The notes under the pieces are model-generated. The model was given only the letters and a program-made list of their open reading frames with translations, ran no database searches and was not told where the DNA came from. Of a stretch of 64,000 nucleotides of DNA, positions 1 to 64,000 are shown piece by piece (position 1 is the first letter of the stretch; every line of letters starts with the position of its first letter). Source of the stretch: Solimonas sp. (GTDB lineage: Bacteria; Pseudomonadota; Gammaproteobacteria; Nevskiales; Nevskiaceae). The stretch spans positions 124,001-188,000 of the forward strand of contig JASBRP010000011.1 of the NCBI GenBank assembly GCA_030149365.1, read 5' to 3'. Position numbers and translations under genes: made by a program.

Positions 1-897
1 CGACGGCGGCCAGCGCGACCAGAACAGCGCCAGCAGGCCGCCGCTGACCAGGCGCCAGGCGCCCCAGGCCGCCGCCACCACGGCGGTTGCTGCGGCGCCG
101 CCGAAGAAGCTGAACACCAGCAGCAGGCTGAGGTTGGTGTTGGTGACGCCGGCACCGATCGCGATGCTGCGCCGGTCGGCCTCCGGCAGGCGGGCGAGCC
201 AGGCCAGGGCATAGGCGCCGGCGAGCGCGGCGGTGTTGTGCAGGACGATCCAGGGCGCGATGTCCGGGCCGTAGTCGAGGAACAGGTGACCATGGGTGTA
301 GAGCGCGGCACCGATCGCGACCGCCAGCAGCACGCCGAGCAGCGCCTTGAGCGGGCCACGGATGCGCTGCGCCACGCCCGGCCACAGGCGGCGCAGGGCC
401 AGGCCCGACAGCAGCGGCAGCACCAGCAGCAGCAACGCCGTTTCCAGCACCACCCAGGGATCGATATGCAGGCTGCGCCCGTCGGCCGCGAAGCCCGCCA
501 GCGCGGTGGTGACGGCGAACACCACGGGCGTCAGCAGGGCTGTGGCCAGCACGGTGACGGCGGTGATGCTGACCGACACGGCGATGTTGCCGCGGGCCAG
601 CAGGCTCAGGAAGCCGGCGGCGCCACCGCCGGGGCAGACCGCCACCAGGAGCAGGCCCACGGCCGCGGCGGCGGGGATGCCCAGCGCCAGGATCAGCAGC
701 AGGGTCAGCAGCGGCAGCAGCAGCCACTGTGCCGCCAGGCCCACCAGCACGGCGCGCGGGAAGCGCCGCGCTTCGCGCAGCGCCGCGCCGTCCAGATAGA
801 GGCTGACGATGAACATCATCAGGGCCTGGGCAAGGTTCAGCGCGCGCAGGGTGTCCGGGCTGAACTGGACTACGGCCGTATCGAGAGGGGAAATCAT
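1..897 (-). CDS. Bile acid:sodium symporter (BASS)-family transporter, 3' end truncated by window edge
   Basis: Manual reverse-strand translation from CAT at 895-897: MISPLDTAVVQFSPDTLRALNLAQALMMFIVSLYLDGAALREARRF...; hydrophobic multi-TM with VAVCPGGGAAGFLSLLARGNIAVSVSIT motif typical of BASS. Missing from ORF track because it has no stop within the window. Confidence 0.8.
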   Translation of the reverse strand, partial: MISPLDTAVVQFSPDTLRALNLAQALMMFIVSLYLDGAALREARRFPRAVLVGLAAQWLLLPLLTLLLILALGIPAAAAVGLLLVAVCPGGGAAGFLSLLARGNIAVSVSITAVTVLATALLTPVVFAVTTALAGFAADGRSLHIDPWVVLETALLLLVLPLLSGLALRRLWPGVAQRIRGPLKALLGVLLAVAIGAALYTHGHLFLDYGPDIAPWIVLHNTAALAGAYALAWLARLPEADRRSIAIGAGVTNTNLSLLLVFSFFGGAAATAVVAAAWGAWRLVSGGLLALFWSRWPPS

Positions 898-1061
898 GGA
901 AGCTGCTGCGGCGGGAAAAGCGGCTTGATACCGGCTGAAGATGCATCTGTGAAATACCGCTTTTTGCTATGCACATACCCTGATCTGGCGAGCCCGCTTG
1001 AGCGACAATGCGGCATCCCATTTTTCCCATTTCCTGCCTGCCCGCGCGCCAAGGATTACCC

Positions 1062-1868
1062 ATGTCCGTTACCACTCCCGGCTACAGCCTCGTCACCGGC
1101 CCCACCAGCGGCATCGGCCTGGCGCTGGCGGAGGCGCTGGCGCAGCGCGGTGATGCCCTGCTGCTGGTCGGGCGCCGGCACGAAGCCCTGCAGGCAGTGG
1201 CGCAGGACCTGAAGCAGCGCCATGGCGTGGAGGTGCAGGTCCGTGCCTGCGACCTGGCGGAGCCTGCCCAGGTGACGGCGCTGCTGGAGGCGCTGGAGCG
1301 CGAGGACGTGGCGATCCGGCTGCTGGTGAACAACGCGGGATTCGCCACCAGCGGCGCTTTCGTCGACCAGCCCTGGTCGCGCGAGTGGCAGCAGTTGCAG
1401 GTCAACGTGGTGGCGCTGACGCAGCTCTGCCACGGCATCGGCCGGCGCATGGCGCGCACCGGCACGGGGCAGATCCTCAACGTGGCCTCGGTGTCGGGCT
1501 TCATGCCGGGGCCGTGGATGAGCAACTACGCCGCCGGCAAGGCCTACGTGCTGAACTTCTCCGAAGGCCTTCGCGAGGAGCTGGCGCCGCTGGGCGTGCA
1601 GGTGTCGGTGCTGTGCCCCGGCACCACGCGCAGCCCGTTCTTCGACAAGGCGCAGATCGACATCAACAAGGCGGCACCGCCGGCGCTGGTGATGCAGCCG
1701 GCGGATGTGGCGCGGGTGGCGCTGGCGGGGCTGGAGCGCAATGCGGCGGTGATCGTGCCGCGCTGGACCAATCGCGTGCTGGCCTTCAGCCCACGGCTGG
1801 CACCGCGCTGGCTGCTGCGCAAGGTGGTGGGTGGCCTCTACCGCAAGGTGGCGCCCGGCGTGGAGTAG
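1062..1868 (+). CDS. SDR family NAD(P)-dependent oxidoreductase
   Basis: TGPTSGIGLALAEAL Rossmann motif, NNAG, YAAGKAY; start chosen at MSVTTPGYSLV. Confidence 0.85.
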   Translation: MSVTTPGYSLVTGPTSGIGLALAEALAQRGDALLLVGRRHEALQAVAQDLKQRHGVEVQVRACDLAEPAQVTALLEALEREDVAIRLLVNNAGFATSGAFVDQPWSREWQQLQVNVVALTQLCHGIGRRMARTGTGQILNVASVSGFMPGPWMSNYAAGKAYVLNFSEGLREELAPLGVQVSVLCPGTTRSPFFDKAQIDINKAAPPALVMQPADVARVALAGLERNAAVIVPRWTNRVLAFSPRLAPRWLLRKVVGGLYRKVAPGVE

Positions 1869-1871
1869 CGA

Positions 1872-2705
1872 TCAGCCGCCTTCGGCAACGGGCGGCGGCG
1901 CCGGACGGCGTGCACGCAGCAGCGGATAGAAGATGTAGACGTACCAGGGGTCGGGCACGCCGCCGGGCTCTTCGGGCAAGCCGTACTCCTGCGGATACTG
2001 CCGGGTGATGCGGGCGCTGCCGAAGATCACGTCCCACAGGAACATCAGGTTGCCGAAGTTGCCGTGTGGATTGCCGACCGGATCGTGCAGCGCGGCGTGG
2101 TGGGCGAAGTGCGTGGCCGGGGTGGAGAGTATGCGCTCCACGATCCAGGCCAAGGGTGCCAGGGCGCGGTGGCGATACAGCCAGCGGTCCCAGCGCAGCT
2201 CGCTGTGCGAGCCCATGGTGACCAGTAGCTTGACGGCGTAGTACCAGAAATAGACCTCGCCGAAACCGAGGTAGACCAGGATGCTGGCCAGGTACAGGTT
2301 CGGCATCAGCAGGTCGTAGAAGAAGCCATTGCGCCAGATCACGCGGATGCCCATGTAGGGCGCCGAATGGTGGAACTTGTGCATGCCCCAGAGCCAGCCG
2401 TAGCGGTGGGCGCTGCGGTGATACCAGTACTGCACCATGTCGTCGGCGATCAGCAGCGCCAGCACCTGCAGCCACCAGGGCGTGGCGGCCCAGGCGTCGG
2501 CATGCTGCGGCAGCAGCCAGCGCTGCAGCGCGGCGCTGAAGTAGACCACCAGCGGCGCGACCAGGAACCAAGCCTGGCTGGCGGCAAGGATGTCGAGGAG
2601 GCTTTCGCGGCGCGTGGCCTGGCGCGGGTGGAACACGCCGAGCAGCAACTCGATCAGCACGTACGTGCCGAAGACGCCGGCGATCACCCAGACCTGCTTG
2701 TCCAT
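1872..2705 (-). CDS. Sterol desaturase / fatty acid hydroxylase family protein
   Basis: Histidine clusters HRSAHRYGWLWGMHKFHHS and HFAHHAALHDPVGNPHGNFGNLMFLWD; multi-TM. Confidence 0.85.
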   Translation of the reverse strand: MDKQVWVIAGVFGTYVLIELLLGVFHPRQATRRESLLDILAASQAWFLVAPLVVYFSAALQRWLLPQHADAWAATPWWLQVLALLIADDMVQYWYHRSAHRYGWLWGMHKFHHSAPYMGIRVIWRNGFFYDLLMPNLYLASILVYLGFGEVYFWYYAVKLLVTMGSHSELRWDRWLYRHRALAPLAWIVERILSTPATHFAHHAALHDPVGNPHGNFGNLMFLWDVIFGSARITRQYPQEYGLPEEPGGVPDPWYVYIFYPLLRARRPAPPPVAEGG

Positions 2706-2861
2706 GAGAATTCCGACCGGGGCTGCTGTCTGGCGTGGCTGTTGGAAACGGTCCCCTAGCATGCGGCAGGGCCCTGCGGCCCGCTACAAAGACTTCAGAA
2801 TAGTTTTCGCTTTGCTTATGCCCTGGGCCTTCGGGTGCGGGGGCTTGGGCATACTCCGGGC

Positions 2862-3884
2862 ATGTCGAAGATCCTGATCACCGGCGCCTCCGGTTTCATC
2901 GGCGGGCATATCGTGAGCGCCGTGCTGGACGCAGGCCACGAAGCGGTCTGCCTGGTCCGGCCTGGCTCTGACCGCCAGGCGCTGCTGGCGCGCGGCGTGC
3001 AACTGGCGAGCGGCGACATGCGCGACGCTGCCTCCTTGTCCGTCGCCCTGCAGGGGGTCGATGGCGTGATCCATGCCGCGGCCATGCTGAAGGCGCCCTG
3101 GCGCCGGGATTTCGAGGAGGCCAACGTCGGCGGCACGCGGAATCTCGCGCGGGCTTGTGCCGCACGCACCTCGCCGCCGCCGCTGGTGATCGTCAGCTCG
3201 CTGGCGGCCGCCGGGCCGGCCCCGGATGAAACGCCAAGGACCGAGGCCTGGCCGGCACTGCCGGTGTCGCTCTACGGCCGCGTGAAGCGCGACGCCGAAC
3301 GTGCCGCCGCGGCGCTGGCGGCGGAACTGCCCGTCACTATTGTGCGGCCGCCGATGGTGTTCGGCGAAGGTGATCGCTCGGCGTTGACGCTGTTCCGCCA
3401 TGCGCAATCGGGCTGGCACCTGGTGCCGGGGCGGGTGGACCATGTGGCATCGATGATCCATGCCGCGGACCTGGCGGCCCTGCTCCATGCGGCACTGCTG
3501 CGGGGCGAGCGGCTGGCGCCCGGTGGCGGAGACGGGCCTGGCTGCTATTACGCCGCGGCCGACGAGACCCCGCGGCTGAGCGAGATCGGCCGGCTGATCG
3601 CGGAGGCACTGGATCGGCCACCGCCGCGGGTCCTGCGCACGCCGCTGTCGCTGCTGTGGCTGGTGGCAGCGCTGGGCGAGCTGCGCGGGCGCCTGAGCGA
3701 TATGCCGCAGTTGATGAATCTCGACAAGGCCCGCGAGCTGTCGAGCGGACCCTGGCAGTGCTCCGCGCAGAAGGCGCGGCGCGAACTGGGCTTTGTGCCG
3801 CTGGCGTTGCCCCTGCGCTTGCGCCAGACGGCGCGGTGGTATCGCGAGCAGGGCTGGCTGCCGGCAGGGAGGCCGCACCCATGA
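2862..3884 (+). CDS. NAD-dependent epimerase/dehydratase (extended SDR)
   Basis: MSKILITGASGFIGGHIV, YGRVKRDAE, IVRPPMVFGEGD. Confidence 0.85.
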   Translation: MSKILITGASGFIGGHIVSAVLDAGHEAVCLVRPGSDRQALLARGVQLASGDMRDAASLSVALQGVDGVIHAAAMLKAPWRRDFEEANVGGTRNLARACAARTSPPPLVIVSSLAAAGPAPDETPRTEAWPALPVSLYGRVKRDAERAAAALAAELPVTIVRPPMVFGEGDRSALTLFRHAQSGWHLVPGRVDHVASMIHAADLAALLHAALLRGERLAPGGGDGPGCYYAAADETPRLSEIGRLIAEALDRPPPRVLRTPLSLLWLVAALGELRGRLSDMPQLMNLDKARELSSGPWQCSAQKARRELGFVPLALPLRLRQTARWYREQGWLPAGRPHP

Positions 3885-4591
3885 CGGACGTCTGGACCCT
3901 GCCGGAGTGGCGCACGGCCTTGGCCTTCGCCGGTATCAGCCTGATCTACCCGGTCTATCACTACGCCTTGCAGGCGCCGCAGTGGCGGGCGCGGTTCGCG
4001 CATCGCTATGGCGGCGACCGGCTGGAGATCGCCAGTGTGCTGGCGCAGCGCTACGCCGGCGGGCTGTGGATGGCGCTGGCCTCGCTGGCGATGGCGCTGG
4101 CAGTAGGGCTGTCGCCGGCGGCACTCGGCCTGGGCCTGGGTGATCCGCTGCGCTCGCTGGGCTGGCTGCTGGCGGTGGCCCTGCCTTTGCTGCCGCTGAT
4201 CGCCCGGGGCGCGGCGCAGCCGAAGCGCTGGGGGATGTATCCGCAGATGCGGCTGCAGCAGTGGAGCCGCAGGCGGCAGGGGCTCAATGCGCTGGCCTGG
4301 GGTGGCTACCTGCTGGGCTACGAGATCTTCTTCCGGGGCCTGTGCCTGGTCTGGCTGACGCAGCAGTTCGGTTTCTGGCCGGGCATCCTAGCCAGCAGCG
4401 CGCTGTACGCCTACGCGCACCTGCACAAGGATGCGGGAGAGACCTTCGGCAGCGTGGCGATGGGCATCGTCTTCGCGCTGATGACCCTGCACAGTGGCAG
4501 CATCTGGGCGGCGGTGATCCTGCACTGGCTCATGGGCGTGGCCGGCGAGCAGTCCGCGATCCTGCGGAATCCGGCCTTACGCCGAGGCTAG
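3881..4591 (+). CDS. CPBP-like membrane protein (type II CAAX endopeptidase family)
   Basis: Multi-TM; YEIFFRGL, ALYAYAHLHKD, VILHWLMG motifs; ATGA overlap with upstream gene stop. Confidence 0.65.
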   Translation: MTDVWTLPEWRTALAFAGISLIYPVYHYALQAPQWRARFAHRYGGDRLEIASVLAQRYAGGLWMALASLAMALAVGLSPAALGLGLGDPLRSLGWLLAVALPLLPLIARGAAQPKRWGMYPQMRLQQWSRRRQGLNALAWGGYLLGYEIFFRGLCLVWLTQQFGFWPGILASSALYAYAHLHKDAGETFGSVAMGIVFALMTLHSGSIWAAVILHWLMGVAGEQSAILRNPALRRG

Positions 4592-5344
4592 CCAGCGCTG
4601 CACCTGCGCGGCGACCCAGGGGCCGTCATCGAGTGGCAGGTCGTGGCCGGCGGCCGGATGCTCGGCGACCTCGCAGCCCCAGGCCTGTGCGAGCCGGTGG
4701 GTGCAGCGGGGATCGACCAGGCGATCGCGTGCGCCCACCAGCAGCAGCGTCGGCACGCGCAGGGGCGCAGCCGGCGCGCGGAAGCGCGCGGCGGCGATCA
4801 GCTGGCGCAGCGCATTGGCACGCGACACCGGCAGGGCTTCGCGCCAGGCGGACCATTGATCGAGCAGCACCGCGTTGCGCTGCGGGTGATGGCTGATCAG
4901 GTCCAGGATCGCGGTTTCGGTACGACGCGGTGCGGGGCGGGTCAGCGCCAGGCGCAGCAGCGTGGGCCAGGCGGCCGGGCGCATGCGCTGCCAGAAGCGG
5001 CTGTAGGGACGCAGGCTGGTGTTGACCAGCACGACGCGGTCCAGCTCCTGCGGGTGTGCCGCGGCCCAGGCGACGGTGACCATGGCGCCGAGCGAGTTGG
5101 CCAGCACGCGGTAGGGCGGTGGCAGGCCGCGGCCCCGCAGCTCGGCCCGGCACCATTCGGCCATGGCTTCGACGCGCGCGGGGCTGGGCAGGTGGTTGAG
5201 GGCGCCGTTGCCGGGCAGATCGAGCGTGATCACCTGCGCATCCGGCAGCTGCTGCGTGAAGTCCTGTGGGAATCCGCCCCAGTGCCGGCGGTCGCGCATC
5301 AGGCCGCGCAGAAAGATCCAGTCCGGCTGTGGCTGCTGGCTCAA
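4577..5344 (-). CDS. Alpha/beta hydrolase
   Basis: WIFLRGLMRDRRHWGGF, LDLPGNG, VLANSLGAMVTVAWA (nucleophile elbow), AAGHDLPLDD; likely TTG start overlapping the upstream SDR stop. Confidence 0.75.
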   Translation of the reverse strand: MSQQPQPDWIFLRGLMRDRRHWGGFPQDFTQQLPDAQVITLDLPGNGALNHLPSPARVEAMAEWCRAELRGRGLPPPYRVLANSLGAMVTVAWAAAHPQELDRVVLVNTSLRPYSRFWQRMRPAAWPTLLRLALTRPAPRRTETAILDLISHHPQRNAVLLDQWSAWREALPVSRANALRQLIAAARFRAPAAPLRVPTLLLVGARDRLVDPRCTHRLAQAWGCEVAEHPAAGHDLPLDDGPWVAAQVQRWLASA

Positions 5345-6174
5345 TGGCCACCTCCGGTCTGGTGCGCTCGGAACTTGCCGGAGCGGAAGGCGGTGATCCA
5401 GCCGTACAGTGCCGGGCTCAGCCGGTAGAGCCGCCATTCGACACTGGCGATCCATTGCACCGGGATGATGGCGCGGTTGCGGGCCACGCCGCGCAGGATG
5501 CGGCGTGCGCACTCCTCGGCACTCATGGGCCGGAAGGGAATCGCCTTCCTCAGGCCTTCGCCGTCGAGCCCGCGATAGGTGGTGGTGCTCATCATGTTGC
5601 TGGCGATATGGCCGGGGCAGACCACGCTGACGCGGATGCCCAGCGGCGCTGCCTCCGCCCGCAGCGAGGTGGAGAGCCCCATGACCGCATGCTTGCTGGT
5701 GGCATAGGCCACCATGAAGGGGCGCGGTCCGAGACCGGCGCCGGAGGCGATGTTGACGATGTGCCCCTGGCCTTGCGTGATCATCTGCGGATACACCGCG
5801 CGGATGCCGTGGATCACGCCCCAGAGATTGACGTCGAGCACGCGCTTCCAGTCGTCCAGGCTGGTGTGGCGCCATTCGCCGGCCAGGCCGATGCCGGCGT
5901 TGTTGAAGAGGTAATCGATGCGGCCCCAGTGCTCGAGCACGGCGGCCACGGCAGCTTCGACCGCGACGGCGTCGGCGACATCGGTTGCCCAGCTACGAAT
6001 CCGGCTGGCCGGCAGGCCGAGCTGCACCAGTGCGGCTTCCGCCTGCTCCGGACTGCGGTCCAGCAAGGCCACCCGGGCGCCCGCTGCGTCAAGGGCGCGG
6101 ACCAGCCCGAGGCCGATGCCCGAGGCCCCGCCGGTGACGACCGCGATCTTGTCCGTCCAGCTGTGCATGCCCAT
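5341..6174 (-). CDS. SDR family oxidoreductase
   Basis: VVTGGASGIGLGLVRAL, NNAGIG, YATSKHAVMGLS. Confidence 0.88.
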   Translation of the reverse strand: MGMHSWTDKIAVVTGGASGIGLGLVRALDAAGARVALLDRSPEQAEAALVQLGLPASRIRSWATDVADAVAVEAAVAAVLEHWGRIDYLFNNAGIGLAGEWRHTSLDDWKRVLDVNLWGVIHGIRAVYPQMITQGQGHIVNIASGAGLGPRPFMVAYATSKHAVMGLSTSLRAEAAPLGIRVSVVCPGHIASNMMSTTTYRGLDGEGLRKAIPFRPMSAEECARRILRGVARNRAIIPVQWIASVEWRLYRLSPALYGWITAFRSGKFRAHQTGGGH

Positions 6175-6181
6175 CCTTGAT

Positions 6182-7906
6182 TCAGTCCACGGTCCTCAGG
6201 GCCAGTGTGTCGGGGGAGAAGGACTGTTCCGCCATGGTACCCAGATGGCGATGGGCCGGTGGCTTGATGAACTCCCGCAGCAGGCGCCGGTATTCGGTGC
6301 GGAAGGCATCATGCGTGCGCGAGCCGAAGGTGGTGTGGCCGCCCTCGTATTGCTGCTCCTGGTACTCGGCATGGGTGGTGCAGTAGCCGAAATAGGAGTT
6401 TGCATAGGACGAGATCACCACCTGGCGGATGCCGGCGGGCGCCAGCTCCTGCAGGCAGAGAGCGCGCAACTGGCGCCCGGCCTCGGTGGTGATCTCGCCG
6501 GGGAAGCCGATCAGGGCGAGCTCGCCCAGGCGCAGGACCTGCAGCGGCAGCACGCTGGGCACCCAGGGCTTCTCCTTCAGCGCGCCGGCTGCTTCCTGCC
6601 GTTTCACTTCCCGCAGGATGGGATCCAGCAGGCCCGGCAGCTTCTGCACGCTGCCCAGCCCCAGCAGCAGCCCGGTGGCGGATTCGGAGACGATGATCTT
6701 CGGTGCCTGCGCGCGGTCACGGGCCGCCAGCGCCTCGCGTTTCGCGGCTCCGGCGTGCTGCGCGCGCCGGCGCTCACGGCGACGCGCCAGGCCGGCCAGC
6801 AGGCGCAGCAGGGCGATGACCGGCGCCGGGGCTCCGGGTCCGTCCACCGGCGAGCCGGCGAAGAACGACAGGCCATGGCAGGGCGCGCCGGTGCGTTCGC
6901 CTTCGACGCCACCGGTGAAGTCGGCGTCGCAGTTCACGGCGGAGAAATCCTGCCGGGTGAGTGCCGAATCCACCGGGCCGGGCGAGAGGCGGTGCCGCTG
7001 CTGCTGCGCGGCGATGATGCGCTGGGCCAGCCGGCTCTGCAGGCGCCCGTTGAAACGGGCGCTCTCGAATTCGTCGGCGTGCCGGCCGCGCGGCCACTGC
7101 GGCCGGGTACGGCCCTGGGCATTCGGCGAGACGTCGCCGGCAAACTGCTGGGCGAAGATCGCCACCGCATCCGGGCCGAGCACGCGCTCCAGTTCCTCTG
7201 CGGCATGGCCCTTGTTGTCATGCGAGACCGCGTGGTTGCGATTGCCGATGCTGGTGGGATGTACGCCGAACCAGTTGATCTGGCCGATGCTGCGACCGTC
7301 CGGCGTTTCCGCCTTCAGCAGCCACATGCGCCGCTCCAGGGCGAGATGGGTCTGCGTATCGGGCAGCGGGGTGACGCCCGGGTTGCGGTTGTAGGCGGCC
7401 AGCGAGCGATTGAAGGCGACGTCTTCGTCGTCGGCAAAATCGCCGTGGGAGAACGCCAGCCGTGCCGGTGTCCGGCGGGCATAGGCAGTGGCGAGGGCTT
7501 CCGCGAGGCTGCGGACGATGCCCTCGAAGACCGCGGGGCGGAAGCCCGGGATCGAGAAGTTGTAGAACGGGAAATGCGAGAAGCCACCGGGCGCGCTGTG
7601 CGTGTGCTGCGCGCAGAGCATCAGGTTGTCGTCGCGGAACACGCCCTTGTTGATGCCGGACTGCAGGCGCGCCAGAACGGCACGCTTGATCTCCGGGAAC
7701 ATCATGCAGATCTCGGACTGGGCGAAGAAGGCGACGCTGCCCTCGGCGTCCTCGAAGCAGAAGGCACGGCTGTAGAGCCGCGTGGCGCGGCCGCGGATCA
7801 CGTTGTCGGCGCGCCCATAGCCCATCATGCCGAAGCCCTGCCCGGGAAACAGGATCTCGCGCCGGGCGGCGCCAGCCCGGTAGCCGCCGGCTTGGGCTGC
7901 GGCCAT
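6182..7906 (-). CDS. Neutral/alkaline non-lysosomal ceramidase-family hydrolase
   Basis: QGFGMMGYGR, LCAQHTHSAPGGFSHFPFYN, FAGDVSPNAQG, LIGFPGEITTEAGRQLR; no obvious signal peptide. Confidence 0.82.
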   Translation of the reverse strand: MAAAQAGGYRAGAARREILFPGQGFGMMGYGRADNVIRGRATRLYSRAFCFEDAEGSVAFFAQSEICMMFPEIKRAVLARLQSGINKGVFRDDNLMLCAQHTHSAPGGFSHFPFYNFSIPGFRPAVFEGIVRSLAEALATAYARRTPARLAFSHGDFADDEDVAFNRSLAAYNRNPGVTPLPDTQTHLALERRMWLLKAETPDGRSIGQINWFGVHPTSIGNRNHAVSHDNKGHAAEELERVLGPDAVAIFAQQFAGDVSPNAQGRTRPQWPRGRHADEFESARFNGRLQSRLAQRIIAAQQQRHRLSPGPVDSALTRQDFSAVNCDADFTGGVEGERTGAPCHGLSFFAGSPVDGPGAPAPVIALLRLLAGLARRRERRRAQHAGAAKREALAARDRAQAPKIIVSESATGLLLGLGSVQKLPGLLDPILREVKRQEAAGALKEKPWVPSVLPLQVLRLGELALIGFPGEITTEAGRQLRALCLQELAPAGIRQVVISSYANSYFGYCTTHAEYQEQQYEGGHTTFGSRTHDAFRTEYRRLLREFIKPPAHRHLGTMAEQSFSPDTLALRTVD

Positions 7907-7915
7907 GGCGCGAGC

Positions 7916-8737
7916 CTATTTGGCCAGGCCGGCGAAGCGCTGGTACAGCGGCGTGGCGCTGCGCTCGTTCTTGGGAGCGAACTTGCCGGAGATCACCGGC
8001 ACGTACATCACGCGGCGACGGCTGGCTTCGCCGCTGACGCTGGATTGGGCCACGCGGTGCCACAGGCGGCCGTCATGCACCGTCAGGTCGCCCGCCGCGG
8101 GGACGATGGCGACCTCGTGCAGGTCCGCATCGTGGTCCAGGAAGTAGCGCTTGTGGAACAGCTGCTGCCAGAGCCCTTGCTGGTGCGTGCCGGGCAGCAG
8201 GCGCAGGCCGCCGTGTTCGATCCCCAGGTCGCTCAGGTGCACGCCGACGTTCAGCAGCGGATTGAGGCGCGAGCCCAGGAAGATGTCGCGCAGGCCGTCG
8301 GTATGCCAGCCCAGGCGGCTGTGCTGGCTCTGCGGGCCGTGGACGTAGTGGTTGATCACCAGGCCGTCCTTCTCGTTGCTGCCGATGCGTACGTCGGGCG
8401 AGCCGATCAGCGGGAACAGCGTGCGGAAGCGCGGGTCCTCCAGGAAGGCCGCCAGCACCGGATGGTAGAGATTGGCGAAGGCAAAGCGCTGAACGATGGG
8501 CTGTCCGTCCAGATCGGTGCCGTACTTGATCGGCACGCCGTTGACCTTGCCGACGCCGTCGCGCAGCCACTGGCCCTGGACCTCGGTGGAGGCCTGCACC
8601 AGCTCGTCGACCTTGGCGCGATCGATGAAGTTGCGGAAGTGCAGGAAGCCGAAATCGCGGAAATGGTCGATCTGCTCGCGGCTCAGGCTTTCGCCCAGGT
8701 CGAAACGCGGGTAGTCCTGTGCAATGGGTGTGGACAT
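7916..8737 (-). CDS. Phytanoyl-CoA dioxygenase family protein
   Basis: HTDGLRDIFLGSRLNPLLNVGVHL (HxD) and LTVHDGRLWHRVAQSS distal His region. Confidence 0.82.
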   Translation of the reverse strand: MSTPIAQDYPRFDLGESLSREQIDHFRDFGFLHFRNFIDRAKVDELVQASTEVQGQWLRDGVGKVNGVPIKYGTDLDGQPIVQRFAFANLYHPVLAAFLEDPRFRTLFPLIGSPDVRIGSNEKDGLVINHYVHGPQSQHSRLGWHTDGLRDIFLGSRLNPLLNVGVHLSDLGIEHGGLRLLPGTHQQGLWQQLFHKRYFLDHDADLHEVAIVPAAGDLTVHDGRLWHRVAQSSVSGEASRRRVMYVPVISGKFAPKNERSATPLYQRFAGLAK

Positions 8738-8752
8738 GGTTCCTGTCCCGGA

Positions 8753-11215
8753 TCAATAGAAGGTAGCGCGGACCGTGAGGCCGTAGGTCCGCGGATCGCC
8801 CGCGTAGGCGCCGTAGTCGCCCACGCCGTAGAGCGGGTAGACGCCGCCCAGGTATTCCTTGTCGAAGACGTTGCGCGTCCACAGCCAGCTGTCCCAGGTG
8901 CCGCTGCTGTTGCGCAGGCCCAGGCGCAGGTTGGTGAGCCCGTAGCCATCGATGTAGGTGGCGCGCCCGTGCTCCACGGTGCCCCAGTAGCCGCTGCGGT
9001 AACTGTAGTCGACGCCGCCGTAGACCTCGACCTTGGGCGAGACGAAGTGGCCGTACTCCAGGCCGGCGGTGCCGGTCCAGCGCGGCGCGTTGTAGAGGAC
9101 CTCGCCGCTGAGATCCTTGTCGTTGCTACGGGTGTCCTCGTTCGGCGCGTTGTCGAAGTCCACCGTGACGGCGCGGCTGTAGGCGACGCCGGCGCGCGCC
9201 AGCAGGCCGGGCAGCAGCAGGCCGTAGCCGTCCAGCTCCACGCCCTGCAGACGCACCTTGCCGACGTTGAGCAGGTTGATCTGGCGCGGATTGGGGATGA
9301 CGGTCTGCTCTTCGTCGAAGGTCAGTGCCTGATAGTTGCGGATGTCGGTGTGATAGGCGGCGGCCGACCAGGAGATGCGCCGGGCGATCTGCCCCTTGGC
9401 ACCGATCTCGTAGGCGGTGGCTTCTTCCGGCTTGAAGGTGGGCGGCACGGATTCGCCGGTGACGCCCAGGTTGATGCCGCCGGCCTTGTAGCCGCGCGAC
9501 ACGGAGAAGTAGGTCAGCGTGTCCGGCGCCAGCTTGTAGCTCAGCGCCAGTTGCCCGGAGAAGTTGCCTTCGTCGCGCTGGGTGGCGCGGTAGTAGGCGC
9601 CGCCGGCGATCTGGTCCAGCAGGCCGTTCACGGTCAGCGCGTCCAGCCCGGCCAGCGCGAAGATCGGGCTCAGCAGGTTCAGCGCCGTGCAGTTGGGGCA
9701 GCCACCACTGCGGCTGCGGCTGACTTCGGCGTCGCGCCACTCGTGGGTGTAGCGCAGGCCAGTGGTGAGGTCGAGGCGGTCGGTCAGATGCCAGTCGATG
9801 GAGCCGAAGGCGGCGGCGCTGTCGGTGACCTGCTCGTAGGGGGTGGAGATGTAGGTACCGTCCAGCGTGGCCGGCGGGATGACCAGGTACAGCAGCGGAC
9901 CGAAGTTGCTCTCGGTCAGCGGCAGGCCGGTGGCGTCGCGGATCAGGCCGCCGAAGGTCCAGCCGACCATGTCCTCGCCGAGCGTGACGCGCTCGTTGCC
10001 GTAGAAGTCCTGGCGCAGGTAGTAGAGGCCGAACACCGAGTCGAAATGCTCGAAGTTGGAGGCGACGCGGAATTCCTGGCTGATCTGGCTGTGCTCGTTG
10101 ATGGTGCCGGTGGTCACCAGCTTCAGCGGCGTGGCGTCGTCGTTGTCGGGCACGAACTGCCAGTCGCGCCAGGCGGTGATGCTGGTCAGGCGGTGGGCTT
10201 CGCCGATGTCCCAGTTCAGCTCGGCGGAGGCCGCGCGCTGCTCCACGTCCACGTGGGTGCGGGGGTCGGAGTCCGCCACGCGGTCGTAGGGGTTGAGCGA
10301 AGGCCGGCGGTACTCCATGAAGTCGTCGCGGGCCTGCACGGCCGCACGGACCGGACCCACCAATGGATATACGCAGCATTCCTCGTCGGTCTTGCCGTAC
10401 TCGGCGATGAAGCGCCAGCTGACATCCGACGAGGGCGTCCACAGGCCCTGGCCGCGCAGGCCCCATTTGTTGCGCTCGTTGAGATCGTGGCCGTTGTGGA
10501 CGTTCTCGATCAGGCCGTCGCGCTGCGTGACATAGCCGGTGAGGCGGGTGGCAAAGGTCTCGTCGCCGAAGAAGCGGCCGTTGACGCTGCCGCGCAACTG
10601 CCGCGAGCCGTAGTTGCCGATGGTGCCTTCGAGCAGCGCCTCGTAATCATGCGAGGGCGCCTTGGTGACGATGTTGAGGACACCGGCGGTGGTGTTCTTG
10701 CCGAATAGCGTGCCCTGGGGGCCGCGCAGGACTTCCACGCGGTCGAGGTCCACCAGATCGAAGATCGACAGGCCCTGGCGGCCCAGGTAGACGCCGTCCA
10801 GGAACAGACCGACGCTGCTCTCGATGCCGTCGTTGACCGAGCTGGAGCCCAGGCCGCGGATGGTGAAGCTGGTGAGGCGCGGATTGGGCACGGTGACGAC
10901 CAGGCCGGGCACGCGCTCCTGGATGTCGGTGGCCAGCGTCAGGCCCGCGGAGCCCAGGGCGTCGCCGTCCAGCACGGCCAGCGAAATGGGCACGTCCAGC
11001 GCGCGTTCTTCCTTGCGGCGCGCGGTGACGACGATGGCTTCCAGCTGGATGGTGTCCGGCTTCTCCGCCAGCACCGGGGTGGGACTCTCTTGCTGGTTGG
11101 ACTCCACCGCGATGGTGTCCAGGATTTCAGGTGCGGTGTCCTGGGCCAGCGCGCCGCCCGCCGCCACGCCCAGGCTGCCTGCCAGCCAGAAAATGAAACT
11201 TTTACCCGCTCCCAT
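8753..11215 (-). CDS. TonB-dependent receptor
   Basis: Signal peptide, TonB box-like AIVVTARRKEERALDVP, plug motif VEVLRGPQGTLFGKNTTAG, terminal Phe-X-Tyr (ATFY). Confidence 0.92.
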   Translation of the reverse strand: MGAGKSFIFWLAGSLGVAAGGALAQDTAPEILDTIAVESNQQESPTPVLAEKPDTIQLEAIVVTARRKEERALDVPISLAVLDGDALGSAGLTLATDIQERVPGLVVTVPNPRLTSFTIRGLGSSSVNDGIESSVGLFLDGVYLGRQGLSIFDLVDLDRVEVLRGPQGTLFGKNTTAGVLNIVTKAPSHDYEALLEGTIGNYGSRQLRGSVNGRFFGDETFATRLTGYVTQRDGLIENVHNGHDLNERNKWGLRGQGLWTPSSDVSWRFIAEYGKTDEECCVYPLVGPVRAAVQARDDFMEYRRPSLNPYDRVADSDPRTHVDVEQRAASAELNWDIGEAHRLTSITAWRDWQFVPDNDDATPLKLVTTGTINEHSQISQEFRVASNFEHFDSVFGLYYLRQDFYGNERVTLGEDMVGWTFGGLIRDATGLPLTESNFGPLLYLVIPPATLDGTYISTPYEQVTDSAAAFGSIDWHLTDRLDLTTGLRYTHEWRDAEVSRSRSGGCPNCTALNLLSPIFALAGLDALTVNGLLDQIAGGAYYRATQRDEGNFSGQLALSYKLAPDTLTYFSVSRGYKAGGINLGVTGESVPPTFKPEEATAYEIGAKGQIARRISWSAAAYHTDIRNYQALTFDEEQTVIPNPRQINLLNVGKVRLQGVELDGYGLLLPGLLARAGVAYSRAVTVDFDNAPNEDTRSNDKDLSGEVLYNAPRWTGTAGLEYGHFVSPKVEVYGGVDYSYRSGYWGTVEHGRATYIDGYGLTNLRLGLRNSSGTWDSWLWTRNVFDKEYLGGVYPLYGVGDYGAYAGDPRTYGLTVRATFY

Positions 11216-11294
11216 TTACGTTTCCGCCCGATGAAGCCTGATGAGGCTGCGTAGGATGCTGGCGAGAGTGAGGGGAAACCATATGTTCGCTCAA

Positions 11295-11312
11295 GAATAT
11301 GTTCTGATATTC
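11295..11312. promoter_or_regulatory. Candidate operator GAATAT-N6-ATATTC
   Basis: Perfect inverted repeat in an AT-rich patch upstream of the TonB receptor, overlapping a direct repeat of ATATGTTC (11281 and 11297). Confidence 0.35.
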
Positions 11313-11596
11313 ATATACTCCTGGACGGCTGGGAAATTCTGCCTAAAAGATTGAAATCCGGCGCAATGAGCGGATTCCGGAAGCTGGAAGGGCTTTTCCT
11401 GACAGCCTCCGCAAGCGCGGGCGCGCCGGTCCGGGACTTTTGCTGGTGCTGGATGCTGGTTTCCTCATGTGCCGGCTCCGGGTGATGCGCGCAGTGGGCA
11501 TGCGGAACTGACGAGCCCGTCAGGTGGCCAGGCCCTGCTGGCCCTTGTACATTCGCCCGGAATTGCCGGGGGGCTCCTCTGAATCGATATCAGCCA

Positions 11597-13573
11597 ATGA
11601 GCGGCCGTCATGGCCGCCGGTATGCCGCGACCGCGGCCCGCGTCGTCGCGGGCCTGGTGCTTTTCTGGGGCGGCGCGACGCAAGCCGCACCACCGCTCGA
11701 GGTTTACGGGCGCCTGCCGGGTGTGGAGCAGATCGTGCTGTCTCCTGCCGGGACGCAATACGCGTTCGTCGCCGTCATGGGCGAGTCGCGAAAGCTGGGT
11801 GTGGCGAGCTTCGACAAGGAACTCCGCTACCAGATCGGCGTTGGCGATCACAAGCTGAGGGACCTGCAGTGGGCAGGCGAGGACCATGTGCTGGCCACCT
11901 TCAGCAAGACCGTGGATCTGCCCTTCCTGCGGGAGAGACACCATGAGCTGGACGCGGTGTCGGTCATCCAGCCGCAGCAGAGACAGATTTTCTCGGTCTT
12001 CCAGAAATCGGCTTCCATCGCCCACACGGTGCGGGGGCATTTCGGCTCGGCGCTGGTCGATGGGCGCTGGCAGGGATTCTTCGGCGGGATCACGTACACG
12101 CGCAGCAGCAGTTTCAGCGACTACGAGTATTCGCACGGCTATGCCGATCTGTATCGCGTCGACCTGGTGACGGGCAAACCGATCCTGGAGGCTCGCGGTT
12201 CGTACAACCACGATGGCTGGGCGCTGGACGCGGACGGCTCCGTGGTGGCGCACGCGATGTATGTGGAGACCTCGGGGCGCTGGCGGCTCTATGCGGGCAA
12301 GGCCCGCAAGACGCTCCTGATGGAGCGCGTGGCGCCCCTGGGGGAGGTGAACCTGGTGGGCCTGGGGCGCCAGCCCGGAACCGTGCTGGTGATGGACAAG
12401 AGCGGTGACGCGGATGTGCTCTGGGAGGTTTCCACCGCCGATGGTCGGGCGGTGGAACTGCTGGCCGAGGACGCCTTCGACCGGTTGCTGTTCGACCCGA
12501 GATCGCGGCTGCTGATCGGCGCGCGGGTGCCGGACCCGCGTGGCGCCGTCTTCTTCGACCCGCTGGCGCAGGCGCGCTACGAGGGCACGCGCAAGGCATT
12601 CCCGGGGCTGCAGATGGAACTGCGGTCGGCCACCAGTGGCCTGGACCGCCTGTTGGTCAGGACGGACGGGGGAGATGATTCCGGAACCTTCTGGCTCGTG
12701 GACATTGCGAGCGGAAAGGCCGGGCCCGTGGGTTACGAGTACCCAGGGATCGGACCGGCCGATGTGGCCGCGACCCGGACCTATCGCTACAAGGCGGGGG
12801 ACGGCCTGGCGATCGAAGCCATCCTGACGGAGCCGCGCGGGCGTCCGGCCAAAGCCCTGCCGCTGGTGGTCCTGCCCCATGGAGGCCCGATCGGGGTCAA
12901 GGACAGGATCGGCTTCGACTGGTGGGCGCAGGCTTTCGCCTCGCGTGGTTACGTAGTGATGCAACCCAACTACCGGGGCTCCTCCGGATACGGCCGTGCT
13001 TTCCAGCAGGCGGGCCACGGCGAGTGGGGTGGCAAGATGCTGTCCGACATCGCCGACGGTATCAGGGCACTGGCGGCCGAAGGCGCGATCGATCCGCGGC
13101 GAGTCTGTATTGCCGGGGGCAGCTACGGTGGATATGCGGCGCTGGCCGGGGTGACCCTGCAGAACGGTCTTTACCGCTGCGCCGTGTCGGTCAACGGCGT
13201 CTCCGATGTGCGTGCGATGCTGGACGAGGCCTCCCGCCGACATGGCTATCACAGTGCCGTGAGCCGATTCCTGCGCTCGGCGACGGGCGCGGCGACCGAT
13301 TCTGCGGTGCTGCGCGAGATTTCGCCGTTCCGGCATGCGAAGCGCGCCGATGCTCCGATCCTGCTGATCCACGGGCAGGACGATACCGTGGTGGAGGCTT
13401 CGCACAGCCGCCGGATGGCGGATGCCCTGCGCGACGCGGACAAGCCGGTGGAACTGGTGATGATGCCCGGCGAAGACCACTGGCTGTCGCGCGAATCGAC
13501 ACGCAAGGAGATGCTGCAGAAATCGGTGGAATTCGTCCTGCGACACAATCCCCCTGACCCGGTGACGCCGTGA
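11597..13573 (+). CDS. S9 family prolyl oligopeptidase-like peptidase
   Basis: LVVLPHGGPIG...GGSYGGYAALAG (nucleophile), LLIHGQDDTVV, MPGEDHWLS; N-terminal signal peptide. Confidence 0.85.
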   Translation: MSGRHGRRYAATAARVVAGLVLFWGGATQAAPPLEVYGRLPGVEQIVLSPAGTQYAFVAVMGESRKLGVASFDKELRYQIGVGDHKLRDLQWAGEDHVLATFSKTVDLPFLRERHHELDAVSVIQPQQRQIFSVFQKSASIAHTVRGHFGSALVDGRWQGFFGGITYTRSSSFSDYEYSHGYADLYRVDLVTGKPILEARGSYNHDGWALDADGSVVAHAMYVETSGRWRLYAGKARKTLLMERVAPLGEVNLVGLGRQPGTVLVMDKSGDADVLWEVSTADGRAVELLAEDAFDRLLFDPRSRLLIGARVPDPRGAVFFDPLAQARYEGTRKAFPGLQMELRSATSGLDRLLVRTDGGDDSGTFWLVDIASGKAGPVGYEYPGIGPADVAATRTYRYKAGDGLAIEAILTEPRGRPAKALPLVVLPHGGPIGVKDRIGFDWWAQAFASRGYVVMQPNYRGSSGYGRAFQQAGHGEWGGKMLSDIADGIRALAAEGAIDPRRVCIAGGSYGGYAALAGVTLQNGLYRCAVSVNGVSDVRAMLDEASRRHGYHSAVSRFLRSATGAATDSAVLREISPFRHAKRADAPILLIHGQDDTVVEASHSRRMADALRDADKPVELVMMPGEDHWLSRESTRKEMLQKSVEFVLRHNPPDPVTP

Positions 13574-13649
13574 AGCGCGAGTGGCGGCGGGCCTTGCCGG
13601 AGGGCGGCGGCATTCCTTCCCGTGCCGCCCGCTGCTAGGCTACCGGCCC

Positions 13650-14402
13650 ATGGGAGAATCAAATTTGGCCTGCATCCAGTGGTCGCGCCGGCGACGTTCA
13701 CGGCGCGCCGTGCTTTTTGCCGTGCTGTGCACCGCCAGCCTGCAGGTGGCCGCCGCCGAGCCGCTGAAGCTCTACCTGCACAAGGATCGCGGCATGCCGG
13801 TGTATACCAGCCTCAAGCCGGACAACGTGGAATACACCGTGGTGTATCCCGGGTCGGGTGCGGCGCGTCCTGTGCTGAGCCTTCCGCCGTCCGATCCGGC
13901 GGTGGACAACCCCAACCCCGAGAGTGCTGAGGTACTGGTGGGGTGGGCGGCGTCCTGCAAGGGTGTGAGCAAGCAGGCGATCGACCAGCGTGCGGTGCAG
14001 TGGCAGGACCAGGTGGCCCGGCAGGCCGAGGCGCATGGCGTGCCGGTGGCGCTGGTGCATGCCGTGATCCGCGTGGAGTCCTGCTTCGACCCGCGCGCGC
14101 TGTCGCGCGTGGGCGCGCGTGGCCTGATGCAGCTGATGCCGAAGACGGCGGAGCATCTGGGCGTGGCCGACAGCTTCGACGGCGACCAGAACATTGCCGG
14201 CGGAGTGCGCTACCTGAGCCAGTTGCTCAACCGCTTCAAGAACGACACCCGCCTGGCCGTGGCTGCCTACAACGCGGGCCCCACCGCGGTGGATGCGTAT
14301 GGCGGCATCCCGCCTTTCTCCGAAACCCGCAAATACGTGGAGCGGGTGCTCGCGGAGTACCGCGAGCGCAGCCCGGCGGCCCCGAAGAAGCCCAAGGGCT
14401 GA
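13650..14402 (+). CDS. Lytic transglycosylase domain protein (SLT family)
   Basis: AVIRVESCFDPRALSRVGARGLMQLMPKTAEHLGV ... VAAYNAGPTAVDAYGGIPPFSETRKYVERVL. Confidence 0.9.
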   Translation: MGESNLACIQWSRRRRSRRAVLFAVLCTASLQVAAAEPLKLYLHKDRGMPVYTSLKPDNVEYTVVYPGSGAARPVLSLPPSDPAVDNPNPESAEVLVGWAASCKGVSKQAIDQRAVQWQDQVARQAEAHGVPVALVHAVIRVESCFDPRALSRVGARGLMQLMPKTAEHLGVADSFDGDQNIAGGVRYLSQLLNRFKNDTRLAVAAYNAGPTAVDAYGGIPPFSETRKYVERVLAEYRERSPAAPKKPKG

Positions 14403-14429
14403 AGAGGGGTTACCCGGCTAGGCTCAAGC

Positions 14430-15215
14430 CTACCGGCTTGTGGCCGGGGCTTCCGCCGACACCCAAGGCGGGCTTTCGTTTTCCGGCGCTCCGAGGTGGC
14501 GGGCCACCTGGTTGATCCAGGCATCCAGCGCGTCAGGCTCGGTGGGTACTTGTATGAACAGCGCCTGCACCGCGCTGAGCCCCGCGGCTTCGATGAGCCG
14601 TTTCTCGTTGCAGACCCACTCGCGGCGCTCGCACAGGATGGCGTGCGCCTCTTCCATGATCGCCTTGGTCGCCTGGCCCAGCGCTCCGGCCACGTTGCCG
14701 CGGCGTGCGTGGGCACGTGCATAGGCGAGGCTGAAGGATCGGCAGAATCGCCACCGGGCCGGACCGGCGGCGGCGAGCTTGGCGGGGTACGGCCGGGTGG
14801 GCAGCAGTCCGCTCAGCACCCGGCACGATGCCAGCTCGGCGGCCAGCAGGTAGGTGGGCGCTCCTGCGGTGTAGCCGAGCAGGGCGTCCACCTCGAACTC
14901 GCCTTCCTCGGCGCGGCGTGACCAATGCTCGACCATGTCGAGGTCACGCAGCAGGACGTCCACACGGTGTTCGCCGATCTGGAGCCAAGCGCCGCCGTTC
15001 ATGATGCGCCCCCAGGAGCCGGGCGGATGGACGGTGCCGTACCTGGAGAGCGCGGACAGCCCTGGCTCGCCACGGTAGTAGAGGCCCAGGTCCCAGTCGC
15101 TGCCGGGATCGCCACCGCCAAAGGCGCGCGAGCCTCCCAGGACAACCGCGACCGCGCCGGGAGCGGCGGCGAGATCGTTGACCAGCGTGATGAGAGGGTA
15201 GGGAATCTGGCTCAT
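14430..15215 (-). CDS. Nucleotidyltransferase domain protein
   Basis: VVLGGSRAFGGGDPGSDWDLGLYYRG (GSx..SDxDL). Confidence 0.75.
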   Translation of the reverse strand: MSQIPYPLITLVNDLAAAPGAVAVVLGGSRAFGGGDPGSDWDLGLYYRGEPGLSALSRYGTVHPPGSWGRIMNGGAWLQIGEHRVDVLLRDLDMVEHWSRRAEEGEFEVDALLGYTAGAPTYLLAAELASCRVLSGLLPTRPYPAKLAAAGPARWRFCRSFSLAYARAHARRGNVAGALGQATKAIMEEAHAILCERREWVCNEKRLIEAAGLSAVQALFIQVPTEPDALDAWINQVARHLGAPENESPPWVSAEAPATSR

Positions 15216-15343
15216 GGAGAGGGTGAGCGGAGTGTCGATCCTGAACTTGTCTAATCTACCGCATTGGGCTGATCTGCATTCCTGGCCGGGGTGCGACGAT
15301 CTGCCCGCGTGGGACACGACGGCATTCGCATCGGGCATGGGCA

Positions 15344-15946
15344 ATGAGCAATAGCAAGCTGGATGAGGCGGAGTATTCCAACCAGGTCTTCGAGAAGCTT
15401 GAACTCGAAGGTGCCGAGTTGCAGGGAGTGAGCTTCCACGACTGCACGTTCGTGAAGTGCAGCTTTGCAAACGCGAAGCTGGCCCAGTGCCGCTTCGACA
15501 ACTGCAATTTCGTCAGCTGCAACCTCAGCCTGCTCAATGTTCGCGGCAGTGCGTTCCGTGAAGTGTCCTTCTCATCCAGCAAGCTGCTCGGTATCGACTG
15601 GACCATGGCGCGCTGGCCCAGCGTGGCGCTCAGCGGCCAGCTCCGCTTCGAGGAGTGCCTGCTGAATTCGTCTTCCTTCTTCGGCCTGTACCTGCAGGAG
15701 CTGAAGATGGAGGCCTGCCAGGCGCACGATGTCGATTTCACCGAGGCGGACTGCGGCCATGCCAGCTTCCTGCAGACGGATTTCGCCGGCGCCACGTTCC
15801 ACCAGACCAAGCTGGTCAAGGCGGACTTCAGTGATGCGACGAACTATGTGATCGACGTGCGGACCAACAAGATCAATGGCGCGCGCTTCAGCCTGCCGGA
15901 CGCGGTGAACCTGCTGCGCAGCCTAGATATCGAGATCGTGGATTGA
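15344..15946 (+). CDS. Pentapeptide repeat protein, Qnr-like size and pattern
   Basis: Regular A/C-x-L/F-x-x repeats: FHDCTFVKCSFANAKLAQCRFDNCNFVSCNL ... LLGIDW ... ADFSDATNYVIDVRTNKINGARFSLPDAVNLLRSLDIEI. Confidence 0.8.
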   Translation: MSNSKLDEAEYSNQVFEKLELEGAELQGVSFHDCTFVKCSFANAKLAQCRFDNCNFVSCNLSLLNVRGSAFREVSFSSSKLLGIDWTMARWPSVALSGQLRFEECLLNSSSFFGLYLQELKMEACQAHDVDFTEADCGHASFLQTDFAGATFHQTKLVKADFSDATNYVIDVRTNKINGARFSLPDAVNLLRSLDIEIVD

Positions 15947-16081
15947 GGCAGGCTGCCGCGGCCGGGCAGGCCCGGGGTCGCCCCGGATGAGTGGTGCCCG
16001 GCCGGAGCCGTTCGGCTACACTGGGTTCATCCCGCCTCAGCCAGCACGCAGCCAGGGCATTTCCACATTCCGGCCGCGCGC

Positions 16082-16606
16082 ATGTCCGACTCCACCGTTC
16101 CCGGTGCCCTTCCCAGCGGTTCCCTGCAGACGCTCTACCGCGAGCATCACGGCTGGCTGCTGGGTTGGCTACGGCAGAAGCTGAGCGGGGCGGAGCAGGC
16201 CTCCGACCTGGCGCAGGACACCTTCCTGCGGCTGATGGCGCAGCGGCAGCCGTTGGAGGCGCTGCGCACGCCGCGGGCCTACCTGACTACCGTGGCCCAC
16301 GGCCTGCTGGTGAACTACTGGCGTCGCCAGGACCTGGAGCGCGCCTGGCTGGAAGCCCTGGCCAGCCTGCCGGAGCCGCTGGCGGCCTCGCCCGAGGAAC
16401 AGGCACTGGCGCTGGAAGCGCTGCAGGCAGTGGACGCCATGCTGGCGCGCCTGCCGGCGCGGGTGCGCGAGGCCTTCCTGCTGTCGCAACTCGATGGGCT
16501 CAAGTACGCGGAGATCGCCCTGCGCCTCGGGGTGTCGGAGCGCATGGTGAAGAAATACATGGCGCAGGCAATGCTGCAATGCCTGCTGCTGGATGTGCGG
16601 GACTGA
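16082..16606 (+). CDS. ECF RNA polymerase sigma factor, FecI-like
   Basis: YREHHGWLLGWLRQKLSGAEQASDLAQDTFLRLM; region 4 LPARVREAFLLSQLDGLKYAEIALRLGVSERMVKKYMAQAM. Confidence 0.9.
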   Translation: MSDSTVPGALPSGSLQTLYREHHGWLLGWLRQKLSGAEQASDLAQDTFLRLMAQRQPLEALRTPRAYLTTVAHGLLVNYWRRQDLERAWLEALASLPEPLAASPEEQALALEALQAVDAMLARLPARVREAFLLSQLDGLKYAEIALRLGVSERMVKKYMAQAMLQCLLLDVRD

Positions 16607-16613
16607 GCGGCCC

Positions 16614-17567
16614 ATGAAACCCTCCATCATCGAATTCGCCGTGGCGCAGCAGGCGGCCGAGTGGTTTGCCCTGCTCAACGCCGACCGGGTGGACGAGACC
16701 GCCCGCAGCGACTGGCAGCAGTGGCTGGGCGCCCGCCCGGAGCATGCCCAGGCCTGGGCGCGCGTGGAGGCGATCGGCCAGCAGTTCGACTCGCTGTCGG
16801 CGATGCCGGCCCGGCAGGCGCTGAAGGGCGCGGGGCGTGGCCGTCGCCGCGCGATCCGGATGCTGGCGATGGCCAGCATCGGCGTCAGCCTGGGCTGGGC
16901 CGGCAGCCGCTCCCGGCCCTGGCAGTCCTGGAGCGCCGACCACGGGACCGCGGTGGGCGAGACGCGCGAACTGCTGCTGGCAGACCGGACGCAGGTCTGG
17001 CTCAACACCGATACGGCGGTGGACGTGGACTACGGCCCGACGCTGCGGCGCCTGGTGCTGCGCCGCGGCGAGGTGCTGGTGCGCACCGCGGCGGACACGG
17101 TGCAGCCGTCGCGGCCCTGGGTGGTGGATACGCCGCAGGGGCGCCTGCGGGCGCTCGGCACGCACTTCAGCGTGCGCCGCCTGGAGGACTCCACCGTGGT
17201 CGCGGTGTTCGAGGGCGCGGTGGAGATTCGCCCTGCTTCGGGCGCGGCGCCCATGGTATTGCCGGCGGGGCGCCAGGCACGCTTCTGGGACGACCGCATC
17301 GAAGCGGCGCAGCCTGCCGAGCTGTTCCGCCAGGCCTGGGCCCGCGGCGTGCTGGTGGCCGACGACATGCGCCTGGGCGACTTCATCGCCGAGCTGTCCC
17401 GCCACCGCCCCGGCCACCTGGGCTGCGATCCGGCGGTGGCGGACCTGCGGCTGGTGGGCGCCTACCCGCTGGCGGATACCGATCGGGTGCTGGCGGCACT
17501 GGAGGACACGCTGCCGGTGAGCGTGCAGAGGACCCTGCCGTGGTGGACCGTGGTGCGTCCCCGTTGA
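16614..17567 (+). CDS. FecR family anti-sigma regulator
   Basis: Domain pattern AAEWFALLNADRVDETARSDWQQWLGARPEHAQAW; TELLLADRTQVWLNTDTAVDVDYG; adjacent to fecI-like gene. Confidence 0.9.
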   Translation: MKPSIIEFAVAQQAAEWFALLNADRVDETARSDWQQWLGARPEHAQAWARVEAIGQQFDSLSAMPARQALKGAGRGRRRAIRMLAMASIGVSLGWAGSRSRPWQSWSADHGTAVGETRELLLADRTQVWLNTDTAVDVDYGPTLRRLVLRRGEVLVRTAADTVQPSRPWVVDTPQGRLRALGTHFSVRRLEDSTVVAVFEGAVEIRPASGAAPMVLPAGRQARFWDDRIEAAQPAELFRQAWARGVLVADDMRLGDFIAELSRHRPGHLGCDPAVADLRLVGAYPLADTDRVLAALEDTLPVSVQRTLPWWTVVRPR

Positions 17568-17636
17568 AGGCGGCGGCCCCGCGCGGCGGGCGGTTCCCTT
17601 TTTTGTTTCTCGTTTGGCAATGCAGGTGAGGGCCTC

Positions 17637-20111
17637 GTGCCCGCCGCCATATCGAGAAGGGAATTCGTCGTGAAATCAACTGAATCAGGCCATGTCCGGG
17701 CCGCAGCGCTGCTGCTGGCCGCCACCCTCGTGCCGGTCGTCGCCACCCCTGCGGTGGCGCAGGAACTGGCGGCGGCGCCCGCCGAGCGCGAGTACGCGAT
17801 TCCGGCCGGGCCGCTGAGCACGGCGCTGAGCCGCTTTGCGGCCGAGGCCGGGGTGCTGCTGTCCGTGGACGCGGAACTCACCCGAGGCAAGTCCAGCCCG
17901 GGCCTGCAGGGGCGCCATTCCGTGGGCGAGGGTTTCCGTGAGCTGCTGAAGGGCACCGGGCTGGTGACGGTGCCCGATGCCAGCGGCAGCGGCTTCCGCC
18001 TGGAGCAGGCGCCGGAGCCTGTGGCGCAGTTGCCGGCGGTGCCGGTGATTTCCACGGTGAGCGTTCCGGGCCAGCCCCTGCCGGACTACAAGGGCGGGCA
18101 GGTGGGCAGCGGCGCCGGGCTCGGCGTGCTGGGCCAGCGCGGCTTCCTCGATACGCCGTTCAACGTGGTCTCCTACACCGCGACGCTGATGCAGGACCAG
18201 CAGGCACAGAGCGTGGCCGACGTGGTGGCCAACGACCCCTCGGTGCGCAGCGTGTTCCAGCGCGGCAGCTATATCGACCACTTCACGGTGCGCGGATTCC
18301 GCGTGGCCAACAACAACCTGGGTTTCGGCGGGCTGTACGGCATCCTGCCGAGCCAGGTGGCGCCGATCGAAGGCGTGGAGCGGGTGGAGGTGCTCAAGGG
18401 CGCCAACACCTTCATTGGCGGTGCCGCGCCTCAGGGCGAGGCGAACATCTCCGGCAACATCAACCTGGTGCCGAAGCGCGCGGGCAGCGAACCGCTGACG
18501 GAGCTGACGGCGAGCTATGAGTCCGACTCGCTGCTCGGCACTCACCTGGATGTTGGCCGCCGCTTCGGAGAGGACCAGCGCTACGGCCTGCGCGTCAATG
18601 CGGTGCTGCGCGATGGCAATACCGCCATCGATAACCACGAGCAGCGTCTGGGCCAGCTCACCGCGGCTTTCGATGCGCGATTCGATGGTTTGCGCCTATC
18701 GGCGGATCTGGGATACCTGAAGCTCAAGGGCGGCTCGCAGCCATACTCGGTTGACGTGGCTGCGGGCTTGCCGATTCCGCGCGCGCCCGATGCCAGCCGC
18801 AACTACAACCAGCCCTGGGAATACGTGGAGGTTGAAGGCACGGTCTACGGCATGACTCGCATCGAAGCGGACTTGCCGCTGGGGATGACGGCTTATGCGG
18901 CTGCAGGCGGCCGCGATGAGAGCATGGAATTCCTCTACACCAATCCCCAGGTCATTGATACGGTCGGGACGTTCGATGCGGCGCCCTACGCGCTGCCCTG
19001 GTACGAGAAAGCGCTGAGTGGCGAGGTGGGCCTTCGCGGCAATGTGTCGACTGGACCGGTGTCCCACCAGTGGAATGTCGGCGTCACGCGGCTGGACCTG
19101 CGACGTGGCCTGCGGTTCGCTGTTCCCGGCCCTGGGTTCCAATCCAATCTTTATGCACCGGTGGATCAGCCCAAGCCGAATCTCGCCGGAATCTATGCCG
19201 ATCCGCACAAGACTTTCGACGCAGTCCTGACCAGTTATGTGGTGAGCGACACGCTGCATGTGCTGGAGGATCGCTTACAGCTGACGCTGGGCGCGCGCAT
19301 TCAGAAGATCGACGTAGCCAATTTCAGCGCGCTTACAGGCGCCCAGGGCGCACGTTATACGGACGACAAGATTACGCCGGCGGCGGGAATTTTGTTCAAG
19401 CCTCGCGAGAATCTCTCGCTATACCTCAACTATGTGGAAGGCCTGTCGCAGGGGCCGGTCGCGCCAAACGATGCAACCAATGGCGGCGAAGTTTTCGAGC
19501 CCTATGTCGCCAAGCAATATGAGGCTGGCCTGAAGGTGGATTGGGGCGGCTGGGCGACCACAATCGGCGTCTTTGAGTTGCGACAGCCGCAGGAGCTCGA
19601 TGTGCCGGTGGTTCCGCCGCCGGCAGCGGGGCTACCCAACTACACGTTTACGGTGGATGGCGAGCAACGGGTCCGAGGCATCGAATTCCAGGTATTCGGC
19701 GAGCCGCGAAAGGGCCTGAGGACGATTGGCGGACTGACCTTGATGGACGGCGAGCAGGTAAAAACAGAGGGGGGGCTGTTGAACGGCAAGACGGCACCGG
19801 GTGTGCCGGACGTGCAGGCCAACCTGAACCTGGAGTGGGATGTCCCGGCGCTGGTGGGATTCACCATCTGGCAGCGCACCCTGTATACCGCGTCTCAATA
19901 TCTCGACAAGGAAAACACCCAGAAGCTTCCGGACTGGACGCGCCTCGACGCCGGTGTCCGCCATCGCTTCACCCGCAGCGAAGGGCGTGACCTGGTGTTG
20001 CGCGCCAGCGTGGAGAACCTGCTGGACAAGGACTACTGGGTCTCCTCGGCACGCAGCCTGACGCTGAGCTCGCCGCGGACGTTGCTGGTGTCGGCCACAT
20101 ACGACTTCTGA
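17637..20111 (+). CDS. TonB-dependent siderophore receptor with STN (signalling) domain
   Basis: YAIPAGPLSTALSRFAAEAGVLLSVDAELTRG (STN), plug VEVLKGANTFIGGAAP, C-terminal ATYDF. Confidence 0.92.
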   Translation: MPAAISRREFVVKSTESGHVRAAALLLAATLVPVVATPAVAQELAAAPAEREYAIPAGPLSTALSRFAAEAGVLLSVDAELTRGKSSPGLQGRHSVGEGFRELLKGTGLVTVPDASGSGFRLEQAPEPVAQLPAVPVISTVSVPGQPLPDYKGGQVGSGAGLGVLGQRGFLDTPFNVVSYTATLMQDQQAQSVADVVANDPSVRSVFQRGSYIDHFTVRGFRVANNNLGFGGLYGILPSQVAPIEGVERVEVLKGANTFIGGAAPQGEANISGNINLVPKRAGSEPLTELTASYESDSLLGTHLDVGRRFGEDQRYGLRVNAVLRDGNTAIDNHEQRLGQLTAAFDARFDGLRLSADLGYLKLKGGSQPYSVDVAAGLPIPRAPDASRNYNQPWEYVEVEGTVYGMTRIEADLPLGMTAYAAAGGRDESMEFLYTNPQVIDTVGTFDAAPYALPWYEKALSGEVGLRGNVSTGPVSHQWNVGVTRLDLRRGLRFAVPGPGFQSNLYAPVDQPKPNLAGIYADPHKTFDAVLTSYVVSDTLHVLEDRLQLTLGARIQKIDVANFSALTGAQGARYTDDKITPAAGILFKPRENLSLYLNYVEGLSQGPVAPNDATNGGEVFEPYVAKQYEAGLKVDWGGWATTIGVFELRQPQELDVPVVPPPAAGLPNYTFTVDGEQRVRGIEFQVFGEPRKGLRTIGGLTLMDGEQVKTEGGLLNGKTAPGVPDVQANLNLEWDVPALVGFTIWQRTLYTASQYLDKENTQKLPDWTRLDAGVRHRFTRSEGRDLVLRASVENLLDKDYWVSSARSLTLSSPRTLLVSATYDF

Positions 20112-20151
20112 TCGCTGCATTGCCTGCCAGGGACGGCGGGCGAGATCCGGA

Positions 20152-21345
20152 ATGCGCGCACGTCTGTTGATGCTGCACCGCTGGCTGGGGCTGGCGACGG
20201 CGGTGTTCCTCGTCGTTGCCGGGCTCACCGGCGCCCTGCTGGCATTCGAGGAGCCGCTGGATCGCTGGCTGGCCCCGCATCTGTATCGGCCGCTGACGCA
20301 GCAAGGCCCGCTGGCGGCGCCGCAGCAACTGCGCGAGATCGCGGAGGCCCAGTTGGCGCCGCGGGCGCAGATCGACACCCTGCCGTTGCGGATCGAGACA
20401 CGCCGCAACGTGCGTTTTCCCGTGAGCGCGAGGACCGATCCCCAGACCGGCCAGCCCTTCCGGCTGGACTACGACGAGATCCATGTAGACCCGCGCAGCG
20501 GCGAGATCGTTGGCCGCCGTGATCGCGAGGCCCTGGTGCTGCGTGCGGAGAACCTGATGCCGCTGATGTTCAAGCTGCATCACTCGTTGGCGCTACCCGG
20601 CGTCTTCGGCGCGCTACTGCTCGGTGTGGTCGCATTGGCCTGGACGCTCGACTGCTTCATCGGCGCCGCACTGACACCGCCGCGTGCGCCGCCCCGATGG
20701 CGGCGCTGGTCCGCTGCCTGGCGCGTCAAACTGACCGCGGGCGGGGCCCGGGCGACCTATGACCTGCACCGTGCCGGCGGCCTGTGGCTATGGCTGGCAC
20801 TGCTGTTGTTTGCCTGGTCCAGCGTGATGTTCAACCTGAACGCCCAGGTCTACCGGCCGCTGATGGCTTTGTTCTTCGAGTTCGACGATTCCTGGTCTGC
20901 CGTTCCCGTGCGTGGCGATCCCGCACAGCCGCCGGCGCTCGACTGGAGCGCGGCGCATGCCGCGGGACAGAAGGCCATGGCCGAGCTGGCGCGGCAGCAA
21001 GGCTTCGTCGTGGACTGGGAGGATTCGCTGCGCCTGAACCGGGTGAAGCGTACCTACGCCTACTTGGTCCACAGCAGTGCGGATCTGCGCAGCGATGCCG
21101 GCAACACGGCGGTGCTGATCGACGCTGACAGCGGCGTGTCGCTGGGTCATTGGCTGCCGACCGGTGGCAAGGCCGGCAATACGGTGAGCAACTGGCTGGG
21201 CGCGCTGCACATGGCGCAGGTCTTCGGCTGGCCGTGGCGGGTCTTCGTGTTCGCGCTGGGATTGGCGACGGCGCTGCTGGCCATCACGGGTGTGTCGATC
21301 TGGTGGCGTAAGCGCCGACGCGGCGTGCGCCGCCGCCGGAGCTGA
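20152..21345 (+). CDS. PepSY-associated TM helix domain protein
   Basis: LHRWLGLATAVFLVVAGLTGALLAF, DLHRAGGLWLWLALLLFAWSSVMFNL, WLGALHMAQVFGWPWRVFVFALGLATALLAITGVSIWWRKRR. Confidence 0.88.
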   Translation: MRARLLMLHRWLGLATAVFLVVAGLTGALLAFEEPLDRWLAPHLYRPLTQQGPLAAPQQLREIAEAQLAPRAQIDTLPLRIETRRNVRFPVSARTDPQTGQPFRLDYDEIHVDPRSGEIVGRRDREALVLRAENLMPLMFKLHHSLALPGVFGALLLGVVALAWTLDCFIGAALTPPRAPPRWRRWSAAWRVKLTAGGARATYDLHRAGGLWLWLALLLFAWSSVMFNLNAQVYRPLMALFFEFDDSWSAVPVRGDPAQPPALDWSAAHAAGQKAMAELARQQGFVVDWEDSLRLNRVKRTYAYLVHSSADLRSDAGNTAVLIDADSGVSLGHWLPTGGKAGNTVSNWLGALHMAQVFGWPWRVFVFALGLATALLAITGVSIWWRKRRRGVRRRRS

Positions 21346-21689
21346 GTGACCCTTTGGCCGTTTTGCGTGGCTGAAATCTATTGAATTCCCGCTCGGCCGT
21401 TCGGAATAAGGGAATTCCCATGGCTGGAATAAAGATATTTCTTCATGAATAGCGCCGGAATGCTGCATATAGGCGTCAAATTTCAGCGGTATGACGGCAT
21501 TCTTATCGCCTTTTAAACACTGCATATATTTTGTTCTCAATGGTGTTGTTGCCGTTTTTCCTCCTCTGCAGAATCGAAGCAGCAGGGTGAAGTGGATGGG
21601 CTTTTTCACGGAAAGAAGAGCATGGCCAGGAAGGCCGCATCCACCCGCCATTCATCAACTCTTCGTGAAAATCATTCCAGGTGCGGAAC

Positions 21690-23222
21690 ATGCAGAAGAA
21701 TTCAAGATTGCCCCGGTTCATCAAGCTCGCCGTGACCGGCGTGGCCCTGAGCTGGCTTGCCGGTTGCGGTGGTGGCGGTGGGGGAGGCGAGGGCGCGTCC
21801 CTGCCGGACGCGGTGTCCGCCAAGGCGCTGACCAATACCTCGGCCGACAACTATGACCACAACCGCTGGGGCCTGATCGAGGCCGCCACGTTGCAGAGCT
21901 ACGCGGATAACTGGAAGACGGCAGATACCGCGGCCGCCACGCTGCCCCCCAACGGCCGTCCCGCTCACCTGGCGAGCACGGCGCGCCTGGTGGTGCTGCA
22001 GTTCAACGGTGCCAACCGGGCGGCCGGCGAGAACTACATACCGGCGAAGCCGGCCGACAACGTCTACTCCTACCGCATCGACGATTTCCGCTTCAACGAA
22101 ACGCGCGACACCGGGCTGATCTCCGCCAGCGTGCGCTACCAGGCCAGCGGCCCCAAGGCCGACTCCTGGCTGGCGCAGTACGGCATCGACCTGAGCCGTG
22201 ACTTCGTGGTGCTGGCCCAGGGCGAGAACTCGGCGGTGAACGGGTCCTTCTTCCAGGAACTGACGCGCGCCACCTACTGGCTCAACTATTGGGGCGCCGA
22301 CCCGAAGCGCATCGCCGTGCTCAACGGCACGCTGAAGCAGAACTACACCGGAACCCTGGTCAACACCCTCACGGCGGATAGCTCGGTGTCCAACGGCGGC
22401 TTCTCGGTGAAGTCGCTGCGGGTGGACAACACGGGGCTGACCATCGCACTGGAGGATTTCCTCAAGGTGGTGGATGCCAACCGCGCTGCCACGGGCGTGA
22501 TCCCGGGGCTCAACCAGCAGTTGATCATCGACGCCCGCCCCACCGCGCAGTTCAACCGCAGCACCAGCACGGCCTCGTTCTTCGACACCCACCCTGGCCA
22601 GTTCATCACCACCGCCTGGAACTCGGCGGGCGCTCCCAGCAACGATGCCACCGGCAAGGCCAAGAACTACGTGCTCTATGAGGGCCACGTGAAGGGCGCG
22701 GTCAGCTTCCCCTGGGCCACCTTGCTGACGGACACCGGCGGCAACAACTGGAAGTACAAGAGCAAGGCAGACCTGGCCACCATCTTTACCACCGCTGGCT
22801 ATGCGCCCACCGACAAGGACAGCAAGGTGATCATCTCGCAGTGCCGCACCAACTTCGAGGTGCAGGTGAACGGCTTCGCCGCGCGCCTGATCCTGGGCTA
22901 CCCCACGGTGTACTTCGACGGCTCGCTGGTGGAGTACGCCTCGCTGGTGTCCGGCCACCCGAATGCCGCGCTGAACCTGCTGCCGGCCGACCCGGCCTAC
23001 AAGTTCCGCACCGACACCGCCGCCCGCAGCCAGCGCTACGTGGCCGGCGCCACCGAGGCCGACGTGGCGACCACCACCGAGAGCGACAGCGGCGTGACGC
23101 CGTACAACGTGGCCAACGGCGCCGGAGCTGCCGACCGCAAGACCGCGGTGCCGGTGATCAACCGCAATGCCACCACCACGCGCAAGGCGATCGAGGAGGA
23201 TCGGGAGTACAAGCGGATCTGA
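21690..23222 (+). CDS. Putative double rhodanese-domain lipoprotein
   Basis: Lipobox LAGCGGGGGGG; LIIDARPTAQFN...GHVKGAVSFPWATLL...VIISQCRTNFEVQVNGFAARLILGYPTVYFDGSLVEYASL matches rhodanese layout with Cys; upstream segment YGIDLSRDFVVLAQ...YWLNYWGADPKRIAVLNG resembles a second rhodanese fold. Confidence 0.65.
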   Translation: MQKNSRLPRFIKLAVTGVALSWLAGCGGGGGGGEGASLPDAVSAKALTNTSADNYDHNRWGLIEAATLQSYADNWKTADTAAATLPPNGRPAHLASTARLVVLQFNGANRAAGENYIPAKPADNVYSYRIDDFRFNETRDTGLISASVRYQASGPKADSWLAQYGIDLSRDFVVLAQGENSAVNGSFFQELTRATYWLNYWGADPKRIAVLNGTLKQNYTGTLVNTLTADSSVSNGGFSVKSLRVDNTGLTIALEDFLKVVDANRAATGVIPGLNQQLIIDARPTAQFNRSTSTASFFDTHPGQFITTAWNSAGAPSNDATGKAKNYVLYEGHVKGAVSFPWATLLTDTGGNNWKYKSKADLATIFTTAGYAPTDKDSKVIISQCRTNFEVQVNGFAARLILGYPTVYFDGSLVEYASLVSGHPNAALNLLPADPAYKFRTDTAARSQRYVAGATEADVATTTESDSGVTPYNVANGAGAADRKTAVPVINRNATTTRKAIEEDREYKRI

Positions 23223-23238
23223 GCGGTTGATTGAAAAG

Positions 23239-23274
23239 AGGCGCGCCTGGGTGACCGGGCGCGCCTTTGCTTTT
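23239..23274 (+). terminator. Rho-independent terminator
   Basis: AGGCGCGCC-loop-GGCGCGCCT followed by TTGCTTTT, just after the rhodanese-like gene. Confidence 0.75.
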
Positions 23275-23284
23275 GAGTCGGCTG

Positions 23285-23533
23285 TCAGGCCCGCGTCGAA
23301 GAAGTTACTGGCGGCGCGGGTTTCTTGCCGTAGAAGCGTTCGGCAATCCTGAAAGCGAAGACTCCGAACACGATATGGAAGAGATTCTCCGGCAGGCCGA
23401 ATCCGGTGAGCCGGCGCAGAAGAAAGTGAGCGAGCAGCAGCCCCAGGAAGAGCGCCATGATGGCCACTCCCATCAGGATCATCTTGCCCACCTGCATGAC
23501 GGCGTGGTTGATCTGATCGTCGGTGCTTTTCAT
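23285..23533 (-). CDS. Small membrane protein of unknown function
   Basis: MKSTDDQINHAVMQVGKMILMGVAIMALFLGLLLAHFLLRRLTG; one or two TM segments. Confidence 0.55.
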   Translation of the reverse strand: MKSTDDQINHAVMQVGKMILMGVAIMALFLGLLLAHFLLRRLTGFGLPENLFHIVFGVFAFRIAERFYGKKPAPPVTSSTRA

Positions 23534-23563
23534 GCCGGGTTCATCGCGTGCGCCGGGCTGCAT

Positions 23564-24280
23564 TCAGTGTGAGCGCCTGCCGCGCAACACCAGCCGCTGC
23601 AGCGCTGCGATCTCCGTCGAAAGCATCGCGTCCTGTGCGGGCGTCAGGTCCACCAGGCGCAGGCCCAGGCGCAGCTGGCCGTTGCGTTCGTGGCGGCTGC
23701 GGACTTCGGCGCGGGTCTGCAGGCTGGTGCCGGGCAGGCGCAGGACGCACTGCAGTTCTTCGCCCGGTGCGCCGCGTCCGCCGGTGACGACGGTGGCGGC
23801 GCCGCCGCGGGAGAGGTCGGCCAGCATGCCGCGGAAGACCATGCCGTCATGCGTGAATTGCGAGGCGGGCAGGGCGACGTTGGCGGGCAGGGCGATGCGG
23901 AAGGCGCCGCGGCGTTCGCGGTATTGCAGGCGCTCGGGGAAGCGCAGCTGCAGCAGGTCGCCGCTGCTGGCGAGCGTCGGGACTTCCACGCTGGTGCGGA
24001 AGACGAAGCGGCCGCCGTCGAGCTGGCCACTGATCAGCAGCGCGGTGCCGGGCGACAGCGGGATGTCGGGGAACGGGGCATCAATCAGCAGGCAGCCGCG
24101 CAGGGGCGAGACTTCCAGCAGCAGGCTGCTGCACTGCTCGCCTTCGCCGAGGCTCAGCGACAGCAGGCTGCGGGCATGCAGCACGCGGCCGAGCAGGGCG
24201 GCGATCTGGCGGCGGTCCTCGATGACGGCGGTGCGGTCGCGCTCCGCCGGGGGCTGTACGTGACTGGCGAGGGCGCTCAT
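23564..24280 (-). CDS. ycgR: Flagellar brake protein YcgR-like, PilZ domain
   Basis: N-terminal YcgR-like domain; YRERRGAFRIAL (RxxxR) and ADLSRGGAATV (DxSxxG) c-di-GMP motifs; overlaps start region with flgN end. Confidence 0.82.
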   Translation of the reverse strand: MSALASHVQPPAERDRTAVIEDRRQIAALLGRVLHARSLLSLSLGEGEQCSSLLLEVSPLRGCLLIDAPFPDIPLSPGTALLISGQLDGGRFVFRTSVEVPTLASSGDLLQLRFPERLQYRERRGAFRIALPANVALPASQFTHDGMVFRGMLADLSRGGAATVVTGGRGAPGEELQCVLRLPGTSLQTRAEVRSRHERNGQLRLGLRLVDLTPAQDAMLSTEIAALQRLVLRGRRSH

Positions 24281-24296
24281 CGGTGTGCGGACTCCG

Positions 24297-24767
24297 TCAG
24301 GCGCTGCCGAGGCGTTGGCCGCCGAGCGCGACGGCGCCGTAGCCGCTGCGGCCGTAGGTCTGCTGGGGCACGTCGCCACGCAGGTTGGCCAGGGTCTGGC
24401 GTACCTGGCGGTGGCGCACTTCGAGCACCATGGCGTTTTCCTGGTTGGCGCGCTGGCAGCGCTGGGCCAGCGTCTGCAGCTCTTCCCAGTCGGCGAGCAG
24501 GCGTGCGGCTTCGGGCAGGCGGGCGAAGTAGTCCTTGAGCGGACCCTCGGTGGCGCGCAGGCGCAGCATGGGTTCGCCGAGGCGGCGCAGGATTTCGGCG
24601 CTGCCGGCCTTGGCGGCGGTGACGCGTTCGAGCACGTCGGCGTCGTCGGCCAGCAGGGCCTGCTTTTCCGAATCCAGCGTCTGCAGCAGCTGTCGCGTGT
24701 GCTCGAGCTGCTGGCGCAGGTTCTCCGTCATCGGGAGGGGCTGCGGGGCCCAGGGGTTGTGGCTCAT
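24297..24767 (-). CDS. flgN: Flagellar export chaperone FlgN
   Basis: Small helical protein with LRQQLEHTRQLLQTLDSEKQALLADDADVLERVTAAK; follows flgM. Confidence 0.85.
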   Translation of the reverse strand: MSHNPWAPQPLPMTENLRQQLEHTRQLLQTLDSEKQALLADDADVLERVTAAKAGSAEILRRLGEPMLRLRATEGPLKDYFARLPEAARLLADWEELQTLAQRCQRANQENAMVLEVRHRQVRQTLANLRGDVPQQTYGRSGYGAVALGGQRLGSA

Positions 24768-25081
24768 CGGGTGGCGAGCTCCCATTCAAACCGCGTGAGT
24801 TTCGAGGCGATGCGTTCCGCATTCACCTGGTAGCTGCCGTCGCGAACCTTGTCGCGCAGCTCGCTGACTTTCTTGAGATCCACGTCCGGCGCCTGCGAGG
24901 CGGCCTTGCCGGCCTGCGCCAGCATCTGGGCCTCGCCGGTGAGCTTCACCGACTCGGTCGGCAGCACGGCCGCGGCCGGCTTGCCGGTGGAGGCATTGGG
25001 CTGGGCGGCCTGCGCCTGGCGGGCACGGGCGGCGGCGGCGGGTCCCTGGGGACCGTAGGTGTTGTCGATCTTCGAGCTCAT
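24764..25081 (-). CDS. flgM: Negative regulator of flagellin synthesis FlgM
   Basis: MSSKIDNTYGPQGP... ESVKLTGEAQMLAQA...PDVDLKKVSELRDKVRDGSYQVNAERIASKL. Confidence 0.93.
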   Translation of the reverse strand: MSSKIDNTYGPQGPAAAARARQAQAAQPNASTGKPAAAVLPTESVKLTGEAQMLAQAGKAASQAPDVDLKKVSELRDKVRDGSYQVNAERIASKLTRFEWELATR

Positions 25082-25114
25082 GGCGGACCGCCTGGGGCAA
25101 GGGTACTGACCCTG

Positions 25115-25141
25115 TTAACGGCGCCTGCCGGGAAAACTTGA
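25115..25141 (-). promoter_or_regulatory. Sigma28 (FliA) promoter of flgM-flgN-ycgR
   Basis: TCAAGTTT-N11-GCCGTTAA on minus strand, exact -35/-10 spacing of consensus TAAAGTTT-N11-GCCGATAA. Confidence 0.82.
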
Positions 25142-25234
25142 GGACTTCTGCAAAGCGGCCGACGGAAAGCCGTCGGCGGGCCGCGGGTGACTGATTCACA
25201 TGGCTTTTCCGGGCGGTAAGCATGGCGCGCGCCG

Positions 25235-25912
25235 TTACAGGCGGACCTCGACCACACCGCCGCTGGTCACCTGTCCTTCCACCACCCGTCGAGAGCTGCT
25301 GTTCTCCACCGGGATGCGGTCGCCCTCGGCGCCGTCGCGCAGGGCCTTGCCCTGGCTGCGCACTTCCATGGCGCCGGCACGGCCGACGACGGTGACCAGG
25401 TCGCCGCGGCGCACGAGCTTCTGACCCTCCACCATGTCGGGAGTCAGGACGCTGCCGGCGGTGGCGGGGCGCCGCAGCTGGCGGCCGGCCAACTGCGCCG
25501 GGTCGCTGAAGTAACCATAAGGAAGGCTGGCGATGTCGCGCTCCTGCGCCACCAGCAGGCCGGTGCCGATGGCCTCGCCGCGCTGCGCGCCGCGGGCCAG
25601 GGTGAGTACGGGGCGGATGTCGGTGAGACGCACGCCGACGTAGACGGTCCAGGCGGCGGGTGCGCCGCAGCTGACGGCCACGCGCACCTGGCCGCCGCGG
25701 ATCGGCTCAGGCGCGCTGCGCAGGGCCTCGGCGCAGGCGGGCAGGCGCAGGCGGTCATCCAGCGCCAGGGCCTCGGCGCGGGCGCTGGGGGCGGCCTGGG
25801 CGAGCACGGTGGCGACGGCGGTGTCGCGCAGGGCGGCCAGCGGCTGCACGGCGTCGGCGGCCTGGGCCGGCAGGCTGGCGAGCAGGAGGATCAGGACGCT
25901 GGGGAGTTTCAT
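25235..25912 (-). CDS. flgA: Flagellar basal body P-ring formation protein FlgA
   Basis: Signal peptide MKLPSVLILLLASLPAQA; LVRRGDLVTVVGRAGAMEVRSQGKALRDGAEGDRIPVENSSSRRVVEGQV. Confidence 0.93.
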   Translation of the reverse strand: MKLPSVLILLLASLPAQAADAVQPLAALRDTAVATVLAQAAPSARAEALALDDRLRLPACAEALRSAPEPIRGGQVRVAVSCGAPAAWTVYVGVRLTDIRPVLTLARGAQRGEAIGTGLLVAQERDIASLPYGYFSDPAQLAGRQLRRPATAGSVLTPDMVEGQKLVRRGDLVTVVGRAGAMEVRSQGKALRDGAEGDRIPVENSSSRRVVEGQVTSGGVVEVRL

Positions 25913-25940
25913 GCGGGCTCCGGGGCTTGGTGGGGTAGAG

Positions 25941-25955
25941 GCAAGGCCTGTTCCA
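25941..25955 (-). promoter_or_regulatory. Candidate sigma54 promoter of flgA
   Basis: TGGAACAGGCCTTGC on minus strand; GG/GC spacing of -24/-12 consensus TGGCACGRNNNTTGC. Confidence 0.6.
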
Positions 25956-25975
25956 GCCGCGGGCTCGCAAAGCGC

Positions 25976-26002
25976 TAAAGAAATGCCGGCACCCGCCGAT
26001 AC
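25976..26002 (+). promoter_or_regulatory. Sigma28 promoter of cheV
   Basis: TAAAGAAA-N11-GCCGATAC, 22 bp upstream of cheV ATG. Confidence 0.8.
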
Positions 26003-26023
26003 AGGCCGCATACGGAGACGCAC

Positions 26024-26956
26024 ATGGCGACCGGCCTACTCGAAAGCATCGACCGCAGTACCCAGCTGGCCGGGCACAACCGCCTGGCGCTGCTGCTGTT
26101 CCGTCTCGGGCCGCGGCAGGTCTTCGGGATCAACGTCTTCAAGGTGCAGGAGGTCATCCGGCGGCCACGGCTGTCGTCGATGCCGTCCTCGCATCCGCTG
26201 GTGGCAGGCGTGGCGGACATCCGCGGGCGCGTGGTGCCGGTGATCGACCTGCACCGGGCCATCGGCGGGCCGGCGGTGACGGAGGCTTCGGCGGCGCACG
26301 TGATCGTGGCGGAGTACAGCCGCTCGGTACAGGGCTTCCTGGTGCAGGCGGTGGACCGCATCATCCACGTGGACGTGGCCACGGTGCAGCCGCCGCCGGA
26401 AACCGGCACGGAGAGCTTCCTGACCGCCATCACCCGCTACGGCGAGGAACTGGTGGAGATCATCGACGTGGAGAAGGTGCTGGCCGCCGTGACCGGCGAC
26501 CGCCCCGGCATGTCGGACGCCATGCAGGCCCAGGCGATGGAGCTGGATGCCCGCGGGCGCCGGGTGCTGGTGGTGGACGACTCCAAGGTGGCGCGCACGC
26601 AGATCGAGAAGGTGCTGGCGCAGCTCGGTATCGAGTGCGTGACGGCCACCGACGGCAAGGACGCCCTGCGCCAGCTCCAGGGCCTGGCGGACCGGGGTCC
26701 GCTGGACGAGCAGCTGCTGATGGTGATCTCCGACGTCGAAATGCCGGCGATGGATGGCTACCGGCTGACGACGGAAATCCGTCGCGACCCGCGCATGAAG
26801 GGTTTGTACGTGCTGATGCACAGCTCGCTGTCGGGCATCTTCAACCACGCCATGGTGGAGCGCGTGGGGGCCGACCGCTTCCTGCCCAAGTTCAGTTCCG
26901 ACGAGCTGGCAGAGGCCGTGGTCGAGCGGCTGAAAGCCATACAGATCAGGCACTAA
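26024..26956 (+). CDS. cheV: Chemotaxis protein CheV (CheW domain + receiver)
   Basis: RQVFGINVFKVQEVIRRP; VLVVDDSKVARTQIEKVL...MVISDVEMPAMDGYRLTTEIR. Confidence 0.93.
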   Translation: MATGLLESIDRSTQLAGHNRLALLLFRLGPRQVFGINVFKVQEVIRRPRLSSMPSSHPLVAGVADIRGRVVPVIDLHRAIGGPAVTEASAAHVIVAEYSRSVQGFLVQAVDRIIHVDVATVQPPPETGTESFLTAITRYGEELVEIIDVEKVLAAVTGDRPGMSDAMQAQAMELDARGRRVLVVDDSKVARTQIEKVLAQLGIECVTATDGKDALRQLQGLADRGPLDEQLLMVISDVEMPAMDGYRLTTEIRRDPRMKGLYVLMHSSLSGIFNHAMVERVGADRFLPKFSSDELAEAVVERLKAIQIRH

Positions 26957-26995
26957 GCCGATTTTGGGAAACACCTGCGGCTTGGGGTCATCCAG

Positions 26996-27028
26996 CCGTT
27001 CACCCTTCGACAGGCTCAGGGCGAACGG
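26996..27028. repeat. REP-like palindrome (family A)
   Basis: CCGTTCACCCTTCGACAGGCTCAGGGCGAACGG; related copies at 32325, 46809, 53964. Confidence 0.85.
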
Positions 27029-27066
27029 CCCTCCACCTTAAGGCTTTCTGACAGCCGGCCCCTCGT

Positions 27067-27083
27067 CTGGTACGGCAGTTGCC
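27067..27083 (+). promoter_or_regulatory. Sigma54 promoter of flgB operon
   Basis: CTGGTACGGCAGTTGCC, consensus spacing, about 40 bp upstream of flgB. Confidence 0.8.
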
Positions 27084-27121
27084 TTGATCCCTCCACAAAG
27101 GCTTTTTGCCCGGAGGACCAC

Positions 27122-27511
27122 ATGGCCAACGACCCGCTGTTCGGCATCCACGCCGACGCCCTGCAACTGCAGCGGCGCCGCATGGAACTGCTGGCCGCGA
27201 ACATCGCCAATGCCGACACCCCGGGCTATCGCGCGCGCGACATCGACTTCCAGAAGCTGCTCACCGCGGCCCAGCAGCCTGCCGCAGCCGCGGCCGGTGG
27301 CGCCGCTGCCGTGAATAGCGGCCTGGACGACGCCCAGCTGAAGGCCGCCACGGTCTACCGCCTGCAGACGCAGCCCGCGGTGGATGGCAACACGGTGGAC
27401 ACGCAGGTGGAGCAGTCGCAGTTTGCCCAGGCTTCGCTGCAGTACCAGGCGAGCCTGAGCTTCATGGATGGCCGGCTGCGCTCGCTGCTGACCGCCATCA
27501 CCGGACAGTGA
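27122..27511 (+). CDS. flgB: Flagellar basal body rod protein FlgB
   Basis: LFGIHADALQLQRRRMELLAANIANADTPGYRARDIDF. Confidence 0.95.
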   Translation: MANDPLFGIHADALQLQRRRMELLAANIANADTPGYRARDIDFQKLLTAAQQPAAAAAGGAAAVNSGLDDAQLKAATVYRLQTQPAVDGNTVDTQVEQSQFAQASLQYQASLSFMDGRLRSLLTAITGQ

Positions 27512-27521
27512 GGCATAACCC

Positions 27522-27926
27522 ATGTCCATGAAGATCTTCGACATCGCCGGCTCCGCGCTCAGCGCGCAGTCCGTGCGCCTCAACACCGTGGCCTCCAACC
27601 TGGCCAACGCGGACTCGGTCAGCGGCGACGCCAGCTCGGTCTACAAGGCACGGCTGCCGGTGTTCCAGGCCATTGCCGACGCGCAGAACCCGGAAGGCTC
27701 CGGCGTGCAGGTGCGCGGCGTGGTGGAGAGCCAGGCCGAGGCGCAGAAGCGCTACGAGCCGGGCAACCCGCTGGCGGACAAGGACGGCTACGTCTACGCA
27801 CCCAACGTCAACATCGTGGAGGAGATGGTCAACATGATCTCCGCCTCCCGCTCGTACCAGGCCAGCGTGGAGGTGATGAACACCGCCAAGGATATGACCC
27901 TGCGTACGCTCAACCTCGGCAAATAA
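27522..27926 (+). CDS. flgC: Flagellar basal body rod protein FlgC
   Basis: [28 protein letters not shown]...[36 protein letters not shown]. Confidence 0.95.
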
Positions 27927-27937
27927 GGGACTGATCC

Positions 27938-28600
27938 ATGGCCGCCGTCGGCAGCACCACCTTCGACAACCTCGGGCTCTCGCTGCAGCAGGACAGCAGC
28001 AAGAAGAAGCAGCAGCTCGGCCAGGAGGAATTCCTGAAGCTGATGACCACGCAGCTGCAGAACCAGGACCCGACCAAGCCGATGGACAACGCCCAGTTCC
28101 TGGGCCAGATCGCGCAGTTCAGCACCGTGTCGGGCATCCAGCAGATGCAGGAATCCTTCTCCAGCATGGCCGCCTCGCTGCAGTCCTCGCAGGCGCTGCA
28201 GGGCGCGCAGATGGTGGGGCGCGGCGTGCTGGTGCCGTCCAAGACCTCGCTGCTACCGGACACCGGCGGCCTCGGCGCGGGCGCGGAGCTGCCGGCCGGC
28301 GGCACGCTGAACGTGGAGGTGCTGGACAGCGCCGGCCAGGTGGTGCGCCGCCTGGACCTGGGCACGCGCCCGGCCGGCCTCAACCAGTTCGTCTGGGACG
28401 GCAACGACGAGTCCGGCAAGCGCATGGAGGCCGGCACCTACACCCTGCGCGCGACGCTCGACCAGGGCGGCAGCTCGCAATCCGTATCCACCTATGGGCT
28501 CGACGTGGTCGACAGCGTTTCGCTGGGCAGCGACGGCCTCACGCTCAACCTTTCGGGCCTCGGGGCGACCAAGCTCGCCGACGTCCGCCAGATCTTCTAG
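27938..28600 (+). CDS. flgD: Flagellar hook assembly protein FlgD
   Basis: QEEFLKLMTTQLQNQDPTKPMDNAQFLGQIAQFSTVSGIQQM. Confidence 0.95.
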   Translation: MAAVGSTTFDNLGLSLQQDSSKKKQQLGQEEFLKLMTTQLQNQDPTKPMDNAQFLGQIAQFSTVSGIQQMQESFSSMAASLQSSQALQGAQMVGRGVLVPSKTSLLPDTGGLGAGAELPAGGTLNVEVLDSAGQVVRRLDLGTRPAGLNQFVWDGNDESGKRMEAGTYTLRATLDQGGSSQSVSTYGLDVVDSVSLGSDGLTLNLSGLGATKLADVRQIF

Positions 28601-28609
28601 GAGTCACCC

Positions 28610-29830
28610 ATGACCTTCCGTATCGCCCTGTCCGGCCTCAACGCCGCCTCCGCCGATCTCGGCGTGACCGCCAACAACATCGCCAACGCCAACACCACGG
28701 GCTTCAAGGGCTCGCGCGCGCAGTTCGTGGACTTCTTCCCGCAGAGCTCGGGCGGCATCTCCGACAACGCGGTGGGCGCCGGCGTGCGCCTGGACAAGGT
28801 GGCCCAGCAGTTCTCGCAGGGCTCGGTGAACTTCACCAACAACAGCCTGGACCTGGCCATCAGTGGCCAGGGCTTCTTCACGCTGAGCGACAACGGCGCC
28901 ACGGTGTATTCCCGCGCCGGTGCCTTCGGCACCGACCGCAACGGCTATGTGGTCAACGCCAACGGCCAGCGCCTGCAGGCCTACCCGCCGGTGGCCGGCG
29001 GCTCGGCCTTCGACACCGCGCAGCTGTCGGACCTGCAGCTGTCCACCAATGACAACCCGCCGGCCGCCACCACGCGTATCGACACCGGCATCAACCTGCC
29101 GGCCAATGCCACGGTGCCGGCCACCGCCACCTTCAGCGCCACCGACCCCACCAGCTACAACCACACCACCTCGGTGACGGTGTACGACTCCCTGGGCGCG
29201 CCGCACACGGCCAACCTGTTCTTCTCCAAGACGGCCAATCCCAACGAGTGGAGCCTGAACATGCAGTTGGACGGCGCCGCGGTGGGCCCCGCCACCACGC
29301 TGACCTACTCCGACAGCGGCCAGATGCTGACCCCCGCGGGCGGCAACATCGCGCTGCCGGCGGTGAACACCAGCACCGGCTCGGCGCCGCTGAACCTGAC
29401 CCTGGCCCTGAACAACTCCACGCAGTACGGCGAGCGCTTCAGCGTCAGCAGCCTGCGCCAGGACGGCTACGCCACGGGCCGCCTGACCGGCATCGAGGTG
29501 ACCGACGAGGGCATCGTGCAGGCCCGCTTCACCAACGGCCAGGCGACCCCGCTGGGCCAGGTGGCATTGGCCAACTTCGCCAATCCGCAGGGTTTGCAGC
29601 AGCTGGGTGACAGCACCTGGGGCGAGACCTTCAGCTCCGGCTCCGCCCTGCGCGGCCAGGCCGGCGGCACCAACTTCGGCGAGATCCAGAGCGGTGCCCT
29701 GGAGGCGAGCAACGTGGACCTCACCGAGCAGCTGGTGAACATGATCACCGCGCAGCGCAACTTCCAGGCGAACGCGCAGATGATCAGCACCAGCGACCAG
29801 ATCACGCAGACGATCATCAACATACGTTAG
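28610..29830 (+). CDS. flgE: Flagellar hook protein FlgE
   Basis: FRIALSGLNAASADLGVTANNIANANTTGFKGSRAQF; C-terminal NVDLTEQLVNMITAQRNFQANAQMIST. Confidence 0.95.
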   Translation: MTFRIALSGLNAASADLGVTANNIANANTTGFKGSRAQFVDFFPQSSGGISDNAVGAGVRLDKVAQQFSQGSVNFTNNSLDLAISGQGFFTLSDNGATVYSRAGAFGTDRNGYVVNANGQRLQAYPPVAGGSAFDTAQLSDLQLSTNDNPPAATTRIDTGINLPANATVPATATFSATDPTSYNHTTSVTVYDSLGAPHTANLFFSKTANPNEWSLNMQLDGAAVGPATTLTYSDSGQMLTPAGGNIALPAVNTSTGSAPLNLTLALNNSTQYGERFSVSSLRQDGYATGRLTGIEVTDEGIVQARFTNGQATPLGQVALANFANPQGLQQLGDSTWGETFSSGSALRGQAGGTNFGEIQSGALEASNVDLTEQLVNMITAQRNFQANAQMISTSDQITQTIINIR

Positions 29831-29838
29831 TAGAAGAC

Positions 29839-29917
29839 GGGAATCGGGAATGGGGAATCGGGAATCGTAAAGGCCATACTGCTTCTACGATTCCCGATTC
29901 TGGATTCCCGATTCCCG
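29839..29917. repeat. Inverted repeat element (family B)
   Basis: GGGAATCGGGAATGGGGAATCGGGAATCG ... CGATTCCCGATTCTGGATTCCCGATTCCCG; second copy at 60247-60350. Confidence 0.88.
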
Positions 29918-29933
29918 CCTACGGAGAAAATCC

Positions 29934-30674
29934 ATGGACCGTGCTCTCTACGTAGCAATGACCGGCGCCAAGCAGACCCTGCAGGCGCAGGCGGTCAACA
30001 GCCACAACCTCGCCAACGCCAGCACGGTGGGCTTCAAGGCCGAGCTCGCGGCGCAGCAGGCCATGAACGTGGAAGGCGGCGGACTGCCGTCACGCGTCAA
30101 CACGCTGCTCAAGGGCAGCGGCTGGGATTCCACCATGGGTGCCGTGCAGCAGACCGGGCGCGACCTGGACGTGGCACTGGACCAGGACCGCTGGCTGGCG
30201 GTGCAGGCACCGGACGGCTCCGAGGCCTATACCCGCGGCGGCGAGCTGATGCTCGACGTCAACGGCCAGTTGCGTACCGCCTCCGGTCTCGCCGTGCTGG
30301 GCGACGGCGGCCCGGTATCGATTCCCCAGAGCAGCTCGCTGACCCTGGGCAGCGACGGCAGCATCTCCATCGTGCCGCTGGGCCAGGGTGCGGAAACCAC
30401 CGCCACCGTCGGCCGCCTGCGCGTGGTGGAGGCCCGGCCGGAGCAGCTGGAGCGAGGCCCGGACGGCCTGTTCCGCGCCAAGGCTGGCCAGGCGCTGGAT
30501 GCCGCGCCGGGCAAGGTGATGACCACGGGCGCCATCGAGACCAGCAACGTCAACATCTCCGAGGCCATGGTCAACATGATCCAGTTGGCCCGGGCGTTCG
30601 AGATGCAGACCAAGCTGATGCGCGCGGCGGAAGACAATGCGCAGGCGGCGTCGTCCATCGTCAGGATGGGATAA
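29934..30674 (+). CDS. flgF: Flagellar basal body rod protein FlgF
   Basis: MDRALYVAMTGAKQTLQAQAVNSHNLANASTVGFKAEL. Confidence 0.95.
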   Translation: MDRALYVAMTGAKQTLQAQAVNSHNLANASTVGFKAELAAQQAMNVEGGGLPSRVNTLLKGSGWDSTMGAVQQTGRDLDVALDQDRWLAVQAPDGSEAYTRGGELMLDVNGQLRTASGLAVLGDGGPVSIPQSSSLTLGSDGSISIVPLGQGAETTATVGRLRVVEARPEQLERGPDGLFRAKAGQALDAAPGKVMTTGAIETSNVNISEAMVNMIQLARAFEMQTKLMRAAEDNAQAASSIVRMG

Positions 30675-30688
30675 GAGCCGAGTCTGTT

Positions 30689-30713
30689 CCCTCTCCCGCA
30701 AGCGGGCGAGGGG
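30689..30713. repeat. Palindromic repeat (family C)
   Basis: CCCTCTCCCGCAAGCGGGCGAGGGG; related copies at 49139 and 58860. Confidence 0.75.
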
Positions 30714-30842
30714 ACAGTCAATGTCGTTGCCCTCGATCTGGAGCCTGACCCGCGCCAACATCCCGTCACCCTTCCTGCTGGTCCGGAACTTGTACCTGTC
30801 TCTGCAAAGGCGGATTTCCGCCGCTTCAGCAGGATGACAGCC

Positions 30843-31628
30843 ATGACCCAATCGCTCTGGGTTGCCAAGACCGGTCTCGATGCGCAGCAGACGCGCATGA
30901 CGGTCATTTCCAACAACCTCGCCAACGTCAACACCACGGGCTTCAAGAAGGGCCGGGCGGCCTTCGAGGACCTGATGTACCAGACCGTGAAGCAGGCGGG
31001 CGGCGCGACCACGCAGCAGACCGAGGCGCCCTCGGGCCTGAACTTGGGTACCGGCGTGCGCGTGGTGGCCACGGAGAAGATGTTCACCCAGGGCAACATG
31101 CTGCAGACCGGCAATGGCCTGGACGCGGCGGTCAACGGCCGCGGCTTCTTCCAGGTGACGATGCCGAACGGCTCCACTGCCTACACGCGCGACGGCTCCT
31201 TCCAGGTCAGCAGCCAGGGTGAGCTGGTCACCTCCAGCGGCTATCCGATCCAGCCGGGCATCACGCTGCCGGAGAACGCGCAGAACGTCACCATCGGCGC
31301 CGACGGCACCGTCAGCGTCACCGTGCCGGGCCAGGCGGCCCCGCAGCAGGTAGGCCAGATCCTGATCGCGGACTTCATCAACCCGGCGGGCCTGCAGCCC
31401 AAGGGCGAGAACCTCTACACCGAGACGGCCGCCAGCGGCAGCCCGCAGAGTGGCGCGCCGGGGCTGAACGGCCTGGGCAATATCCAGCAGGGCTCGCTGG
31501 AGTCCTCCAACGTCAACGTGGTGGAGGAACTGGTGAACATGATCGAGACGCAGCGCGCCTACGAGATGAACTCCAAGGCGATCTCCACCGCCGACCAGAT
31601 GCTGCAGTACGTCAACAACAACCTGTGA
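30843..31628 (+). CDS. flgG: Flagellar basal body rod protein FlgG
   Basis: [44 protein letters not shown]. Confidence 0.96.
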
Positions 31629-31636
31629 GCGCCGCG

Positions 31637-32299
31637 ATGAAAGTCTCCTTCGCCCTGCTCGTCGCCGCCACCCTGATGCTGCAGGCCTGCGCCAGCGCGC
31701 CGGCCATGCCGCCGCCTGCGGCGCTGCCGATGCCGATGCCTGCCGCTGCCGCCAGCGAGGGCTCGATATACGCCGCCGGTGGCATGGCGCTGTTCGAGGA
31801 CCAGAAGGCGCGCCGTGTCGGCGATACGCTGACCATCGTGCTGGTGGAATCCACCACGGCGCAGAAGAAGGCCAGCACCAACACGGCCAAGGATTCCAAG
31901 GCCAGCATCGACGGCCCGACCCTGTTCGGCCGGCCGGTGACGGTCAACGGCGTGCCGGTGCTGGAGGCGGAGCTGGGTTCGTCCAAGAGTTTCAAGGGCA
32001 ACGGCGACAGCAGCCAGTCCAACCAGCTGCAGGGCAGCGTCGGCGCGGTGGTGATGCAGGTGCTGCCCAACGGCAACCTGGTGGTCAGCGGCCGCAAGCA
32101 GGTGCAGATCAACCAGGGCAGCGAGACGGTCAGCATCGATGGCATCGTGCGGCCGATCGACATCCGCCCGGACAACACCATCACCTCCGACCGCGTGGCC
32201 AACGCGGCGATCGCCTATTCGGGCCAGGGTGCGGTGGCAGAAAGCAACGTGATGGGCTGGGCCAGCCGCTTCTTCAACTCGGGCTGGTTCCCGTTCTGA
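31637..32299 (+). CDS. flgH: Flagellar L-ring protein FlgH (lipoprotein)
   Basis: Lipobox [35 protein letters not shown]. Confidence 0.95.
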
Positions 32300-32309
32300 G
32301 GTGCCGCTC

Positions 32310-33497
32310 ATGAAAATCTTCAATCCGTTCGCCCTGAGCCTGTCGAAGGGTCAGCACACTCCGAAGCCTCGGCGCGGGGCCATTCATGCTTCGACAGGCT
32401 CAGCACGAACGGCCTTCGTGGCTTTTCTGCTTCTCTTGTGCCTCCCGGCCCAGGCCGAGCGCGTGAAGGACCTGGCCAGCGTGGCCGGCGTGCGCGGCAA
32501 CCCGCTGGTGGGCTACGGCCTGGTCGTGGGCCTGGACGGCAGCGGCGACCAGACCACGCAGGCGCCGTTCACGGTGCAGAGCCTCAAGGCCATGCTGGCG
32601 CAGCTGGGCGTGACCATTCCCCCGGGCGTGAACCCGCAGCTGAAGAACGTGGCGGCGGTGGCGATCCACGCCGAGCTGCCGGCCTTCTCCAAGCCCGGCC
32701 AGGCGATCGACGTCACGGTGTCCTCCATCGGCAATGCCGGCTCGCTGCGCGGTGGCGCGCTGCTGATGACGCCGCTGAAGGGTGCCGACGGCCAGGTCTA
32801 CGCGGTGGCGCAGGGCAACGTGGTGGTCGGCGGCCTGGGCATCTCGGCCAAGGATGGCTCCCGTGTGTCGGTCAACATTCCCAGCTCCGGCCGCATCCCC
32901 AACGGTGCTATGGTGGAGCGCGCGGTGCCGAGCAGCTTCACCGCCTCGCCGGACATCCGCCTGAACCTGCACGTACCGGACTTCACTACGGCCACCCGCC
33001 TGGCGGAAGGCATCAACGTGGCTCTCGGCGGTGGCGTGGCCGCGGCGCAGGACCCGGTGACGGTGTCGGTGCGCGCGCCGGCCGACAGCAACAGCCGCGT
33101 GGCCTTCCTGTCCATGCTGGAGAACATCGAGGTGCAGCCGGGCGATGCCCCGGCGCGCGTGATCGTCAACAGCCGCACCGGCACGGTGGTGATCGGCAGC
33201 GGCGTGCGCGTGCTGCCGGCGGCGGTGGCGCATGGCTCGCTGTCCGTGACCATCTCGGAGAAGCCGCGCGTCAGCCAGCCGGCACCGTTCTCGGACGGCC
33301 AGACCGTGGTGGTGCCGGATTCCGCCATCGAGGTGACGCAGAACGGCGGCCGCATGTTCAAGTTCGACGCCGGCGTCAGCCTGGACGATATCGTCCGCGC
33401 CGTGAACCAGGTGGGCGCCGCTCCCGGCGACCTGGTGGCGATCCTTGAGGCGCTCAAGGAAGCCGGCGCCCTGCGCGCCGAGCTGGTGGTCATCTGA
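32310..33497 (+). CDS. flgI: Flagellar P-ring protein FlgI, with repeat-derived insertion in the signal-peptide region
   Basis: [48 protein letters not shown]-terminus [14 protein letters not shown]...[24 protein letters not shown]. Confidence 0.93.
32325..32412. repeat. Paired REP-like inverted repeat (family A) inside flgI 5' end
   Basis: CCGTTCGCCCTGAGCCTGTCGAAGG ... GCTTCGACAGGCTCAGCACGAACGG, inverted arms. Confidence 0.9.
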
Positions 33498-34438
33498 TGG
33501 CCCTGTCCCCGCTCGATTCCGTCACCGACTTCGGCCAGTTCGCTGGCCTGAAGGCGCAGGCGCGCGAGCAGGACCCGGTTGCCCTGCAGAAGGCGGCCAA
33601 GCAGTTCGAATCCCTGATGCTGCAGCAGATGCTCAAGGCCATGCGCGCGGCGACGCCGGGCGAGGATGCGCTGGGCGGCAGCGAGCAGGGCAGCTTCTAC
33701 CGCGACATGTTCGACCAGCAGCTGGCCGTGCAGCTCTCCAGTGGCAAGGGCGTGGGCCTGGCCGACATGCTGGTGCGGCAGCTCAAGATGAGCCAGGGGC
33801 TGGGCGAGGGCGCCGCGATCGATACGACGCTGCCGGCGCGTGGCGCTGCAGCTTCCGTGCAGGCTTCGCAGGCTACCGGGGCCGCGCAGGAATCCAAGCC
33901 GTCGCTGGCCCTCAAGACCGACGAGACCCTGTCGGAGTTCAAGCCCAAGACCCCGCAGGAATTCATCGACGCGGTGCTGCCGCATGCCGAGAAGGCCGCC
34001 AAGGAGCTGGGCATCCCGGCCCGCGTGCTGGTGGCGCAGGCGGCGCTGGAGACCGGCTGGGGCAAGCACCAGATCCGCCATGCCGACGGCAAGGCATCGT
34101 TCAATCTCTTCGGCATCAAGGCCGACAAGTCCTGGGACGGCGACCGTGTCCGCACCATGACGCATGAATACGAAGGCGGCCGAATGGAGCGGCAGGAGGC
34201 GAAGTTCCGCTCGTACGGATCGATCGCCGAGTCCTTCGACGACTACGCGCGCTTCCTCAAGTCCAACCCGCGATACGAGCAGGCCCTGCGCCATCAGGGC
34301 AGCGCGCACCAATTCGTTTCCGGCCTGCAGAAGGCCGGTTACGCCACCGACCCGGCCTATGCGCAGAAGATCATGCGCATCGCCAATGGCCCGACGGTGC
34401 AGACCGCCATGAATGACACCGGGACCCGACTCGCATGA
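33497..34438 (+). CDS. flgJ: Flagellar rod assembly protein/muramidase FlgJ
   Basis: N-terminal KQFESLMLQQMLKAMRAA; C-terminal glucosaminidase LVAQAALETGWGKHQIRHADGKASFNLFGIK. Confidence 0.95.
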   Translation: MALSPLDSVTDFGQFAGLKAQAREQDPVALQKAAKQFESLMLQQMLKAMRAATPGEDALGGSEQGSFYRDMFDQQLAVQLSSGKGVGLADMLVRQLKMSQGLGEGAAIDTTLPARGAAASVQASQATGAAQESKPSLALKTDETLSEFKPKTPQEFIDAVLPHAEKAAKELGIPARVLVAQAALETGWGKHQIRHADGKASFNLFGIKADKSWDGDRVRTMTHEYEGGRMERQEAKFRSYGSIAESFDDYARFLKSNPRYEQALRHQGSAHQFVSGLQKAGYATDPAYAQKIMRIANGPTVQTAMNDTGTRLA

Positions 34439-36318
34439 GTGATCTCCTTTCCATCGGCGTCTCTGGCCTGCTGGCCTACCGCAAGGCGCTGGACACCGCC
34501 GGCCACAACATCGCCAACGTCAACACGCCGGGCTACTCGCGCCAGCGCGTGGAGCTGGGCTCGCGCATCGGCGGCCCGCAGGGCGACGGCTACATCGGCG
34601 CCGGCGTCAGCTCCAGCACGGTCAAGCGGCTGGCGGATGCGCTGATCACCACGCGCCTGCAGGGCGACGCCTCGGCCTACTCGCGCGCCGAGACCTTCGC
34701 CGGCCTGGCCTCGCGCGTGGACAGCTGGCTGTCGAGCAGCGACTCCGGCCTGACCAAGCCCCTGCAGGGCTTCTACGATTCCCTGGGCAGCCTGTCGGCC
34801 AACCCCGGCAGCAGCGCGGCGCGGCAGACCGTGCTCTCCGCCGGCCAGAGCCTGGCCAGCCGCTACAACGACATGCAGACGCAGTTCGACGGCCTGGAGA
34901 GCGAGATCAACCAGCGCCTCGGCCAGACCGCCGACGAGGTCACCCGCTATGCCAAGCAGGTGGCGGACCTCAACGAGCGCATCGTGCTGGCCAAGGGTCA
35001 GTCGGGTGGCCAGCCGCCGAACGATCTGCTCGACCAGCGCGACACGCTGATCAAGGAGATCGCCAGCCGCATCGGCGTCACCACCACCGAGCAGGATGAC
35101 GGCGGCATCAATGTCTTCACCGGCAGCGGCCAGGCCCTGGTGCTGGGGCGCCAGGCCAATTCGCTGACGGTGGGCGACGACGCCTACGGCAGTGGCCGCA
35201 AGGAGCTGTTCTTCTCCGGCGGCCAGAACATCACCGCGCAGACCAGCGGCGGCGTGATCGGCGGCCTGCTGGATTTCCGCCGCGAGGTGCTGGACCCGGC
35301 CAAGAGCGACCTCGGCCGCATGGCGGCGGGCCTGGCGGAGGCGATGAACGAGATCCACTCCCAGGGCATGGACGCCAAGGGCCAGATGGGCGGCGACTTC
35401 TTCGCCGACATCGCCGGCTCGGTCTACCCGGCGCGCGCCAACACCGGCAGCGCCACGGTCTCCGTGGGCCTGAGCGATGCCGGCGCACTGACCGGCGACG
35501 ACTACGCCCTGTCCTTCAACGGCAGCGCCTGGCAGCTGACCCGTGCCCGCGACGGCAGCAGCGTGCCCCTGACCGGCAGCGGTACCGCCGCCGATCCGCT
35601 GCGCGCCGAAGGCCTGTCCCTGACCCTGAGCGGCACGCCCGCTGCCGGCGACCGCTACCTGCTCAAGCCCACCGCCACCGGCGCCGCGCAGTTGCGCGTG
35701 GCGGTCACCGACGCCTCGCGCATTGCGGCCGCCTCGCCGGTGCGCGCCAGTGCCGGGCTTTCCAACACCGGCTCGGCCACGGTCGGCAGCATCGGCGTGA
35801 CCGACTCCGCCAATGCCAACCTGCTGAGCGGGGTCAGCATCCAGTTTACCGGTCCCAACACCTACAGCATCAACGGCAGCGGCAGCTACAACTGGAACGC
35901 CGGCGACAGCATCGAGGTCAATGGCTGGAGCCTGAAGCTCAGCGGAGCACCCGCCGCGGGCGACAGCTTCAGCGTCGGCGCCAACACCGCTGGCAGCAAC
36001 GACAACGGCAATGCCCGCGCGCTGGCCAAGCTGTCCACGCTCGGCGTGCTCGACGGTGGCCGCAGCACCCTGTCGGACTCGCAGGCGGCGCTGGTGGGCC
36101 GGGCCGGTGCGCAGTCGCAGCAGGCCAGCCTGCAGCTCGACGCACAGGCCTCCGTGCGCGCGCAGACCGAGGCCGAGCAGGCTTCGCTGTCTGGCGTGAA
36201 CCTGGACGAGGAGGCCGCCGACCTGGTGCGCTTCCAGCAGGCCTACCAGGCGGCCGCGCGCGTGATCGCGGTGGCCAACGAAGTATTCCAGACCCTGCTC
36301 GACGCATCGAGGAACTGA
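34435..36318 (+). CDS. flgK: Flagellar hook-associated protein FlgK
   Basis: LLSIGVSGLLAYRKALDTAGHNIANVNTPGYSRQRVEL; C-terminal SGVNLDEEAADLVRFQQAYQAAARVIAVANEVFQTLLD. Confidence 0.95.
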   Translation: MSDLLSIGVSGLLAYRKALDTAGHNIANVNTPGYSRQRVELGSRIGGPQGDGYIGAGVSSSTVKRLADALITTRLQGDASAYSRAETFAGLASRVDSWLSSSDSGLTKPLQGFYDSLGSLSANPGSSAARQTVLSAGQSLASRYNDMQTQFDGLESEINQRLGQTADEVTRYAKQVADLNERIVLAKGQSGGQPPNDLLDQRDTLIKEIASRIGVTTTEQDDGGINVFTGSGQALVLGRQANSLTVGDDAYGSGRKELFFSGGQNITAQTSGGVIGGLLDFRREVLDPAKSDLGRMAAGLAEAMNEIHSQGMDAKGQMGGDFFADIAGSVYPARANTGSATVSVGLSDAGALTGDDYALSFNGSAWQLTRARDGSSVPLTGSGTAADPLRAEGLSLTLSGTPAAGDRYLLKPTATGAAQLRVAVTDASRIAAASPVRASAGLSNTGSATVGSIGVTDSANANLLSGVSIQFTGPNTYSINGSGSYNWNAGDSIEVNGWSLKLSGAPAAGDSFSVGANTAGSNDNGNARALAKLSTLGVLDGGRSTLSDSQAALVGRAGAQSQQASLQLDAQASVRAQTEAEQASLSGVNLDEEAADLVRFQQAYQAAARVIAVANEVFQTLLDASRN

Positions 36319-36329
36319 GGGAGCGCATC

Positions 36330-37517
36330 ATGAGAGTTTCCACGTCCATGCTGCAGCAGAGCGCCATCGGCCAGATGCAGAAGCAGCAGGCCGCCCTGGC
36401 CAAGACACAGCTGCAGCTGGCCACCAGCCAGCGCCTGCAGAGCGCGGCCGACGATCCCTCGGGCGCCGCATCGGCGGTGCGCCTGGACCAGGCCAGCGCG
36501 CAGTACACGCGCTACCAGCAGCAGATCGATACGGCACGCAATCGTTTGGGCCTGGAAGAGAACGTGCTGGCCGACAGCGTGGAAGTGCTGCAGCGCGTGC
36601 GCGAGATCGCGGTGGAACTGAACAACGGCACGCAGTCTACGCAGACCCGCGGCATCCTGGCCAACGAGCTCAAGAGCCTGCGCGAGCAGCTGCTGTCCTA
36701 CGCCAACGCGGACGACGGGCAGGGGCGCTACCTGTTCGGCGGCTCGCAGGACGGCGTGGCACCGTTCGCCGGCAGTGGCACGGTGAGCTATGCCGGCGAC
36801 CAGCAGCAGCGCCTGCTGCAGGTGACCGGCAGCCGCACCGTGGCGGACTCCGACCCCGGCAGCGAGGTGTTCCAGCGCCTGCGCGACGGCAACGGCACGT
36901 TCTCGGTGTCCTCCGGCGCCAACGCGGGCACGGCCGGGCTCAAGAGCGCGCGGCTCACCGACGCCTCGCTGTGGGACGGCGGCAGCTACACGCTGAGCTT
37001 CACCGGTGGCAACTACGAGGTGCGCGACGCCGGCAACACGCTGGTGACCAGCGGCGCCTACACGGAGGGCCAGACCATTGCCTTCCGCGGTGTGGACCTG
37101 AGCTTCACCGGCACGCCGGCCGAGGGTGACCGCTTCACCGTGGGCGCCAGCGGGCAGAAGGACATGTTCGCGCAGCTCGACGAACTGGTGCGCATCGCCG
37201 GCATGCCGCAGGACACCGCGGCGCAGCGCGCCCAGGTGCAGACCGCCATGCACCAGTCGCTGAGCGCCATCGACAATGCCAGCTTGCATCTGTCGGACGT
37301 CCGCGCCGGCGTGGGCAACCGCCTGGCGGCCCTCGACGACGCCGAGGCCCAGAACGGCGCGCAGCAGGTGGAGACCGAGACCGCGCTCGACAAGATCCGA
37401 GGCCTGGACTACGCCGAGGCCGCCACGCGCCTGTCACAGCAGCTCACGGCGCTGCAGGCGGCGCAGCAGACCTTTGCCAAGGTGCAGGGGATGAGCCTGT
37501 TCGACTATCTGCGCTGA
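36330..37517 (+). CDS. flgL: Flagellar hook-associated protein FlgL
   Basis: MRVSTSMLQQSAIGQMQKQQAALAKTQLQLATSQRLQSAADDPSGAASAV. Confidence 0.94.
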   Translation: MRVSTSMLQQSAIGQMQKQQAALAKTQLQLATSQRLQSAADDPSGAASAVRLDQASAQYTRYQQQIDTARNRLGLEENVLADSVEVLQRVREIAVELNNGTQSTQTRGILANELKSLREQLLSYANADDGQGRYLFGGSQDGVAPFAGSGTVSYAGDQQQRLLQVTGSRTVADSDPGSEVFQRLRDGNGTFSVSSGANAGTAGLKSARLTDASLWDGGSYTLSFTGGNYEVRDAGNTLVTSGAYTEGQTIAFRGVDLSFTGTPAEGDRFTVGASGQKDMFAQLDELVRIAGMPQDTAAQRAQVQTAMHQSLSAIDNASLHLSDVRAGVGNRLAALDDAEAQNGAQQVETETALDKIRGLDYAEAATRLSQQLTALQAAQQTFAKVQGMSLFDYLR

Positions 37518-37599
37518 AGGGTCGTTGACGGCAGCCTGACGGCGCCCGTGCGGCGCCCCTGCGGATTTATCATGGTGCATCTGGTTTTCAGGATGCCCG

Positions 37600-37785
37600 G
37601 TGAAGGTTTTCGGTATCTATTCCGCGATTCTCATGGCGCTGACGCTCGCCGCCTGCAGCCTGTTCGTGGACGGCCGCATGGAGATTGCCCAGCGAGCGCC
37701 GGGCGGGCTCCAGGGGGCGGGCGAGGCCAGGCCGGTGACACCTTCCGCCCCGGCCAAGACACCCCGGATTACGCCGTCTCGTTGA
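37600..37785 (+). CDS. Small putative lipoprotein (61 aa)
   Basis: GTG start; lipobox LTLAAC after a hydrophobic segment. Confidence 0.45.
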   Translation: MKVFGIYSAILMALTLAACSLFVDGRMEIAQRAPGGLQGAGEARPVTPSAPAKTPRITPSR

Positions 37786-37807
37786 CGAGCAGCGTTGTGG
37801 TGGGGCG

Positions 37808-37853
37808 CCATCCATGGCGAGACTTCAACTACTCAATCTAGCCCCGGGGCAGG
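37808..37853. repeat. Dispersed repeat (family F)
   Basis: CCATCCATGGCGAGAC...AGCCCCGGGGCAGG, similar to 53851-53894. Confidence 0.65.
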
Positions 37854-38089
37854 TTTGGCTTACTTCGACATGACATCGAGTCATGCCTCAGCCCGGCCAA
37901 ACCTTCCATGGCCGCCCATCACCCCTGCATATGAGGGATGAATCCGGGGTGCCCGCCTCTCTAGGCTGGAGGTCTGGTGCAAGACCAGCCCAAGGCGCCT
38001 TTACCCAGGGTCATTCCTCCGGTTGAGCGGTCGTTGGCGCGTGTCTCGAGCACCACAAGCCCGAAACCATCCGCCCAACGGGGGACGCC

Positions 38090-39145
38090 ATGTCCAGCGC
38101 ATCAGCCGAAGCATCCAAACCATCCAGCCCGGCCGCGAGCCTCAGCCTGGCCCAGTTGCTGGAGTCCACCCGCCTGGAACGCTGCCCGTTTCCCATCCCC
38201 AGCAGCTGGTTCTTCGTGGATTTCTCGGAGAACCTGAAAGTCGGCGAGGTCCGCAACGTCAAATTGTTCGACCAGGAGTGGGTGCTGTTCCGCGGCGAGA
38301 GCGGCAAGGTCGGCATGTCCGATCCCTACTGCCCGCACCTGGGTGCCCACCTGGGCCACGGCGGCAAGGTCTGCGGTGACCACATCCGCTGCCCCTTCCA
38401 TCACTGGGAATACGACGCCGACGGCTGGTGCAAGCAGGTGCCCTACGGCAAGGGCGCGCCGGCCATCACCAAGGTCCGCCCCATCCTGCGCACGCTGCCG
38501 GTGCAGGAGCGCTATGGCCAGATCTGGGCCTGGTTCCATCCGCGGGCCGAGCCGCCCAGCTGGGACCTGCCGCACATCCCCTGCATGGAAGACGAGGGCT
38601 GGGTCGGCGACCAGCGCGGCACCTGGCAGGCGAGCACGGCGATCCAGGAGATCGTCGAGAATTCGGTGGACATCGCGCACCTCAAGTTCCTGCACGGTGC
38701 GGCGGGCATCCCGCCGATCCAGGTGGAGTACGAGCAGCACATGCAGCGCTTCAATCTCGGCGGCGGCTACATCGTGGGCCAGACCTGGGGTGCGGGTTCC
38801 GTCGGCACCGTGACCTTCACCCAGGAGGGCGTCAGCGCCACCCTGTTCTCCTACACCCAGCCGATCACGCGCGAGCTCACCAAGATGAACATGAGCTTCC
38901 GCCACAAGGCCTACCCGGAGGGCTCCAAGGAGCTCTACATCGCCCGCAAGCTGATCGACCACATGCAGCACGAGGCCGAGGGTGAAGAGGGTGCCGGATT
39001 CGAGAGCGTGGACATGGTGATCTGGAACAACAAGAAATACCGCCACAAGCCGCTGCTCTGCGAAGGCGACGGCCCGATCTTCCAGTTCCGCGAGTGGTTC
39101 CGGCAGTTCTACGTGGCGGAGCCGGATGTGATGGCGAAAATCTAG
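38090..39145 (+). CDS. Rieske non-heme iron oxygenase, alpha subunit (KshA/cholesterol desaturase-like)
   Basis: Rieske CPHLGAHLGHGGKVCGDHIRCPFHHW; mononuclear Fe site ENSVDIAHLKFLHG (DxxHxxxxH). Confidence 0.87.
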   Translation: MSSASAEASKPSSPAASLSLAQLLESTRLERCPFPIPSSWFFVDFSENLKVGEVRNVKLFDQEWVLFRGESGKVGMSDPYCPHLGAHLGHGGKVCGDHIRCPFHHWEYDADGWCKQVPYGKGAPAITKVRPILRTLPVQERYGQIWAWFHPRAEPPSWDLPHIPCMEDEGWVGDQRGTWQASTAIQEIVENSVDIAHLKFLHGAAGIPPIQVEYEQHMQRFNLGGGYIVGQTWGAGSVGTVTFTQEGVSATLFSYTQPITRELTKMNMSFRHKAYPEGSKELYIARKLIDHMQHEAEGEEGAGFESVDMVIWNNKKYRHKPLLCEGDGPIFQFREWFRQFYVAEPDVMAKI

Positions 39146-39154
39146 CGGCACACT

Positions 39155-39192
39155 CGGCTGGCGCCGCGGAGTTCCTGCGCGGCGCCAGCCTG
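39155..39192. terminator. Strong hairpin after Rieske gene (terminator-like, no U-tract)
   Basis: GGCTGGCGCCGCG ... CGCGGCGCCAGCC perfect stem. Confidence 0.5.
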
Positions 39193-39266
39193 TATCCGGT
39201 TCGTGCGGTGCCCCTGGCAGGCCGATGCGCTAGGCTTTCCCGATCACATTCGGCAATGGGCTCCAC

Positions 39267-40097
39267 ATGAACCAGGATACGGCGGCACTTCACCCCTTGG
39301 ACCAAGCCATCCGCCTGAGCGGCGACGCGGGGCAGTACACCGGCCAGACCTCGGCGGGCTACGCCAACATGGTCGGCCCCTTCGGCGGCGTGATCGCCGC
39401 CACGCTGCTGCAAGCAGTCATGCAGCACCCGGAGCGCCTGGGTGATCCCGTGGCTCTCACTGTGAACTTCGCCGCGCCGATCGCGGATGGCGGATTCGAG
39501 GTGGCCGCACGTCCGGCACGCACCAGCCGCAGCACCCAGCACTGGACCATGGAGCTGTCGCAGGGCGGGCAGGTGGCGGCTACCGCCACCGCCATCACGG
39601 CGCTGCGCCGCGAAACCTGGGAGGCCACGGACCTGCCTTTCCCACCGGCACCGGCGATGGACGGCCTGCGCAGCCTCAAGGGCCTGCCGGGCCTGCCCAA
39701 GTGGGTCAGCCGTTACGACCTGCGCCTGGTACGCGGCGGCATCCCGCCATTGCCGCAGCACGAGAAGCCGCAGGCCGAAAGCTCCGAGACCCTGCTGTGG
39801 GTGCGCGACGAACCGCCGCGCCCGCTGGACTTCGTCGCGCTGGCCTCGATCTGCGACGTGTTCTTCCCGCGCAGCTTCATCCGCCGCCAGCGCATGGCGA
39901 TGGCCGGCACCGTGTCGATGACGGTCTACTTCCACGCCGACGCCGCAGCGCTGGTGGCGCAGGGCGAGCGCGAGCTACTGGCGCACGCGCGCGGGCAGCG
40001 CTTCCATGGCGGCTTCTTCGACCAGGCCGCGGAAATCTGGAGCCCGGAGGGCGTGCTGCTGGCCACCAGCAACCAGGTGGTCTACTTCAAGGAATGA
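39267..40097 (+). CDS. TesB-like acyl-CoA thioesterase family protein
   Basis: MVGPFGGVIAATLLQAVMQHP...ALTVNFAAPIADGGFEVAAR...HGGFFDQAAEIWSPEGVLLATSNQVVYFKE. Confidence 0.75.
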   Translation: MNQDTAALHPLDQAIRLSGDAGQYTGQTSAGYANMVGPFGGVIAATLLQAVMQHPERLGDPVALTVNFAAPIADGGFEVAARPARTSRSTQHWTMELSQGGQVAATATAITALRRETWEATDLPFPPAPAMDGLRSLKGLPGLPKWVSRYDLRLVRGGIPPLPQHEKPQAESSETLLWVRDEPPRPLDFVALASICDVFFPRSFIRRQRMAMAGTVSMTVYFHADAAALVAQGERELLAHARGQRFHGGFFDQAAEIWSPEGVLLATSNQVVYFKE

Positions 40098-40110
40098 GGG
40101 GCTGCGAGGC

Positions 40111-40602
40111 ATGACGCGCAGGCGCATCTTCCTGGGGACCGTGGCGGCGGTGCCGCGGACGGACTTCAAGCGCCACGTGGAACGGCTTTCCTCTCATCTG
40201 GATACCGACGAGGTGTTGCAGCAGCACCTCGCAGCGACGTTCCAGCTCGCTCCGCCTCCGGCTGCGCGGGACGCAACGGTCCATGACTACGTGATGGACC
40301 TCTTCGTGGTACGGCACCAGCTGGGGGAGGCAAGCGAATTGTCGCTGGGAGATCTCGGTCTGCCGCTGCTGTGGCGGCCTGGGGTCGAAGTCCGCAGTAG
40401 CATCCGTGCCTTGGCCAGCGGCAGGACGGTGCTGGAGCTGACTGCCGGCAAGACCATGGCCTGGGGCGAGTTCTTTCGCCGTGCGCTGCCGATCTCCCTG
40501 CGCCCTGGCCGGCGGGAGGCCCTGCTGCGGGAGGACCTGAAAGGGCTGCTAGATGAAGCCGTCTTGGACATCCTGGAACAGGCCGCCGCAGAGCTCCGCT
40601 GA
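40111..40602 (+). CDS. Hypothetical protein
   Basis: ORF of 163 aa from ATG immediately after thioesterase; no recognised domain. Confidence 0.5.
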   Translation: MTRRRIFLGTVAAVPRTDFKRHVERLSSHLDTDEVLQQHLAATFQLAPPPAARDATVHDYVMDLFVVRHQLGEASELSLGDLGLPLLWRPGVEVRSSIRALASGRTVLELTAGKTMAWGEFFRRALPISLRPGRREALLREDLKGLLDEAVLDILEQAAAELR

Positions 40603-40806
40603 ACATTGGCATTGCATTCCGCATGCCCCGCTGCGAAATCCACCGCAGCATGCAAGATGCTGATTAAATAACAAAATATTTCGCTGCACTGCAGCGATCT
40701 TCAGCTGGCGTTCAGGCTCAAAACGCATCCTTGTCACACGCCCGCCGCATCGGGGGCGGAAGATGCCGGCCGGTCAAACGGTCTTTAGAAACCAGGAGAG
40801 AAACGG

Positions 40807-41124
40807 ATGACTCTCGATGACGCCCTCGATTTCTGCAACGACCTCTCGCGCATGGTGCGCGCCTGGGCCGTGGAGCCTGTGAAGGCACTGAGCCAGCTCG
40901 AGCAGATCGAGCAATGCTTCATGCTGGACCGCCCCGGCGATCACTTTCTGGTGATGAAGGTTTCGGCTGCGGTCGCAGCCGTGCAGGACTGGCTGCAGTC
41001 CGGCCTGTCGCAGACCCAGGAACTGCAGCAGATGCGCACTGCCAACCAGGCGATCGAAATGCTGCGCCAGGCAATTCCCGAAAGCTACGAAGAAATGGAG
41101 CGCCGCTCCAGCCTCGCGGCCTGA
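40807..41124 (+). CDS. Hypothetical helical protein (105 aa)
   Basis: AGGAGAGAAACGG ribosome-binding site, followed by a canonical terminator. Confidence 0.65.
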   Translation: MTLDDALDFCNDLSRMVRAWAVEPVKALSQLEQIEQCFMLDRPGDHFLVMKVSAAVAAVQDWLQSGLSQTQELQQMRTANQAIEMLRQAIPESYEEMERRSSLAA

Positions 41125-41141
41125 CAAGACAGCTGTACCGG

Positions 41142-41181
41142 CGGCCCCTGGAACAAGGATGTTCCGGGGGCCGTTTCTTTT
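41142..41181 (+). terminator. Rho-independent terminator
   Basis: CGGCCCCTGGAACA-loop-TGTTCCGGGGGCCG then TTTCTTTTT; 14-bp stem (one G-U). Confidence 0.9.
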
Positions 41182-41290
41182 TATGGCCCCCGCATTGCAG
41201 GATGGCCGTTCCGCTGCAACAGTAGCGGTCTTCAAAGGCGAAAACGCGGGAACGGTGCAGGTGATCGGGGGCAGTGGATCGCAGCGGCAG

Positions 41291-43513
41291 ATGCGCAGCC
41301 TCGGGCTTTGCGTCGTGATGGCATGCCTGGGCCCCTCAGTGGCCTGGGCGGACTCCGCGGTGGAGCTGAAGCCGGTGGAAGTCCGCGCGCAGAAGAAGCC
41401 ACAGGATGAGCGCGAAGTGCCGCTCTCGATCACGGTGCTGGACGGCGAGAAGCTGCAGGACGCGCGCCTGAGCACGGTGGACGACCTCTCCCGCTATGCC
41501 GCCAACACGCAGTTCAGCAAGAACCAGCTCTTCATCCGCGGCATCGGCACCGGTGCCAATCTCGGCTTCGATCCCTCCGTGCCCCTGTTCGTCGATGGGG
41601 TCTACCTGGGGCGCGGCACGGCGGCGCTGATGCCGTTCTGGGACCTGGCGCAGGTCGAGGTGATCCGAGGCCCGCAGGGCACGCTGCTGGGCAAGAACAG
41701 CACCGGCGGCGCCTTGAGCCTGCGCACCACGGAGCCGGGCGAGTACCTGGGTGGCTCGCTGGCCGCCGTCCATGGCGACCTGGATCCCTTGACGCTGCGC
41801 GGGGCGCTGGACCTGCCGCTGGCGCAGGACTGGGCGCTGCGCCTGTCGGGGCTGCAGGAACGCCTGGGTGCGTATGGCGACAACAGCGCACTGGACGAGG
41901 AGACCCTGGGCAGACGCAGCCAGGGCGTGCGTACGCGCCTGCAATGGCAGCCGGAGGGTGACTGGTCCGGCTGGCTGGGCCTGGAGGCCAACCGCACGCG
42001 CCTGGAACGCTTCGGCAGCGAACTGTCGGCGGCGACGCCGGAGAGCCTGGCGCTGTACCGCCTGTACGATCCGCAAACCGATGCCCGGCTGGATTACCAC
42101 AGCTCCACGGATACCGAGGGCAGTGAAGCGGACCGTCGAGCGGCGAGCGCGACGCTGAACCTGGAGTGGGGCGGGGCGGATCTGCGCTTCACCTCGCTGA
42201 GCAATGTCTCGGGCTCGCGCCTGGGCTACTTCTACGATGCCGACTACTCCCCGATTCCGCTGCTGACGCTGGCCTTCGACGAGGACTACCGGCAGTGGAG
42301 CCAGGAACTGCGCCTGGAAGGACGTCACGAGGCAGTCGACTGGTTGCTCGGTGCCTATCTGCTGCACGCGGACCTGGACGTGGACAGCCGCATCACGGCG
42401 TTCCCGGGTGGTGCGGCCGCCTTGCTGGCCGGGCCCACGCCCTCGCTGCTGCAGCCGATCCTCGATGCGCTGCGCCTGCCTGCCGCGCTGGACCCGCTAT
42501 CGGACCAGAGCCGCAAGGATTTCCAGCAGCAGATGGACAGCTATGCCCTGTTCGGGCAGGTGGGCTGGCGTTTCGCGCCCCGCTGGGAGTTGAACGCCGG
42601 CCTGCGCTGGACGCGCGAGCGCAAGTCGCTGCGCATGCAGCAGTCCTTCGAGAACAGCGGCCTGCTGTTCCGCCAGGTCCTCGGCGAAGAGGCCTTCATG
42701 GCGGATGCGCAGCGCGAGGAAGACGACTGGTCCCCGCGCCTGGTGCTGCACTATCGTCCCAGCGCGAACGCGACGCTCTACCTGCTGGCGGCGCGCGGCT
42801 TCAAGAGCGGCGGCTACAACGACCTGGCATCCAGCCCGGACAAGCTGGAGTTCGACGCCGAGCGCGCCGCCACGCTGGAGGGCGGATTCAAGACGCTGTG
42901 GCTGTCCAAGCGTCTCGCACTCAACCTCAACCTGTTCGAGAGCCGGGTGAAGAACCTGCAGGTCAACGCGTTTGACGGCACGTCCTTCTACGTGCAGAAC
43001 GCGGCATCCGCGCACCTGCGCGGAGCAGAGCTGGAGACCCGCTGGCTGCTGGGGCGCGGCTGGAGCGCACAGGGCAGCCTGGGTTGGCTGGACGCGCGCT
43101 ATGAATCCTTCCCCAATGCGCCGGCGCGCGCGGACCAGCAGGGCGACTCGCAGGACCTCAGCGGCCAGCGCCTGTCGCGCGCGCCGCCGTTCTCCGGCGC
43201 GCTCGGGCTGGAGTACTACGCTGTGCTCGGAGCCGGCTGGAGCTGGCGTGTCGCGGCAGACCTGCTGCACCGTGAGCGCAGCTTCCTTTCGCTGGACAAC
43301 GACGCGGCCGACGCGCAGCCGGCGGTGACCACCTTCAATGCACAGCTCGCACTGGCTTCCACGCGGGGCTGGGCGCTGTCGCTGGAGGGGCGCAATCTCA
43401 GCGACGAGCGCGTGCGCAATGCTGGCAGCGACGTGTCGCTGTTCAACGGCAATCACTGGGCCGAACTGGACCCGCCGCGCCGCTGGTCATTGACGCTGGC
43501 ACACCACTGGTAG
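41291..43513 (+). CDS. TonB-dependent receptor
   Basis: Signal peptide MRSLGLCVVMACLGPSVAWA; VEVRAQKKPQDEREVPLSITV; VEVIRGPQGTLLGKNSTGGAL; C-terminal LTLAHHW. Confidence 0.9.
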   Translation: MRSLGLCVVMACLGPSVAWADSAVELKPVEVRAQKKPQDEREVPLSITVLDGEKLQDARLSTVDDLSRYAANTQFSKNQLFIRGIGTGANLGFDPSVPLFVDGVYLGRGTAALMPFWDLAQVEVIRGPQGTLLGKNSTGGALSLRTTEPGEYLGGSLAAVHGDLDPLTLRGALDLPLAQDWALRLSGLQERLGAYGDNSALDEETLGRRSQGVRTRLQWQPEGDWSGWLGLEANRTRLERFGSELSAATPESLALYRLYDPQTDARLDYHSSTDTEGSEADRRAASATLNLEWGGADLRFTSLSNVSGSRLGYFYDADYSPIPLLTLAFDEDYRQWSQELRLEGRHEAVDWLLGAYLLHADLDVDSRITAFPGGAAALLAGPTPSLLQPILDALRLPAALDPLSDQSRKDFQQQMDSYALFGQVGWRFAPRWELNAGLRWTRERKSLRMQQSFENSGLLFRQVLGEEAFMADAQREEDDWSPRLVLHYRPSANATLYLLAARGFKSGGYNDLASSPDKLEFDAERAATLEGGFKTLWLSKRLALNLNLFESRVKNLQVNAFDGTSFYVQNAASAHLRGAELETRWLLGRGWSAQGSLGWLDARYESFPNAPARADQQGDSQDLSGQRLSRAPPFSGALGLEYYAVLGAGWSWRVAADLLHRERSFLSLDNDAADAQPAVTTFNAQLALASTRGWALSLEGRNLSDERVRNAGSDVSLFNGNHWAELDPPRRWSLTLAHHW

Positions 43514-43605
43514 TGGGGGGCCACCGGGCCCTTCCTCTGGTTGTTTATTGCCCGGCGCCGTTCCTCCGGCGTTCCCTACCGTTGATCCATCTTCAGAAAA
43601 TCTCC

Positions 43606-43632
43606 TAAAGGTTTGTCGGAAAGCGCCGTTAA
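43606..43632 (+). promoter_or_regulatory. Sigma28 promoter of fliC
   Basis: TAAAGGTT-N11-GCCGTTAA upstream of flagellin. Confidence 0.88.
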
Positions 43633-43708
43633 GGGCCTCAGTAGCGGCAAAGAGCTGCGAAGGGCCGGAAACAACGTCGCCGGCAACATCCAACCCCAGG
43701 AGAAAGCC

Positions 43709-44863
43709 ATGCAAGGTATCAACACCAACGTGATGTCTCTGAATGCCCAGCGCAATCTGAACTCGTCACAGTCTTCCCTTTCCACCTCGATCCAGCGCCT
43801 GTCCTCGGGCCTGCGCATCAACAGTGCCAAGGACGACGCCGCCGGCCTCGCGATCAGCGAGCGCTTCACCAGCCAGATCAAGGGCCTGAACCAGGCGCAG
43901 CGCAATGCCAACGACGGCATCTCGCTGGCGCAGACCGCCGAAGGCGCGCTGGGCCAGGTCACCAACAACCTGCAGCGCATCCGCGAGCTGGCCGTGCAGT
44001 CCGCCAACGCCACCAACTCCACCACCGACCGCGCCGCCCTGCAGACCGAAGCCTCGCAGCTGCTGAGCGAAATCGACCGCGTCGCTAACCAGACCTCGTT
44101 CAACGGCGTCAAGCTGCTCGACGGCAGCTTCAGCTCCGCCGTGTTCCAGGTGGGCGCCAACGCCGGTGAAACCATCAGCGTCTCCGGCCTGGTCGACGCC
44201 AACGTCGCCGCGCTGGGTTCCGTCACCGCCGCTGCCGGCCAGTCCAGCGCCGTCTCGGGCATCAGCGCCCTGGGCGCCGCCGCTGCCGGTACCCTGACGA
44301 TCAACGGCACCGACATCAGCGCCGGTATCGGCGCCGCCGGTACCTCCTCGCAGCGTGTGGGCCAGGTGGTGGACGCGATCAACAACGCCGCCAGCACCAC
44401 CGGCGTCAACGCGGCCTACGACTCGGCCACCGGTCGCATCAACCTGTCCAGCGCCGGCAACATCGTGGTCGGCGGCTCGGATGACGGCACCGCCACCGGC
44501 TTCAACGTCGCCGGCAACGACGGCGACGCCACGGCCACCACCACCACCGGCCTGTCGGGTCTGAGCATCGCCAGCTACGCCGGCGCCTCGCTCGCCATCC
44601 AGCAGATGGACAGCGCGCTGTCGCAGGTGAACTCGGCTCGCGCCACCATCGGTGCGGTGCAGAACCGCTTCGAGTCGGTGGTTGCCAACCTCGCCACGAC
44701 CTCCGAGAACCTGTCGGCTGCCCGCAGCCGCATCCAGGACACGGACTTCGCGGCGGAAACGGCGAACCTGACCCGCTCGCAGATCCTGCAGCAGGCCGGT
44801 ACCGCGATGCTGGCCCAGGCCAACTCGGCGCCGAACAACGTCCTCAGCCTGCTGCGCGGCTAA
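43709..44863 (+). CDS. fliC: Flagellin
   Basis: [53 protein letters not shown]; conserved C-terminus [29 protein letters not shown]. Confidence 0.97.
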
Positions 44864-44879
44864 GCGACGGAAACCCGAC

Positions 44880-44903
44880 GGGGCGGGCCGCGAGGCCCGC
44901 CCC
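44880..44903. terminator. Strong hairpin after fliC
   Basis: GGGGCGGGCC-GCGA-GGCCCGCCCC; no U-tract, could be transcript-stabilising or a partial terminator. Confidence 0.5.
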
Positions 44904-44943
44904 CAAGGGACTCCTACTCCGGAGTCGCAGTCAGGAGTAACAC

Positions 44944-45321
44944 ATGAATACAGACATCTCAGCGGTAGCGGCAGTGGCAGCCTCCAAGAGGGGCGAGGGC
45001 CACCGCGCTGCCGTTTCCGCGTTTGCGTTGCCGGCTGCCGCGCCCGCTACGCCCACGCCGCCGCCCGCTACGGCAGAAGCCTTGCAGGCGCCATCGGCGG
45101 AACACCTGCAGGAAGTCATCAGCCAGATCGAACGTTACCTGGAGTCCAGCCGCACCGGCCTGGAGTTCCGCGTGGACCGGGATCTCAACCAGGTGATCGT
45201 GTCGGTGGTGGACCCCCGCGACGGCACGGTATTGCGACAGATGCCCAGCGAAGAGGCCCTGCGCATCGCCCGCGCCATGGCCGATGAGGGCGACGGCGGT
45301 TTGCTGGACGCCCTGGCCTGA
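44944..45321 (+). CDS. flaG: Flagellar protein FlaG
   Basis: LEFRVDRDLNQVIVSVVDPRDGTVLRQMPSEEALRIARAM. Confidence 0.9.
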   Translation: MNTDISAVAAVAASKRGEGHRAAVSAFALPAAAPATPTPPPATAEALQAPSAEHLQEVISQIERYLESSRTGLEFRVDRDLNQVIVSVVDPRDGTVLRQMPSEEALRIARAMADEGDGGLLDALA

Positions 45322-45354
45322 AAACTGCATAGGCCCCTTACCTAAGGATCGAAC

Positions 45355-46683
45355 ATGGCCACCAGTTCCATCAATGCTTCCAGCTTCAGCTCCGGGCTCG
45401 ACGTCGTCAGCCTGGTGTCGCAGCTCGTTGCCGTGGATCGCGCCAAGCCGGACGCCCGCATCGCCGCGGCGCAGTCCAAGACCCAGACCCGCCTGTCGGC
45501 GCTGGGCGTGATGAAGTCCGCCCTGTCCAACCTGCAGACCACCGCCAAGACCCTGGTTGGCGGCGGCGCAGTGGCGACACCGGCAGTGAAGTCCTCGCGG
45601 GAAGACCTGTTCACCGCCACCACCGCCCCCGGCGCCGCTCGCGGCAGCTTCGCGGTGGAGGTGGTGTCGCTGGCGCAGGCCAGCAAGCTGGTTTCCGGCC
45701 CCGTGGCCAGCGCCACCACCAGCCTCGGTGCCGGCGACGTCGACATCACGGTGGGCGACAAGAGTTTCAAGGTCACGCTCGGCAACACCGACAACAGCCT
45801 CGCCGCGTTGCGTGACGCCATCAACAAGGCCACCGACAACCCCGGCGTCACCGCGTCCCTGGTGACCGAGTCCGGCGGTGTGCGCCTGCTGCTCACCGGC
45901 AACCAGACCGGTGCCGGCCAGGCGGTGAGCGTCAACTCCTCGCTGATCTCGCTCAACCAGACCCAGGCCGCCGCCGACGCCCACGTGAAGGTGGAAGGCT
46001 TCGACGTCTACAGCGCCAGCAACACCGTCACCGGCGCGCTGGACGGCGTCACGCTGAACCTGGTCAAGGCGGAGCCCGGCGCCACCGGCACGCTGGCGCT
46101 GAGCACCGACAACAGCGCCTCCGCCAAGGCGGTGCAGGACTTCGTCACCAAGTACAACCAGGTGTTGACCACCATCAACAACCTGACCAAGTACGATGCC
46201 GCCACCAAGACCGCCTCGACGCTGACCGGCGACAGCACCGTGCGCCAGGCCGCCGCCGAGCTGCGCTCCATCATGAGCGGCTCGGCCCCGGGCGGAACCT
46301 ACAGCTACCTCACGCAGCTGGGCATCAAGACCGGATCCGACGGCCTGCTGAGCGTGGACAGCGCCAAGCTCAACGAGGCCATCGCCAAGGACTCCGGCAG
46401 CATCGCTCGCATGTTCGGCGGCGACGACGGCTACGCCACCAAGATGAGCAAGAGCATCGACGCCATGCTCGCCGACAACGCCGGCCTCGACGCGCAGACC
46501 GACACCCTGCAGGCGCGGCTCAAGGACATCGAGAAGCAGAAGGACGCCCTGGACCGGCGCATGACGCAGGTGGAAGCGCGCTACACCGCGCAGTTCACCG
46601 CGCTGGACACGCTGATGACGCGCATGAGCAGCACCAGCAACTACCTCACGCAGCAGCTCGCGGCGATCGCGAACAACAACTAA
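45355..46683 (+). CDS. fliD: Flagellar hook-associated (cap) protein FliD
   Basis: SGLDVVSLVSQLVAVDRAKPDARI; C-terminal ARLKDIEKQKDALDRRMTQVEARYTAQFTALDTLMTRMSSTSNYLTQQLAAI. Confidence 0.95.
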   Translation: MATSSINASSFSSGLDVVSLVSQLVAVDRAKPDARIAAAQSKTQTRLSALGVMKSALSNLQTTAKTLVGGGAVATPAVKSSREDLFTATTAPGAARGSFAVEVVSLAQASKLVSGPVASATTSLGAGDVDITVGDKSFKVTLGNTDNSLAALRDAINKATDNPGVTASLVTESGGVRLLLTGNQTGAGQAVSVNSSLISLNQTQAAADAHVKVEGFDVYSASNTVTGALDGVTLNLVKAEPGATGTLALSTDNSASAKAVQDFVTKYNQVLTTINNLTKYDAATKTASTLTGDSTVRQAAAELRSIMSGSAPGGTYSYLTQLGIKTGSDGLLSVDSAKLNEAIAKDSGSIARMFGGDDGYATKMSKSIDAMLADNAGLDAQTDTLQARLKDIEKQKDALDRRMTQVEARYTAQFTALDTLMTRMSSTSNYLTQQLAAIANNN

Positions 46684-46716
46684 CGCGCTGCCCCTTCATG
46701 AGGGAGTGATCTTTTC

Positions 46717-46740
46717 GTAGGAGCGGCTGTCAGCCGCGAA
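46717..46740. repeat. Palindromic repeat (family E)
   Basis: GTAGGAGCGGCTGTCAGCCGCGAA; matches a repeat type I recognise from gammaproteobacterial intergenic regions. Confidence 0.6.
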
Positions 46741-46808
46741 CAAAGCTCATGGCGACCACGGCGTTCACGGCCAACGGCTCCAAGAAGCTGGCAGCTCTGA
46801 TTTAGTTG

Positions 46809-46902
46809 CCGTTCGCCCTGAGCCTGTCGAAGGGTGGGCGGCAACTGATTGAAGGACCTGGCGGGAAGTCCGCCCATGCTTCGACAGGCTCAGCACGAAC
46901 GG
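46809..46902. repeat. Paired REP-like inverted repeat (family A)
   Basis: CCGTTCGCCCTGAGCCTGTCGAAGG...GCTTCGACAGGCTCAGCACGAACGG, between fliD and gdx. Confidence 0.9.
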
Positions 46903-46919
46903 ACTTCTTCCGAGCTCCC

Positions 46920-47234
46920 TCAATGGGCCAGCTTCAACCCGATCACACCCGCCAGGATCAACGCCACGCTGACCAGCCGCGCCGCGTTGGCCGGCTCGTT
47001 CAGCAGCACGATACCCAGGATCACCGTACCGGCGGCACCGATCCCCACCCACACCGCATACGCCGTGCCCACCGGCAGCGTGCGCATGGCCAGGCCCAGC
47101 AGGCCCAGGCTGATCGCCATGGCGGCCACGGTGAGCACGGTGGGAAGGGGACGGGTGAAACCCTCGGTGTACTTCAGGCCGATAGCCCAGCCGATCTCGA
47201 ACAGGCCGGCCAACACCAGTAAAAGCCAGGACAT
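46920..47234 (-). CDS. gdx: Guanidinium exporter (SMR family, SugE/Gdx)
   Basis: [28 protein letters not shown]...[50 protein letters not shown]. Confidence 0.93.
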
Positions 47235-47251
47235 GATGACGCTCCGCAAAG

Positions 47252-47298
47252 CGGGGTCGTCCCCGGGTAAACCGACAAAGCGACGGGGTCGTCCCCGT
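47252..47298 (-). promoter_or_regulatory. Guanidine-II (mini-ykkC) riboswitch
   Basis: Minus strand: ACGGGG-ACGA-CCCCGT, 17-nt linker, CGGGG-ACGA-CCCCG, then GGAG SD and gdx ATG; two GC stems each with ACGR tetraloop. Confidence 0.93.
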
Positions 47299-47357
47299 AT
47301 CGGTGATCGGCCGGTTGGACCGGCCGTGCGCAGGGGAGTTCCTCTGCATTCCGAGGC

Positions 47358-47384
47358 TCAAGTCTAAGCCATTGCGGCCGATAA
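47358..47384 (+). promoter_or_regulatory. Sigma28 promoter of fliS
   Basis: TCAAGTCT-N11-GCCGATAA, perfect -10. Confidence 0.82.
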
Positions 47385-47413
47385 GAGTCTGGACGACAAC
47401 AGGAGTTTCTCCC

Positions 47414-47824
47414 ATGCCCGCCCTGCAATCCGGCGCTCTCCGGCAGTACCAGAACACCGCGGTGATCGACGCGGCCAGCGCCGACATTCCGCCGCAGCAG
47501 CTGATCGCCATGCTGCTGTCGGGCGCGCTGGAGCGGCTCAACACCGCACGCGGCTGCATCCTCGGCGGTGACCTGGTGCGCAAGGCGCCGCTGATCGCCT
47601 CCGCCAGCGGCATCATCGAGCACCTGCGCCTGTGCCTGGACCACCAGGCAGGCGGCGAGATCGCCCGCAATCTTGACGCCCTATACGACTACATGGGCCG
47701 CCGCCTGCTGCGCGCCAACCTCGACAACGACGCCGCCGGCATCGACGAAGTGGCCGGCCTGCTGCGCACCCTCAAGGCCGCCTGGGACGACATCGGCCGC
47801 CCGGGCCCGCGCCCGGTGCGTTGA
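47414..47824 (+). CDS. fliS: Flagellar export chaperone FliS
   Basis: ALRQYQNTAVIDAASADIPPQQLIAMLLSGALERLNTARG...LDALYDYMGRRLLRANLDND. Confidence 0.93.
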   Translation: MPALQSGALRQYQNTAVIDAASADIPPQQLIAMLLSGALERLNTARGCILGGDLVRKAPLIASASGIIEHLRLCLDHQAGGEIARNLDALYDYMGRRLLRANLDNDAAGIDEVAGLLRTLKAAWDDIGRPGPRPVR

Positions 47825-47888
47825 GCGGCGTGACTGGCCTTCTGGCACAGGGACTGCAGGGTCCGGTGGTACCGCCAGAGTTCCGCAC

Positions 47889-48437
47889 ATGAGCAACCCC
47901 ACCTCCCTGGACCAGCAACTGGGCTACCGCGACACCCTGCCGCTGGGCTGGGTGCCGCTGGCCACCCCGCCGCCGCCCGAGCAGCTGCAGCAACTGCAGG
48001 AGAACAACCTGCGCGTGCTGGCCGTGGTCGCCGCCCTGGAAGAGCGCCACTCCTCCCGCGGCGAGAGTGACGAGCGGGTGGAGCAGGAGCTGGACCGCAT
48101 CCACCAGAAGCTGGACATGCTGCTGGTGCTGTTCGGCCAGTTCCTGCGACGCATGGACCCCTCCGCCCCGCCGCGCCCGGTGCGCCTCACCTCCGCCGGC
48201 CTCGGCTGGGAGGGCGGCAGCGCCCTGGAGGGCTACGGCCTGCTGTCGGTGATGCTGCACCCCTGCATGCCCGAGGCCTTTACCTGGCCCGCCCACGCCG
48301 TCAACACCGGTGCCCAGGGCGAGGCCCGCTTCGAGCCCTTGGGAGAGGCCCTGGAGGCCGCCCTGGAGAAGCATGTCTTCCTCCACCACCGCCGCTCAGT
48401 CGCCGTCTCCCGACCGCCTGCCGCCCGGACCGCGTAG
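47889..48437 (+). CDS. Atypical PilZ-like protein with N-terminal helical region
   Basis: Helical ERVEQELDRIHQKLDMLLVLFGQFLRRM followed by PRPVRLTSAGLGWEGGSALEGYGLLSVMLHPCMPEAF; position after fliS. Confidence 0.6.
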   Translation: MSNPTSLDQQLGYRDTLPLGWVPLATPPPPEQLQQLQENNLRVLAVVAALEERHSSRGESDERVEQELDRIHQKLDMLLVLFGQFLRRMDPSAPPRPVRLTSAGLGWEGGSALEGYGLLSVMLHPCMPEAFTWPAHAVNTGAQGEARFEPLGEALEAALEKHVFLHHRRSVAVSRPPAARTA

Positions 48438-48491
48438 GGCGCCCCCCGACGGGGGTAGTATCTGGCCCAGATTCACTGGAGGAGACCCGGG

Positions 48492-49130
48492 ATGCGGCTG
48501 ATACTCGCAGAACCGCAGACGCTGGTCCGCGCAGGGCTGGCCCGCCTGCTGGAATTGCACGCGGGCGCCGAAATCGTCGGCGAGGCCGACGACGGCCAGC
48601 AACTGCTGGAGCTGGCCGCCCGCCTGCGCCCCGACATGATCGTCAGCGAGCTGGCCCTGGGCCGCATGAGCGGCCTGGAACTGCTGTCGCAGCTGCGCCG
48701 CCACTATCCCGAGATCGCCGTGCTGATGATCTCCGCCCAATTAGATAGCCACTCCGTCCGCACGGCGCTGAAGCTCGGCGCCGCCGGCTTCCTCGGCAAG
48801 AACGCCGAGCCCAAGGAACTGCAGCTGGCCCTGCAGGCCGTGCAGAAGGGGCAGGTTTACCTCAGCCCCGGCATAGCCCACCTCGCCTTCGAGCGCCGCA
48901 ACGCCTCACAGCGCGCCGAAGACCACGTAGCGCTGACCCCGCGCCAGAAGCAGGTGCTGCAACTCATCGCCCGCGGCCGCTCCACCAAGGAGATCGCATC
49001 CCTGATGGGCGTGAGCATCAAGACCGTGGAAACGCATCGCGCCCGCATGATGCAGTCGCTGGGGCTTTACGGCACCAATGCGCTGATGCGCTATGCCATT
49101 CGCCTCGGCATGGATAGCGGCACGCTGTAG
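48492..49130 (+). CDS. NarL/FixJ-type response regulator with degenerate receiver
   Basis: C-terminal LuxR HTH LTPRQKQVLQLIARGRSTKEIASLMGVSIKTVETHRARMMQSL; receiver MRLILAEPQ...MIVSELALGRMSGLELL. Confidence 0.88.
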   Translation: MRLILAEPQTLVRAGLARLLELHAGAEIVGEADDGQQLLELAARLRPDMIVSELALGRMSGLELLSQLRRHYPEIAVLMISAQLDSHSVRTALKLGAAGFLGKNAEPKELQLALQAVQKGQVYLSPGIAHLAFERRNASQRAEDHVALTPRQKQVLQLIARGRSTKEIASLMGVSIKTVETHRARMMQSLGLYGTNALMRYAIRLGMDSGTL

Positions 49131-49138
49131 TTCTTGTC

Positions 49139-49178
49139 TCCCTTTCCCTGCTTCCGGGGAGAGGGCAGGGGTGAGGGG
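49139..49178. repeat. Degenerate palindromic repeat (family C)
   Basis: CTCCCTTTCCCTGCTTCCGGGGAGAGGGCAGGGGTGAGG. Confidence 0.5.
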
Positions 49179-49300
49179 GGAGTATCCGCTTTGCTGCCCA
49201 GCGGCCCGCCTTGCCATCGCTTCGCCATCGCCGCAGTATTCCTCTCATACGCCACCTGACGTATGCAGGACGGGCTTGTCCTGCCTTACGCGATCGGGGG

Positions 49301-49358
49301 GCCAATGACCCGCCCTACTGCACTCGTATTCGCGGAAGGCGGGTAATGCCGGCCCTAC
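49301..49358 (-). repeat. Repeat family D, left copy
   Basis: Reverse complement GTAGGGCCGGCATTACCCGCCTTCCGCG...GTAGGGCGGGTCATTGGC; similar to 49917-49976 on opposite strand. Confidence 0.65.
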
Positions 49359-49360
49359 TC

Positions 49361-49429
49361 GCGAACCATCGCTTTAAGCCAAGCTGGCAATCCTTCAGCT
49401 TGCCCATTGACGTAAGCGGGGCGTTATAT
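49361..49429 (+). other. attC-like structure (integron recombination site candidate)
   Basis: AAC-N6-TTTAAGCC; CGCTT/AAGCG; CAAGCTG/CAGCTTG; ends GGGGCGTTATAT immediately before an ORF start. R'' box not convincing. Confidence 0.3.
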
Positions 49430-49431
49430 CT

Positions 49432-49824
49432 ATGGAAATAGTGGCTCTTCCCTTTTCCGAAGCATTTGAATGGTCAGATGCCGCTTCCATTACCGAACTT
49501 ACGTTTGGTATGAGTGGGCTTAGGCTTGTTGTATCTGCGCCGCTTGGAAGCGATGCTTTTGTTGAGATTTACTTCCCTGGAGCCAATGCTTTCCAGACCT
49601 TGCAAAACTGCGATCACTTGGCGTACTGGGGTGACAAGGCGTTCATGACCAAGCACCTCATTTACCAGATGGTCAAAGGTGGCTGGCGTGATCGAGTCGG
49701 AGATCACTACATGCAGGTCTTAAACGTAAATCGCGAGAGGCAATCGGAGTGGCTGGTCGTAGGCGGTGAGCACTGTGTGTCAGTGGTTTCGGGCAGCGAG
49801 CCTATGGTCCGGTCATTCACATGA
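49432..49824 (+). CDS. Hypothetical protein (130 aa), low-GC
   Basis: Intact ORF with ATG, base composition visibly more AT-rich than neighbours; no recognised domain. Confidence 0.6.
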   Translation: MEIVALPFSEAFEWSDAASITELTFGMSGLRLVVSAPLGSDAFVEIYFPGANAFQTLQNCDHLAYWGDKAFMTKHLIYQMVKGGWRDRVGDHYMQVLNVNRERQSEWLVVGGEHCVSVVSGSEPMVRSFT

Positions 49825-49916
49825 AAGTGTGGCGACACAACACGTGCTGGGGGGCAGGACCAGCTCAGAACGAAATGCACTATAGCCAGCACTAGCGGCA
49901 CGGAAGGGATTAGCCC

Positions 49917-49976
49917 GTAGGGCGGGGCATTGACCCTGCTTCCGCGTTTAGCAAGTCAATGACTGGCCTTACTGCA
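49917..49976 (+). repeat. Repeat family D, right copy
   Basis: GTAGGGCGGGGCATTGACCCTGCTTCCGCG...; inverted relative to 49301-49358. Confidence 0.6.
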
Positions 49977-50112
49977 CCAACGGACAGTTGGCCTACACAA
50001 GCCAGCTTCGGGCGCTGTACGACCCGACGCTCCAATCTGTCCCACGGGCGATTCCCTTTTTCCGCCCAAGACGGCAGCATGCCCGCCATAGCCCTTATCC
50101 CTTGGACCTCCC

Positions 50113-50916
50113 ATGACCGACCGCGTCACCCTCGAGATTGCCGATGGCATCGCCATCGTCGGCCTCAATCGCCCCGAGAAGCACAATGCCCTCGACATCC
50201 CCCTGATCCAGGCCCTGGTGGATACGGCCAAGGTGATCAAGGCGGACCGTTCGGTGCGCGCGGTGGTGCTGCAGGGCAACGGCCCTTCGTTCTGCTCGGG
50301 CCTGGACGTGGCCAGCGCCTTTTCCAGCCTGCCCAAGTTCTTCAAGCACTTCGCCACCTTCGGGATCAAGAAGCGCAACATCTTCCAGGACGTCAGCCTG
50401 TGCTGGCGTGAGTTGCAGGTGCCGGTGATCGGCGCCATCCACGGCAACTGCTTCGGCGGCGGGCTGCAGATCGCACTGGGGGCGGACATCCGCGTGGCCA
50501 CGGCGGAGTCCAAGCTGTCGGTCATGGAAGTGAAGTGGGGCCTGATCCCCGACATGTCCGGCACCGTGCTGCTGCGCGAGCTGATGCCGATCGACGTGGC
50601 CAAGGAGCTGACGCTGACGGGCCGTGTCGTCTCCGGCACGGAGGCCAAGGAGCTGGGCCTGGTGACGCGCCTGTCGGCAGACCCGAAGGCGGATGCCCTG
50701 GCGCTGGCCCGCGAGATCGCCGCCAAATCGCCGGACGCGGTGGCGGCCGGCAAGCAGCTGCTCAATGCCAACTGGCTGTGCAGCGAGAACAAGGCCCTGA
50801 AGCTGGAGCGCAAGTTCCAGCTGCAGATGTTCCGCAGCAAGAACCAGCGCATCGCGGTGAAGGCCAGCATGGCCAAGCAGACGGCGGAGTTCAAGCCGCG
50901 CGAGCGCGACTACTGA
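50113..50916 (+). CDS. Enoyl-CoA hydratase/crotonase family protein
   Basis: NRPEKHNALDIPLIQAL; LQGNGPSFCSGLDV; IHGNCFGGGLQIALGADIRVA. Confidence 0.9.
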   Translation: MTDRVTLEIADGIAIVGLNRPEKHNALDIPLIQALVDTAKVIKADRSVRAVVLQGNGPSFCSGLDVASAFSSLPKFFKHFATFGIKKRNIFQDVSLCWRELQVPVIGAIHGNCFGGGLQIALGADIRVATAESKLSVMEVKWGLIPDMSGTVLLRELMPIDVAKELTLTGRVVSGTEAKELGLVTRLSADPKADALALAREIAAKSPDAVAAGKQLLNANWLCSENKALKLERKFQLQMFRSKNQRIAVKASMAKQTAEFKPRERDY

Positions 50917-52008
50917 TCAGGCCTGTTCGCCGGCCTGGCCGGTCTGCTGCTCGCGGAAGGCGGAGGGTGACATGCCCTTCCAGCGCTTGAAGGCGTGGAT
51001 GAAGCTGGCCGGCTCCGAGTAGCCCAGGCGCAGCGCGATCTCGCTGAGCTTGATGCGGCCGGTGCTGAGCATTTCCTCGGCCAGCGTCTGGCGCACCTCG
51101 TCGAGCAGCGCGCGGAACGAAGTGCCTTCTTCCTCCAGCCGCCGCCGCATGCTGCGCGGCGACAGGTGCAGGCCATCGGCGATGCGCTGGATGTCCGGCA
51201 TCTCGCCGGGCGCACGCAGCAGCAGGTCGCGCACCTTGCCGGCCACACCGGCGCGGGACTGGCGCTGTGCCAGCAACTGGCGGCATTGCTCCAGGCACAA
51301 CCGCGCGAGCTGGCTGTCGCCCTGCGGCAGCGGCGCGTCGAGCACAGCGGCGGAATACAGCACGGAATTCTCGGGAGAGTCGAACTGCGGCTCCAGGCCG
51401 CAGAGCTCGGCATAGCGTGCGGCATGCGCGGGGCGCGGCCCGCGCAGTTGCACGCGCGAGGGCGGGATGCCGCCGGGGCGGATCTCGCGCACGGCGTTGG
51501 TCAGCGCGGCAAAGTCGCGGTCCAGCAGGAACTGCCGCAGGTCTTCCGGGATGCCGCTGTCGTCCAGCACCACGGCGATGTCGCGGCCGCGCGGCTCCAT
51601 GCGGAAGCGCACGAAGGCGTAGGACAGGTCCAGGTAGCGGGTGGCGATATCCGCCGCGCTGCGGAAGTTGGGGCTGCTGACCAGCGCGAAGCCCCAGATG
51701 CCGTAGACCGCCAGGTGATAGCGAAGGCCGGCATCCAGGCCCAGGTCCGGCAGGTGGCGGAGCTGGCGCACGATGTTGCGCACCAGGCGCAGCTCCTGCC
51801 CGGCGGTGATCTCGCTCTGCGGGTCGGCCAGCGCCTCGGCGTCGATCCCGGTGCCCTGCAGGCAATCGGCCGCCTCCATCCCGCGTGAGACCGCGAGCTG
51901 GGTCAGCAGGTTGGCACTGATGGCGCTGCGGTTTGCGTCCTCGGGGACCATGCGGGCGTGGGGGAGGGGCCTGGCCACAATTATCAATGCCTTGTCCCTT
52001 GGAGTCAT
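50917..52008 (-). CDS. AraC family transcriptional regulator
   Basis: C-terminal HTH IKLSEIALRLGYSEPASFIHAFKRWKGMSPSAFRE; N-terminal arabinose-binding-like domain. Confidence 0.9.
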   Translation of the reverse strand: MTPRDKALIIVARPLPHARMVPEDANRSAISANLLTQLAVSRGMEAADCLQGTGIDAEALADPQSEITAGQELRLVRNIVRQLRHLPDLGLDAGLRYHLAVYGIWGFALVSSPNFRSAADIATRYLDLSYAFVRFRMEPRGRDIAVVLDDSGIPEDLRQFLLDRDFAALTNAVREIRPGGIPPSRVQLRGPRPAHAARYAELCGLEPQFDSPENSVLYSAAVLDAPLPQGDSQLARLCLEQCRQLLAQRQSRAGVAGKVRDLLLRAPGEMPDIQRIADGLHLSPRSMRRRLEEEGTSFRALLDEVRQTLAEEMLSTGRIKLSEIALRLGYSEPASFIHAFKRWKGMSPSAFREQQTGQAGEQA

Positions 52009-52080
52009 CCACAGGGGACGAACGGCGCCTCATGATGGACGAATCAACCAACGCGGCTTGCAAGACCGCGCTTACGAGGA

Positions 52081-53706
52081 GTGTCCCGCGTGTCCCAGAG
52101 TTTCGACTACATCGTCATCGGCGGTGGTTCCGCCGGCTGCGTGCTGGCCAACCGCCTGTCCGCCGACGGCCGTTACCAGGTCTGCCTGCTGGAGGCCGGC
52201 CCGGACGACCGCAACCCGCTGATCCACATGCCGCTGGGCGTGGTGCCGCTGGTGCGCGGCTGGTTTGCCAACTGGAAATTCTGGAGCGAGCCGCAGCCGC
52301 AGCTCGGCGGGCGCCGCACCTACCAGCCGCGCGGCAAGGTGCTGGGCGGCTGCAGCAGCATCAACGCCACGGTCTGCACCCGCGGCCACCGCTGGGACTA
52401 CGACCACTGGGCCGAGCTGGGCTGCAAGGGCTGGTCCTACGACGAGGTGCTGCCGTACTTCCGCAAGTCCGAGAACTACGAGGCGCCGCTGGCCGACCGC
52501 GACCGCCCTTTCCACGGCCAGGGCGGCCCGCTGAACGTGACGGCGCGGCGCTATACCAACCCGGTGAGCGCGGCGATGGTGGAAGCCGCCGTGCAGGCCG
52601 GCCATGCCCACAACGAGGACTTCAACGGCGCCGAGCAGGCCGGCGCGGGGCAGTTCAAGGTGTTCCAGAAGGACGGCCAGCGCTGCAGCAACGCGCGCGC
52701 CTACCTGACGCCGGAGGTCCGCGCCCGCCGCAACCTGCACATCGTTACCGGCGCCCACGTCACCGAGGTTCTGATCGAGAACGGCCGCGCCCTGGGCGTG
52801 AAGCTGCGCCGCGGTTGGCGTGAACAAGAGTTACGTGCGCAGCGTGAAGTGATCCTGTCGGCCGGCGCTTTCCAGTCCCCCCACCTGCTGATGCTGTCCG
52901 GCATCGGTCCGCGTGAGGAGTTGGAGCAGCACGGCATACCGGTGAAGCTGGACCTGCCCGGCGTGGGCAAGAACCTGCAGGACCACCTGGAGGTGATCGT
53001 GGAGAGCACGGCCAAGAGCCGCGTGGGTATCTCCTACCACCCCAGTTCGCTGTGGAGCTCGCTCAAGGCGCTGTTCCAGTATTTCTTCGGCAAGCGCGGC
53101 ATGCTGACCAGCAACGGGCCGGAAGCCGGAGGCTTCTTCAAGTCCTCCCCCGCCGAGCCGATCCCGGACCTGCAGTGGCATTTCGGCCCGTTTCCCAACG
53201 TGTCCCACGGATTCAACCTGGCGCCGATGTTCCAGCGCTACGGCTACATCGCCTACATCTACGACCTGCGCCCGCTCTCGCGCGGCCACGTAGGGCTGCA
53301 CAACGCGGATCCGCTGGCGCCGCCGCGCATCGATCCGAATTACCTGGCCCAGCGGCGTGACGTCGACAGGCTGGTGGCCGGCGTGAAGCTGACGCGCGAG
53401 GTGCTGAAGCAGCGCGCGCTCGATCCTCACCGCGGTGAGGAGCTAGCCCCGGGGCCGGCCGTACAGTCCGACGCCGACATTGCGGCCTGGGTCTGCAAGC
53501 ACGCGGAGACCACCTATCACCCGGTGGGCACCTGCAAGATGGGCGTGGATGAGCTGGCGGTGGTGGATCCGCAACTGCGTGTGCGTGGCGTACAAGGCCT
53601 GCGCGTGGTGGACGCGTCCGTCATGCCGACGCTGATCGGTGCCAACACCAACGCGCCGACGACGATGATTGCGGAGAAGGCGGCGGAGATGATCCTGCGG
53701 CCTTAG
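52081..53706 (+). CDS. GMC family oxidoreductase (choline/alcohol dehydrogenase type)
   Basis: FDYIVIGGGSAGCVLANRLS; GKVLGGCSSINATVCTRGHRWDYD; YHPVGTCKMG; ASVMPTLIGANTNAPTTMIAEKAAEMI. Confidence 0.93.
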   Translation: MSRVSQSFDYIVIGGGSAGCVLANRLSADGRYQVCLLEAGPDDRNPLIHMPLGVVPLVRGWFANWKFWSEPQPQLGGRRTYQPRGKVLGGCSSINATVCTRGHRWDYDHWAELGCKGWSYDEVLPYFRKSENYEAPLADRDRPFHGQGGPLNVTARRYTNPVSAAMVEAAVQAGHAHNEDFNGAEQAGAGQFKVFQKDGQRCSNARAYLTPEVRARRNLHIVTGAHVTEVLIENGRALGVKLRRGWREQELRAQREVILSAGAFQSPHLLMLSGIGPREELEQHGIPVKLDLPGVGKNLQDHLEVIVESTAKSRVGISYHPSSLWSSLKALFQYFFGKRGMLTSNGPEAGGFFKSSPAEPIPDLQWHFGPFPNVSHGFNLAPMFQRYGYIAYIYDLRPLSRGHVGLHNADPLAPPRIDPNYLAQRRDVDRLVAGVKLTREVLKQRALDPHRGEELAPGPAVQSDADIAAWVCKHAETTYHPVGTCKMGVDELAVVDPQLRVRGVQGLRVVDASVMPTLIGANTNAPTTMIAEKAAEMILRP

Positions 53707-53745
53707 CGCGGTGTCCATGCCTCAAAGAGGCGAAGGCTTCTTATC

Positions 53746-53823
53746 GTAGGGCGGGAAAGCGAAGCGCATCCCGCCTTTGGAATGGCACCATAGGGGGGCT
53801 TGCGCTGCGCTTTCCCGCCCTAC
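53746..53823. repeat. Inverted repeat (family D-like)
   Basis: GTAGGGCGGGAAAGCG ... CGCTTTCCCGCCCTAC. Confidence 0.75.
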
Positions 53824-53850
53824 TTTATTTAAGTATGTGATCGAGAGATG

Positions 53851-53894
53851 CCATCCATGGCGAGACGGCGTCTCTCGATCCAGCCCCGGGGCGG
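53851..53894. repeat. Dispersed repeat (family F)
   Basis: CCATCCATGGCGAGAC...CAGCCCCGGGGCGG, cf. 37808-37853. Confidence 0.65.
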
Positions 53895-53963
53895 CCTTCC
53901 TTGGCCGCCCGTGATCTGTCGCAGGCCATGCCATTGAGGCATGGCCAAAGCGCGCCAGATCAC

Positions 53964-53996
53964 CCGTTCGCCCTGAAGTCCTGAGCTTGTCGAAGG
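53964..53996. repeat. Degenerate REP-like element (family A)
   Basis: CCGTTCGCCCTGAAGTCCTGAGCTTGTCGAAGG. Confidence 0.65.
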
Positions 53997-54194
53997 ATCG
54001 AAGGATGAACCGCTAAAGCCAGCAACTAAACAACTGGCCGATTCGCAAAGCCTCGGCACCCATCGGATGCAGGGACAGAAGCCCCAACTGTCCGATTCTA
54101 TCAACGACCTGTCCCACCCTCGCATTGGATGAGCGGCCGCTCACCGTCACCATGCCAGCGTCGAATACCGACGATGCGTGCCGGGAGACACCGC

Positions 54195-55583
54195 ATGTCC
54201 ATCCTGATCAAGCCCAACGACGCGGCCTGGCTGTTCATGGAGCAGCGCGAGATGCCGACGCACATCGGCTGCCTGGCGATCTTCTCGCTGCCGCCCGATG
54301 CGCCGTCCGACTACCTGCTGCAACTGGCGGCGCGCTTCCGCGCCACGCGCATCTTCGCGCCGCCGTTCAACTACCGCCTGCAGCGCGGCGCCTTGCGCAA
54401 GCTGCTGCCAGCCTGGGAGGAGCTGACGCCGGACCGGATCGACCTGGACTACCACTTCCGCCACTCCGCGCTGCCGCAGCCCGGCGGTGAGCGCGAGTTG
54501 GGCACGCTGATCTCGCGGCTGCATTCCTATCCGCTGGATCGCCGCCGCCCGCTGTGGGAGGTGCACCTGATCGAAGGGTTGGAAAACCGCCGCTTCGCGC
54601 TCTACACCAAGATGCACCACTCGCAGGTGGATGGTGTCGGTGGCTCGCGCATGATCCAGGGCTCCATGACACCCGACCCGCAGGCCCGCAATTGCGCGCC
54701 GCCCTGGGAAGGCCGCCGTGCCGAGGGGGAACGCTCTGCAAGGCCCCAGGCCCCGCCGCTGAAGCAGCTGCTGCGCGAGCAGGTGCAGGCCCTGGTCCCG
54801 GCAGTGAAAACGCTGGTGTCTGCGCCCGCACAGGAGCATGAGGACGAGACGGCTCGTGCCTTCGCGGCGCCGATGACGCCGTTCAACGGCCGCATCCTGG
54901 GCAAGCGCCGCTTTGCCACGCAGCACTACGAGCTGGATCGCATCAAGCGCGTGGCGCGCATCGCCGGCGTGACGCTCAACGACGTGTTCATGGCAATGTG
55001 TTCCGGCGCGCTGCGGCGCTATCTCGGCGAGCTGGGGCAGTTGCCGGAGGTGTCGCTCACGGCCGGCATGCCGGTATCGGTGCGCCCCGCGGGCGACCAG
55101 GCCGTAGGCAATGCCATCAGCTTCATCATGGCCCAGCTGCACACCGAGATCGCCGATCCGCTGGAGCGGCTCAAGGCCTGCCATGCTTCCGCGCAGGCCG
55201 CCAAGCAGCCGCTGCTGCAGTTGCCCAAGGCCGCGATCAACCACTACACCATGATGCTGATGACCCCGCAGATGCTGCAGGTGAGCCTGGGCCTGGGCGG
55301 CTACACGCGGCCGATGTACAACCTGATCATCTCCAACGTGCCGGGCCCCTCGGAGACGCTGTATCTCAACGGCGCCAGGCTGGAGCAGATCTACCCGATC
55401 TCGCTGCTGTTCAACGGCCAGGCCCTGAACATCTCGGTGGTCAGCTACGCCGGCAGCTTCTGCCTGGGCTTCACCGGCTGTCGCGACAGCCTGCCGAAGA
55501 TGCAGAAGATCGCCGTCTACACCGGCGAGGCATTGGAGGAACTGGAGCGCGTGCTGGGGATCGGCGCGGAGCGCGCGGCATGA
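54195..55583 (+). CDS. Wax ester synthase/diacylglycerol acyltransferase (WS/DGAT)
   Basis: Catalytic HHxxxDG: KMHHSQVDGVGG; LNDVFMAMCSGALRRYL; YNLIISNVPGPSETLYLNGARL. Confidence 0.92.
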   Translation: MSILIKPNDAAWLFMEQREMPTHIGCLAIFSLPPDAPSDYLLQLAARFRATRIFAPPFNYRLQRGALRKLLPAWEELTPDRIDLDYHFRHSALPQPGGERELGTLISRLHSYPLDRRRPLWEVHLIEGLENRRFALYTKMHHSQVDGVGGSRMIQGSMTPDPQARNCAPPWEGRRAEGERSARPQAPPLKQLLREQVQALVPAVKTLVSAPAQEHEDETARAFAAPMTPFNGRILGKRRFATQHYELDRIKRVARIAGVTLNDVFMAMCSGALRRYLGELGQLPEVSLTAGMPVSVRPAGDQAVGNAISFIMAQLHTEIADPLERLKACHASAQAAKQPLLQLPKAAINHYTMMLMTPQMLQVSLGLGGYTRPMYNLIISNVPGPSETLYLNGARLEQIYPISLLFNGQALNISVVSYAGSFCLGFTGCRDSLPKMQKIAVYTGEALEELERVLGIGAERAA

Positions 55584-56362
55584 GCGGCGGCACTGCGCTG
55601 GTCACCGGCGCCTCGGCCGGCATCGGCCTGGCGCTGGCGGAGGAGTTCGCCGCCAACGGCCACCCGCTGGTGCTGGTGGCGCGCTCGGCAGACCGCCTCA
55701 AGCAGATCGCGGCCGAGCTGGCGGAGCGCCACGGCGTCGCCTGCGACTGGATCGCGGCCGACCTGTCGCAGCCGCAGGCACCGCAGGAGCTGTTCGACGC
55801 CTGCCAGCGCCGCGGCCTGTCGGTGGACATCCTGGTCAACAATGCCGGCGTGCTGTGGGAAGGCGACTTCGACGCTATCGCTCTGGAAAAGCAGCTGAGC
55901 CTGCTGCAGGTGAACGTCGCGGCACCCACGGCGCTGGCGCACCTGTTCCTGCAGCCGATGCTGGCGCGCGGGGCAGGGCGCATCCTCAACATCGCCTCCA
56001 CCTCCGCGTTCAACCCGGTGCCCTCGCTGGCGAGCTACGCGGCCAGCAAGGCCTACCTGATGTCCTGGAGCGAGGCCCTGGCGCTGGAGCTGCGCGGGCG
56101 CGGCATCAGCGTCACCGCGGTCTGCCCCGGCTTCACCGAGACCGCGATGATCGCGCAGGAGGGGCGCAAGCCCATGACCTTGCCGCTGGTGCCCAACCTG
56201 AGCCCGCAGCAGGTGGCGCGCGAGTCCTACGAGGCCTGCATGGCCGGCAAGCCGCTGCGCGTGAACGGCCTGATGAACCGCCTGGCCATCGAGGGCATGC
56301 GCCATCAGCCGCTGTGGCTGCGCCGCGAGCTGGTGGCGCTGATGGAGAAGTGGGGGATCTGA
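55580..56362 (+). CDS. SDR family oxidoreductase
   Basis: ALVTGASAGIGLALAEEFA; NNAG; YAASKAYLMSWSEAL; ATGA overlap with upstream gene. Confidence 0.88.
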   Translation: MSGGTALVTGASAGIGLALAEEFAANGHPLVLVARSADRLKQIAAELAERHGVACDWIAADLSQPQAPQELFDACQRRGLSVDILVNNAGVLWEGDFDAIALEKQLSLLQVNVAAPTALAHLFLQPMLARGAGRILNIASTSAFNPVPSLASYAASKAYLMSWSEALALELRGRGISVTAVCPGFTETAMIAQEGRKPMTLPLVPNLSPQQVARESYEACMAGKPLRVNGLMNRLAIEGMRHQPLWLRRELVALMEKWGI

Positions 56363-56430
56363 GTGAGACTACTCACTCACGCAGGTCTTGGGTAAAGTCG
56401 AGTCACGACTTGCCGAGGAATGCCCTGCCC

Positions 56431-56772
56431 ATGCTGCAGTTCCTGTTGATCGTGGGATTGACCATTGGCGTAGGGCATGTGCTGATACGTTTCGGTACGG
56501 CGCGCATGGCCAACCTGCCGGTTCGCAGCGTCTGCCGTGCCTTCATACGAGCGCTTTTCTATGCGCCTACCCTGATGGTTGGTGGGCATGGAGTCGGTCT
56601 GGTGCCGACCATCGTTGCGCTCGTCTATGCCGCTTCATCCGAGGAATTCGGCTTCCAATGGCAAGCCTTGATTCCTGCCTTGGTGGTCTTCGGGAGCTCC
56701 ATCTGGCTCTCCTCCCTCCAGGGGAACATGGAGGAGCCTGGAGAGGTGAAGCAACCGCCGGAGCGTTCCTGA
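56431..56772 (+). CDS. Small membrane protein of unknown function
   Basis: MLQFLLIVGLTIGVGHVLIRFG...; multiple hydrophobic segments. Confidence 0.5.
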   Translation: MLQFLLIVGLTIGVGHVLIRFGTARMANLPVRSVCRAFIRALFYAPTLMVGGHGVGLVPTIVALVYAASSEEFGFQWQALIPALVVFGSSIWLSSLQGNMEEPGEVKQPPERS

Positions 56773-56776
56773 GCCT

Positions 56777-57886
56777 CTAGTCCGCCGCTTCCGTCCCCGG
56801 TCGCTTGAGCTTGCGATACGCCGTGGGTGACATGCCCTTCCAGCGCTTGAAGGCACTGATGAAGGCCGCGGGCTCGGTGTAGCCCAGGCGGCTGGCGATC
56901 TCGGCCAGCTTCATGTGCGCGGACAGCAGCAGTTCTTCCGCCAGCGCCTGGCGCACCTCGTCCACCAGCGCGCGGAAGGTGGTGCCCTCCTCGTCGAGCC
57001 GGCGGCGCAGGCTGCGCGAGGCCATGTGCAGTTCTTCCGCCACGGTTTCCAGCGAGGGCATCTCGCCGGGGTTGCGCAGCAGGCGGTCTCGGATCTGGCC
57101 GGCGAGGCCGGAGCGCACGCTGCGCTTGGCCAGCAACTGGCGGCACTGCTCCTCGCACATGCGCGCCATCATCGGGTTGGCCTGCGGCAGCGGCGCGTCG
57201 AGATCCTTGGCGGCGATCAGGATCGCGTTGAGCGGCGCCTCGAAGCTGGGACGCACGCCGCAGAGCTTGTCGAAGCGCCAGGCGTAATCGGGCCGCGGAA
57301 AGCGGAACTGTGCGCTGCGGCCGGGGAAGCCACCGGGCCGCATCTCCCAGGCGGCATTGGCCCAGGCGGCGAAATCACGCTCCACCAGGAACTGGCGCAG
57401 GTCCTCGGGCACGTCGCTGTCGTCGAGCACGATCAGCAGATCCTTGCCGACGTTCTCCAGGCGGTAGCGTGCGAAGGCGTAGGACAGGTCGAGGTAGCGC
57501 ACCGCGATCTCCGCAGCGCTGCGGAAGTTGGGGCTGCTGATCAGCGCGAATCCCCAGATGCCATAGGCCGAGAGGTGATAGCGCAGGCCAGCATCCAGGC
57601 CCAGGCCCTGGCTCGCCGCCGGCCCCAGGCCGGACAGCAGATTGCGGATCAGTTGCAGCTCCTGCGCGGCGGTGATTTCGGTCGCCGGATTGGAGAGGTC
57701 GGCGGCGTCGATTCCGGTATTGCGCAGGCAGGCCTCCACCGGCAGGCCGCGCTCGGCCCCGAGCCGCGTGAGCAACTGGGCGCTGATGACCGGACGGCGT
57801 ACTTCGGCGACAGGCATGGATCGGGCTCCGGGAACGGCCAGGCAAGTATTGGCCGCAATTATCAGTGAGTTGGCCGAAAACGTCAT
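56777..57886 (-). CDS. AraC family transcriptional regulator (paralog of 50917-52008)
   Basis: C-terminal HTH MKLAEIASRLGYTEPAAFISAFKRWKGMSPTAYRKLK; N-terminal domain closely similar to the other AraC copy. Confidence 0.9.
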   Translation of the reverse strand: MTFSANSLIIAANTCLAVPGARSMPVAEVRRPVISAQLLTRLGAERGLPVEACLRNTGIDAADLSNPATEITAAQELQLIRNLLSGLGPAASQGLGLDAGLRYHLSAYGIWGFALISSPNFRSAAEIAVRYLDLSYAFARYRLENVGKDLLIVLDDSDVPEDLRQFLVERDFAAWANAAWEMRPGGFPGRSAQFRFPRPDYAWRFDKLCGVRPSFEAPLNAILIAAKDLDAPLPQANPMMARMCEEQCRQLLAKRSVRSGLAGQIRDRLLRNPGEMPSLETVAEELHMASRSLRRRLDEEGTTFRALVDEVRQALAEELLLSAHMKLAEIASRLGYTEPAAFISAFKRWKGMSPTAYRKLKRPGTEAAD

Positions 57887-58029
57887 TTTTCTGGTTTCCC
57901 CCTCGCAGAAGCACCTGTGGAGCCTTGCTTGCGGCCTGTCATCTGGCCGAAATCATTAACTGCTTGTCCCCTGGCCTCATTCCCGCAGGTGGCGACGGGC
58001 GGCAGCATTCCCTGCCATGAAAACACAGC

Positions 58030-58060
58030 CCGGCGCCGGAACAGGCGCCGGCTTTTCTTT
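58030..58060 (+). terminator. Terminator-like hairpin in leader of SDR gene
   Basis: CCGGCGCC-GGAACA-GGCGCCGG then CTTTTCTTT, ending about 17 nt before the SDR ATG. Confidence 0.55.
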
Positions 58061-58076
58061 GCCGGGGAGCTTTCCG

Positions 58077-58844
58077 ATGGACATCCAAGACCGCGTCTTC
58101 CTGATCACCGGCGGTGCCTCCGGCCTGGGCGCCGCCACCGCACGCGCGCTCGTTGCCCGCGGCGGCAAGGTGGTGATCGCCGATCTCAACGACAAGCTCG
58201 GCAACGAGCTGGCGCAGGAGCTGGGCGCCGCCGCGCGCTACGCCCGCGTGGACGTGGCCAGCGAGGCCGACGTGCAGCAGGCCGTGGCGCTGGCGCTGGC
58301 CGAATTCGGCGGCCTGCATGGCGCGGTGAACTGCGCCGGCATCGGCGCCGCCGAGAAGGCCCTGGGCAAGGAAGGCCCGCTGGCGCTGGATCGCTTCAAG
58401 CGCATCATCAACGTCAACCTCGTCGGCAGCTTCAACGTGATCCGCCTGGCGGCTCACGCCATGAGCCTGCAGGCGCCCAATGAAGGCGGCGAGCGCGGCG
58501 TGATCATCAACACCGCCTCGGTCGCGGCCTTCGACGGCCAGATCGGCCAGTCCGCCTATTCGGCCTCCAAGGCCGGCGTGGTCGGCATGACGCTGCCGCT
58601 GGCCCGCGAGTTCGCGCGCATCGGCATCCGCGTGATGACCATCGCCCCTGGCATCTTCGAGACGCCGATCCTCGCCGGCCTGTCGCCGGAGGCGCTGGAT
58701 TCGCTCAACAAGTCCGTGCCCTTCCCGCCGCGCCTGGGCCGCCCCAGCGAATTCGCGCAGCTCGCCGTGCAGATCGTGGAGAACCCCATGCTCAACGGCG
58801 AATGCATCCGCCTGGACGGCGCCATCCGCATGGCGCCGCGCTGA
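58077..58844 (+). CDS. SDR family NAD-dependent dehydrogenase (3-hydroxyacyl-CoA dehydrogenase type 2-like)
   Basis: [70 protein letters not shown]. Confidence 0.88.
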
Positions 58845-58859
58845 CAACAGACATCGGTT

Positions 58860-58991
58860 CCCTCTCCCGCTTGCGGGAGAGGGTGCCCCGAAAGGGGCGG
58901 GAGAGGGTTTCTGTAACTCGTTCAAGTTCTACAGAAGCCCTCTCCCCAACCCCTCTCCCCAACCCCTCTCCCGCAAGCGGGCGAGGGGCGA
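58860..58991. repeat. Palindromic repeat cluster (family C), with tandem sub-duplication
   Basis: CCCTCTCCCGCTTGCGGGAGAGGG...CCCTCTCCCCAACCCCTCTCCCCAACCCCTCTCCCGCAAGCGGGCGAGGGG. Confidence 0.85.
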
Positions 58992-59026
58992 AAGCCAAAG
59001 AATTTTTTACTTAACCAGAGAAAACC

Positions 59027-60235
59027 ATGACCGAAGCCTTCATCTACGACCACGTCCGCACCCCCCGCGGCAAGGGCCGCACCGACGGTGCACTGCACGA
59101 GATCACCCCGCTGCAGCTCGGCACCCAGGTGCTCAAGGCCCTGCGTGATCGCAACCAGCTCGACACCTCGCTGGTGGACGACGTGATCATGGGCATCGTC
59201 TCCCCGGTCAGCGAGCAGGGCGCGGTGCTGCCGCGCTCCATGGCGCTCAACGCCGGCTACGCCGAGACCGTGTCCGGCGTGCAGGTCAACCGCTTCTGCG
59301 GCTCGGGCCTGGAAGCCGTGAGCCTGGCCGCCGCGCGCGTCATGTCCGGCATGGCGCCGGCCGTGATCGGTGGCGGCGTGGAGTCGATGTCGCGCGTGGC
59401 GATGGGTTCCGACGGCGGCTCCTGGCCCACCGATCCGTCCTTCGCCCCCACCGTTAACTTCGTGCCGCAGGGCATCAGCGCCGACCTGATTGCCACGCTC
59501 GACGGCTACTCGCGCGAGGACGTGGACAGCTTCGCCGTGGAGAGCCAGCGCCGCGCCGCGCAGGCCTGGGCGGAAGGCCGCTTCAGCCGCTCTATCCTGC
59601 CGGTGCGCGACGTCATCGGCCAGGTTGTTCTGGACCGCGACGAGCACATCCGCGCCGGCACCACCGTGGCGGACCTGGGCAAGCTCAAGGCCTCGTTCGA
59701 GATGCTGGGCCAGCAGGCCGGCTTCGACGCCGTGGCGATCCAGCGCTACCCGCAGGTGGAGTCGATCAACCATGTGCATACCGGCGGCAACTCCAGCGGC
59801 ATCGTCGACGGCTCCTGCGGCATCCTGATCGGTACCAAGGAATTCGGCCAGAAGGCGGGCCTCAAGCCGCGCGCCCGCATCCGCAGCTTCGCCGCCATCG
59901 GCTCCGAGCCCTGCATCATGCTCACCGGCCCCGCCGCCGTGTCGCACAAGGCGCTGAAGCTGGCCGGCATGAAGGTCAGCGACATCGACCTGTGGGAGAT
60001 CAACGAGGCCTTCGCCTCGGTGGCCATGCGCTTCATGCGCGACATGGGCATCTCGCATGACGTGGTCAACGTCAACGGTGGCGCCATCGCCATGGGCCAT
60101 CCGCTGGGCGCCACCGGCGCCATCATCGTCGGCACCGTGCTCGACGAACTCGAGCGCACCGGCAAGTCCACCGCGCTGTGCACGCTCTGCGTCGGCGCCG
60201 GCATGGGCAACGCCGCGATCATCGAGCGCGTGTGA
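59027..60235 (+). CDS. Acetyl-CoA C-acyltransferase (thiolase)
   Basis: [53 protein letters not shown]. Confidence 0.95.
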
Positions 60236-60246
60236 CGCGCTCGATT

Positions 60247-60350
60247 GGGAATCGACAATCGGGAATGGGGAATCGTAGAAGCCAAGAGGCCTCGCGTTCT
60301 TATTCAAGCCGATTTTGACGATTCCCGATTCCCCATTCCCGATTCCCGGA
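60247..60350. repeat. Inverted repeat element (family B)
   Basis: GGGAATCGACAATCGGGAATGGGGAATCG ... CGATTCCCGATTCCCCATTCCCGATTCCCGG. Confidence 0.88.
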
Positions 60351-60356
60351 TTCAAT

Positions 60357-62513
60357 ATGACTACCGCACTGAAATTCGATCTCGACCGTAACGGCTTTGC
60401 CATCCTGACCATCGACGTGCCCGAGCGCCCGATGAACGTCATCACGCCGGAGTTCACCGCCGAGCTGGCCCAGGCCGTCGAGCGCATCGCCACCGACGCC
60501 GCCATCAAGGGCGCCATCCTCACCTCCGGCAAGCCGGGCGCCTTCGTCGCCGGCGCCGACCTGAAGGATCTCGTCACCGCCTTCGACAAGGGCATCGACG
60601 CCGTCGAGGGCTCCAAGGCCTCGTTCGAGCTCTCCGCCCTGTTCCGCCGCATCGAGACCAGCGGCAAGCCCTTTGCCGCCGCGATCAACGGCCTGGCCCT
60701 GGGCGGCGGCCTGGAGCTGTGCCTGGCCTGCCACTTCCGCGTGCTGAGCGATGACCCCAAGGCCGTCGTCGGCCTGCCGGAAGTCAACGTCGGCCTGCTG
60801 CCGGGCGCCGGCGGCACCCAGCGCCTGCCGCGCCTGATCGGCATCCCCAACTCGCTGCCGCTGCTGCTGCAGGGCAAGCAGGTGAAGCCGGCCGAAGCGC
60901 TCAAGCTCGGCATCGTCCACGCCACCGCTCCGGCGGACCAGGTGCTGGAGAAGGCGCGCGAGTGGCTGCTGGCCACGCCCAGCGCCGAGCAGCCCTGGGA
61001 CAAGAAGAACTTCCGCGTCCCCGGCGGCGCCGGCCCCATGGCCGCGCACGCCAACCAGACCTTCGTCGCCGGCAACGCGCTGACCTCGGCCAACACCAAC
61101 GGCAACTACCCGGCGCCCAACGCCATCCTGTCCTGCGTGTTCGAAGGCACCCAGGTGCCGATGGACACCGGCCTGCGTATCGAGAGCAAGTACTTCGGCA
61201 AGCTGCTGTCCGGCGCCGTGGCGCGCAACCTGATCCGCACGATGTTCATCAACAAGGGCCTGGCCGACAAGCTGGTCAGCCGCCCCAAGGGCGTCGCCAA
61301 GTCCAAGGTGCAGAAGCTCGGCGTGCTCGGCGCCGGAATGATGGGCGCGGGCGTGGCGCATGTTTCCGCCAAGGCCGGCATCCAGGTGGTGCTGCTCGAC
61401 TCCACGCTGGAGCAGGCGCAGAAGGGCCTGGACGGCATCAAGGCGCTGCAAGCCAAGGACCTGGCCAAGGGCAAGACCACCCAGGACAAGATCGACGCCA
61501 TCCTGGGTCGCATCAAGGCCACCGCCGACTATGCCGAACTGGAAGGCTGCGACCTGATCGTCGAAGCCGTGTTCGAGAAGCGCGAGATCAAGGCCGACGT
61601 CACGGCCAAGACCGAGGCCGTGATCCCCGAGACCGCCACCTTCGGCTCCAACACCTCCCCGCTGCCGATCACGGGCCTGGCCAAGGCCTCCAGGCGCCCG
61701 GCGCAGTTCATCGGCATCCACTTCTTCTCGCCGGTCGAGAAGATGCCGCTGGTCGAGATCATCCTCGGCGAGCAGACCTCCGACGAGACCCTGGCCAAGG
61801 CGCTGGACTACGTCGCCCAGATCAAGAAGACGCCGATCGTGGTGCGCGACTTCCCGGGCTTCTACACCAGCCGCGTGTTCGGCACCTTCTGCTCGGAAGG
61901 CCAGAAGATGCTGCTCGACGGCATCGAGCCGACGCTGATCGAGAACGGCGCCAAGCTCGCTGGTTTCCCGGTGGGCCCGCTCGCGGTGTCCGACGAGGTC
62001 ACCATGTTCCTGCAGCAGAGCATCTACAAGCAGCAGGAAGCCGACAACCTGCCGGAGAAGTACCGCGGCAAGCTTGGCCGCCCGGTGGTAGACCTCATGG
62101 TGGACCAGCTCAAGCGTCCGGGCCGCCGCTTCGGCGCCGGCTTCTACGACTACCCGGAAGGCGGCGGCAAGAAGCTGTGGAAGGGCCTCAAGGAAGCCTT
62201 CCCGGTGAAGGCCGAGCAGCCGACGCTGGCCGAGGTGAAGGCTCGCTTCCTGACGATCATGGCGCTGGAGACGGCGCGCTGCTTCGAGGAAGGCGTCATC
62301 GCCAGCCCGATCGACGCGGACATCGGCTCGATCCTTGGCATCGGCTACCCGGCCTGGACCGGCGGCACGCTGTCCTACATCGACACGCAGGGCCCCAAGG
62401 CCTTCGCCGACGAGTGCTCGCGCCTGGCCGCTGCCTGGGGCCCGCGCTTCGAGCCCTCCGAGTGGCTGAAGGCGCGCGGGGCTTCCGGCGAGCTGTTCTA
62501 CAAGAAGGGCTAA
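60357..62513 (+). CDS. Fatty acid oxidation multifunctional protein, FadB-like (enoyl-CoA hydratase / 3-hydroxyacyl-CoA dehydrogenase)
   Basis: Crotonase domain [65 protein letters not shown]. Confidence 0.95.
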
Positions 62514-62546
62514 CAGCCCTTCGAAAAAGCGAGGAGGAGTCGTCCC

Positions 62547-64000
62547 ATGTCTGCCGTTGCTGAAGACGTAACGAACGTGGCCGCGCTCGCGCCCCACGAC
62601 AACCCGCTGTCGGGCCTGCTGGCCCGCCAGAGGGCGGCATTCCAGGCCAGGGGCGAACCCTCCTCGCTGACGCAGCGCCGCGAGATGCTGCGCAAGCTGG
62701 AGCAGGCGCTGATGGACCAGCGCCTGGCCCTGGCCGATGCCATGGCCGCCGATTTCGGCGGCCGTGCGCGCCAGGAGTCGCTGCTGGAACTGTTCGTGGT
62801 GATCGACGACCTGCGCTTTGCGCAGGCCAGGCTCAAGTCCTGGATGCGCACCCGCCGCGTCTCGGCCAACTGGCAGTTCCTGCCCAGCCGCGCGGCGCTG
62901 ATGCCGCAACCGCTGGGCGTGATCGGCGTGATCGGTGCCTACAACTACCCGGTGATGACGACCCTGTCGCCGGTGGTGGGCGCCATCGCGGCCGGCAATC
63001 ACGTGATGATGAAGCCTTCCAGCCTGACGCCACGCAGCACCGAACTGATGCGCCAGATCGTCTCCGGCCTGTACCCGGAGGAGCAGGTGGCGGTGGTGAC
63101 CGGCGACAGCAGCGTGGCCAAGCAGTTCTCCAAGCTGCCCTTCGATCACCTGGTGTTCACCGGCTCCACGCGCGTGGGCAAGCTGATCATGCGCGACGCG
63201 GCCGAGAACCTGGTGCCGGTGACGCTGGAGCTGGGCGGCAAGTGCCCCGCCATCGTCGGCGAGGGCTACGATCTCAAGACGGCGGCCGAGACCATCGTCC
63301 AGACCAAGTTCCTCAACGCCGGGCAGACCTGCGTCACCGGCGACTACGCCATGGTGCCGGAAGCCTCCGTGCCGGAGTTCCTGCAGCACGCACGCAACGC
63401 CATCAAGTCCTTCTATCCGAAGCTGGTGGACAACGCCGACTACGGCCGTGTGCTGATCAAGAGCGACTGGACGCGCCTGTCGGACTGGGTGGAAGAGGCA
63501 CGTGGCCGTGGCGCGAAGGTGGAAACCTTCAATCCCGCCAACGAGAGCTTCGGCCCCGACAACCGCGTGTTCCCGCCGACGCTGGTCTCGGATTGCCCCA
63601 CGGACACCACGCTGTGCCGCGAGGAGATCTTCGGGCCGGTGCTGCCGGTGCTGGGCTACAAGACGCTGGATTCGGCGCTGGCGCACGTCAACGCGGGCGA
63701 CCGTCCGCTGGCCCTGTACTTCTTCAGCAACCGCAGCGCCGAGGTGGATCGCGTGCTCAAGCGCACCATTTCCGGCGGCGTCAGCATCAACGGCTGCGGT
63801 TACCACGCCATCCAGCACAACCTGCCCTTCGGTGGCGTAGGCGCCAGCGGCATCGGTGCCTATCACGGCCAGGCCGGCTTCGACCGCTTCTCACACCTCA
63901 AGCCCGTGCTGTTCATGAGCAAGCTGACCAAGGCCAGCGTGTTCCTGCGTCCGCCTTTCGGCGCACTGGCCGCCTGGGTGCTGGGCTTCATGCTGCACAA
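62547..64000 (+). CDS. Coniferyl-aldehyde dehydrogenase-like aldehyde dehydrogenase, 3' end truncated by window edge
   Basis: VTLELGGKCPAIVGEGYD; NAGQTCVTGDYAMV; EEIFGPVLPVL; NLPFGGVGASGIGAYHGQAGFDRFSH. Confidence 0.9.
   Translation, partial: MSAVAEDVTNVAALAPHDNPLSGLLARQRAAFQARGEPSSLTQRREMLRKLEQALMDQRLALADAMAADFGGRARQESLLELFVVIDDLRFAQARLKSWMRTRRVSANWQFLPSRAALMPQPLGVIGVIGAYNYPVMTTLSPVVGAIAAGNHVMMKPSSLTPRSTELMRQIVSGLYPEEQVAVVTGDSSVAKQFSKLPFDHLVFTGSTRVGKLIMRDAAENLVPVTLELGGKCPAIVGEGYDLKTAAETIVQTKFLNAGQTCVTGDYAMVPEASVPEFLQHARNAIKSFYPKLVDNADYGRVLIKSDWTRLSDWVEEARGRGAKVETFNPANESFGPDNRVFPPTLVSDCPTDTTLCREEIFGPVLPVLGYKTLDSALAHVNAGDRPLALYFFSNRSAEVDRVLKRTISGGVSINGCGYHAIQHNLPFGGVGASGIGAYHGQAGFDRFSHLKPVLFMSKLTKASVFLRPPFGALAAWVLGFMLH

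Follow-up and report, generated by a model that had tools for sequence, protein, structure and literature searches.

The response regulator FsnR of Stenotrophomonas maltophilia is an orphan regulator that activates flagellar promoters (PMC5498567, PMC9600515). The kinase RavS phosphorylates it on Asp53, and the D53A substitution strongly lowers its activity; c-di-GMP binds to its helix-turn-helix (HTH) domain through Arg157 and inhibits the protein (PMC9600515). In Xanthomonas oryzae the gene order is fliD-fliS-fliTX-flgZ(PilZ)-response regulator-rpoN2, and the fliS-fliTX-flgZ operon is up-regulated by RpoN2/FleQ via FliA (PMC5550985). Response regulators with pseudo-receivers are also already known as a kind, and there are precedents among them for phosphate-independent dimerization and for control by synthesis, but how they turn active or inactive has been described as largely unknown (PMC12632262). 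In the literature that we searched, we found no paper joining Solimonas, flagella, and a response regulator, and no description of a clade-wide form of FsnR that lacks the published switches and has only an acid at residue 53.

We analyzed a 64,000-nucleotide stretch of a Solimonas sp. contig (the window, to which unprefixed coordinates refer). An earlier note on this DNA had pointed out a LuxR-type regulator with Glu in place of the phospho-acceptor Asp.

Identity of the Regulator

The earlier note placed the regulator directly downstream of fliS and a PilZ-like gene, with no adjacent histidine kinase. The order fliC-flaG-fliD-fliS-tPilZ-response regulator (Table 1) bears this out, and we found no histidine kinase gene beside the regulator or in the part of its orthologs' neighborhoods that was examined. 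Judged by reciprocal best hit, tree, and synteny, the protein is the Solimonas ortholog of FsnR, an identity that the earlier note had missed. When S. maltophilia FsnR (locus L087) was compared with the Solimonas genome, the top match was this gene (45%, E 1e-46), and the second-best match was a 36% paralog. A tree that included paralogs separated the syntenic regulators, together with their intact relatives, from paralogs that are paired with kinases (support 98/92). The L087 regulator, the syntenic counterpart from S. maltophilia IAM 12423, carries D53, R153, R157, and R158, matching published FsnR, with a small mismatch at residue 154 (Glu vs. Gln154).

The common gene block is fliD-fliS-(fliT)-tPilZ-response regulator-rpoN2-REC-fleQ, and most of the relatives examined have rpoN2, a stand-alone receiver gene, and fleQ after the regulator. 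The rpoN2-receiver-fleQ half lies on another contig in Solimonas. In genus g8, rpoN2 still accompanies the regulator, and fliS is elsewhere. The regulator was present in 43 of the 47 family genomes with fliS and in 1 of the 11 without it (Fisher p = 2e-7; 58 genomes), and its presence thus tracks flagella.

Table 1. Features of the Solimonas flagellar region, in window coordinates
Feature	Position	Strand	Remarks
fliC flagellin	43613..44863	+	ORF; true start probably internal
flaG	44944..45321	+	
fliD filament cap	45355..46683	+	
Predicted sigma-28 (FliA)-like promoter, TCAAG-N14-GCCGATA	47358..47383	+	Consensus match, before fliS
fliS flagellin export chaperone	47414..47824	+	Probable first gene of the fliS-tPilZ-response regulator operon
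tPilZ (atypical PilZ, PF16823, 64 bits)	47889..48437	+	FlgZ-like
FsnR ortholog, response regulator	48492..49130	+	ATG start, 212 aa; pseudo-receiver, linker, LuxR/GerE HTH
Glu7-Pro8 codons	48510..48515	+	In place of the metal-binding Asp pair (DD1, DD2)
Glu53 codon (GAG)	48648..48650	+	Phospho-acceptor position, equivalent to FsnR Asp53
Ser81 codon	48732..48734	+	Conserved Thr/Ser position kept
Lys103 codon	48798..48800	+	Conserved Lys kept
Gln157 codon	48960..48962	+	Aligned with c-di-GMP-binding Arg157 of FsnR

The Receiver Pocket

The protein consists of a pseudo-receiver (residues 1-118), a linker (119-145), and a LuxR/GerE HTH (146-202), with Pfam scores of 80 bits for the receiver and 57 bits for the GerE/LuxR HTH. 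It aligns end to end, and ungapped in the pocket, with LiaR, VraR, and NarL and with 81 relatives, and none of these alignments places an Asp at its active site. The pocket reads E7-P8-Q9 where D-D-H is canonical and E53 for the phospho-Asp, with S81, F100, and K103; the Glu at the acceptor position, the altered acidic pocket, the conserved Lys, and the HTH that the earlier note had read by eye are therefore all present. As a recognizable receiver (PF00072 type) with a non-Asp acceptor and a nonacidic DD2, it belongs to the aspartate-less receivers, or pseudo-receivers. The pocket residues are identical in three other Solimonas genomes (protein identity 96-100%). The protein is 100% identical (rounded) in Solimonas sp. 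SE-A11 (L031) and 97% identical in S. fluminis, and E7-P8-E53 is also found in S. terrae and other g11 genomes and in a Nevskiales MAG. Because the same residues recur in other genomes, the changes do not reflect sequencing error or chance. The Solimonas protein therefore shares the clade and the flagellar neighborhood of FsnR but lacks its Asp53, its acidic pair, and its Arg157, and it is an FsnR ortholog by descent without the phospho-switch of FsnR.

A PDB fold search with the regulator returned LiaR-BeF3, VraR, and RcsB, but this result is uninformative about the active state, because domain orientation governs how full-length structures superpose. The AlphaFold monomer did not tell the active and inactive states apart.

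Operon Context

The intergenic gaps within fliS-tPilZ-response regulator are 64 and 54 bases (the latter between tPilZ and the regulator), and the sigma-28-like site begins 56 bases ahead of fliS. Comparable sites precede fliS in many relatives of either pocket type. On the basis of the gaps and the consensus promoter, the three genes are probably co-transcribed from the predicted FliA-like promoter. A sigma-70 scan of positions 46600-49450 found nothing above chance. We considered the near-palindrome ATCTGG-C-CCAGAT upstream of the start as an autoregulatory site and rejected it, as it is broken in L002 and L003 and absent from L004. In many Xanthomonadaceae loci (L055-L110; by eye), a TTGGCG-N(15-18)-GGCTAAGGTG-like block lies ~60 bases before the fsnR start and is perhaps a promoter of fsnR's own; no such block was seen by eye in the Solimonas clade.

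The region has two further features. A SugE/Gdx-type SMR transporter gene (46920-47234, minus strand), with its own guanidine-II (mini-ykkC) riboswitch (47252-47300, minus strand), is inserted between fliD and fliS, an insertion restricted to the genus among the loci compared. Downstream of the regulator is a 130-aa ORF (49432-49824, plus strand) that has no Pfam match and is missing from the matching place in the nearest strain.

Evolution of the Pocket

The history of the pocket was read from a maximum-likelihood tree of 67 sequences, inferred after the pocket columns had been excluded. The tree places a single loss of the DD2 Asp at the base of a clade of 38 rows (support 100/98) made up of Solimonas, Sinimarinibacterium, Fontimonas, Panacagrimonas, Nevskia, Stagnimonas, and Stenotrophobium. 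Across the 29 intact orthologs (Xanthomonas, Stenotrophomonas, Pseudoxanthomonas, Luteimonas, g14, g4, g7, and three betaproteobacterial outgroup rows), which span a tree length of 9.3, DD1, DD2, the acceptor, and the Lys never change; in the DD2-lost rows, with a length of 9.9, they change 4, 10, 5, and 4 times, respectively. In the same genomes, the stand-alone receiver has retained both the Asp pair and the acceptor Asp, and the erosion of the pocket is therefore specific to the FsnR ortholog. Across Xanthomonadaceae and Nevskiales (L037:8331-8711, L151, L153, L072:8321-8701, and others), the gene for this receiver (~127 aa) lies between rpoN2 and fleQ; the protein could be a partner of FsnR or FleQ.

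Within the DD2-lost clade, DD1 is acidic in every member, and residue 53 is Glu in 30 rows and Asp in 8, with no other residue. At least five switches between these two residues took place at position 53, and columns that combine at least five changes with just two states number 3 of 125. Pro occupies DD2 in 21 members, all with Glu53. A two-state likelihood model puts Glu at the clade base and implies about four to five later returns to Asp, although this direction is less sure than the count because resolution at the clade base is weak and a single rate is assumed. Near the pocket, H9 shifted to Q, M82 to A/S, H83 to R/Q, and (in 37 of the 38 members) A106 to E/D. Ser/Thr81 and/or Lys103 was lost in eight members, seven of which have Glu53.

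Stagnimonas members (L010, L011, and L041) read D-E..D..S/T..K; they have possibly regained the acidic pair and the Asp and could still be phosphorylated. The ortholog at L140:7019-7648 (G065), whose branch is long, has diverged strongly: it reads DS..D, with Ala and Gln at the Thr and Lys positions, respectively. It nevertheless still adjoins fliS and tPilZ.

Constraint on the Receiver

Between Solimonas species, dN/dS of the regulator was 0.02-0.06, and the HTH had zero amino-acid changes relative to S. fluminis and G002 (loci L003 and L004). Within the receiver, dN/dS was 0.02-0.11. On these values, the regulator is a pseudo-receiver protein under strong purifying selection. The rate ratio of receiver to HTH was 1.9 in the DD2-lost clade vs. 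1.2 in the intact orthologs, and receiver changes per unit tree length were 0.75 vs. 0.58. The receiver of the DD2-lost clade is relaxed, not decaying. Simple decay, with residue 53 in neutral drift, would fit the somewhat higher rate of receiver change, but it is at odds with the low receiver dN/dS, the restriction of residue 53 to Asp or Glu, and the co-occurrence of the regulator with flagella, and we give it almost no weight.

Phosphorylation and c-di-GMP as Inputs

RavS has the domain order PAS-PAS-HisKA_3-HATPase. We found no full-length homolog of it in the Solimonas genome. A longer homolog was present in 1 of the 58 family genomes, that of a species with an intact FsnR pocket, and matches in the other genomes were confined to the common kinase core or to PAS pieces; RavR had a full-length match only in G021. 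Because full-length RavS was also not found in two genomes with intact FsnR (G017 and G060), its absence supports, but does not prove, a link to the loss of the pocket.

The earlier note had suggested that the regulator may work independently of phosphorylation. On sequence grounds this is well supported, because both the acceptor Asp and DD2 are gone, a single old loss of DD2 is shared by 38 orthologs, and RavS has no full-length homolog. Residual phosphorylation, either through a weak pocket in which Glu7 is the sole acid of the pair or on Glu53 itself, would be in line with the acidic DD1 of all 38 members and with reports that substitutions at the DD, T, or K positions do not always abolish phosphorylation (PMC12632262). 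However, the acceptor Asp is missing in addition to DD2, and the one longer homolog of the known kinase accompanies an intact pocket, which makes this reading very improbable.

As for c-di-GMP, 29 of the 38 clade members have Gln, Ser, Thr, or Glu at residue 157. This loss is a weaker point, because residue 157 varies among the intact orthologs too.

The Role of Residue 53

The earlier note proposed that Glu53 mimics phospho-Asp. In its full form this reading would have Glu53 reach Ser81 and Lys103 as phospho-Asp does, locking the regulator on. Ser81, Phe100, and Lys103 are all present in the Solimonas protein, Glu predominates in the clade (including all members with Pro at DD2), and maximum likelihood puts it at the clade base. 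Glu is also the commonest replacement in aspartate-less receivers (26%; PMC4395418), and D-to-E substitutions activate several regulators (PMC4395418, PMC12632262). In FsnR, however, neither D53E nor D53R nor D53K mimicked phosphorylation in cells (PMC9600515); D53E was assayed in a strain that lacked the phosphodiesterase SisP and in a protein that lacked the compensating changes of the DD2-lost clade. Moreover, eight clade members have Asp53 without a canonical pocket, the Ser/Thr81-Lys103 route is broken in seven Glu53 members, and without DD2 there is no metal to help place the Glu53 group. The proposal is weakened by these observations, and we consider a true phosphomimic rather unlikely. 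The observation in the earlier note is thus confirmed, and its interpretation is partly supported.

Alternatively, the receiver may have been re-purposed for another input, such as a partner or ligand (for example, the stand-alone receiver of rpoN2-fleQ, the tPilZ protein, or c-di-GMP). Such direct control is known for several pseudo-receivers (PMC12632262), the receiver is still constrained, and the new near-pocket residues (Q9, A/S82, R/Q83, and E/D106) are now largely kept. The regulator also keeps tPilZ as a neighbor and, outside its own genus, rpoN2-REC-fleQ. Against this, the c-di-GMP residue is not Arg in most of the clade, Solimonas included, and the Solimonas stand-alone receiver is encoded on a different contig; we regard this alternative as unlikely.

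We favor, with a probability of roughly one half, an FsnR ortholog without a phospho-switch that needs a charge at residue 53 and whose activity is set mainly by FliA-driven synthesis. The role of residue 53 in this model is preferred because D53E fails to mimic phosphorylation in FsnR and because the clade accepts Asp and Glu alike. In the ancestor of the clade, loss of the metal-binding Asp of DD2 would have ended phosphorylation of the receiver by a kinase. The domain would have been kept as a folding and dimerization module, so that the protein could dimerize without phosphate and bind and activate flagellar promoters, its presumed DNA targets, in the unphosphorylated state. The acidic residue at 53, whether Glu or Asp, would provide a structural charge, most likely paired with Lys103, and not a specific mimic of the phosphate. 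Output would be set mainly by the amount of regulator made, as the product of the last gene of the putative FliA-driven operon, and this synthesis could create positive feedback late in flagellar assembly. Since D53A strongly weakens FsnR, a mere loss of phosphorylation should weaken the Solimonas protein as well, unless other changes compensate.

More broadly, and more tentatively, the clade may have stripped the FsnR switch of both its inputs (RavS phosphorylation and c-di-GMP), leaving a regulator that is controlled by dosage in a FliA feedback loop and in which only charge matters at residue 53. The switch-bearing FsnR, with its published D53A, D53E, and R157A mutants, and the switchless form are orthologous and share an operon context, and the tree shows which change came first: the DD2 Asp disappeared a single time, and Asp and Glu interchanged afterwards. 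The family makes the common idea that Glu equals permanent phosphorylation directly testable by simple point mutants.

Comparison with Known Systems

The closest described protein, FsnR (S. maltophilia DP16_RS11195; syntenic X. oryzae PXO_06170), shares with the Solimonas regulator its numbering (53, 103, and 157), domain order, and flagellar synteny. FsnR has DD..D53..T..K and Arg157, is phosphorylated by RavS, and is inhibited by c-di-GMP, whereas the Solimonas protein has EP..E53 and Gln157, in a genome with no full-length RavS. VpsT and CsgD, atypical LuxR-type regulators, likewise combine a LuxR HTH with an atypical receiver. The c-di-GMP motif of VpsT-like receivers is W-[FLM]-[TS]-R, and this motif is absent from the sequence of the Solimonas receiver. 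The aspartate-less or pseudo-receiver proteins ChxR, GlnR, RamR, HP1043, and FleQ also have a receiver fold without key catalytic residues and function without phosphorylation, and ChxR, like the Solimonas regulator, has Glu at the acceptor position. Several of these proteins have OmpR-type or enhancer-binding outputs, whereas the Solimonas protein is a NarL-type flagellar regulator, and its intact sister lineages allow the loss to be dated.
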